DNA from: an uncultured Bacilli bacterium
GTDB lineage: Bacteria > Bacillota_I > Bacilli_A > RF39 > UBA660
DNA: 33,238 bases
NCBI GenBank assembly: GCA_944331715.1
Contig: CALVIP010000008.1
Location: 1-33,238 of the forward strand
Direction: 5' to 3'
Both the position numbers and the translations under genes were made by a program. Under the pieces are notes generated by a model. It was not told the origin of the DNA, did no database searches, and saw nothing but the letters and a program-made list of their open reading frames with translations. How positions within the stretch are numbered: the first letter of the stretch is position 1; each line of letters opens with the position of its first letter. Positions 1 through 33,238 of this stretch are shown here, piece by piece.

Positions 1-792
1 TTCTATATTTTTAGTAAATTCTTCATCATTAAATTTTTCTTTAATAATATTTGTAAATTGTTTATTATTAACAACACCAAATCCTTCTCCTTTACTATTA
101 TAAATAGGAGAATTTAAAGTAGTTAAAAATGATAAACAATCAAGAGTTTTATTGTTAATATCTTTTCTTATTATATCTAATAGTTCTCTAATAGGATTAT
201 CTTCTCCTTGTCTTACAACTTCTGTTAATTCATATATTTTTACACAACTTACAAAAGCAGTGCTTCTTCTTTCATTAACAGGTGCAAGCTGAGCACTATC
301 ACCAATATAAAGAATTTTAATAGCATGCTCATTACAAATCTTATTGATATAACTAACAAGACTTGCATTAAGCATAGAACACTCATCAACTATAAGAACT
401 TTAATATTCTTAAGTTTAGGTTCACCAACTGGTTTAAATATTGGATTGTTATAATCAAAATCTTCAAGATTAAGATTTGGTCTAAAGCCAAATACAGAAT
501 GTATAGTATAAGTATGTGTTCCAATAGCTTGACCTAAAACTCTACATGCTTTATGAGTTGGACTACAAGCTTTAATACAACTATTAGGAAGTTTACATTT
601 ATTAACTATATATTTAGTAACAAAAGTCTTACCGACTCCAGGAGAACCAGTAAGACCATATATTCTTTTAGAATCATTATAAGGACTATCAAAGAACTCT
701 ATAAGTCCTTTGATAGCCTCTGACTGACCTTTTGTAAATGTAATATTATCAGTCTTTTTATCTGGAATTATATTTTTATTATATATTTCCAT
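1..792 (-). CDS. RecD/Dda-like SF1 DNA helicase, C-terminus cut by window edge
   Basis: Superfamily 1 ATP-dependent DNA helicase of the RecD/Dda type, expected to unwind DNA during phage replication or recombination in the cytoplasm. The first 264 codons are present and the rest lies beyond position 1. Motif I (Walker A) reads GSPGVGKTF near residue 50. A Q-motif-like TKGQSEAI precedes it near residue 20. SPTHKA (motif Ia) follows. Motif II is VDECSM near residue 137 and motif III is GDSAQLAPV near residue 164. VRQGEDNPIREL resembles the region after motif III in Dda/RecD proteins. The start ATG (792-790) overlaps the stop of the upstream gene as TAATG, which suggests translational coupling. 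Helicase assignment is strong; the exact subfamily is inferred. Confidence 0.9.
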   Translation of the reverse strand, partial: MEIYNKNIIPDKKTDNITFTKGQSEAIKGLIEFFDSPYNDSKRIYGLTGSPGVGKTFVTKYIVNKCKLPNSCIKACSPTHKACRVLGQAIGTHTYTIHSVFGFRPNLNLEDFDYNNPIFKPVGEPKLKNIKVLIVDECSMLNASLVSYINKICNEHAIKILYIGDSAQLAPVNERRSTAFVSCVKIYELTEVVRQGEDNPIRELLDIIRKDINNKTLDCLSFLTTLNSPIYNSKGEGFGVVNNKQFTNIIKEKFNDEEFTKNIE

Positions 793-1271
793 TATAAAAG
801 TTCTTTAGCAATTTCACATAAATCTTTAAAACAATCAAGAAATTCATTAGCCATATCAAGTGAAGGAAAAGAAAGAGTAACATTAGACCAAAAATCTCCA
901 CTAGATGTAGTAATTCTATCTTCATAAGTACTATAAAATATACCAGCAACTTTATTTCCTTTAGTCTGTTTCCAATCACCAATCCAAGCCTTTCTTAATT
1001 GACGAAGTTTTATAAGAGCAATAAAAGCGCATGCTTCTTCTCCTGAAGTACACCAATCTTCATCAAGTCTTGTATAATCATCAATAATTTCTGCGGCTCT
1101 ATAAATTTCTCCTTTTCTTCCAAAATAACATTCTGTTGGTTTAACAGGATAATTATTACAAAACTCTTCCCAAGTTTTAGGAAAAGTTTTTTCTTTCTTT
1201 TCTTTTATTATAATTTTATTATCTTCTATAATAAAATCACAATTATCTGGAATTTCTATTTCTCTAATCAT
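792..1271 (-). CDS. Conserved phage protein of unknown function, 159 aa
   Basis: I do not recognise a domain with a known biochemical role. The protein is soluble and mixed in charge, with a Trp/Cys-rich centre (WEEFCNNYPV, DEDWCTSGEEACAF, KAWIGDWKQ) and an amphipathic C-terminal helix (FLDCFKDLCEIAKELL). It looks like the small Trp-rich proteins common in Bacteroides phages and prophages, but that is recollection, not a search. Its ATG overlaps the stop of the gene upstream (TTATGA) and its own stop overlaps the helicase start, so it belongs to the helicase transcription unit. The start has the AAGTTATG context seen at many genes here. Confidence 0.8.
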   Translation of the reverse strand: MIREIEIPDNCDFIIEDNKIIIKEKKEKTFPKTWEEFCNNYPVKPTECYFGRKGEIYRAAEIIDDYTRLDEDWCTSGEEACAFIALIKLRQLRKAWIGDWKQTKGNKVAGIFYSTYEDRITTSSGDFWSNVTLSFPSLDMANEFLDCFKDLCEIAKELL

Positions 1272-1738
1272 AACTTCTTTTCTATATTATTTCTTATTAT
1301 TTCATAATTATCTTTAAAGAAATACCAAGCATCTTTTGCAATATCAGAACTATTATCTATATATGTATCTTTAAGTCTAAACAACGTAAGTTTATAAGTT
1401 TCATTATAGACAATATCTCCAACACAAATAATACCTGGAGCAAAAGGTAAATAAGTCTTTTCATTAGAAATATGTAAAGTTCCAAGTTCTTGAATTTGAA
1501 CTCTTTTACCATCAATTATTTGTTGACAATAAAAAGGCTTATTTTTCTTTATTATATAACTATCATCAGTAAATTTATAAGTACCATCATTAGTACAAAC
1601 AAAATATCTACCTTCAATAGAAATATGACAAATACCAATTATATTTTTAGAAATTATTCTATAAGTATTTTTAATACCACTAGATAATCTCTTTTCTCTT
1701 CTTTTTTTATCAAAGAGAGAAAATTTAAGAATAGGCAT
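1268..1738 (-). CDS. Unknown protein, 156 aa
   Basis: Soluble protein with a basic N-terminus (FDKKRREKR near residues 9-17) and then a predicted mostly beta region with alternating hydrophobic residues (IIGICHISIEGRYFVC, YLPFAPGIICVGDIVY). No catalytic motif or domain is recognised. It is three bases from the next upstream gene (1741-2046) and overlaps the downstream gene by four bases, so it is co-transcribed with the helicase group. Confidence 0.75.
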   Translation of the reverse strand: MPILKFSLFDKKRREKRLSSGIKNTYRIISKNIIGICHISIEGRYFVCTNDGTYKFTDDSYIIKKNKPFYCQQIIDGKRVQIQELGTLHISNEKTYLPFAPGIICVGDIVYNETYKLTLFRLKDTYIDNSSDIAKDAWYFFKDNYEIIRNNIEKKL

Positions 1739-1740
1739 AA

Positions 1741-2046
1741 TTATATCTTCTTAAAGTTTAACTTTGCTAGTTTTACTTTGAATTTTTCTTTTTGCTCATT
1801 CTTTTCTTGTTTAGTAAGTCTTTTTCTCCGTTCTTCTCTTTCTTCTTTTACATCTCCATTGTTCTCTACATTACTTCCGAATATTTGAGAATATCCACAA
1901 GTCTTTACAAGATAATCAATTTTCTTCCAAGTAGCAAGACCAGCAGCATGATTGTCTTTGTTAACAATAATAGTCTTACCTTTAATGTTTACACCCATTG
2001 TTCTTTTAATTGTACGAATACAATCGTTTTCCGTAAACTCTTTCAT
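1741..2046 (-). CDS. Small basic protein of unknown function, 101 aa
   Basis: The N-terminal half is ordered-looking (TGxNIKGKTIIVNKDNHAAG then a KIDYLVKTCGY segment). The C-terminal third is a highly charged Lys/Glu/Arg helix (residues about 65-100), probably a coiled coil or nucleic-acid-binding tail. The function is not recognisable. It sits in a run of small minus-strand genes upstream of the helicase. The ATG at 2046 is preceded by an A/T-rich leader without a Shine-Dalgarno site. Confidence 0.7.
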   Translation of the reverse strand: MKEFTENDCIRTIKRTMGVNIKGKTIIVNKDNHAAGLATWKKIDYLVKTCGYSQIFGSNVENNGDVKEEREERRKRLTKQEKNEQKEKFKVKLAKLNFKKI

Positions 2047-2058
2047 GTTTGTTTTATT

Positions 2059-2310
2059 TTAATTGTTAATAAGCCAAATACAAGTTACTTCGTTATCTGA
2101 ACAAATAAGAAAATCTAAAAGTCTATCGTATTCAGAATTTCTATTATCTTCATAAGTATAACTAAAATTTATACATTCTTTACTTTGTCCAGATTGATAA
2201 TAAATATTAAAACCATATTGTTCATTATATTTATAAGTTTTAATATCTATTATTTTATCAACATTAAGTATTGTTCTATTTCCTCTTTTATTTATTTCAA
2301 TCCATTTCAT
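2059..2310 (-). CDS. Unknown protein, 83 aa
   Basis: Small protein beginning MKWIEINKRG, with aromatic residues throughout and a C-terminal CIWLINN. I chose the ATG at 2310 because it gives a natural-looking N-terminus. The frame stays open to a GTG at 2367 that overlaps the stop of the preceding frame, so a 102-aa version is possible. That extra N-terminus is encoded by an unusual GC-rich stretch (2345-2390) unlike the AT-rich gene body. No domain recognised. Confidence 0.6.
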   Translation of the reverse strand: MKWIEINKRGNRTILNVDKIIDIKTYKYNEQYGFNIYYQSGQSKECINFSYTYEDNRNSEYDRLLDFLICSDNEVTCIWLINN

Positions 2311-2363
2311 AATATTATTAGTTTTAATATTTATAATAAGAGAAGCACCTTCGTTCGCTTCGC

Positions 2364-2531
2364 TCACTCCGGTATCTCCCCCGTAGAGGAATAAATCAAT
2401 CCATCACTATCTCTTTTTTCTTCTTTATCATTAGCAAATCTATTAAATCTTAATATTCTATCTTCTTTCATAGCATCACAAATACCATAAAATTCAATAT
2501 CAGTAAGATAAGTAGTACGTTTATGGGCCAC
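2364..2531 (-). CDS. Possible small protein with RFAxD motif, non-ATG start
   Basis: An open frame of about 55 codons reads through positions 2531-2364 with protein-like content: TTYLTDIEFYGICDAMKED, then RFNRFANDKEEK. Its tail (YSSTGEIPE) is encoded by a GC-rich CCTCTACGGGG element. No ATG is available until an internal Met at about residue 21. A GTG at 2531 could start it, and the frame continues open upstream to about 2600, overlapping gene 2521-2877. The RFxRFAxDxxEK block resembles RLKRFASDANEK in the microprotein at 3999-4115, which supports coding. The start is unresolved, and it could also be the displaced 3' half of a frameshifted gene. Confidence 0.4.
   Translation of the reverse strand: MAHKRTTYLTDIEFYGICDAMKEDRILRFNRFANDKEEKRDSDGLIYSSTGEIPE
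2376..2389 (-). repeat. GC-rich CCTCTACGGGG element, copy 1
   Basis: On the minus strand this reads CCTCTACGGGGGAG. It is one of at least six copies of the same core scattered over the window. Here it lies in the 3' end of a small minus-strand frame and is followed by more GC-rich sequence (CCGGAGTGAGCGAAGCG), strikingly different from the surrounding AT-rich DNA. Confidence 0.6.
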
Positions 2532-2877
2532 TCCATAATCGTCTATGAAACCAATTAGTATTAATTGTGTAGGGGATTTTATTAGTATTTGTTTTTATAA
2601 GTTCTCTAACAATATTATAAACATTTTCATAAGTAGCATGAGGTTGTTGAACGGTTACAACATTAAAAGAACCTCTATTAAGAAATACTTGACCATTATA
2701 ATAAGTAAATAAACCAAATATTAATTGAGTAATATTATAATTATCAAAATCAGTTTTATAACAACAATTAATAACATTACCAGAAAATGCAATTTTATTG
2801 TCAATAATACATCGTCCTAAAGTATTATCAACAAAAGTAATAAAATAAGGACAATCTTTACAACTATTTACTTTCAT
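2521..2877 (-). CDS. Cys-rich small protein, possible zinc binder, 118 aa
   Basis: The N-terminus has CKDCPYF (CxxC at residues 6-9), then GRC near residue 23 and a CC pair near residue 39, a spacing compatible with a small metal-binding site. The rest has no recognised domain. Start ATG at 2877 in an AT-rich context (TTAAATAAAATG). It is the first clear gene downstream of the structured RNA block and its T-run. The 3' end overlaps the 2364-2531 frame by about 11 bases. Metal binding is inferred only from cysteine spacing. Confidence 0.7.
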   Translation of the reverse strand: MKVNSCKDCPYFITFVDNTLGRCIIDNKIAFSGNVINCCYKTDFDNYNITQLIFGLFTYYNGQVFLNRGSFNVVTVQQPHATYENVYNIVRELIKTNTNKIPYTINTNWFHRRLWSGP

Positions 2878-2962
2878 TTTATTTAATTTTTATATAAAAT
2901 AATCGATTTTTAGCCTTTCTGAACGCTTATTTTTCATTAGATGAATAACTATATTATGAGTA

Positions 2963-3049
2963 TATAAAAAGTCTGTCAGAGGTCAATTAATGATGCACGG
3001 ACGGGCAATGTGCATACCGATTTTTCGGTATATTGACTAATGACAGACT
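2963..3049 (-). terminator. Three-way-junction hairpin plus T-run at RNA 3' end
   Basis: On the minus strand a 9-bp stem (AGTCTGTCA/TGACAGACT, 3041-3049 with 2970-2978) is continued by a second stem (2981-2987 with 3032-3038) enclosing two hairpins (2993-2998/3010-3015 and 3016-3020/3025-3029). It is followed at once by TTTTTATATA. This is the expected end of a minus-strand transcript covering the structured RNA and probably the tRNAs. Strand choice rests on the T-run and the surrounding minus-strand genes. Confidence 0.55.
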
Positions 3050-3545
3050 ATAATATGATATTGATAAAACATATTCAGTTTTAGTTATAATACCTTAAAG
3101 TTTAATAGAAGTCTTATCAATATCTACATAATATGAAAGAGTTGTAGGAATAAAATAATATTCAACTTAAACAATACTTGAAAGTGTTATATAAAAGAAA
3201 GGAATTGCCAAAAATAAATTAGCTTATGGTTTAGTTGCCAGAATTAACACTTATAATATCACTACTATTGTCACAAGTATTGTTATATTAATAAAGATTA
3301 TAATGTTCTATGGATAAAGTATAGATAAGAATAGCCTGAACTCCAATTACTTTATCTGTGACCTAATCACTTGGACTATATTTGAATAATTTACATAGAA
3401 CATCATAATCTTTAGCACCACTTATTTTATTACGAAGCATTTTTGTAGTGACTAACTGTATATTCGCTCCGGTTTCAGCAGCATAACTAGTATCTGCGTC
3501 CACAATAACTATAAAGGCTTTAACTAGTATTATACGATGATTGTT
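2966..3545 (-). ncRNA. Large multi-domain structured RNA candidate (ROOL/GOLLD-like)
   Basis: About 580 nt without any credible gene, next to tRNA-Gln, in an otherwise gene-packed genome. It breaks into consecutive long-stem domains: A, 2970-3049, a three-way junction; B, 3057-3067 with 3114-3124, 11 perfect pairs; a small hairpin 3148-3152/3159-3163; C, 3170-3180 with 3274-3284 (11 perfect pairs) enclosing 3182-3189 with 3245-3252 (8 pairs); D, 3293-3312 with 3394-3413, 20 pairs, enclosing hairpins 3313-3320/3349-3356 and 3358-3361/3367-3370. The single non-Watson-Crick position of stem D is G-U only on the minus strand. Segment 3414-3545 contains GC-rich patches but no long local stem. Known giant phage RNAs (ROOL about 580 nt, GOLLD about 800 nt) are ornate and lie beside phage tRNAs. 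Membership in either family is inference from size, structure and setting. Confidence 0.6.
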
Positions 3546-3562
3546 CGTACCATATCCATTAG

Positions 3563-3633
3563 TTGATGCGAGAGGAATCGAACCTCTACTAGAAGAACCA
3601 AAATCTTCTGTTCTACCTTTAAACTACGCATCA
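3563..3633 (-). tRNA. tRNA-Gln (anticodon TTG)
   Basis: A full cloverleaf can be drawn on the minus strand: acceptor TGATGCG/CGCATCA with discriminator A, D-stem GTTT/GAAC, anticodon stem GAAGA/TCTTC with loop TTTTGGT (anticodon TTG), T-arm AGAGG-TTCGATT-CCTCT. Length is 71 nt. The U1-A72 pair fits glutamine tRNAs. CCA is not encoded. It would read CAA, the dominant Gln codon in these AT-rich genes. It is not a stop-codon suppressor. Confidence 0.93.
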
Positions 3634-3856
3634 ATAATTATAGGATTAACGAGTTCCTTCTCGGCAGCATAATTATAATAATAACATAAATATGTGCACC
3701 TATATTATGTTATATTATAACTAATTACTATATCTGAACAGCACTTTACATTATATTCTTGTATTTTAGATATATGACAGATATTAACATATAAATGACT
3801 TTAAATCCGGATATGTCTACAAGAATAACCTACTTTAGTAGGATTTCTTTTAATTG
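3634..3856 (-). other. Structured spacer between the two tRNAs
   Basis: About 220 nt between tRNA-Leu and tRNA-Gln with no gene. Strong pairings: 3754-3763 with 3818-3827 (10 perfect pairs); 3673-3680 plus 3682-3689 with 3705-3720 (16 pairs around one bulged A); hairpin 3829-3833/3838-3842; hairpin 3650-3653/3660-3663 inside a 3634-3640/3670-3676 stem that competes with the 16-bp stem. This may be part of the same large RNA, with tRNA-Gln embedded, or spacer structure that guides tRNA processing. The sequence does not decide between these. Confidence 0.45.
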
Positions 3857-3943
3857 TACCAGAAGTGGGACTTGAACCCACACGACCTTTTACAGGTCAA
3901 AGGATTTTAAGTCCTTCATGTCTACCTATTCCATCATTCTGGC
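3857..3943 (-). tRNA. tRNA-Leu (anticodon TAA)
   Basis: Class II tRNA of 87 nt on the minus strand: acceptor GCCAGAA/TTCTGGT with discriminator A, anticodon stem AAGGA/TCCTT with loop CTTAAAA (anticodon TAA), long variable arm GACCT/AGGTC, T-arm GTGGG-TTCAAGT-CCCAC. CCA is not encoded. It reads TTA, which is common in the phage genes. The long variable arm and A73 support leucine identity. Confidence 0.93.
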
Positions 3944-3947
3944 ATAT

Positions 3948-3977
3948 AGTAGTATTAATATCACTACTAATACTACT
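3948..3977 (-). other. 10-bp hairpin just upstream of tRNA-Leu
   Basis: AGTAGTATTA (3948-3957) pairs perfectly with TAATACTACT (3968-3977) around a 10-nt loop. It lies between the last upstream gene (3999-4115) and tRNA-Leu, where a pre-tRNA leader or processing structure would be. No T-run follows it on the minus strand, so it is not an obvious terminator. Confidence 0.5.
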
Positions 3978-3998
3978 TTGAAGAAAACAATAACGAGG

Positions 3999-4115
3999 TT
4001 AATATTGTTGTCTAACAATAGTCTTTTCTATTTTTTCATTTGCATCAGAAGCAAATCTTTTAAGTCTTATATGTTGTGTAACATATCTACGACCACCAGT
4101 TTTATTCTTTTTCAT
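3999..4115 (-). CDS. Basic microprotein, 38 aa
   Basis: Starts MKKNKTGGRRYV, continues THQ-type polar residues and a RLKRFASDANEKIEKTIV block, and ends QQY. It is strongly basic at the N-terminus. Its ATG (4115-4113) shares a base with the stop of the gene upstream (TAATG), the same coupling seen at other genes here, which is the main argument for translation. The RFAxDxxEK block resembles one in the frame at 2364-2531. Function unknown. It is the last coding unit before the tRNAs. Confidence 0.55.
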   Translation of the reverse strand: MKKNKTGGRRYVTQHIRLKRFASDANEKIEKTIVRQQY

Positions 4116-4333
4116 TATTTGTTCTCCTTGAATTTTTTAAGTTCTTCGATAAGTTCTTCTTTGGATTTATTAGCATATTCATCTTCATCAGAAATATTTT
4201 TTGCTACATAATCAATACAATTTAAAAGATACGTATCAATCCATCCACGAAGTTCAGTAAGATGTTCTATAAGAACTTTCTTTTCTTTTTTGGTAATACA
4301 ATTATTTCTAATTTTTACCATATTAGTAAGCAT
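4115..4333 (-). CDS. Unknown protein, probably C-terminal part of a frameshifted 136-aa protein
   Basis: As read from its first ATG this is a 72-aa helical, Lys/Glu-rich protein (TKKEKKVLIEHLTELRGW, KSKEELIEELKKFKENK). The same frame stays open upstream to about 4459 with protein-like content (KPSSSEVLEIYEPK, CTPINLANAIIDLQNHI). There it meets the end of the short frame 4452-4526 at a run of seven A. Removing one A joins both into a single reading frame of about 136 codons. Start at 4333 is therefore provisional. Function unknown. Confidence 0.6.
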   Translation of the reverse strand: MLTNMVKIRNNCITKKEKKVLIEHLTELRGWIDTYLLNCIDYVAKNISDEDEYANKSKEELIEELKKFKENK

Positions 4334-4451
4334 TATATGATTTTGTAAATCAATAATAGCATTTGCTAAATTAATAGGAGTGCAATCCTTATCATCAAAC
4401 TTATGTTGATTCTTAGGTTCATATATTTCAAGAACTTCTGAACTACTAGGT

Positions 4452-4526
4452 TTATTTTTTTAAAGTATCTTTAATAAATTCTTCTGTTATTTCTTCAATC
4501 ATTTTTAATAAATCGTTAGTCTTCAT
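4452..4526 (-). CDS. Short 24-aa frame, likely N-terminus of the 4115-4333 protein
   Basis: Starts MKTNDLLKMIEEITEEF and stops at TAA right after TTAAAAAAA. The start overlaps the stop of gene 4516-4650 by 11 bases. The downstream frame that is one base out of register continues coding to 4115. Either this is a homopolymer indel (mutation or sequencing error), or slippage on the A7 run makes both a short and a long product. Confidence 0.45.
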   Translation of the reverse strand: MKTNDLLKMIEEITEEFIKDTLKK

Positions 4527-4650
4527 ATATTCCTTTATAATTAGATTCAACTTCTTCTGGCTCAAAACCTACTTCATCATAATCTTGATTATAAACTTCG
4601 GAGTTTATTTCAACTCCGAAGTCATCATCATTATCTATTTTTTTACTCAT
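4516..4650 (-). CDS. Acidic microprotein, 44 aa
   Basis: Starts MSKKIDNDDDFGVEI and is rich in Asp/Glu throughout (DYDEVGFEPEEVES), ending GIYED. Its ATG overlaps the stop of the upstream 175-aa gene by 8 bases, and its 3' end overlaps the next small frame, which suggests an operon. No domain recognised. The negative charge could suit a DNA mimic or a protein-interaction tail, but nothing here shows that. Confidence 0.55.
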   Translation of the reverse strand: MSKKIDNDDDFGVEINSEVYNQDYDEVGFEPEEVESNYKGIYED

Positions 4651-5170
4651 TAGACTCAATAGTTTCAGTTTCAGTTTGAGTTTGTTCTTCTCCCTCTACG
4701 GGGGAGGCTTTACTGTCTTTAATATCATTTACGATATTTTCAGCAGCATCAGGAGTTATTTCCTCACGACCATTTACAATTTCACTATTAACGAAATCTT
4801 CAATAGTCTTATTTGCACTATTAGCGAAACAACTAAATGCTGCAACAAGACAATTAATGAAGAATGCTTGTTTGTAAGAGAACTCTCTTGACCAACCATC
4901 AGTAGTAACTACAAATTTATTCCATTTGAAAGTTACATATTTTTTTTCTCCATTAATTATACCTTTTTGTTTAAGATAATTAAGAATACCAAGTGCAGTA
5001 AATCTACGAATTTCTGCATTATTCTTAATAATCCTTATAAGGTTAGTATAAACCTCAGGCATTTTCTTTGCAAAAGGAGGAATTTCGCCTTTAGCAATTT
5101 TATTTCTCTTTGTTCCTTTAACTGTTTCTTTAGTTTCAACAGTTTCAACTCTTTCTTGTGTTGTTTCCAT
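4643..5170 (-). CDS. Unknown protein with acidic tails, 175 aa
   Basis: Three parts: a Thr/Glu/Lys-rich N-terminal tail (residues 1-30), a compact middle (about 35-130: KKMPEVYTNLIRIIKNN, FTALGILNYLKQKG, FKWNKFVVTTDGW), and an acidic, Thr/Glu-rich C-terminal tail. The C-terminal tail residues ASPVEGEEQ are encoded by a copy of the GC-rich CCCTCTACGGGGG element. The middle could be a helical nucleic-acid-binding fold, but no family is recognised. It has a promoter candidate at 5215-5244 and leads the small-gene operon running toward the tRNAs. Confidence 0.75.
   Translation of the reverse strand: METTQERVETVETKETVKGTKRNKIAKGEIPPFAKKMPEVYTNLIRIIKNNAEIRRFTALGILNYLKQKGIINGEKKYVTFKWNKFVVTTDGWSREFSYKQAFFINCLVAAFSCFANSANKTIEDFVNSEIVNGREEITPDAAENIVNDIKDSKASPVEGEEQTQTETETIESNE
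4690..4707 (+). repeat. GC-rich CCCTCTACGGGGG element, copy 2 (in-frame)
   Basis: CTCCCTCTACGGGGGAGG, able to form a CTCCC/GGGAG hairpin. It lies inside the coding region of the minus-strand gene 4643-5170, where it encodes SPVEG. Copy 6 at 21791 also encodes SPVE in an unrelated gene. Confidence 0.6.
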
Positions 5171-5214
5171 GATTTTAATAATATTTATAAACTCTTATTA
5201 GTATTTCGGAATAG

Positions 5215-5244
5215 CAAATATACTATAATAATAATAAATAGCAA
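5215..5244 (-). promoter_or_regulatory. Bacteroidetes-type promoter, TTG-N19-TATATTTG
   Basis: On the minus strand TTG (5244-5242) is followed after 19 bases by TATATTTG (5222-5215), matching the Bacteroidetes housekeeping pattern of a -33 TTG/TTTG and a -7 TAnnTTTG. It lies about 45 bases upstream of the ATG of gene 4643-5170. Found by pattern match only. Confidence 0.5.
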
Positions 5245-5305
5245 TAGTAAATATCAAAATTATATTAAAAATGTTTCAATATATTTAATATCTACTATTG
5301 CTATT
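5237..5305 (-). other. 13-bp inverted repeat between genes 5316-5903 and 4643-5170
   Basis: AATAGCAATAGTA (5237-5249) pairs perfectly with 5293-5305 around a 43-nt AT-rich loop. It begins 10 bases downstream of the stop of gene 5316-5903, where a terminator is expected, but has only an interrupted T-rich tail on the minus strand. One arm overlaps the -33 part of the promoter candidate, so it could instead be an operator or a combined terminator/promoter. Confidence 0.5.
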
Positions 5306-5315
5306 ATATTATCAA

Positions 5316-5903
5316 TTAGAAGCCCATCAACTTGTCTGCAAGTTTATCAGCCATTCTCATTCCACTCTTACCAAGTTTAATGTCTACTATATATTTGATA
5401 ATAGTATCATTATCAAACGTAGTAGGCTCTGGATTTACTTTAGTTGTAAAAGGATTAATATATTCTTCTCCTTTTGCAACTTCTTCAACGATAACATCAA
5501 TCTTGCTACCATTAAGAATAAGATTGAGAATGTTTGGATGTTCAATGATACTATTAGCCATCCAGGAAAGTTCTTCATTTTCTTTAAGAGTACCTGCAAT
5601 AGCAAATGTACTACTAAAGATATTATTAGACTTTCCCTTATGATATGTAGCACCATTATCATCGCTTACATATGCATCAATAGCCTCTCTTGTTACAAGA
5701 GTTGCACGAATATAGTTGTCAAATTCTTCAATAACTACATTCTTAACAGTGACATCATTTATTCTCTTACAGCCTTTAGCCATAAGTTCTTTAATAATGT
5801 CTTTCATAGTTCTTTCAGAACTATTTTCAATCTTTTCTTCTTGAACTGCTGCCTGCGGAACTTCCTGTTCTACTACGGCATTTTCAAACGTTGTTTTTGA
5901 CAT
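5316..5903 (-). CDS. Unknown protein, 195 aa
   Basis: A Glu/Gln/Val-rich N-terminal tail (residues 1-30) precedes a folded region with alternating beta-like segments (VTVKNVVIEEFDNYIRATLV, KIDVIVEEVAKGEEY) and a Lys-rich C-terminal helix. Not recognised as any enzyme. It is a single-gene unit: a copy of the five-copy promoter-like element lies at 5960-5990 and an inverted repeat follows the stop. The start has the AAAGTTATG context. The tail-plus-domain layout resembles gene 4643-5170 just downstream, though I see no clear sequence similarity. Confidence 0.8.
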   Translation of the reverse strand: MSKTTFENAVVEQEVPQAAVQEEKIENSSERTMKDIIKELMAKGCKRINDVTVKNVVIEEFDNYIRATLVTREAIDAYVSDDNGATYHKGKSNNIFSSTFAIAGTLKENEELSWMANSIIEHPNILNLILNGSKIDVIVEEVAKGEEYINPFTTKVNPEPTTFDNDTIIKYIVDIKLGKSGMRMADKLADKLMGF

Positions 5904-5959
5904 AACTTTAAATATTTAAAGATTTAACATTAAATGAATGACTTTTACTTTTACCATTC

Positions 5960-5990
5960 ATTCCAAATTTAATAAAGTTTAATATGAGGA
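5960..5990 (-). promoter_or_regulatory. Five-copy promoter-like element, copy 1
   Basis: Minus strand: TCCTCATATTAAACTTTATT followed by AAATTTGGAAT. It contains TAAATTTG, a match to the Bacteroidetes -7 box TAnnTTTG. It lies about 57 bases upstream of gene 5316-5903. The leader can fold AATGAATG with CATTCATT at its 5' end. Same element as at 6873, 7181, 7382 and 8125. Confidence 0.65.
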
Positions 5991-6065
5991 TAAATATAAT
6001 ATTATCAATGAATATCATTATAATTAATATAACAATATTTATTAATAATATTATATCTATAACTA

Positions 6066-6200
6066 TTAGTACCAACCTATTATATATCTAACAAGTTGTG
6101 CAATGAGCCATATAATTACTAACAATATTGCTATTGTCCATAATATACTTTGGCTTTTCTTAATGAATTTCTCTATAAATTCGTTATCTATATTTTTCAT
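6066..6200 (-). CDS. Single-pass membrane microprotein, 44 aa
   Basis: Charged N-terminus MKNIDNEFIEKFIKKSQ, then one hydrophobic segment (ILWTIAILLVIIWLIAQLV, residues about 19-37) and a short aromatic tail. Predicted inner-membrane microprotein. Its ATG lies 17 bases inside the 3' end of the upstream gene 6184-6360, indicating co-transcription. Candidates include a superinfection-exclusion or holin-like peptide, but the sequence does not discriminate. Confidence 0.6.
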   Translation of the reverse strand: MKNIDNEFIEKFIKKSQSILWTIAILLVIIWLIAQLVRYIIGWY

Positions 6201-6360
6201 TATAGTATTCTCTTATAAAAGTTATTGCATTATTCACAGCCATACAAATATAAGCCATTGTATCATCATTTATTTGACCTTCTGCATGATTATATACAGT
6301 TGCTCTTTTAATTCTACAAAGGTCTTCAAGAACATCTTTAGTATATTCTTTATCTTTCAT
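6184..6360 (-). CDS. Small helical protein, 58 aa
   Basis: Starts MKDKEYTKDVLEDLCRIKRA and ends TFIREYYNEKYR. Predicted all-helical and soluble, with the look of a small phage accessory protein. It overlaps the 3' membrane microprotein gene by 17 bases. The 250 bases upstream hold no copy of the five-copy promoter element. No function recognised. Confidence 0.6.
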   Translation of the reverse strand: MKDKEYTKDVLEDLCRIKRATVYNHAEGQINDDTMAYICMAVNNAITFIREYYNEKYR

Positions 6361-6611
6361 GATGTTTATAATTATAATAAATTATATACTTATTGTCAAT
6401 GAGTAATAGCATTAAAATTAAGATAAATATTAATAATAAATATAATAAAATTAATACTATTATTATGAGTTGAATATGGAGTTTGAAGTTGAGTTTGGTA
6501 GCTATTGGCCGGAGAAATATTATTATTAATATTATAAATAATATTAATAATAAGGAGAGAAGGAGGTGGAACAGTACCATCTCCACCTTTATCTTCTCTA
6601 ACTTCTCTTAC
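6361..6611. other. Gene-free 250-bp spacer with two strong hairpins
   Basis: No convincing gene. A perfect 16-bp inverted repeat lies at 6520-6535/6538-6553 with a 2-nt loop. Next to it is a GC-richer hairpin, 6556-6562 with 6593-6599 (AGAGAAG/CTTCTCT) continued by GGTGG/CCACC (6565-6569/6583-6587). Together they follow the stop of the minus-strand gene 6612-6845 and may end its transcript, although the T-run is broken. A long hydrophobic minus-strand frame across this region looks like low-complexity AT sequence. Confidence 0.5.
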
Positions 6612-6845
6612 TTATTCATACTCAAACAAAACTTTAGTTTCATAGAAAATTTCATCAGATTCATCAGTGTATTCATCATATAAAATTTCACTATTTAGTT
6701 TGATAATTTTATTATCGAAATACACTATATATACTCTATTTGTTGTTGCTACATTATATCTATCAAGATAACTATGACTAATAATATCAAGTATTTTACC
6801 AACAACCTCTTTTCCATCAAGAACAAACTTAATTTCCTCTTTCAT
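6612..6845 (-). CDS. Small acidic protein, 77 aa
   Basis: Beta-rich small protein (IKFVLDGKEVVGKILDI, RVYIVYFDNKIIKLNSEI) with an acidic C-terminus (DEYTDESDEIFYET). It resembles small SH3- or Sm-like barrels in its strand pattern, but no family is recognised. A promoter-element copy lies 28 bases upstream of its ATG, so it is its own transcription unit. Confidence 0.7.
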   Translation of the reverse strand: MKEEIKFVLDGKEVVGKILDIISHSYLDRYNVATTNRVYIVYFDNKIIKLNSEILYDEYTDESDEIFYETKVLFEYE

Positions 6846-6872
6846 ATCTTTAACATTTAAGTGTTAATATTC

Positions 6873-6903
6873 ATTCCAAATTTAATCAAGTTAAGTATGA
6901 GGA
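6873..6903 (-). promoter_or_regulatory. Five-copy promoter-like element, copy 2
   Basis: Minus strand: TCCTCATACTTAACTTGATT then AAATTTGGAAT, containing TAAATTTG. The leader to gene 6612-6845 is only about 28 nt and holds a TTAACA/TGTTAA hairpin. Confidence 0.65.
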
Positions 6904-6943
6904 ATAATAATAATTAAAAGAGTATGATAATGTTTATCAGATG

Positions 6944-7153
6944 CTATCGCTGCATAACAAGCAGGAATTGATGCTGCAATAACATTATCATACTCATACA
7001 TAAATTCAACCTTTCTATATACTGTTCGCGACCAGTATATACTCCTTTAACTAAATATTCACCATCATCAATTATGTTCCAATAATATGGAAAGGTCTTC
7101 AGAGCATATTCATAATCAATAATAGCGGCACTAACTATTGGACTTTGTAGCAC
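6944..7153 (-). CDS. Small protein, probably frameshifted; true end may be 6891
   Basis: The first 50 residues look like a real protein (SPIVSAAIIDYEYAL, YYWNIIDDGEYLVKGVYTGR), but the frame then turns into Met/Leu-rich nonsense and stops at 6944. From 7001 to 6891 another frame reads well (MYEYDNVIAASIPACYAA). One extra T near 7011 would join them (…YIERFEFMYEYDN…). There is no ATG start, only GTG at 7153 or an ATA further upstream. A promoter element lies just upstream. Best reading: a decaying or mis-sequenced gene. Confidence 0.45.
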   Translation of the reverse strand: MLQSPIVSAAIIDYEYALKTFPYYWNIIDDGEYLVKGVYTGREQYIERLNLCMSMIMLLQHQFLLVMQR

Positions 7154-7180
7154 TTGATTGTTCCAAATTCTTATTGGTCA

Positions 7181-7210
7181 ATCCAAAATTAATAAAGTGA
7201 AGTATGAGGA
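7181..7210 (-). promoter_or_regulatory. Five-copy promoter-like element, copy 3
   Basis: Minus strand: TCCTCATACTTCACTTTATT then AATTTTGGAT, containing TAATTTTG, a full TAnnTTTG match. It precedes the apparently broken gene 6944-7153 by about 28 bases. Confidence 0.6.
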
Positions 7211-7266
7211 ATAATGAAATAAATAATATCATCAATAATATTTCTATTATCAATGATATTATCTAT

Positions 7267-7347
7267 TTAATCCCAATCAAAGAAAGCATCTATTATTTCC
7301 CAAACATCATCAGGAATGTAATCAAGAATATAATCATCATCCCACAT
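7267..7347 (-). CDS. Highly acidic microprotein, 26 aa
   Basis: Starts MWDDDYILDYIPDDVWEII and ends with DAFFDWD. About 11 of 26 residues are Asp or Glu, interleaved with Trp, Phe, Tyr and Ile, and there are no Lys or Arg residues. It has its own copy of the promoter-like element 35 bases upstream (7382-7411), which argues that this tiny frame is expressed. The acidic, aromatic, helical pattern would suit a protein-binding or DNA-mimicking peptide; that is inference. Confidence 0.5.
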   Translation of the reverse strand: MWDDDYILDYIPDDVWEIIDAFFDWD

Positions 7348-7381
7348 AATAATTAATATTTAATAAAACACTTAATTTTCA

Positions 7382-7411
7382 GTCCAAACTTGATAAAGTT
7401 TAGTATGAGGA
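7382..7411 (-). promoter_or_regulatory. Five-copy promoter-like element, copy 4
   Basis: Minus strand: TCCTCATACTAAACTTTATC then AAGTTTGGAC. The -7-like box is CAAGTTTG, one mismatch from TAnnTTTG. It directly abuts the terminator of the upstream gene (7428-7455): the T-rich tail runs into the element. Confidence 0.6.
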
Positions 7412-7455
7412 ATAAAGAAAAAGAAAACCATTGATAGTACGAAGACTATCAATGG
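7412..7455 (-). terminator. Intrinsic terminator after gene 7525-8010
   Basis: CCATTGATAGT (7445-7455 read on minus) pairs perfectly over 11 bp with 7428-7438 around a 6-nt loop. It is followed on the minus strand by TTTTCTTTTTCTTT. A typical Rho-independent layout. Confidence 0.75.
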
Positions 7456-7524
7456 CAGTTGGAGCAATGGTGGCGAAAGCAATAGCGGCGAAAGCAATTG
7501 TAGCAATCGCCGCTGCTGCTATAA

Positions 7525-8010
7525 TTAGAACAAGTCCGCAATGACCTGCGTCCTGTCTTTTGGCAGGTACTTGTTCAGAGCCGCATTGATGTCAGCAGGA
7601 AACTGAACATCAACAATTTTATGATTGAAACAGTCACTTTGATAAGTGACAGTTTCACCATTACTGGCAGTATATTCTTCGCCAGCACTGTGTTTCTCAC
7701 TCTCGATAGTGAGTACAGCACCGACTAGAATAGTCTCTGCAACTGATGGCGCAAAAGGATGTTCTTTTGTGCCAATAGCTTTGTCTCTACGGCTTGCAAA
7801 CCAGCAGCCAAATCTTGCGTCAGCATTTGCAAGCTGACCAAGAATGACAACTACTGGAAGATAAAGAGCATTGCTCTTGTCTTCAACAAGTTCTCCCTTG
7901 TCGTCATAATGATAACAAGGGATAACAGCGTCATTAAGTTCAAGACGCAGAGAATAATTGTCGGCTTTAAAATAAGCTTTGACAGAAGAAATAGTAGCAG
8001 TAGTTTTCAT
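7525..8010 (-). CDS. Unknown 161-aa protein with unusually GC-rich codons
   Basis: Begins MKTTATISSVKAYFKADN. It is mostly beta in appearance, with motifs LYLPVVVILGQLANADARFG, SVAETILVGAVLTIES and FPADINAALNKYLPKD. No known domain identified; an OB-fold-like binding protein is one guess. Codon use stands out: GAC, AAG, CTG, GCG and ATC are frequent, while neighbouring genes use AT-ending codons. This suggests either selection for high expression (the capsid gene is also less AT-rich) or recent transfer. The gene has its own promoter element (8125-8155), a structured ~115-nt leader and a clean terminator, so it is an independently controlled unit. Confidence 0.8.
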   Translation of the reverse strand: MKTTATISSVKAYFKADNYSLRLELNDAVIPCYHYDDKGELVEDKSNALYLPVVVILGQLANADARFGCWFASRRDKAIGTKEHPFAPSVAETILVGAVLTIESEKHSAGEEYTASNGETVTYQSDCFNHKIVDVQFPADINAALNKYLPKDRTQVIADLF

Positions 8011-8124
8011 AACTACATGATTTGGTCTACCAACAGGTGTATCCTTACTACACCATTAAGTAAGACTAACGATTACAAGTGGTAGACGACTTGCAACCGC
8101 TGGAACATGGAATGTTTATTTTTC
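8011..8124 (-). promoter_or_regulatory. Structured 5' leader of gene 7525-8010
   Basis: Between the promoter element and the ATG, GTCTACCA (8025-8032) pairs with TGGTAGAC (8080-8087). This encloses GGTGTA/TACACC (8036-8041/8049-8054) and an alternative CTTAC/GTAAG pairing (8044-8048/8060-8064). The 5' end can fold GGAATG with CATTCC. The competing inner stems could make a translational switch or autoregulatory site. No known riboswitch is recognised. Confidence 0.5.
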
Positions 8125-8155
8125 ATTCCAATTTTATTAAAGTGTTGTATGAGGA
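8125..8155 (-). promoter_or_regulatory. Five-copy promoter-like element, copy 5
   Basis: Minus strand: TCCTCATACAACACTTTAAT then AAAATTGGAAT. The -7-like box is TAAAATTG, one mismatch from TAnnTTTG. It drives the structured leader and gene 7525-8010. Confidence 0.6.
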
Positions 8156-8416
8156 AGTTCTGAACTTTCATGACGGGGGACTTCAAAACCGTTATCACTA
8201 CCGGGGGTATTCTTACCAAAAGCTTCTCGCTCTCAATTATCAAAATTAATTTTTATTATTCTTTTTTTTTCTATATTCTTTTTCCTTTTCTTCTATATCT
8301 TCTTTTTCTTCTTTTTCTTCCTTTTCTTTCTTTATTTCTTTATATTCTTTATCTTTTTCTTTATGTTTTTTTATCTTTATTTTTATTTTTAATTTATTTA
8401 AGTAAACTAATATTTA
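8156..8416. other. 260-bp spacer with GC-rich patches and a polypurine tract
   Basis: The left part contains two GGGGG runs (GACGGGGGAC near 8173 and ACCGGGGGTA near 8203). The right part (about 8250-8400) is almost pure pyrimidine on plus. On the minus strand it forms an open frame of Lys/Glu repeats (KEKDKEYKEIKKEKEEKEEK) ending near 8250 with no ATG. It lies downstream of a terminator and upstream of a promoter element, so it may be untranscribed or a gene remnant. The plus-strand hydrophobic frame 8170-8433 is the shadow of this tract. Confidence 0.4.
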
Positions 8417-8453
8417 TAAAAAATCCATTTTAATCATTAAGACTAAAATGGAT
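8417..8453 (-). terminator. Intrinsic terminator after the BACON gene
   Basis: Minus strand: ATCCATTTTA pairs perfectly with TAAAATGGAT (8444-8453 with 8423-8432) around an 11-nt loop, followed by TTTTTTATAA. It starts 28 bases after the stop of gene 8481-9158. Confidence 0.8.
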
Positions 8454-8480
8454 AAAATATTAAATAATTAAATTATATTA

Positions 8481-9158
8481 TTAATTATAATAAGTAACAG
8501 CAAGTTGAAGATGTATATCATAATATCTGATATGTCTTTCTTCATCATATTTTGGATAACCTATATTTAAACCATTTAAATCAATAAAATCAGAACTTTT
8601 TATTATATTATCTCCTTCTGCAACTAAAAATTCTTTTATATTTTTTTCAACTGAAGTTTCAACAGTTCCTCCCATTTCAGTAACTCCTTTAAAAACAATA
8701 ATAGCATCATAAATTTTTCCAACAATACCACGTTCGCCAGCATCTATTTTTAAATCCATATTATCTAAATTAGCTTTAAAATACGATTCACTATATTGCA
8801 TATTAGTTTCTGTAGTACTTTCTTGTGTTTGTGTTGTCCTAAGACCAGTAATATTAATTTCATTAAATTGAAAAGGAGTATCTAAAGTATATATATTACA
8901 TTGAACTTTAACGTCATCTTCAACCTTTTCATACATTTCTGGGTCATCTACATCATACATTAATTCATAAGAACATCTAAGTTTACCATAAATTAAAGAA
9001 CCAGATTGAGATATATCACACCAAGCTTCAGCAGAACCATCAACACTATTAACAAATACAGCTGATTCTCTTAATCCTCCTCTATTTTCATCTAAAGTCA
9101 CTTGAACTTGATCATCACCATTTCCACTACTTTTATTTACATGTATCCAATCTTCCAT
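8481..9158 (-). CDS. BACON-domain protein, 225 aa
   Basis: The N-terminal ~50 residues match the second half of a BACON (Bacteroidetes-associated carbohydrate-binding often N-terminal) Ig-like domain: WIHVN, a SGNGDD turn, VQVTLDENRGGLRES, AVFVNS, ISQSG. The remainder (about 60-225) is beta-rich with no named domain (INITGLRTTQTQ, GIVGKIYDAIIVFKGV). BACON domains occur in crAss-like phage proteins and are thought to bind glycans, helping attachment to Bacteroides surfaces or mucus. Here the gene lies in the minus arm, away from the fibres at 28-33 kb, has no signal peptide, and has a strong terminator of its own. It could be a virion decoration or fibre expressed separately. Confidence 0.7.
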   Translation of the reverse strand: MEDWIHVNKSSGNGDDQVQVTLDENRGGLRESAVFVNSVDGSAEAWCDISQSGSLIYGKLRCSYELMYDVDDPEMYEKVEDDVKVQCNIYTLDTPFQFNEINITGLRTTQTQESTTETNMQYSESYFKANLDNMDLKIDAGERGIVGKIYDAIIVFKGVTEMGGTVETSVEKNIKEFLVAEGDNIIKSSDFIDLNGLNIGYPKYDEERHIRYYDIHLQLAVTYYN

Positions 9159-9233
9159 AATTCAATCTTTTAAATAATTAAACATATCTTATAAAATATA
9201 ATTAAATTTATTAATGTATACAGTTTATTTATA

Positions 9234-9524
9234 TTATGAAAGTTTTTCATAAAGATATTTAATTATATCAGCAATAAGTCTAACATAATTAACATCTACA
9301 TAAACTATATTTAATTCATCAAATTCTTCATCTTCAGCAATAGCAAATAATAAATCTGACATTCTATTAATATTAAATTTATAAGGTTCTTCTTTATATT
9401 TAATACCTTTATAATTATTTATAATTTTTTCAAGTTCAATTTGAATACCAGTTATATCATCTGAATCAAAATCTTTATAAATTTTACCAAGTTTATCAAT
9501 ATCAATATACTTAATTTCTTCCAT
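9234..9524 (-). CDS. Small acidic helical protein, 96 aa
   Basis: I start it at the ATG at 9524 (MEEIKYIDIDKLGKIYKDF) with its ATAATTATG context; the frame stays open further upstream but that stretch looks non-coding. Rich in Asp, Glu and Ile, it ends with IADIIKYLYEKLS. No domain recognised. It lies 53 bases from the stop of the winged-helix gene 9578-10279 and 75 bases before the BACON gene, with no terminator between, so the three may share a transcript. Confidence 0.7.
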   Translation of the reverse strand: MEEIKYIDIDKLGKIYKDFDSDDITGIQIELEKIINNYKGIKYKEEPYKFNINRMSDLLFAIAEDEEFDELNIVYVDVNYVRLIADIIKYLYEKLS

Positions 9525-9577
9525 AATTATAAATTTTAATTTAAAAAAATTACAATAACTTATTATAACTTTCAATA

Positions 9578-10279
9578 TTATCTCGGCGAATAAGTAGCAA
9601 ATACAGGTTTACCTCCAATAAGATTACCATCTTTACAAACTTTAATAGTATTTTCTTTTTCAAAATCTTTAAGACTTATAACATTTTCCATTCGTTTAAC
9701 ATTATGATAATTTTTACCTTTATTAGTATCAATGACTATTCCACCCATAGAATCTACATAAATATCAGTAAGACTATATAGTTCTCTATATTTATCAGCA
9801 AATTTATTAAGATTTCCTTTAAAAAATATATTATGATTAATAATATAATAACCTATTTTATTAGTTCTTCTTACAAGATTAACTCTTTCTAATTCACCAA
9901 CATTACTTACAATATTAGTATTTTCAGATATTCCATACATAGAATAAATATTACGCATAGTAAAATTAACAACATTACTATTAGGACGAAGGATAAACCA
10001 TATATAACTAAGTATTCTTAAAGCACGACCAGAAAGCGTAGGAAGCAAAGGAGCAAGAAGTTTACTATTAATAAACATATAATCTTCTTTAGTAACATTA
10101 GTATTATAATCAGGACATTGAACATATTTGTCCAATACTTCAAATGGAGTAACAACAATATCACTAATTCTAATTTTACCAACAGCACGTTGAATTACTT
10201 CTTTAGCAATAGCAATCTTTTTAGGACCAGGTTTACTTTTTTCTTTAATTACAAAATTAAGAACTTCTCTATTAGCCAT
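9578..10279 (-). CDS. Winged-helix replication initiator/regulator (RepL-like), 233 aa
   Basis: Residues about 85-165 look like a RepL/Rep-type winged helix: LSGRALRILSYIWFILRPNS, VVNFTMRNIYSMYGI, VGELERVNLVRRTNKIGYYI, then NHNIFFKGNLNKF. The order (helix, recognition helix, wing ending in GYYIINHNIFFKG) is typical of plasmid and phage replication initiators and related DNA-binding proteins. The basic N-terminus (KEKSKPGPKKIA) could add DNA contacts. It is the first gene of the leftward arm, facing away from the palindrome-rich region 10280-10898, so it may act there as initiator or as switch regulator. The start has ATAGTTATG context. Confidence 0.65.
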   Translation of the reverse strand: MANREVLNFVIKEKSKPGPKKIAIAKEVIQRAVGKIRISDIVVTPFEVLDKYVQCPDYNTNVTKEDYMFINSKLLAPLLPTLSGRALRILSYIWFILRPNSNVVNFTMRNIYSMYGISENTNIVSNVGELERVNLVRRTNKIGYYIINHNIFFKGNLNKFADKYRELYSLTDIYVDSMGGIVIDTNKGKNYHNVKRMENVISLKDFEKENTIKVCKDGNLIGGKPVFATYSPR

Positions 10280-10350
10280 AACTATATTTATTTAACTTTA
10301 ATAATCATCAATAATAACAAGAAGATCAAGAGGAAGATGAATGCATGCAA

Positions 10351-10365
10351 TCCCTCTACGGGGAG
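10351..10365 (+). repeat. GC-rich CCCTCTACGGGG element, copy 3 (intergenic)
   Basis: TCCCTCTACGGGGAG in the divergent region, preceded by GCATGCAA. TCCC can pair with GGGA around a short loop. Confidence 0.6.
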
Positions 10366-10380
10366 TGTCGTTAGAACAAG

Positions 10381-10458
10381 TTAGATCTTTAATAACAACA
10401 CTTGCAATAATTGCAATAACAGCAAGAGTAGTATCAATAATACAATATTAATTTCCAT
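10381..10458 (-). CDS. Possible hydrophobic 25-aa peptide
   Basis: Starts MEINIVLLILLLLLLQLLQV and then LLLKI. If translated it is a single membrane helix. It lies in the divergent control region and could simply be chance in low-complexity DNA. There is no recognisable promoter and no overlap coupling. Confidence 0.2.
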   Translation of the reverse strand: MEINIVLLILLLLLLQLLQVLLLKI

Positions 10459-10551
10459 TACTAATATTATCAATAACAAAACCTTAATTATAATTACCAA
10501 GATAAACAGTATCAGTATTACTAAGATAAGCATTATTATAAATTCTCCGAA

Positions 10552-10613
10552 ATATAATAAATATATAAATAATATAATAATAAATTATTATATTATTTAT
10601 ATATTTATTATAT
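10552..10613. repeat. Perfect AT inverted repeat, 30-bp arms
   Basis: Positions 10552-10581 are the exact reverse complement of 10584-10613 with a 2-nt spacer. The arms are pure A/T. A perfect 30-bp arm is well beyond what random AT sequence gives and would extrude as a cruciform or form a very stable hairpin in single-stranded DNA. Confidence 0.9.
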
Positions 10614-10633
10614 AAACAATACTTCTGCTTATG

Positions 10634-10682
10634 TTATTTATAATTATAATATAATATATTATTATATTATAATTATAAATAA
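10634..10682. repeat. AT inverted repeat, 23-bp arms
   Basis: Positions 10634-10656 pair perfectly with 10660-10682 around a 3-nt loop. It lies 20 bp after the first palindrome; the segment between (TAAACAATACTTCTGCTTATG) is the only mixed-sequence DNA there and may be a protein-binding spacer. Confidence 0.9.
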
Positions 10683-10749
10683 TGTTCAAATTATATATTA
10701 TATTATTATTCTAGATTATTATATATTATTATTTATTAATAATTATCAT

Positions 10750-10775
10750 TCAAGAATAATAATTATTATTCTTGA
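10750..10775. repeat. Perfect 26-bp palindrome
   Basis: TCAAGAATAATAA followed directly by its reverse complement, with no spacer. The two-fold symmetry suggests a dimeric protein-binding site. Confidence 0.85.
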
Positions 10776-10776
10776 T

Positions 10777-10788
10777 ACGCGCGCGCGT
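10777..10788. repeat. Alternating CG run (Z-DNA-prone)
   Basis: ACGCGCGCGCGT, five consecutive CG steps in an extremely AT-rich setting, directly after the 26-bp palindrome. Alternating purine-pyrimidine CG tracts are the classic Z-DNA-forming sequence. Confidence 0.75.
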
Positions 10789-10794
10789 GATATA

Positions 10795-10822
10795 CCTATA
10801 TGTGCGTGCGCACACGTATAGG
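10795..10822. repeat. 28-bp imperfect palindrome, alternating purine-pyrimidine
   Basis: CCTATA … TATAGG flanks GTGCGTGCGCAC. Eleven of 14 arm positions are Watson-Crick and two more are G-T. From 10797 to 10820 purines and pyrimidines alternate without a break, so this is a second Z-prone tract about 10 bp from the first. Possible operator or origin element. Confidence 0.75.
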
Positions 10823-10898
10823 CCTGCTGAAAAACAAATTTGCACATTTCGACAATTTTTCGTACCATTGTTGACAGAAAATCAAAATTACTAAAGTT

Positions 10899-11351
10899 AT
10901 GAATCTTGCTATTGATAATAGACCTAGTAAATCTTTATTTACAGATAGAGAAAATAATTGTTATGCTGAAAATAATAAGATAACAAGAATGATTAACTGT
11001 GATAATAAAGACGATGTTGCTAAACTTATATTTTCTTTACTTTTTGATGCTTATCAATTCAGTAAAGATGAATATATTTTCCTTAATGCTTTATTTACTA
11101 CTTGTATTAAAAATAATAAAAATGAAATAAATAAAGCAGCTTTTATTACTTATCTTTCTAAAGTTTATGGTCGTTCTATTAGAACTTATGAAAGATATAT
11201 TAAGAAATTTATTACTAAAGGTATTCTTATAAACACTATTGGTGTTTTACATTTTACTCAATTTTATAATCCACTTAATATTAAAACTTCTTCAGATTTT
11301 ATTGTTATAGAAGTTAATCCTAATAAAAATAAAAATAAGATTACATTATGA
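10899..11351 (+). CDS. Winged-helix DNA-binding protein, 150 aa
   Basis: First gene of the rightward arm. Residues about 40-115 look like a winged-helix replication/regulatory domain: FSLLFDAYQFSKDEYIFLNA, FITYLSKVYGRSIRTYERY as helix-turn-helix, then IKKFITKGILINTIGVLHFT as wing. The Lys/Asn-rich tail is probably disordered. It faces away from gene 9578-10279 across the palindrome region, so the two could be opposing regulators of the arms, or this one could regulate late genes. The start has AAAGTTATG context, with TTGACA 26 bases upstream. Confidence 0.6.
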   Translation: MNLAIDNRPSKSLFTDRENNCYAENNKITRMINCDNKDDVAKLIFSLLFDAYQFSKDEYIFLNALFTTCIKNNKNEINKAAFITYLSKVYGRSIRTYERYIKKFITKGILINTIGVLHFTQFYNPLNIKTSSDFIVIEVNPNKNKNKITL

Positions 11352-11410
11352 TTGAAGTTACGCTTAAAGAAGGTGAAGGTAGTACAAACATTATTCCAAA
11401 ACGAGATTAA
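11348..11410 (+). CDS. Microprotein, 20 aa
   Basis: ATG overlaps the stop of the preceding gene (ATTATGATT) and its stop is 3 bases before the ATG of the next gene. It reads MIEVTLKEGEGS and ends PKRD. The exact fit between two genes argues for translation, perhaps only to keep ribosomes coupled. No function can be assigned. Confidence 0.4.
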   Translation: MIEVTLKEGEGSTNIIPKRD

Positions 11411-11413
11411 GTT

Positions 11414-11941
11414 ATGATTAAATTAAGAAATGAAAGTGTTGAAATATCAGTTCCTACAAAACTTGAAGAAATTACAAAAGAGAAACTGAATCAAATATTT
11501 GATGTTATTAATCTTCCAGATAATTATTGTATTGTTGCTATATTACAGAAAGTTAAACTTTCTCAATTTGCAATGATGACTGTTAGTAAAGCAAAGGAAA
11601 CATTAGTTTATACTATTCCTATTATTGGTAAACTTCCTGCATCTCATTCTTATTATGGTAAAATTGATGTTGGAAATAAAGTAATTATTACTCGTACTAG
11701 TCTTGAGATGGGTACTGCTGTTTCAATGTCTACTGCTATTTCATCTGGTAATCTTAATAAATTTCTTAACGATAATGAATCTATAAGACAAAAATGTTTT
11801 AAAAAAGAAGTTAAAGATGAAGATGGAAATGATGATGTTTGGATATATCTTATGGAAGCAAAGATAATTCCTATTTGTGATATTAGAGGAACTATTTCAC
11901 AAGATAGTAAATTTATAGACCCATTTAAAATAGAACTTTAA
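11414..11941 (+). CDS. Unknown protein, 175 aa
   Basis: Mixed alpha/beta soluble protein: KLEEITKEKLNQIFDVINL, then beta-like segments (YCIVAILQKVKLSQFAMMTV, KVIITRTSLEMGTAVSMST) and a C-terminal IIPICDIRGTISQ. Similar-sized unknown proteins stand upstream of the late region in crAss-like genomes, but I cannot name this one. It ends the first rightward operon: a strong hairpin terminator follows 13 bases after its stop. AAGTTATG start context. Confidence 0.75.
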   Translation: MIKLRNESVEISVPTKLEEITKEKLNQIFDVINLPDNYCIVAILQKVKLSQFAMMTVSKAKETLVYTIPIIGKLPASHSYYGKIDVGNKVIITRTSLEMGTAVSMSTAISSGNLNKFLNDNESIRQKCFKKEVKDEDGNDDVWIYLMEAKIIPICDIRGTISQDSKFIDPFKIEL

Positions 11942-11954
11942 CATATTGATTAAG

Positions 11955-12034
11955 CCGTCAGAAGAAATATCTAAAAGGAATTTCGTTGTCATTGTGTCGC
12001 ATATTTATTTTCTTCTGACGGTTTTAATTTTTTT
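11955..12034 (+). terminator. Strong terminator with 13-bp stem and 41-nt loop
   Basis: CCGTCAGAAGAAA (11955-11967) pairs perfectly with 12009-12021, followed by TTTTAATTTTTTT. The unusually large loop includes GGAATTTCGTTGTC and could hold a regulatory site. The next gene starts immediately after the T-run at 12038, so read-through or attenuation probably controls it. Confidence 0.8.
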
Positions 12035-12037
12035 ATT

Positions 12038-12517
12038 ATGCCTCGAAGTGTTAAAAATAAACTTGAAAAACTTAAAAAAGAAGATATTCTAGAAAGACTT
12101 CATAAAGATAATACTGATACTGAAATAATTAATTCTATAATTACTAATATTGAAAATACTATACTTGAAGGAGTTAATAAAAATTTATGTGTTGCTATTC
12201 CTTATATGGGAAGAGTTTATAAAGATAGATATAGAGAAGTATTTAAAGAGGCAAGAATTATTCTTCATAATGCTAAAGATAATTTAACAAAAGAAGAATA
12301 TGTTGAATATAGAAAATCTGTTTTTAAATCTTATATAAAAAGAGTTGATAAAGAATTTAAATCTAAACAAGTTATTGAAAGACTTATAAGACTTAACAAG
12401 AAAAAATATAACAAACTTTATGCTGCTTGTGGTAAAACATACGCAGATACTTGGATTAAGAAAATTGCTTATCTACAAATTGTAGAACATGATATAAACG
12501 ACCCTAATGAATTATGA
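12038..12517 (+). CDS. Basic protein, possibly HU/IHF-like, 159 aa
   Basis: Lys-rich N-terminus (RSVKNKLEKLKKEDILERLH), then a helical region with NTILEGVNKNLCVAIPYMGRV, which recalls the helix-beta element of HU/IHF-type DNA-binding proteins, and a basic helical C-terminus (KRVDKEFKSKQVIERLIRLN). crAss-like phages carry IHF-like proteins, but the arm motif (RNP…) is not visible here, so the likeness is weak. It starts directly at the end of a terminator and overlaps the next gene by ATGA. Confidence 0.55.
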   Translation: MPRSVKNKLEKLKKEDILERLHKDNTDTEIINSIITNIENTILEGVNKNLCVAIPYMGRVYKDRYREVFKEARIILHNAKDNLTKEEYVEYRKSVFKSYIKRVDKEFKSKQVIERLIRLNKKKYNKLYAACGKTYADTWIKKIAYLQIVEHDINDPNEL

Positions 12518-13119
12518 AAAAAATAACATTAGATAAACTTATTACAGTTGATGATACCGGGATGCCTACTGCTCCAGATATTTATCAATTACAGGATAAA
12601 GATGTTAGAGAACTTTATACTAGAGATAATTATCCTGATAAAAGAATGTATATTGCTGAATGTGGATTTATATATTATCTTGGTGATCCAAAAAGTCCTG
12701 CTCGTCAACAAGGTCTTTCTGATCAAGAAATACTTCAACTTGCTATTGAAAATTATAATCTTCCAAAAGATTATAAACCAGATCCTCTTGTATTAAAAAT
12801 TGCTGAAAGATATTATAAACAAAATATTACAGAAGCAGGAGTTGCTATCGAAGCCCTTCACAAGTCTGTTCATCTTGTTTCTATTGCTGCTAATAGAATT
12901 AATGATTTATTAAATGAACAACTTGCTGGAACTATAACAAAAGATGAAATTCCAAATATTCTTCAACTTATGGACGGAGTTAGTAAAAGAATTACAGAAA
13001 TTCCTAATCTTGTTAAAGCTCTTGGAATTGCTTATGAAAATCTTCGTAATGAAGAAGAAACACAACTTGCACGTGGAGGTAAACAAATATTATCTAGTAT
13101 GAATGCAGAAGATGATTGA
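12514..13119 (+). CDS. Conserved-looking unknown protein, 201 aa
   Basis: N-terminal half includes TAPDIYQLQDKDVRELYTRD and YIAECGFIYYLGDPKSPAR. The C-terminal half is helical (VAIEALHKSVHLVSIAANRIN, IPNILQLMDGVSKRITEI). The position just upstream of the nuclease, lysis genes and TerL makes a role in packaging (for instance as small terminase) possible, but there is no recognisable helix-turn-helix, so this stays a guess. The start overlaps the previous gene by four bases. Confidence 0.75.
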   Translation: MKKITLDKLITVDDTGMPTAPDIYQLQDKDVRELYTRDNYPDKRMYIAECGFIYYLGDPKSPARQQGLSDQEILQLAIENYNLPKDYKPDPLVLKIAERYYKQNITEAGVAIEALHKSVHLVSIAANRINDLLNEQLAGTITKDEIPNILQLMDGVSKRITEIPNLVKALGIAYENLRNEEETQLARGGKQILSSMNAEDD

Positions 13120-13348
13120 GAAGTTTAGAGTTCAATGGGAAGTAACAGATTACGATGCTTATGAATTTGCTACTCAACATTGTAAAGAAGATTTTCCCAA
13201 AATAAAAGATTTTATAGATACTTTTACAGGAACTGTTTATGATATTATTCCTGCAAAATTATTTACTTCTACTAAATTTCTTGTTTGTCTTGATAAAAGT
13301 AATAAATTTGTAGAAGTAGATGCAAATATTTGTAAAAGAATATATTAA
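13112..13348 (+). CDS. Small unknown protein, 78 aa
   Basis: Starts MIEKFRVQWEVTDYDAYEF and contains FIDTFTGTVYDIIPAKLF. Compact alpha/beta content; no domain recognised. Its start lies inside the end of the previous gene; another ATG three codons earlier (13103) is equally possible. It is co-transcribed with the nuclease gene seven bases downstream. Confidence 0.65.
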   Translation: MIEKFRVQWEVTDYDAYEFATQHCKEDFPKIKDFIDTFTGTVYDIIPAKLFTSTKFLVCLDKSNKFVEVDANICKRIY

Positions 13349-13354
13349 TTTGAT

Positions 13355-14350
13355 ATGTTAGAACTTAAAGATACTAGATATAATAATATAAGAATTAAGT
13401 TCAAAGAAGAGAACCATTCTTATACTGATACTCTTGGTAATCTTTACCAAAGTACTACACAGCTTTTACATCAATATGCTCCTAAATTTGATAAAGACTA
13501 TTGGCTTAAAAAGAAAGCAAAAGAACTTGGTATATCAGAAAAAAGACTTGCTGACCAATGGAGTCAGATTACCAAAGAGGCTTGTGAAAGAGGAACTAAA
13601 ACTCATAACGAACTTGAAGACGGTGTTAAGTCTATTTCTATGTTCAAAGAAGCCATTAAATATATGACTCTTCCAAATGGCGAAATGATTACTGTTGCTG
13701 ATATTCCTAATATTGATATTAATATTAGAGAATTAAATATTGCTGAATTTATAGATGCTACTCAAAATAAATATACTGAACTTTATAATGTATTTAATTA
13801 TTATACTTCTAGAGGATATAAGATTTATGCTGAAATAGGAGCATTCCTTATTGATTATCTTATATCTGGTACTATTGATGTTCTTTGTATTCGTGAAGAC
13901 CAATTTGTTATTGGTGATTATAAAACTAATAGAGGAGGTCTTAAATTTGAGTCAGGATATTATAAGAAAGATAAAACGACCAAACCTGCACAAGAAACAG
14001 ATGTTTGGATACAAAAAGATGATTTTCTTCTTCCTCCTGTTAGCAATCTTTATAATTGTAATGGAAGTATTTATAATCTTCAACTATCAATGTATGCTAA
14101 AATGGTAGAAACTATACTTGGTATTCCTTGCAAAGGTCTTTGGCTTTGTCATATTGATAGTGATTTTGTTCTTAATAAATATGGTAGACCTAAAAGATTT
14201 CCAGATGGTCTTTATCATATTAAACAAAATCCTCAACCAAAGATTACACTTCATAAAATGAGTTATCTTCGTAATGAAATTGATAGAATACTTTTAGATA
14301 AGTATCAGCAAATTGCTGCTGAAAAAGTTACAAGTAAAAGTTTATTTTAA
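13355..14350 (+). CDS. PD-(D/E)XK nuclease, Cas4/RecB-like, 331 aa
   Basis: Predicted metal-dependent DNA exonuclease. The fold's motifs appear in order: an N-terminal THNELEDG (His/Glu motif near residue 90), AEIGAFLIDYLISGTIDVL with the acidic GTID near residue 175, the core VIGDYKTNRGG (D-x-K, residues about 187-196), and NLQLSMYAKMVE, the QxxxY motif near residue 245. This is the signature of Cas4/RecB/AddB-type nucleases. No iron-sulfur cysteine set is visible, so it is more RecB-like than true Cas4. Phage relatives process DNA ends in recombination or replication. It lies between small unknown genes and the lysis cassette. Confidence 0.8.
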   Translation: MLELKDTRYNNIRIKFKEENHSYTDTLGNLYQSTTQLLHQYAPKFDKDYWLKKKAKELGISEKRLADQWSQITKEACERGTKTHNELEDGVKSISMFKEAIKYMTLPNGEMITVADIPNIDINIRELNIAEFIDATQNKYTELYNVFNYYTSRGYKIYAEIGAFLIDYLISGTIDVLCIREDQFVIGDYKTNRGGLKFESGYYKKDKTTKPAQETDVWIQKDDFLLPPVSNLYNCNGSIYNLQLSMYAKMVETILGIPCKGLWLCHIDSDFVLNKYGRPKRFPDGLYHIKQNPQPKITLHKMSYLRNEIDRILLDKYQQIAAEKVTSKSLF

Positions 14351-14353
14351 GTT

Positions 14354-14692
14354 ATGAAAACGTATAAAGTTATTTTATTAGCATGTATTACTTTTATTTG
14401 TGGAGCATTAATTCCTATTGGAGTTTATCAAACAAATATTAAAACAAATGAAAATATAATACAAAATCAAAAAGATAGCATTTCTTTCCTTACGGGGAAA
14501 GTTGCACAAATGTCTGATAGTCTTATTTGTTATAAAACTACTCTTGTTAATAAAGATAGTCTTATATTTGAAAATTATACTTTAAGATATAAAATTAATA
14601 GAATTAAACAATATGATAGTATTGTTATTCGTAATTCTAGTCAAAATAAATATTTTAGAGGTTGGGTTAGAAGAGTTATTTATGATTATTAA
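14354..14692 (+). CDS. N-terminally anchored periplasmic protein, spanin-like, 112 aa
   Basis: Residues about 5-25 (YKVILLACITFICGALIPI) form one N-terminal membrane segment. The rest is a polar, coiled-coil-prone domain with Lys/Asp/Ser and ends RRVIYDY. Topology matches an inner-membrane spanin or Rz-like protein, or a small lysis accessory. It opens the cassette leading to the endolysin. A partial GC-rich motif (CCTTACGGGG, 14488-14497) lies inside it. AAGTTATG start context. Assignment rests on topology and position only. Confidence 0.55.
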   Translation: MKTYKVILLACITFICGALIPIGVYQTNIKTNENIIQNQKDSISFLTGKVAQMSDSLICYKTTLVNKDSLIFENYTLRYKINRIKQYDSIVIRNSSQNKYFRGWVRRVIYDY

Positions 14693-14710
14693 TATTAAAT
14701 ATATAATGTT

Positions 14711-14935
14711 ATGAAAGAAATTATTAAATCTAATAAAACATTAAGAAGTATTAAACGTTATAAAAATTTTAATACTATAAATAAAGTTCGTGGAGAATTA
14801 CAAATTAAATTATTCGGACTTTGGATTACTATAATTAAAAGTGATTGGTTATTATATGCTTTAGATGATAAAGTAGAAAAAGTTTATAATAATTTATTTA
14901 ATGTTGTTAAATCTTCTAAATTTTCAGCACTATAA
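14711..14935 (+). CDS. Small basic protein in lysis cassette, 74 aa
   Basis: Basic N-terminus (KEIIKSNKTLRSIKRYK), then a segment GELQIKLFGLWITIIKSDW with moderate hydrophobicity that could associate with the membrane. Its stop and the endolysin ATG overlap as TAATG, so the two are translationally coupled. It might be a holin or antiholin-like peptide, but the hydrophobic stretch is short for that. Confidence 0.6.
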   Translation: MKEIIKSNKTLRSIKRYKNFNTINKVRGELQIKLFGLWITIIKSDWLLYALDDKVEKVYNNLFNVVKSSKFSAL

Positions 14936-15363
14936 TGGCTAATTTCGATAAAGTATATAAAAGAATTGAAAAGGCTGAGGGTGGATATGTAAACGACCCT
15001 GACGATAAAGGTGGAGAAACTTATAAAGGTATTTCTAGAAAATATCATCAAGATTCTGAAATATGGAAAATAATTGATGATGTTAAAATGGAACATGGTA
15101 CTAAAGGACTTACTAGTATTCTTGCTTATAATGAAAGACTTCAAAAGTTAGTTAAAGAAATTTATAAAAAAGAATATTGGGATATATTTAAATTAGATAG
15201 TTGTCCTAGTCAAGGTCTTGCTTCTGAAATATTTGATGATGCTGTAAATAGAGGAGTTTCTTCTGCTTGTAAAATACTTTGTGATACAATAGGTATTCCT
15301 AGAGTAAATTATCCAGACGATAGACTTTTTAATATAATTGCTAATTATGGAAAAAGAAAATAA
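14935..15363 (+). CDS. Endolysin, GH108-type muramidase, 142 aa
   Basis: Predicted peptidoglycan muramidase that breaks the cell wall at lysis. The N-terminus carries the family signature: IEKAEGGYVNDPDDKGGETYKGIS, where Glu of EGGY is the expected catalytic acid near residue 14. KKEYWDIFKLD and SEIFDDAVNRGVSSACKIL follow, the usual second and third conserved blocks. At 142 aa it is shorter than typical two-part members, ending soon after the point where the C-terminal PG-binding-3 region would begin. There is no signal peptide, so export needs a holin. It overlaps the next gene by 17 bases. Confidence 0.85.
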   Translation: MANFDKVYKRIEKAEGGYVNDPDDKGGETYKGISRKYHQDSEIWKIIDDVKMEHGTKGLTSILAYNERLQKLVKEIYKKEYWDIFKLDSCPSQGLASEIFDDAVNRGVSSACKILCDTIGIPRVNYPDDRLFNIIANYGKRK

Positions 15364-15637
15364 AATAATATTATGGATTATATTAATATTCACAATTATT
15401 ACTATTATAGGATTTGCTTTTACTAAAATAAATAATCATAAAAAAGAAACTATTGAAGTTGTCGATACTACATATAATACTATAACTTTGGATAGTATTA
15501 AATATAATATTATAGTTCGAGATTCAATTATTTATCATATAAGACACGATTATGAAGATAGTATTACAGTTGTTGTTAACCTTGATGACAGTTCTTCTGT
15601 CGTGTTGTTTAAACAACTTACAAGGGAAAGAGATTAA
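15347..15637 (+). CDS. Small N-terminally anchored protein, lysis-associated, 96 aa
   Basis: MEKENKIILWIILIFTIITI is followed by IGFAF, giving one N-terminal membrane segment, then a periplasmic stretch of Thr/Asp/Val/Ile-rich sequence. I use the ATG at 15347 rather than an upstream TTG. Both ends overlap neighbours: 17 bases with the endolysin and 86 bases, in another frame, with the lipoprotein gene at 15552. This nested layout is typical of inner/outer spanin pairs, so an inner-spanin role is plausible. Confidence 0.6.
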   Translation: MEKENKIILWIILIFTIITIIGFAFTKINNHKKETIEVVDTTYNTITLDSIKYNIIVRDSIIYHIRHDYEDSITVVVNLDDSSSVVLFKQLTRERD

Positions 15638-15980
15638 TGATAGCATCCCTCTACGGGCGGAAATTAAAGATACTACTTATTCTGATACATTAGTTACAGT
15701 TTCTATTAGTGATATTCGTTTAGCAAATATTAAAATGTTAGAACGAAAGATGTATAAAGAAATAGTTGAACAACAAGATACTATTATTTCTTTTAAAGAT
15801 AGTTATATACTTGAACAAGAAAGAATAATAAAAGATTTTCAAGACAGAATTACAAAAGCAAATGATATAAATGACAAATTGTCTAAAAATCTTGAAAGAC
15901 AAAAAACAATTACTTATGTTGTCGGAGGAGTAGCTAGTGTTGCTCTTCTGACAACTGTTATTTTAATAATTACTAGATAA
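15552..15980 (+). CDS. Candidate unimolecular spanin (lipoprotein plus C-terminal TM), 142 aa
   Basis: The N-terminus is a lipoprotein-type signal: MKIVLQLLLTLMTVLLSC with a possible lipobox LLSC near residue 18. The middle (about 65-115) is a charged coiled coil (KEIVEQQDTIISFKDSY, RIIKDFQDRITKAND). The C-terminus ends in a membrane segment TYVVGGVASVALLTTVIL. A lipid anchor at one end and a membrane helix at the other is the u-spanin layout, able to link outer and inner membranes and fuse them at lysis. The start codon is nested in the previous gene. A GC-rich element is read in frame (SIPLRAE). An internal start would remove the lipobox. Confidence 0.55.
   Translation: MKIVLQLLLTLMTVLLSCCLNNLQGKEINDSIPLRAEIKDTTYSDTLVTVSISDIRLANIKMLERKMYKEIVEQQDTIISFKDSYILEQERIIKDFQDRITKANDINDKLSKNLERQKTITYVVGGVASVALLTTVILIITR
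15645..15660 (+). repeat. GC-rich CCCTCTACGGG element, copy 4 (in-frame)
   Basis: ATCCCTCTACGGGCGG inside the candidate u-spanin gene, encoding IPLRA. It directly follows the stop of the overlapping gene 15347-15637. The flanks match copy 5 (ATCCCTCTACGGGCG). Confidence 0.65.
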
Positions 15981-15983
15981 GAT

Positions 15984-18242
15984 ATGACACAAGATACAGG
16001 TTATCCTTTTCTTAGTTATTTACTTGAAGATAAGAGTAAATACAAACACGCACGAGATGCAGGATATGACGACCCTGATGATTTATTTCTAATTGGAGAA
16101 AGTGGTGGTTTTCTTATGAATATAATTCCAGGTAGTAGATTTATTAATACAGAATATTTTTACGAAATGGCAGATTATTATCGTAAGAATAAAGAATATA
16201 CTTCTTATAAAGTTGATAGTATTCCTCATAGGCAACTTCGTAAAAGAGAACAATATAGAAGAAAACATGGATATTCTGCTCCTTGTCTTCTTATGCCTAA
16301 TGGAGAAATTAGAACTGTAAGAATTACTGGCGACCATTATAATTTCCTTAATTATACTAGAATGGAACAACTTGATAGATCAAGTGTTATTAGAGGTAAG
16401 ACAAATACTGCTAAAAAACATTATGATTTTCCTTTGTTTCTTGATAGTCAGTTTTGGACTTTTCACGTTATTGAATTTGCTAAAAGAAATGGTTTTCATC
16501 TTCTTATAGATAAAACTCGTCGTGGAGGTTTTTCTTATATGATGGCATCTCGTGCTGCAAATACAGTTAATGCTAATTCGAGAAAGATTGTAATTAACGT
16601 TGCTGCTGATAAAAAATATCTTACTCAACAAGGAGGTTTGAGCGATTTTGCTATTAACAATCTTAAATTTTATGAAGAGAATACTCCATTTGTTAGAGGA
16701 ATATTTAGTCAAGTTAAAGAAGATTTTAGATTAGGATATAAACTTCCATCTGGTATTGAAGCAACTAATAGTTGGCATAGTGCTTTACTTTCTGTATCTG
16801 CTGCTAATAATCCAGATTGTGCTATTGGTAAGGATGCTGCTGAAGTTAACGTAGAGGAAGTTTCTACAATGGAAAATTTTGATGATTTTATGACTGTTAC
16901 TGAACCTGCTATGAGAACAGGTGCTTATACTACTGGTTTTCTTTGTGGATGGGGAACTGCTACTTCTGGAGATATGCAAACTTTTGAAATTAATTTTTAT
17001 AATCCTAAACGATATAATTTTATGCCTTTTGAAAATGTTTGGGATAGAGATTCGAGAGATGAAGTTTGTGGATTTTTTAAACCATATTGTTGGGGACTTC
17101 AAGGAGAAGTTGAAGGAATTTATGGAGTAGATAAAGATGGTAATAGTAATATTTTAGTTTCTCTTGAAATAGCAAAACGAGAAAGAATTACTAAAAAAGA
17201 AACTTCTGAAAATTATTCCGACTATATAAATTATCTTGGTCAATATGCTCTTTTTCCTGCTGAATCTTTTAGTTCTGCAACTGAAAATATATTTAGTTCA
17301 GAGGAACTTTCTGCTTGGGAAGAAAGACTTCGTATTGATAGTGATTTAAAAATATATACTGATGGTTGGTTTGTTCAAGATAAAATTGGTGGAGTAAGAT
17401 TTGAAAGTAATAAAGTTAGAATGACTGAAGGTAAACAATGTTATAATTGGATTAATGGAGTTCCTCGTCATTCTAATGAAGATCCTCATGGATGTGTAAG
17501 AATTTGGTTTTATCCTGAATATCAAGTCAGATTTACTAATTATGGTCAAGAAAAATATATTCCAGAAAAACTTTATAGTATTACTTATGACCCTGTTGGA
17601 GTTAATAAAGATAAAAATGAAATTACTTTAAAACATTCTCATAATAGTATTCAAGTTTGGATGAATCCTCATCCTTGTAATAATTTTCAACAAAAACTTG
17701 TTGCTGCTTATTATGGAAGAACAGAAGAACTTGAAGAGGCTGATTGGATTTGTTATTGTTTTGCTGTTTATTATAATTGTATAGGTACTACTTGTGTCGA
17801 AGTAAACCGAGGTGAAACTATTTCTAACTTTAAAAAATGGAATGCTCTTAAATATCTTGCTTTTGAACCTCTTTTTGTTTGGGATGCTTCACTTAAAGAA
17901 CAAGTTAGTAAGACTTATGGTTATGTTATTAGTGATGCTGGTAACTCTGCAAAGAAACTTAATGCTATTCGATTAACACGAGAATTTCTTTATGCTGAAA
18001 TTGGTAGAGATGAAAATGATAAACCTATTAGGAATTTTCATCGTATATATGATTATCAATTTATTCTTGAACTTAAAAAGTTTAATAGTAAAGGTAATTT
18101 CGATAGAGTTTCTTCTGCTCTTCTACGGGGAATAGAATGGAAAGCATTAGAACTTAAAGCAGAACGTGAAATTGAAAATAAAAAAGACCTTACTTCTGAA
18201 AATATAGATGAAAATGATATATTAAGTAGAGATTGGTTTTAA
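15984..18242 (+). CDS. terL: Terminase large subunit, 752 aa
   Basis: DNA-packaging motor ATPase and nuclease that translocates phage DNA through the portal. Length and sequence fit the crAss-like TerL group. The ATPase region includes LLIDKTRRGGFSYMMA near residues 174-189 as a variant Walker A loop, and AEVNVEEVSTMENFDD near residues 283-298 as the Walker B/catalytic Glu region. The C-terminal nuclease begins with YSITYDPVGVNKD near residue 535 (catalytic Asp) and continues with CVEVNRGETISNF and a VISDAGNSAKK segment. It starts four bases after the spanin candidate. A partial CTACGGGG motif lies near its end (18124-18130). An HNH endonuclease gene separates it from the portal gene. Confidence 0.93.
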   Translation: MTQDTGYPFLSYLLEDKSKYKHARDAGYDDPDDLFLIGESGGFLMNIIPGSRFINTEYFYEMADYYRKNKEYTSYKVDSIPHRQLRKREQYRRKHGYSAPCLLMPNGEIRTVRITGDHYNFLNYTRMEQLDRSSVIRGKTNTAKKHYDFPLFLDSQFWTFHVIEFAKRNGFHLLIDKTRRGGFSYMMASRAANTVNANSRKIVINVAADKKYLTQQGGLSDFAINNLKFYEENTPFVRGIFSQVKEDFRLGYKLPSGIEATNSWHSALLSVSAANNPDCAIGKDAAEVNVEEVSTMENFDDFMTVTEPAMRTGAYTTGFLCGWGTATSGDMQTFEINFYNPKRYNFMPFENVWDRDSRDEVCGFFKPYCWGLQGEVEGIYGVDKDGNSNILVSLEIAKRERITKKETSENYSDYINYLGQYALFPAESFSSATENIFSSEELSAWEERLRIDSDLKIYTDGWFVQDKIGGVRFESNKVRMTEGKQCYNWINGVPRHSNEDPHGCVRIWFYPEYQVRFTNYGQEKYIPEKLYSITYDPVGVNKDKNEITLKHSHNSIQVWMNPHPCNNFQQKLVAAYYGRTEELEEADWICYCFAVYYNCIGTTCVEVNRGETISNFKKWNALKYLAFEPLFVWDASLKEQVSKTYGYVISDAGNSAKKLNAIRLTREFLYAEIGRDENDKPIRNFHRIYDYQFILELKKFNSKGNFDRVSSALLRGIEWKALELKAEREIENKKDLTSENIDENDILSRDWF

Positions 18243-18260
18243 AGAATTAATATTAGAAAT

Positions 18261-18941
18261 ATGAAAGAAAAATGGTCTATTATAAAAGAACTTCCTAATT
18301 ATGAAATTAGTAACTATGGAAAAGTTAGAAATATTAATACTAAAAGAATTTTAAGTAATACTAAAACTACTAATGGCTATTACAAAGTAACTATTGATCG
18401 AAAAAATTATTTAATACATAGATTAGTAGCAAAAGCATTTGTACAAAATAATAATCCTAAAATATTTATTTGTGTAAACCATAAAGATGAAAATAAATTA
18501 AATAATGTTTATATTAATTTAGAATGGTGCACTAAACAATATAATTCTACATATGGAAGCGTATTAAATAAAATAAGCGATGCAAATACTGCTTGTTCTA
18601 TAATAAAATATGATGAACATGGAAATATAATTGAAATATTTAAAAATGCTAATAGTATAGGAAATCATATTATTCAAAATGCTTTAAGTAAACCAAATTT
18701 TATAAATAGATATTATGATGGATATTACTATTTTAAATCTTATGAAAAATTTGATAAAACAAGAAGAAGATACTATTATAAAATAACTGTTTATAAAGAT
18801 AATGAAGTAGTAAAAGTTGGAAATCTTATAGAAATTGCTAGATATTTACATATTCCAAGAAGTAGTTTTAAAAATATTATAAATAAAGATTTTAATAATT
18901 GTGTTATAAAAGATTATAAATTAAAAATAGAAATGATATGA
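18261..18941 (+). CDS. Free-standing HNH homing endonuclease (NUMOD4-HNH-NUMOD1), 226 aa
   Basis: Domain order is clear: NUMOD4 (WSIIKELPNYEISNYGKVRN, residues 4-23), HNH core (LIHRLVAKAFVQNN … VNHKDENKLNN … NLEWCT, about 52-93), NUMOD1 repeat (IIKYDEHGNIIEIFKNANSI, about 114-133) and a C-terminal helix-turn-helix-like segment (NLIEIARYLHIPRSSFKN). Such genes are mobile: they cut homologous sites lacking the insert and spread by repair. It stands between terL and portal, genes normally adjacent, and its stop overlaps the portal ATG (ATATGA). Strongly AT-rich. It probably recognises the joined terL/portal or another conserved late sequence. Confidence 0.9.
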   Translation: MKEKWSIIKELPNYEISNYGKVRNINTKRILSNTKTTNGYYKVTIDRKNYLIHRLVAKAFVQNNNPKIFICVNHKDENKLNNVYINLEWCTKQYNSTYGSVLNKISDANTACSIIKYDEHGNIIEIFKNANSIGNHIIQNALSKPNFINRYYDGYYYFKSYEKFDKTRRRYYYKITVYKDNEVVKVGNLIEIARYLHIPRSSFKNIINKDFNNCVIKDYKLKIEMI

Positions 18942-21367
18942 AAGGGGAATTTCAGACATTTGACTTTCCAAATCAGCGTGTGTCGTCTAATGAGAAAAAC
19001 AAGCCTTCTTGGTATTGTAATTGCATAGATTGGATTATAAGTCAAGGTGAAGGAATAAGAAATAGTGAAGAACTTGAAATTAAGTATCGAGTTATGCAAG
19101 GAGATATACCTGATATATTTTATAAAAAGATACTTAATCCTTATAATGCTACTAATGAAAAATATAAAAGATTTCCTGCTACTATGAGAAATTATGATAT
19201 TATGAAAGGTATCATAAGAAGATATGTTTCGGAATATATTAAAAATCCTCATGATTTTGTAGTTGGTGCTAATAATCCGGAAGTTATTCTTTCAAGAAAT
19301 AAAAAACTTCAAGAAGAACTTGCATTACTTGTAGAACAACAAATTGCTGCAAGAATACAACAGAGTTATTCTGAATTTATTAATAATGGTGGAAATCCAC
19401 AAGAATTTAATCCACAAGAATCAATAGATATAGAAGCATTTATTAAAGAATTTAATCAAAATTTTATTGATGATATTTCTGCTCAAGGTGCTGAACTTTT
19501 TAATGTTATTAGAGATTTAACAGATGATACTGCTTTATATGGTAATTTTTATTTTAATTTTGTAACATTTGGTGAGGCTTATACTTATTCTGATGTTGTT
19601 GGAGATAAACTTATAAAAAGAGTTATTTCCCCTCGTGATGCTTTTCCTATACCAAATGATAATATATTTGTTGAAGATTATGATATGTTTGCTTGTAGAA
19701 GAAAACTTACATATCAACAAATTATAGATGAATTTAGTGATTATTTTACAGAAAAAGATACACAATTTCTTAATACTTATTATGCAAGACATTCTGTTAC
19801 TACTCCTGCTGAATTAATGTTTAAAGATTTTGAAAGTTATTATCCTGATGTATGTAATAAATTTACTTCAGAAGAAAGAAAACTTTTCAAAGATAATCCT
19901 AGTATGATTCGTGATATTAATGCTGACTTATATGATGTATGGCATGTTGTATGGAGAGGAGAAGTTAAAAGAGCAATAGTTACTTATATAAGTCAAGCAG
20001 GTTTTATAACTACTAGAATTGAAGAAGAAAATTATAAACTTAACAATGATGCTGGAGATATTTCAATAGAATATATTTATGAACCACAAGTTTATGAAGG
20101 AGTTCGCATAGGTACTCGTAATACTTGTATATACCCTTATAAAGCCCGTGCTATCGCATACAACCGTAATGGTAAACTTCCTTATAATGGTATTACTGAA
20201 CTTCTTCCTGGATTTGGTAAATTTTCTATTATTGATATTGTTACTCCATTTCAAGTATTCTATAATATAGTTGCTTATCAAAGAGAAATGGCTATTGCAA
20301 AGAATAAACTTTCTATTCTTCTTATTGCTAAATCTCTTCTTGGTAATAAACCAGAAGAAACTATATATAAAATGCTTGCTGATGGTACTCTTTATATAGA
20401 TGATACTAATGATCAAGGTATGCTTCGTGCTCAACAAGTTCGTATGATTCAAGCTGACCTTAGTAGTTATATTCAGCAACTTACTCAACTTATGATGGAT
20501 ACTGAACAAGCAGCAAAGAATCAATGCGATATGACACCTCAAAGATATGGTGAGATTGCATCTTATGCTGGAAAAGGTACTACTGAAGAAGCAATAGCTA
20601 GAGGTTCTATGGGTTCTGTTATAGTTGAATTTATGGCTGATATGGTTCGTGAACGAGATTATGCTCGTGATATGGATTATTCTAAACTTGCTTGGATTGA
20701 TGGTCTTGATACTTCTTATCGTGATGATTCTAATAATCTTCGTTATATATCTGCTGATATAGATAAACATATTTATGCAGATTATGTAATTAAAGCAAAA
20801 AATTCTGTTAAAGAATCTGAAAAGATTGATGCTCTTCGTCAATTTGCATTTAGTGCTGCTCAAAATGGAGATGCCAAAATGGCAGTTGCTGCTATTGAAG
20901 GAGATAATGTTGCTGAAATAGTTAAATTGATAAATCGTTTCCAAGATGAGAAAAATCAACATGAAATGCAATTAAAGCAAATGGACCAACAACTTGCACA
21001 AATGCAACAAGAATTTGAAATACAGAAGATACAAATAAAAGGAGAAGAAGATAGAAAGACTGAAGAACTCAGAGGTTATATTAATCAACAAATAGAACTT
21101 ATTCGTGCTGATGCTAATATGATAAGTTATCCTAATGATACTACTACTGAACAAATGAAACAATCTGGTGCTGAAAGACTTGAGTCAATGAGAAATCAAG
21201 TTGAACGAGAAAAAAATCAAATTCAACGTCAAGCACAAGTTATGGATTTATATAATAAAGAAAGAGATAGACAAGTTAAAATGGAAGATATTAAGGCTAA
21301 AGTTCAAATTGCTAAAGAAAATAAAAATAGATATGATAGAAATAAGTCTGCAAGTTCTAAAAAGTAA
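18938..21367 (+). CDS. Portal protein, 809 aa
   Basis: Forms the dodecameric ring at the capsid vertex through which DNA enters and leaves. It is identified by its place between TerL and capsid genes, its length (about 800 aa, the crAss-like portal size) and crAss-type sequence features: RVMQGDIPDIFYKKILNPY, RFPATMRNYDIMKGIIRRYV, LPGFGKFSIIDIVTPFQVFY, CDMTPQRYGEIASYAGKGTT. The C-terminal ~150 residues are a long Gln/Glu/Lys coiled coil (QDEKNQHEMQLKQMDQQLA), probably the barrel or its extension. A hairpin terminator follows the stop. Its first four bases overlap the HNH gene. Confidence 0.9.
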   Translation: MKGEFQTFDFPNQRVSSNEKNKPSWYCNCIDWIISQGEGIRNSEELEIKYRVMQGDIPDIFYKKILNPYNATNEKYKRFPATMRNYDIMKGIIRRYVSEYIKNPHDFVVGANNPEVILSRNKKLQEELALLVEQQIAARIQQSYSEFINNGGNPQEFNPQESIDIEAFIKEFNQNFIDDISAQGAELFNVIRDLTDDTALYGNFYFNFVTFGEAYTYSDVVGDKLIKRVISPRDAFPIPNDNIFVEDYDMFACRRKLTYQQIIDEFSDYFTEKDTQFLNTYYARHSVTTPAELMFKDFESYYPDVCNKFTSEERKLFKDNPSMIRDINADLYDVWHVVWRGEVKRAIVTYISQAGFITTRIEEENYKLNNDAGDISIEYIYEPQVYEGVRIGTRNTCIYPYKARAIAYNRNGKLPYNGITELLPGFGKFSIIDIVTPFQVFYNIVAYQREMAIAKNKLSILLIAKSLLGNKPEETIYKMLADGTLYIDDTNDQGMLRAQQVRMIQADLSSYIQQLTQLMMDTEQAAKNQCDMTPQRYGEIASYAGKGTTEEAIARGSMGSVIVEFMADMVRERDYARDMDYSKLAWIDGLDTSYRDDSNNLRYISADIDKHIYADYVIKAKNSVKESEKIDALRQFAFSAAQNGDAKMAVAAIEGDNVAEIVKLINRFQDEKNQHEMQLKQMDQQLAQMQQEFEIQKIQIKGEEDRKTEELRGYINQQIELIRADANMISYPNDTTTEQMKQSGAERLESMRNQVEREKNQIQRQAQVMDLYNKERDRQVKMEDIKAKVQIAKENKNRYDRNKSASSKK

Positions 21368-21392
21368 AATTGCGATTGCTTGCTAATTATCG

Positions 21393-21431
21393 AGCCGTGT
21401 TCAGTATTGATGCCGAATACGGCTTTATTTT
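21393..21431 (+). terminator. Terminator after portal gene
   Basis: AGCCGTGTTC (21393-21402) pairs with GAATACGGCT (21415-21424), one G-U, around a 12-nt loop, followed by TTATTTTAT. It separates the TerL/portal unit from the capsid unit. Confidence 0.8.
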
Positions 21432-21635
21432 ATGCCTAAAGTATGCTTATTTTCGCATATAAATTTTGGAATGATAATAAGTTAGGCTGATAATTTTCAA
21501 TCCCTCTACGGGCGATATAACCATTGTTTCAGTCAAGTACTAACTACGTAGATATAGTAAATGTTCCAAAAAGATTTTCATAATGAAGAACTTTTTTGTA
21601 TCATTGTTTCAGAACAATAAAATCTTATAGAAGTT
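21432..21635 (+). promoter_or_regulatory. Capsid-operon control region with promoter candidate
   Basis: This 204-bp gap follows the portal terminator. CATATAAATTTTGGAATGA (21456-21474) closely resembles the core of the five-copy minus-strand element (TTAAATTTGGAATGA), suggesting the same RNA polymerase starts here on the plus strand. Downstream lie a GC-rich element (21501) and two copies of ATTGTTTCAG (21522-21531 and 21603-21612). The long leader could regulate capsid expression. Confidence 0.5.
21501..21514 (+). repeat. GC-rich CCCTCTACGGG element, copy 5 (intergenic)
   Basis: TCCCTCTACGGGCG, preceded by AA as in copy 3. It lies about 30 bases downstream of the capsid-operon promoter candidate, thus in its untranslated leader. 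Confidence 0.65.
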
Positions 21636-22907
21636 ATGGACTTTGGAGAAACTAGTGGAACAAATGTTGAAGTCAACAATCCACAAAATAAAGAAGACGT
21701 TACTAATCTTCAAACAGGAAAAGTTGAAGTAAATACTAACGGAGAAGCAATAGAAGAAATTAATGCTGGAGAGGAAGAAACAGATAATAACCCCTCCCCC
21801 GTAGAGAAGAATGATACTAATAACAAACCTGAAAATGCAGGTGAAGAAAATAAACTTGAAGCAGGTACTCAAATTGAAGTAGATGATAAAACTTATACAG
21901 TAGATGCAGATGGTAATCTTCTGAATGCTGATGGTTCTATTTTCAAAGAGGCTAAAGATGTTGCTGAATGGATGAAATCTTTTGAGAAAGTTGATGAAAC
22001 TGGAAATAAAGATGAAATATCTATTACAACTATTCAAGACGCTTTGGGAATTGATATTACAGATGATGATGATAAACCTATTGAATATCCAAATACTCCA
22101 GAAGGTATTAAGGATTATGTAAATGCTGTTATCGAAACATCGAAACAAGAAGTTGCTGAAGCTACAATTAATTCTTTAGTTACTAAATATCCTTTTATTC
22201 AAGATGTAATTAACTATTACATTACGAATAATAATTCTCTTGAAGGATATAATCAATCTATTGATAGAAGTAACATTGAAATAGATGAAAATAATGTAGA
22301 ACAGCAAAAGGCTATTATAAAGGCTGCTTGGAAAGAGCAAAATCGTAAAGGTGATGTTGATGCTTATATTAAGTATCTTGAAAGTACCGGAATACTTCTT
22401 ACAACTGCACAAGAAGAACTTGATGGACTTAAAGAACTTGATGAACAAAGAAGAACTAAACTTGCTGAAGAAGCTCAACAAAAAGAACAAGAAAACTTAC
22501 AAGAGCAAGTATCATATTGGAATGGTGTTAAAGAAGTTATTGATAGTAGAAAAATAGGTAGATATACAATACCTGATTCTATTATTATTGAACGTGATGG
22601 AAAGAAACTTTCAGTTACTCCTAATGATTTCTTTAATTATCTTTATCAAGTTGATGCTAAAGGTTTTTCTCGTTATCAATATGACCTTGCGAAAGAAACT
22701 CCTGAAAGTAGAAGAGATGATGCTATTTTAAGAGCATATCTTAAATTTGTTGGCGGAGATTATTCTAATCTTGTAGATATGGCTATAAATGAAAAAGAAG
22801 TTCAAAAACTTCGTTTAAAAGCCAAAGAAAATCATAAGTCACAGATGAGAATTACTAAGCCTGCAACCACTACTAAGACAGGTGGTAAAATGGATTTTGG
22901 TGATTAA
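21636..22907 (+). CDS. Scaffold-like acidic protein between portal and capsid, 423 aa
   Basis: The N-terminal ~110 residues are very acidic and Asn/Thr-rich, as in disordered scaffolding tails. The middle includes DKTYTVDADGNLLNADGSI and a repeated amphipathic helix region. The C-terminal third is a Glu/Lys/Gln coiled coil (EEAQQKEQENLQEQVSYW) followed by RPITKPATTT-like basic residues. The position between portal and capsid and this composition fit an internal scaffold or head-core protein. The peptide SPVEKN is encoded by a GC-rich repeat copy. No protease motif is seen. GAAGTTATG start context. Confidence 0.65.
   Translation: MDFGETSGTNVEVNNPQNKEDVTNLQTGKVEVNTNGEAIEEINAGEEETDNNPSPVEKNDTNNKPENAGEENKLEAGTQIEVDDKTYTVDADGNLLNADGSIFKEAKDVAEWMKSFEKVDETGNKDEISITTIQDALGIDITDDDDKPIEYPNTPEGIKDYVNAVIETSKQEVAEATINSLVTKYPFIQDVINYYITNNNSLEGYNQSIDRSNIEIDENNVEQQKAIIKAAWKEQNRKGDVDAYIKYLESTGILLTTAQEELDGLKELDEQRRTKLAEEAQQKEQENLQEQVSYWNGVKEVIDSRKIGRYTIPDSIIIERDGKKLSVTPNDFFNYLYQVDAKGFSRYQYDLAKETPESRRDDAILRAYLKFVGGDYSNLVDMAINEKEVQKLRLKAKENHKSQMRITKPATTTKTGGKMDFGD
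21791..21806 (-). repeat. GC-rich CTCTACGGGGG element, copy 6 (in-frame)
   Basis: Plus strand CCCCTCCCCCGTAGAG, the reverse orientation relative to copies 3-5. It encodes PSPVE in the scaffold-like protein's acidic linker. Confidence 0.6.
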
Positions 22908-22925
22908 CTTTAAACTATTATTGTT

Positions 22926-24404
22926 ATGGCTTATTACAAAATGCGTGAAATCTCCCGTGGAGAGTATGATGATAGAGGATATAGCAATGAAGAAAGTATT
23001 GCTAATCTTCAACTTACTCAACCGGAAGATATTAACGGTTTCATTACTTACAATTTTGGTATGGATGATGACCGTTTCCCACTTACCTTTATGACAGAGG
23101 GACAAGGTAAGAATGGTGTTAAAGATATTAAAACTGTTCAGTGGACTTGGAAGACTATGGGTCGTATGAAGTTTACTGATATGGTAACTTACTTTAATAC
23201 TGCAAATACAACTCCTGGTAAAGGTGGTGCTGAATTTGAAGTTCATTTTAGTACTCATTGGTTTATTGAGCAATTTGGTCTTGTTGCACCTGACGGACAA
23301 ACTCAAATTCGTATTCAGAAAGATTTAGGAGAAAGTCCTTATGGATATGCTTATTTGCTTAAACTTACTTCTCCTAATCCAGATGCTTTTGTAGACCCTC
23401 GTTGGCTTGCTAAAGGAATGTATTGGAGTATGTCTGCTCCTACAGTTTCTGAGTCTTATTCTAAGGGTAACAGGAGTAATGTTATGGGGCCTGGTCGTAT
23501 GACTAGTCAACTTGAGTTCCAACGTTATTCTAAAGAAATTGCTGGTAATCTTGCAAATGTTGTTACTAAATATGAATTTAAGACTAAAGAGGGAGGTACT
23601 TCTAATCTTTGGATTAATGAGGAAATGCGTCAGTTCCACTTGATGATGCGTGTGATGAATGAGGAAAGGCTGTGGCTGGCAGAATATAATAGGAATGTCA
23701 ATGGAGAAATTGCTCTTAAAGATAGAGATAATGGCAAACCTATTCCTCATACTTCCGGTATGCTTGAAATTTGCCGTGAGAGTAATTATGATACTTATGG
23801 TGAATATCTTACTTTAGCAAAGATTAAGAGGACTATCGGAGATGTTCTTGAAAGGGATACTGATACTGGTAAGATGAATATTGTTCTTATGGGTGGTAAA
23901 GGTTTCCTTGAGGACTTCGATGAAGCAATGAAAATGGATGCTAAAGAAAATGGTTTCCTTACTCCTCTTGGTGAAAAAGAAATTCAAGGTTCTGGTTATG
24001 GTCTTGAATATGGTGCTTATTTCCGTACTTATAAAACTGTAGAAGGTCATACTATTACAGCTAAGCATTGTGCTTTCTTTGATAAGGGTACTATTGCTGA
24101 GGCTGCTAAACAAAATGGTATGATACATCCTAGAAGTGGTTATCCTATTACTTCACATCAGGCTTGCTTTATTGACTTCTCTACTTATGAGGGTTCTCAA
24201 AATGTTCGTCTTGTTCGTCAGCAGGGTCAAATTTATAAGGCTAAAGTTCTTAAAGGTATGACTGATATTCCTGCTTCTTGGGGAGTTGCTGATACTAATT
24301 ATATTTCTACGGAAATTGATATGAGTCGTTATGAGATTAAGAGTTCTCTTGGTCTTCAAGTTAACAACTCTACAAAGATGTTCTTATTGAAGTGTGTTCT
24401 TTAA
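22926..24404 (+). CDS. Major capsid protein, 492 aa
   Basis: Main HK97-fold shell protein. Length (492 aa), position after portal and scaffold-like genes, and crAss-like capsid sequence support this: MAYYKMREISRGEYDDRGY, TVQWTWKTMGRMKFTDMV, SPYGYAYLLKLTSPNPDAF, WINEEMRQFHLMMRVMNEER, GMLEICRESNYDTYGEYL. Codon use shifts toward CGT, GGT and GGA and the gene is less AT-rich than its neighbours, as expected for the most abundant protein. No N-terminal prodomain cleavage site is obvious. TTGTTATG start context, 18 bases after the scaffold-like gene. Confidence 0.92.
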   Translation: MAYYKMREISRGEYDDRGYSNEESIANLQLTQPEDINGFITYNFGMDDDRFPLTFMTEGQGKNGVKDIKTVQWTWKTMGRMKFTDMVTYFNTANTTPGKGGAEFEVHFSTHWFIEQFGLVAPDGQTQIRIQKDLGESPYGYAYLLKLTSPNPDAFVDPRWLAKGMYWSMSAPTVSESYSKGNRSNVMGPGRMTSQLEFQRYSKEIAGNLANVVTKYEFKTKEGGTSNLWINEEMRQFHLMMRVMNEERLWLAEYNRNVNGEIALKDRDNGKPIPHTSGMLEICRESNYDTYGEYLTLAKIKRTIGDVLERDTDTGKMNIVLMGGKGFLEDFDEAMKMDAKENGFLTPLGEKEIQGSGYGLEYGAYFRTYKTVEGHTITAKHCAFFDKGTIAEAAKQNGMIHPRSGYPITSHQACFIDFSTYEGSQNVRLVRQQGQIYKAKVLKGMTDIPASWGVADTNYISTEIDMSRYEIKSSLGLQVNNSTKMFLLKCVL

Positions 24405-24417
24405 TTAAATAAAAGTT

Positions 24418-25545
24418 ATGACTATTGATGCGAAAGGTGGTGCTCCTACCAAACCTGCTCCGGCACAAGGAGCACCATTAAACCCTACAAATGGAAATGA
24501 AACTTCTAAAACTGCAAAAGAAACTTACGAAGAAAATCTTAATGCAGCATATTATGAGCAGAAGACTGTTACTATTAATCTTGTAAAGAATTTTTCTTTA
24601 TATAGAAAAGCTAATGATAAAGTTCTTCCTAAAAGGGCAGATTATATTGGTAGTTCTGTAAATTCTTCAAGAATATTATCTTCTAATAAAGCTGAAATTG
24701 AAACTTATTTTCCTAACATTATTGGTCTTGCTGTAAATAATGAAAACTTTATAACAAGAGTTAAACAATGGCTTAATAATATTCAAGTTAAAGTTGATGA
24801 ATTAGGTAAAACTTTTGATGTAGGTTTTCATTGGGAACATAAAAAAGATTATTACGATTTCAAGAGAAAAGAAGATGCTATTAATGAAGCTTACGATAGT
24901 ATTCCTCGTAACGATATTAATAAGCTTCGTGATGGTCTTAAAAATAAGATTAATCAACTTAATGCTCTTGAAAGCGAAAAATATAGATATGGTTATCCTA
25001 ATAATGTAGAAGAATATTTAATATATCGTCATTGTCTTTTATATAACGATGTAGCAAAAGATGTAGCATTTATTAATTCTGATGCTAATATTAGATTTTA
25101 CTTTAAAGATGACCAGAAAGAAGCTGAGAAACTTCGTAAGTTTAGAAATGAGGTTACAAAAGCTAAAACAAATTATGTTAGTTGTCTTGCTGACGAAGAG
25201 TTGTTTGATGCAGTTTATATTCAGTATTGCAATTATCTTGGTCTTCCAGTTTTTGCTTCTCTTGGAGAAGATAGAATTGATAGGGAAATTAAACTTGATA
25301 AATTTAGTCAAGATGAACCTATTAAGTTTAATAATTTCTGTGGAGATAAAGATATTAAAACAAAAGCACTTATTGAAAAACTTATTAATAGAGGTGAACT
25401 TGTCAGACTTACTTTTAATCAGAATATAACTACACCTTCAGGAGAAATGATTGGAGCAAATATGAAAGAAGCAGTTGCTTGGTTTAATAATCCAGATAAT
25501 ACTTCTTATGTAAATGCTTATTTAACTAAATTGAAACAAATGTAG
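24418..25545 (+). CDS. Virion structural protein downstream of capsid, 375 aa
   Basis: Pro/Ala/Gly-rich N-terminal tail (GGAPTKPAPAQGAPLNPT), then a helical domain (residues about 35-330; ENLNAAYYEQKTVTINLVK, FHWEHKKDYYDFKRKEDA, DEELFDAVYIQYCNYLGLP). Genes in this place in crAss-like phages encode head or head-tail junction proteins; I cannot name the exact part. AAAGTTATG start, 13 bases after the capsid stop. Confidence 0.7.
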   Translation: MTIDAKGGAPTKPAPAQGAPLNPTNGNETSKTAKETYEENLNAAYYEQKTVTINLVKNFSLYRKANDKVLPKRADYIGSSVNSSRILSSNKAEIETYFPNIIGLAVNNENFITRVKQWLNNIQVKVDELGKTFDVGFHWEHKKDYYDFKRKEDAINEAYDSIPRNDINKLRDGLKNKINQLNALESEKYRYGYPNNVEEYLIYRHCLLYNDVAKDVAFINSDANIRFYFKDDQKEAEKLRKFRNEVTKAKTNYVSCLADEELFDAVYIQYCNYLGLPVFASLGEDRIDREIKLDKFSQDEPIKFNNFCGDKDIKTKALIEKLINRGELVRLTFNQNITTPSGEMIGANMKEAVAWFNNPDNTSYVNAYLTKLKQM

Positions 25546-25547
25546 TT

Positions 25548-26180
25548 ATGACGATAGAAGAGATGCATAAGTTGTTTAGAACATTAGGACAACAAATGGG
25601 GATGCAACTTATAAGAGCTATACTTCCAGAAAGCATTGATGATTATCTTAATGATTCCATAATTGAACTTACTAGAAATATAATTCTTAGTAATGTTCAA
25701 ACTGTTTATAAGGATAAGGTTACAACTCAAAATAATTCAATTAGTGGTCTTAATTCTATAGGAACACTTATTAAACAAGTTGAATTTAATCCTATACCTG
25801 AAAACAATGAAATAGATTTAAAAACTAAAATTGAAGATTGTATGTTTTATACTTCTTTTGCTACTAATTATGGAACAACATCATATAGTGCTAGAATTAT
25901 AGAAAACGATAAAGTTCATTCTGTTCTTAATGACTATTGCAATAGAGCATCAAAAGAATATCCTGTGATTACATATATTGGTGATGATGTTTTTAAATTA
26001 TATTGTGGAGATACTTCTCCAGAAAATCTTTTAATAAATTATATTAAAATACCTAATACTGTAAGTTTAAGTAAAAACGTAAGTTGTGATTTACCAGAAC
26101 ATCTTCATCATCAAGTTGTTGAAAATGCAGTTAATAAATTTTTTCAATCTGTTGGTTCTACAACTCAAAATGTAAATTAA
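25548..26180 (+). CDS. Probable head-tail connector (ring) protein, 210 aa
   Basis: N-terminal helices (EMHKLFRTLGQQMGMQLIRA), a middle beta-rich part (YGTTSYSARIIENDKVHSV, YPVITYIGDDVFKLYC) and a C-terminal DLPEHLHHQVVENAVNKFF helix. The C-terminal 'PEHxHHxVVxxAV' helix is a feature I associate with crAss-like connector proteins. It likely builds a ring under the portal. It begins two bases after the previous stop (TAGTTATG). Confidence 0.6.
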   Translation: MTIEEMHKLFRTLGQQMGMQLIRAILPESIDDYLNDSIIELTRNIILSNVQTVYKDKVTTQNNSISGLNSIGTLIKQVEFNPIPENNEIDLKTKIEDCMFYTSFATNYGTTSYSARIIENDKVHSVLNDYCNRASKEYPVITYIGDDVFKLYCGDTSPENLLINYIKIPNTVSLSKNVSCDLPEHLHHQVVENAVNKFFQSVGSTTQNVN

Positions 26181-26198
26181 ATTAAAAATTAATAAGTT

Positions 26199-27062
26199 AT
26201 GAGGCAATTTCTTTTAGGTGCAAAAGTTGCTTATCCTACTGCTGATACAGATATTACAGCTCTTGCTGCTGGAGCAGTTGGATTTGGCTATCTTGCTACT
26301 GATGGCAAAACTAAAATAGATGCTGATGGGACAAAGATAGTTAATAAGGGTTATATAATCCTTGGTCGTGCTGCTGCTAATGGAGGCCCTGTTGTTCTTC
26401 CATTTTATAAAAATAATTTCTCTTTTGTTAAGGGAACTTATCAAGCAGCAACTGCTTATTCTGGAGATGTTACTGTTACAGAAGTTACTCCTTTCCTTGA
26501 TTATACTTTGATTGTAGTTAAAAAAGGTATTAAGTTTAATGAACGTAATAAATGGACTGCTACTGTTCATGCAGGTAAGTCTGATACTGCTAATACTATT
26601 GCTGAAAAATTAGCAACTCTTATTTCTGATAATTCTTCAGGAATGACTGCAAGTGCTGCTTCTGGAAAAATCACTCTTTCTTGTGCAGATAAAGGAGTTG
26701 ACTATGAAGTTGTTGGTGCTGACGAACTTATGGGAGTTACAGTAAATCAGACTCATGCTAATATTGCTTATGGCGATGCTGATTATGTCACTAAACTTGC
26801 TAATATGGCAGCTGCTGATGCAGGATTTAATGATACTTATCAGTCCGATGTAACTCTACTTTATCCTAATTATCCTCTCAATCCTCTTGCTCAAGCGGAT
26901 GCTGCTGATACTGGATTTACAATCTTTACTTTAAGGTTTGCTGAACCTAGAGAAGTTAAGACTAGAGATGAGGTAGTTAATCAAATAGTTCAGGTTGCTT
27001 TCCCTACGGGCAGTGCTGCTATAACAACTTTTGAAACTGTTTGTAAGGCTCTTGTAGAGTAA
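26199..27062 (+). CDS. Virion structural protein, Ala-rich beta protein, 287 aa
   Basis: Begins MRQFLLGAKVAYPTADTDIT. It is rich in Ala, Gly, Thr and Val with beta-strand patterns (GYIILGRAAANGGPVVLPFY, YSGDVTVTEVTPFLDYTLIV, SGKITLSCADKGVDYEVVG) and ends TFETVCKALVE. The composition suggests an abundant virion protein such as a head decoration or tail-tube-like protein. crAss-like phages are short-tailed, so decoration or tail-barrel is favoured. A 20-bp terminator stem follows. AAGTTATG start context. Confidence 0.6.
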   Translation: MRQFLLGAKVAYPTADTDITALAAGAVGFGYLATDGKTKIDADGTKIVNKGYIILGRAAANGGPVVLPFYKNNFSFVKGTYQAATAYSGDVTVTEVTPFLDYTLIVVKKGIKFNERNKWTATVHAGKSDTANTIAEKLATLISDNSSGMTASAASGKITLSCADKGVDYEVVGADELMGVTVNQTHANIAYGDADYVTKLANMAAADAGFNDTYQSDVTLLYPNYPLNPLAQADAADTGFTIFTLRFAEPREVKTRDEVVNQIVQVAFPTGSAAITTFETVCKALVE

Positions 27063-27100
27063 GTAGTTAAAAGTCTAGTAAAATCTACTGATAACAGATA

Positions 27101-27155
27101 AGAGGTTGTTGATAATTATACTAATGTTATAATTGTCAATAACCTCTTTGTTTTC
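27101..27155 (+). terminator. Terminator with 20-bp stem
   Basis: Positions 27101-27120 pair with 27128-27147 over 20 bp (two G-U pairs) around a 7-nt loop, followed by TTGTTTTCTT. It ends the capsid/structural operon. The next gene begins three bases later. Confidence 0.85.
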
Positions 27156-27157
27156 TT

Positions 27158-27742
27158 ATGAGTGACTTAATTACATCTCTTCAATTAGGTATTCCTAGTG
27201 CCGTAATTGTATTAATCTTTCTTATAGTAAGTAAGATTATTGATGCTAATTTAGAAAAAGAAAAAAATAAAAAAGAAATAAAAGTAAACGGTGAGGTTAT
27301 TGAATGTTTTAATAATCTTAATGTTTTTCTTAAACATATTACAGAAGATTTAATAAACAAAGAAAATGATAAATGTGCTTCTGCAATTAAAACTGCTTTT
27401 AAATCTTCAAGTTATTCTATAATTAGATTTGCTACTTTTACTATAATTAATAATAATGTAGAAAATAATAGAAAGAATATAGAAGATAATATTAATAATA
27501 TTGTAGATAAAGAATATGCTAATGTTTATAATGCTTTAATGCCTTATTATTCTAAAGATAATCATCTTATTGATTATATGAAAGAAGAGTGGAAAGATAT
27601 ACTTAAAAAAGATTTACGAGATATTATTTTTAATGATAAACTTGATAAAATAAATAAACTTTATACAATTCATAATAAAGTTGATATTACTATTGATAGA
27701 TTTTATTCATATTTGAATAATAAATTTTTGAACAATGAATAA
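27158..27742 (+). CDS. Membrane-anchored unknown protein, 194 aa
   Basis: One N-terminal membrane segment (IPSAVIVLIFLIVSKIIDA, residues about 12-30), then a Lys/Asn-rich helical cytoplasmic or periplasmic domain. The TM-plus-long-helix shape recalls some holin/antiholin or membrane accessory proteins, but no family is recognised. Starts immediately after a terminator. Its 3' end overlaps the next gene by 8 bases. Confidence 0.65.
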   Translation: MSDLITSLQLGIPSAVIVLIFLIVSKIIDANLEKEKNKKEIKVNGEVIECFNNLNVFLKHITEDLINKENDKCASAIKTAFKSSSYSIIRFATFTIINNNVENNRKNIEDNINNIVDKEYANVYNALMPYYSKDNHLIDYMKEEWKDILKKDLRDIIFNDKLDKINKLYTIHNKVDITIDRFYSYLNNKFLNNE

Positions 27743-27956
27743 TCCAATTAATACCGAAAACTATAATCAAAGAATTATAGATATGTACTCTGGAGTTATT
27801 GCTCGAAGAGAACTTGGTTTTATGGATAAAGAAGAAGTTTATATTACTAATTTGTTAGCGGTTATGAGTATGAATGCTCTTCAACTTCCTGACTTATTTA
27901 GTGATACTCAATATAATAATATTATTAATATTGTTAATAAAATAACAAATGTCTGA
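27735..27956 (+). CDS. Small unknown protein, 73 aa
   Basis: Helical small protein: MNNPINTENYNQRIIDMYSG, ARRELGFMDKEEVYITNLLAV, IINIVNKITNV. Overlaps both neighbours by 8 bases, so tightly coupled. No domain recognised; it lies just before the fibre genes and may be a tail assembly factor. Confidence 0.65.
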   Translation: MNNPINTENYNQRIIDMYSGVIARRELGFMDKEEVYITNLLAVMSMNALQLPDLFSDTQYNNIINIVNKITNV

Positions 27957-28476
27957 AGTTTATAAAGAAGTATATGTACAAGATGAAGACAATAGTTTGG
28001 TTGAAATACAACCTGAATATGTCTTTATGACTATACCTGCTGAATATGTATGTATTTATCATAAACTTCTTGTTTATCTATCTGATTTTGGTCTTGAACT
28101 TCTTGCTGATTGTAAAGCTAGTTGTAATGCTAAAAATAAGTCTATTATAGATTGTTGGAATATGTTTCAATCTATGATTGCTTGTTATAATCTTGGACAA
28201 ACAGATAAAGCTGAAGTATTCAAGAAATATATTGAGGCTCAACTTGATATTTACTATAAAGGTAGTGAAAAAGTTGTTTATAATGGAGGTATGGTTTATC
28301 CTATTACTCCTGATGGTCATATAAAAGCTAATGTAGATTGTTCTAATAATGTAAAGTTTACAGTTGATCCTGAAACTGGAAAACTTTATCAAGAATATCT
28401 TGATCATAGAGGAGACGGAAAAGTTTATACTGTTGATAATAGTAATTTAATTGTTGAAAGTGAAAGTAAATTATAA
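27949..28476 (+). CDS. Unknown protein upstream of fibre genes, 175 aa
   Basis: N-terminal two-thirds are alpha/beta (FMTIPAEYVCIYHKLLVYLS, DCKASCNAKNKSIIDCWNMF, five cysteines). The C-terminal ~50 residues are beta-rich (VVYNGGMVYPITPDGHIKAN). Its stop overlaps the fibre start as TAATG. Role unknown; the position suggests a tail or fibre-attachment protein. Confidence 0.65.
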   Translation: MSEVYKEVYVQDEDNSLVEIQPEYVFMTIPAEYVCIYHKLLVYLSDFGLELLADCKASCNAKNKSIIDCWNMFQSMIACYNLGQTDKAEVFKKYIEAQLDIYYKGSEKVVYNGGMVYPITPDGHIKANVDCSNNVKFTVDPETGKLYQEYLDHRGDGKVYTVDNSNLIVESESKL

Positions 28477-30833
28477 TGAAACAATATACAAAAGATTTAG
28501 GTAAAGTTTGTGTAACAACTGGAGGAGATTATAATTCTGGAGAGAGTTATGAAATTCTTACTATTGTTTATGATAAAAATACTAACAAATCTTATTTATC
28601 TAAACAAAATGTTCCAGTTGGTATAAACATTGATAATGAATTATATTGGCAATGTATAGGTTCTGGTAAAACATCTGATGATAATTTTATAAATCTATCT
28701 TATTTAGATGAAAATAATAATCTTATAACTTATACTTTAGAAGAAGCAATAGAAAAAGTTAATATAGAAGATAGAAAAGTTGGAGCTATTCTTTCTTTTT
28801 ATGAAGTTTCTGATGATGTTTTGTTTCAACCTTCTTGGGCTTTATATCAATTTAATTCTATTTCTGTAGAAGATTGGTATGATAGTACTAAATGGAAAAA
28901 TATTTATTATAATAGAAATAAATTCGTTGGTTGGTTTGATTCTTTAAGTGAACTTCGAACACAAAGGAAATATCCAGAACCTGGGGATTATGCTTATATA
29001 GGTACTAATTATCAAAATAGTACTATTTATAAATGTTATAAAAAGAATGCTTGGGAAAATACTAAACAATCTGTACAAGATTTTGTACAAATGATTATTA
29101 GTGGAGATTTAAGTATTCTTGTTAACGGAAATTGGGGAATTAATGGAAAAGATACTGGAGTAAGTGCTATTGGTGTTACAAAAGCAGATACTGAATTAAA
29201 TATATTACAAAAAAGACAAAAACCTACTGTTTATTTAAAAGTAGATGATATTCCAGAAAATCTTAGTAAAAAACTTACTTTTGTTTTTGGACTTCCTGTT
29301 CCTGTAGATGCAAAAATAACAGCAGTAACAGCAATTGCTGAATCTCTTGCTAAAAGAAGTCAACCTACTGTAAATGTTACAAATTCAGGAGAAGCTGATG
29401 ATACTCGTATAGCATTTGAATTTGGAATACCTCTTCCTGTTGATGCTAATATTTCTAGTGTAACAGCAAATGCTACTCAACTTGAAGCAGGACAAAAACC
29501 TACTGCTAAAGTTACTAAATCTGGAGAAGCAGATGATACAAGGTTAGAATTTACATTTGGTATTCCTAAAGGACTTAAAGGAGATACAGGTGAAATCTCT
29601 TCTGTTAGTGCTGAAGTAAAAAAATTAGCTGCTGGTTCTGATCCAACTGTTTCTGTTGAAAATACAGGAACTACTACTGAATCTGAATTAAAATTTAATT
29701 TTGGAATACCAAAAGGAGATAAAGGAGATAAAGGAGATACAGGTGCTGCTGCTGGTATAGGAAATTGTACTGCAAGTGTTCAAATGGTTGAAGAAACAGT
29801 AAGTCCTAGTTGTGCAGTTACAACTTCTGGTGCAAATACTGCTAAACAATTTAATTTTGCTTTTAAAATTCCTTATAAAAATTCTTCTGTTATTCAAGTA
29901 GTTCCAACTCCTTCAGATGCTACTGTTAAAATAAATGGGGTTGAAAAAAAAAGTGAAACTGTAATTAATGGAAGTCAAGTTACTGTAAATGTTAGTAAAT
30001 CTGGATATGCAGAAGAAGAACATATAATACGTGTAAATTCTGATCTTATAGATAGAGTAAATCTTATACAAACTAATCCTCAAAAATATAGCAACTTAAC
30101 TTATACTATAAGTGGTGATATAACTTCTAAAGACCAAACTATAAGTTCTAGAGAAAGTAATTTTAAAATTACTTTAAGAGGTACAGCTCATTATTATGAT
30201 GGAACTAGTATTCAAAATGTAGATGTTACTGATTTTATTGTATTTAATTGTAATAATAATAATAATGTTACAATAAATCCTCATGGTAATATAAATGTAA
30301 AAGAAAATAATGATAAAGAAAATAATAGAAGTTTTTCAATATCATATACTTATATTAATTCTAATAATGCTTTAATTACTTCTACTATTAATTTTGTACA
30401 ATCTAAAAATAAAGTTGCTAGTTATAAAGACTTAGAGATTCTTCCTTCTTCTATTCAATTAGATTCTTTAATGGAACAACCATTTGATATTCAACTATAT
30501 TATAAAAAAGTATATGAAGATAATTCTGAAGATCGTACTAATGTTCCAAATAATGCTATTGCTCAATTTAATTCTAATCAATCTTGGGTAACTTGTAATA
30601 AAGAAGAATTAACTATATTAGCTGAAGAAAATACTACAGGAGCAGCAAGAGATGCTATAATATTTGTAATTCTTACAGATGATTATAATTCTTTACAAAC
30701 TCAAAAAACAATTACTCAAAAAAATACAAGTACTCCTAGAGTAGAAGTAGATCCTACGTATAAAACTTTTGATAATAATGAGCAAACATTTACATTAAAT
30801 ATTGATAGTAATACTAATTGGAAAATTTCTTAA
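28476..30833 (+). CDS. Tail fibre with collagen-like, PEGA and BACON-type domains, 785 aa
   Basis: Likely receptor-binding or tail-collar fibre. Order: an N-terminal module typical of Bacteroides phage fibres (SYEILTIVYDKNTNKSYL … NELYWQCIG, about 25-65); four repeats of a strand unit ending FEFGIP/FTFGIPKG (about 245-415); collagen-like GLKGDTGE and GDKGDKGDTG stretches (about 366 and 414); a PEGA-type domain (VVPTPSDATVKINGVEKKS, about 475-522); beta Ig-like region; a BACON-like domain (about 650-745, ending ITQK); and a second BACON start (TFTLNIDSNTNWKIS) at which the protein abruptly ends. BACON and PEGA modules suggest binding to surface glycans. The C-terminal stop appears to truncate the last domain. 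Confidence 0.75.
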   Translation: MKQYTKDLGKVCVTTGGDYNSGESYEILTIVYDKNTNKSYLSKQNVPVGINIDNELYWQCIGSGKTSDDNFINLSYLDENNNLITYTLEEAIEKVNIEDRKVGAILSFYEVSDDVLFQPSWALYQFNSISVEDWYDSTKWKNIYYNRNKFVGWFDSLSELRTQRKYPEPGDYAYIGTNYQNSTIYKCYKKNAWENTKQSVQDFVQMIISGDLSILVNGNWGINGKDTGVSAIGVTKADTELNILQKRQKPTVYLKVDDIPENLSKKLTFVFGLPVPVDAKITAVTAIAESLAKRSQPTVNVTNSGEADDTRIAFEFGIPLPVDANISSVTANATQLEAGQKPTAKVTKSGEADDTRLEFTFGIPKGLKGDTGEISSVSAEVKKLAAGSDPTVSVENTGTTTESELKFNFGIPKGDKGDKGDTGAAAGIGNCTASVQMVEETVSPSCAVTTSGANTAKQFNFAFKIPYKNSSVIQVVPTPSDATVKINGVEKKSETVINGSQVTVNVSKSGYAEEEHIIRVNSDLIDRVNLIQTNPQKYSNLTYTISGDITSKDQTISSRESNFKITLRGTAHYYDGTSIQNVDVTDFIVFNCNNNNNVTINPHGNINVKENNDKENNRSFSISYTYINSNNALITSTINFVQSKNKVASYKDLEILPSSIQLDSLMEQPFDIQLYYKKVYEDNSEDRTNVPNNAIAQFNSNQSWVTCNKEELTILAEENTTGAARDAIIFVILTDDYNSLQTQKTITQKNTSTPRVEVDPTYKTFDNNEQTFTLNIDSNTNWKIS

Positions 30834-30843
30834 TTGACTTATT

Positions 30844-31755
30844 ATGGCAGAAAATATACCTAAACAACTTTTAAAAAAAGATGGAGCAGAACAGTATTCT
30901 GATATTCATCCTATAAATTATATACAAAATATTACTGATGCTGAAAATGGACTATCATTAGAACAATATTTAGAATATCCTAATGTAATTCGTTTAGGAA
31001 ATGCTGTTTCTAGAGTTGGCGCAAGAGGACAAGTTCCTAAGAAAATGCGTAGAGCTAGATTAATATTAATGTATTATGCTGGTGCTGAAATTTGTGAACA
31101 ATTTATAGGTAACGCATCGGATGCTAGTTCTAATTGGACTAATAGTAGCTATTGGAGAGATATAAATATTGATACTTTAGTTCCAGATGAAGAAGATTTA
31201 ACTACTATAGATAATAAAGTTCAATTTAAAGATAAACTTTATAATCTTGAAGAATTTAGCGGATATGGTGTTATTAACGTTAGAAAATATATTTCTAATA
31301 ATAAAAATTTAATATATCAAGATATATTTAAATATGAAAATACTATATATATTATAAAATATGATTTTGATTTAGACGGAAATACTATTACTTTGCCAAA
31401 TAATTGTATTCTTTATTTTCAAGGAGGATCAATTAAAAATGGTTATATTAAACTTAATAAAGCAAAAATATTAGGTTGGGAAATAAGAAAAGATTTTTTA
31501 ATTGCTAATAATGATAATAACTTTGCTGAAGGACAAATATTATATTTAGACAATACTTATAAATATAGAAAAGAAAATAAATGGATAACATTTATAACTC
31601 AAGATAAAGCATTTGTAACAGTAGTTAACGAAGAAGTTATAATTAATTCTTATGATGATTATAATAAAGTAGAAGGAGAAATTCTTTATCTTAGAGATTC
31701 TGATATTAATGTTGATGTTACAAATGAAGTATTAATAATACATAAAGCATATTAA
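30844..31755 (+). CDS. Tail fibre/baseplate-type protein, 303 aa
   Basis: N-terminal attachment-like segment (PKQLLKKDGAEQYSDIHPIN, then ISLEQYLEYPNV) followed by a domain with RARLILMYYAGAEICEQFIG, and a segment NCILYFQGGSIKNGYIKLN that matches the start of beta-helix fibre domains in Bacteroides phages. The C-terminus repeats short VxYLDN/ILYLRD-type units. It probably links the large fibre to the adhesin encoded next. Eleven bases separate it from the previous gene; no terminator. Confidence 0.6.
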   Translation: MAENIPKQLLKKDGAEQYSDIHPINYIQNITDAENGLSLEQYLEYPNVIRLGNAVSRVGARGQVPKKMRRARLILMYYAGAEICEQFIGNASDASSNWTNSSYWRDINIDTLVPDEEDLTTIDNKVQFKDKLYNLEEFSGYGVINVRKYISNNKNLIYQDIFKYENTIYIIKYDFDLDGNTITLPNNCILYFQGGSIKNGYIKLNKAKILGWEIRKDFLIANNDNNFAEGQILYLDNTYKYRKENKWITFITQDKAFVTVVNEEVIINSYDDYNKVEGEILYLRDSDINVDVTNEVLIIHKAY

Positions 31756-31756
31756 T

Positions 31757-32839
31757 ATGAAGATAAATCAATTATATATTAATGGTAAAACTTACGATGT
31801 TTCTGATAAACAATTAGAAAATATATTAATTGTAAGTGATGATAAAGTTATATTAAAAACACTCAAAGGTATTGAAGTTCTTAAATCTACTGAAAATGAA
31901 AATATAATTGGTACTAATCAGAAAGAATTAATTTTAGTTTCTAAAACAGGTACAATTAAAGTAGGAACTTCTGAAGCAGATAACACAGAATTTAATTTTA
32001 ATAATATACCTGGAAAGAAAACTAATAAAGGTGGTGAAATATTTAATGATTATGCTAATAATTCTGCTGGAGCAAATTATTCTCATGCTGAAGGCCAAAA
32101 AACAATAGCAAGCGGAAATTCTTCTCATGCTGAAGGTGTAGGTACTAAAGCAACTAATGCTAATAGTCATTCTGAAGGAAATAAAACTACTGCAAGTGGT
32201 TCTTCATCTCATTCTGAAGGGTATTCTACAATTGCATCAGGAGGATATTCTCATGCAGAAGGAAATAGTACTCAAGCTACTGCAAATGCAGCACATGCAG
32301 AAGGAACAAATACTGTTGCTAGTGCACAGAATGCACATGCAGAAGGACAGAACAATACTGCTGATGCTGCACAGGCTCATGCTGAAGGTGGAAATAACAT
32401 AGCTCATGGACAGAATAGTCATGCAGAAGGAAATAGCAATACAGCCAATGGTAACGGTTCCCATGTTGAAGGTTGGGACAATATTGCAAATGGAAATTAT
32501 TGTCATGTAGAAGGAGGCCACAATACAGCTTCTGGAAGCGGTTCACATGCTGAAGGTATTGGAACTCAGACCAATAATGATGGAGAACATGCTGAAGGAA
32601 AATATAATCTTTCTAATAATGGAACAGGAACTAAAAATAAAACAAGACATTCTATAGGAATAGGTTCTAGTGATACTAATAGATATAATGCTTATGAAGT
32701 AATGGAAAATGGAGATATTTATATCTATGGTATAGGAGGATATAATGGAAAAAATATATCTGAAGCTAAAACTATTCAAGAAGTATTAAAAGATATAATT
32801 AAAATTAATAAAGAATCTATAATTTTTACTAATAAGTGA
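31757..32839 (+). CDS. Trimeric adhesin-like tail fibre with SHAEG repeats, 360 aa
   Basis: Residues 1-100 form an N-terminal domain (MKINQLYINGKTYDVSDKQL). Residues about 103-285 consist of 13 copies of a ~14-residue repeat built on SHAEG (variants SHSEG, AHAEG, SHVEG, CHVEG, EHAEG) followed by NT.ASG-type residues, the left-handed beta-roll repeat of YadA-like trimeric autotransporter heads. The C-terminal part (RHSIGIGSSDTNRYNAYEVM … KTIQEVLKDI) is typical of phage fibre ends. Predicted to be a trimeric receptor-binding fibre tip. The His and Glu in each turn could bind metal or pack the core. Confidence 0.75.
   Translation: MKINQLYINGKTYDVSDKQLENILIVSDDKVILKTLKGIEVLKSTENENIIGTNQKELILVSKTGTIKVGTSEADNTEFNFNNIPGKKTNKGGEIFNDYANNSAGANYSHAEGQKTIASGNSSHAEGVGTKATNANSHSEGNKTTASGSSSHSEGYSTIASGGYSHAEGNSTQATANAAHAEGTNTVASAQNAHAEGQNNTADAAQAHAEGGNNIAHGQNSHAEGNSNTANGNGSHVEGWDNIANGNYCHVEGGHNTASGSGSHAEGIGTQTNNDGEHAEGKYNLSNNGTGTKNKTRHSIGIGSSDTNRYNAYEVMENGDIYIYGIGGYNGKNISEAKTIQEVLKDIIKINKESIIFTNK
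32064..32610 (+). repeat. Tandem SHAEG coding repeats (13 copies, mostly ~42 bp)
   Basis: Each unit encodes about 14 residues with (S/A)H(A/S/V)EG. The DNA units are diverged (for example CATGCTGAAGG and CATGCAGAAGG) but homologous enough to permit recombination that would change repeat number. Not a CRISPR array: the repeats are in frame and there are no spacers. Confidence 0.8.
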
Positions 32840-32840
32840 T

Positions 32841-33137
32841 ATGGAAATAATTAATATAATAACTGATAATTTTGATATAGCATACATATTAAGTATAAAT
32901 GTTCTTACTTATTCTATTATTAAAATTATTGATTATTTTAATGGAACAAAAAAAGTCGTTTGTGGTATCAAACGACTTATACTTTTAATATGTACTATTG
33001 TTCTTGCTATTGTATATAAATGTTATACAGATATAGATTTTTATATTCTTCTTAATTCTTCAATTTGTGCTCCTGTTATTTATTCGTGGGTTATTAAACC
33101 TATTATACAAAAAATAGGAATTGGATATAAAAAATAA
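32841..33137 (+). CDS. Holin-like membrane protein, 98 aa
   Basis: Three hydrophobic segments: AYILSINVLTYSIIKIIDYF (about 12-32), LILLICTIVLAIVYKCY (about 47-64) and FYILLNSSICAPVIYSWVI (about 69-88), with charged loops and a Lys-rich C-terminus (KPIIQKIGIGYKK). Size and topology fit a class I-like holin that would release the endolysin encoded at 14935. It follows the fibre gene by one base. Identification rests on topology; a fibre-associated membrane protein is possible. Confidence 0.6.
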   Translation: MEIINIITDNFDIAYILSINVLTYSIIKIIDYFNGTKKVVCGIKRLILLICTIVLAIVYKCYTDIDFYILLNSSICAPVIYSWVIKPIIQKIGIGYKK

Positions 33138-33157
33138 TATAAGTTAACAACATTTAA

Positions 33158-33238
33158 AAAAATCTTGGAAGTTCTATATTAAATGAAAATTATCTTGCTA
33201 TGTATGTAAAAGATACTATTGATGATGTAGATGCTAGT
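33158..33238 (+). CDS. 5' part of a further gene, start unclear, cut by window edge
   Basis: After a TAA the frame stays open from 33158 to the window end with protein-like content (NLGSSILNENYLAMYVKDTI, then DDVDAS). There is no ATG before the Met at 33200. An A7 run directly upstream (33156-33162) and an AAGTT context at 33141 hint that an indel may have displaced the true start. The downstream gene is probably another structural protein; not assignable. Confidence 0.35.

Follow-up and report, generated by a model that had tools for sequence, protein, structure and literature searches.

The 33,238-nucleotide stretch of DNA analysed here (the window) probably encodes a folded non-coding RNA of about 600 nt, which matches no known family and would be made by a gut crAss-like phage. 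The window is one contig of a 108-contig, 1.16-Mb assembly and encodes a crAss-like large terminase, portal and major capsid protein (Crassvirales, Intestiviridae-like); its nearest named relatives are Intestiviridae phages, with about 75% DNA identity. The crAss-like phages are among the most abundant gut viruses, and a few members have been cultured. An earlier note had read about 580 bases of the window (2966-3545) as a giant structured phage RNA resembling ROOL and GOLLD, or as a new class should it match neither, and that interpretation is partly supported.

The candidate RNA sits in the early-gene part of the window, where genes are on the minus strand. Along that strand a gene at 5316-5903, a gene at 4643-5170 and a small acidic-protein gene are followed by tRNA-Leu, tRNA-Gln, the stretch of about 600 nt, a gene at 2521-2877, small genes and a helicase gene. 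The tRNA unit consists of the following:

3856-3943, minus strand: tRNA-Leu (UAA), the first tRNA of the array, called by ARAGORN and Rfam RF00005 and kept in most relatives.
3562-3633, minus strand: tRNA-Gln (UUG), immediately before the candidate RNA, called by ARAGORN and Rfam; many relatives have it in the syntenic position.
2962-3561, minus strand: proposed structured RNA of about 600 nt, non-coding, the putative 3' trailer of the tRNA unit, drawn from the 3' end of tRNA-Gln to a U-run.

Two further features lie upstream of the tRNAs. A 10-bp hairpin (3944-3977, minus strand; AGTAGTATTA..TAATACTACT) is positioned directly upstream of the tRNA-Leu 5' end, and the stretch bearing it is conserved with several relatives. 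The small acidic-protein gene, which is unlisted, spans about 4450-4640 on the minus strand (..YDEVGFEPEEVE..) and has homologues in G003, G005, G010, G027 and L170. An 80-nt stretch upstream of the tRNAs that is common to five relatives was considered as a second RNA and rejected, as it corresponds to this gene.

The 680 bases from tRNA-Gln to the next gene are non-coding, with neither an ORF nor protein homology, in agreement with the gene-free stretch described previously. The longest stop-to-stop stretch in the region is 65 codons (90 with TAG read through), and no homologous protein was found for the region's open frames among phages at E<=10 or in Pfam. It is most improbable that this is a decayed protein gene of which the 65-codon open frame (3363-3560, minus strand) is the remnant. 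The frame has a protein-like composition, but there is no start codon near its beginning and no homologue in the searches above, and in the relative G010, which has a copy of the 5' part of the region, indels break the frame while a hairpin is kept; a coding reading was rejected on these grounds.

All of the stems listed in the earlier note were found at their places when read on the minus strand:

3292-3414, minus strand: domain closed by a 21-bp stem (3394-3414/3292-3312, one G-U) and enclosing two to three hairpins; z -6.0 on the minus and -4.3 on the plus strand; no homologue.
3170-3284, minus strand: domain with an 11-bp closing stem (3274-3284/3170-3180) and an 8-bp arm inside it; z -2.7; no homologue.
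3057-3124, minus strand: 14-bp stem (3111-3124/3057-3070, one G-U on minus); z -3.3 on the minus and -2.0 on the plus strand; no homologue.
2962-3049, minus strand: three-way junction of 9 bp (3041-3049/2970-2978) and an inner 6 bp, with two hairpins and then UUUUUAUAUA, forming a terminator-like 3' end; z -6.1 (2962-3052); its model, R3, is specific to the window.

Differences from the original description are small: the stem given as 20 bp is 21 bp with one G-U, the 11-bp stem at 3057-3067/3114-3124 extends to 14 bp, and the 9+7 bp stem with two hairpins (2970-3049) was found as 9+6 bp. The U-run TTTTTATATA does lie directly after the last stem on the minus strand, and the argument for that strand from a pair that is G-U on minus and A-C on plus is correct; the 14-bp stem likewise has a G-U that becomes a mismatch on plus. 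The region has a stem score of 27, which was reached by none of 200 shuffles (mean 8, maximum 22). Folding of the whole region gives -140.8 kcal/mol on the minus strand vs -129.3 on the plus strand (z -4.1 and -3.5, respectively), and on the minus strand the domains at 2962-3052 (z -6.1) and 3290-3416 (z -6.0) exceed their shuffles by about 6 SD. For the 146 nt that come first after tRNA-Gln, folding is at chance level (z +0.4).

Many non-coding gaps of these phages fold strongly, and folding energy is therefore not enough to support the claim; comparison is needed. Other 600-nt slices of the same early region have stem scores of 38, 28 and 27, and two gaps, 6846-7524 (z -5.8) and 10280-11000 (z -7.8), fold more strongly relative to shuffles than the candidate region. 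Across 86 non-coding gaps drawn from the window and its relatives, the mean z is -4.6 for those adjacent to tRNAs (n=9) vs -3.1 for the others (n=77). The main rival explanation, which is possible if somewhat doubtful, is that the stretch is a fast-evolving spacer ending the tRNA unit, whose processing or terminator hairpins stop transcription and protect the 3' end of the tRNA transcript, the rest being without a role. The abundance of strong hairpins in gaps of the window phage and its relatives fits this explanation, as does the terminator-like last stem, although a terminator needs no 21-bp branched domain 330 nt upstream.

Both strongly folding gaps have features of their own. The 6846-7524 gap (minus strand) is 680 nt of non-coding DNA with a folding energy of -169 kcal/mol, and holds three promoter-like repeats. 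These belong to a 62-nt repeat, CCTCATACTTAACTTGATTAAATTTGGAATGAA, with five minus-strand copies (5945-6006, 6858-6919, 7165-7226, 7366-7427 and 8110-8171). Several copies precede genes on that strand and carry TAnnTTTG, the Bacteroidetes -7 promoter consensus; the repeats are probably early phage promoters. At 10550-10830, between divergent genes, there are CGCGCGCG / GTGCGTGCGCAC tracts and several AT-rich palindromes that are perfect, with arms of 30 and 23 bp; similar AT palindromes are present in relatives, and the region is possibly an origin or a divergent promoter region.

An Rfam search of the window returned tRNAs only, both at normal cut-offs and with permissive filters (E<=5). Membership in ROOL or GOLLD, to which the note had drawn a resemblance, is not supported: the GOLLD model (RF02032, 416 positions) has no match in the whole assembly at E<=10, and neither has the ROOL model (RF03087, 574 positions), for which control genomes gave no match either, leaving its sensitivity unconfirmed. 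BLASTN of the region against GenBank phages found only tRNA-Gln, and comparison with 391 genomes related to the window's assembly yielded AT-rich chance matches only. The absence from Rfam, the setting in a crAss-like phage and the tRNA-Gln neighbour all stand. ROOL and GOLLD are often encoded near the tRNA islands of phages and prophages, and it is the 3' region of GOLLD that constitutes its conserved part (PMC12286853). The window RNA shares this kind of location, in a phage and beside tRNAs. It resembles ROOL further in that ROOL is about 570 nt and branched with long stems, but ROOL's conserved core and pseudoknots were not found in it, and it has no model score. As with phage-borne GOLLD in its tRNA arrays, one part is more conserved than the rest, whereas GOLLD keeps its 3' region and the window RNA shares only a 5' motif. 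Assembly into a homo-oligomeric nanocage is a further trait of ROOL, and a rise in expression during phage lysis one of GOLLD. That the window RNA is a ROOL- or GOLLD-like RNA assembling into a symmetric multimer or cage is suggested by its size, branching, phage genome and tRNA proximity; against this, neither model gives a match at E<=10 and the only Rfam matches at E<=5 are tRNAs, and such an assembly seems very unlikely.

The 5' motif was identified by comparison with a relative, G010 (IMGVR_UViG_3300012983_000117):

3488-3557, minus strand: conserved 5' motif, GGAUAUGG-hairpin-UAAUACUAGUUAA..CCUUU..ACGCA, also in G010; represented by model R1.
3532-3550, minus strand: hairpin GUACGA-ACAAUCA-UCGUAU, with an invariant loop and a covarying stem in the alignment of the window and G010.

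The motif is about 70 nt long and starts 5 nt after tRNA-Gln; its copy in G010 is inside a tRNA array, between tRNA-Leu and tRNA-Glu. The two align locally with a score of 64, compared with a maximum of 42 for shuffles. In the hairpin, the 7-nt loop ACAAUCA is identical, two pairs show compensatory swaps and there is one G-U/A-U exchange; G010 also has matching 1-nt insertions, one to each side of the hairpin. With two sequences only, 124 of 500 shuffles show covariation as high, and the alignment is suggestive rather than conclusive of an RNA hairpin. A loop that stays invariant while the stem varies is what one expects of an RNA hairpin, and not of a coding sequence or an ordinary operator.

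This pattern also bears on whether the region acts at the DNA level, for instance in protein binding or replication, and not as RNA. Plus-strand folding is also good and the motif holds TATAAT-like and ACTAGT sequences, but the minus-strand G-U pairs break on plus, and a conserved loop with a varying stem is the reverse of a typical inverted-repeat operator; we regard a DNA element as highly improbable.

The motif (GGAUAUGG, the ACAAUCA-loop hairpin and UAAUACUAGUUAA) is present in the window, and only two members were found. Model R1 scores these at 95 and 90 bits and everything else at about 21 or less; DNA-pattern scans of collections and R1 searches gave no third member, and among the pattern-scan matches G010 alone has the motif in full together with a stem of at least 6 bp. 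BLASTN of the 93-nt motif alone against GenBank phages gave chance matches only. Beyond the motif there is no significant similarity between the window and G010, and the approximately 390 nt after the motif in G010 are likewise non-coding and hold a 19-bp stem with branches inside it; z is -3.3 on the tRNA strand vs -1.3. Searches of viral contigs by motif and by neighbouring genes, of GenBank phages and of the 391 genomes gave no homologue of the four long stems, leaving the giant, ornate form of the RNA putative, and the single-sequence model R3 of the 3' junction matches only itself. As bait in viral contigs, the neighbouring helicase gave 21 loci and the three short genes none. Covariation among relatives, put forward earlier as a test of the listed stems, was seen thinly in one hairpin at the 5' end; it is clear in another RNA, which three relatives carry at this locus.

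In these three (G005, G027 and G003) a conserved non-coding RNA of about 300-350 nt lies directly after tRNA-Gln, or after tRNA-Asn in G003:

L165:6418-6800 (G027), L166:6505-6885 (G005) and L167:5192-5640 (G003), tRNA strand: structured RNA supported by covariation.

Its main hairpin has 21 stem pairs, of which 5 differ at both positions in G003, with 96.8% of cells paired; 3 of 500 shuffles are as good, and the signal vanishes when the partner is slid by 1-3 columns. On the tRNA strand the covariance model R2 reaches 75-90 bits, compared with 23-27 bits on the opposite one, and the G-U pairs also point to the tRNA strand. In G027, a stop together with a frameshift abolishes a 50-codon ORF that is present in G005. 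There is no match in Rfam or among GenBank phages. This RNA is better supported than the window RNA, with which it shares the syntenic place, the tRNA strand, and its non-coding and structured nature, but no detectable homology of sequence or structure: R2, the main-stem model, gives at best 5 bits in the candidate region with filters off. A scan of viral contigs with the hairpin-1 pattern was too unspecific, and R2 applied to 50 of the resulting loci found only G027 again. In other relatives (L162-L164) the tRNAs are tightly packed and without a long RNA, and prototype crAssphage has small coding genes and no annotated tRNA at the orthologous place. For crAss002, a cultured Intestiviridae phage with a helicase at only 38% identity, strand-specific RNA-seq data are available (PMC12118408). 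The tRNA at the tRNA-Gln position in G003 (L167:5120-5191), called as tRNA-Asn, has the anticodon ATT, which is unusual for bacteria and phages.

We return to the spacer explanation. That almost nothing is conserved outside the 70-nt motif and that the locus varies between close relatives both agree with it, and it stays alive because the large stems are orphans; against it are the invariant loop and covarying stem of the motif, and the real covarying RNA that three relatives have in this position. We give about an even chance to the reading of a structured non-coding RNA that is specific to this lineage, encoded on the minus strand and forming the 3' portion of the transcript of tRNA-Leu and tRNA-Gln. 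It draws on the lack of ORFs and protein homology, on stems that exceed shuffles and are better on the minus strand, and on the U-run after the last stem; on G010, which shares the motif and has a non-coding continuation with a branched 19-bp stem; and on the covarying RNA at the orthologous place in three relatives, together with the somewhat better folding of tRNA-adjacent gaps. Counting against a functional RNA are a motif that rests on two sequences, long stems without a homologue, equally strong gaps elsewhere, and the many relatives that have tRNAs and no long RNA.

For the window RNA, we infer transcription, processing, stability and any function in trans as follows. Transcription would pass through tRNA-Leu, tRNA-Gln and then the 600-nt stretch, stopping at the three-way junction and U-run (about 2962). 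Ordinary processing of the tRNA-Gln 3' end would release the RNA, with its start 4-5 nt before the conserved motif, and the motif hairpin at this new 5' end may offer its fixed ACAAUCA loop to a protein or another RNA as a recognition element. The long stems would make the RNA compact and nuclease-resistant, such that it could last through infection and work as an RNA in its own right.

It is plausible that the window RNA is a new structured RNA, specific to its lineage, at a locus that in relatives demonstrably holds a different one. A broader proposal, which we put forward tentatively and consider unlikely, is that in Intestiviridae crAss-like phages the tRNA array serves as a hot spot at which lineages carry unrelated large structured RNAs (of the window/G010 and G003/G005/G027 types), cut from tRNA transcripts and acting in trans during infection, and that these form a new class in Bacteroidales phages, functionally parallel to ROOL and GOLLD. 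The covarying RNA of G003, G005 and G027 is the firmest piece and provides a starting alignment. We know of no function for ROOL and GOLLD, the large phage RNAs beside tRNA islands; if crAss-like phages have independent RNAs of their own in such a setting, the fact that they converge on the tRNA locus would give a clue to what these RNAs do, and their role would be testable in Bacteroides.
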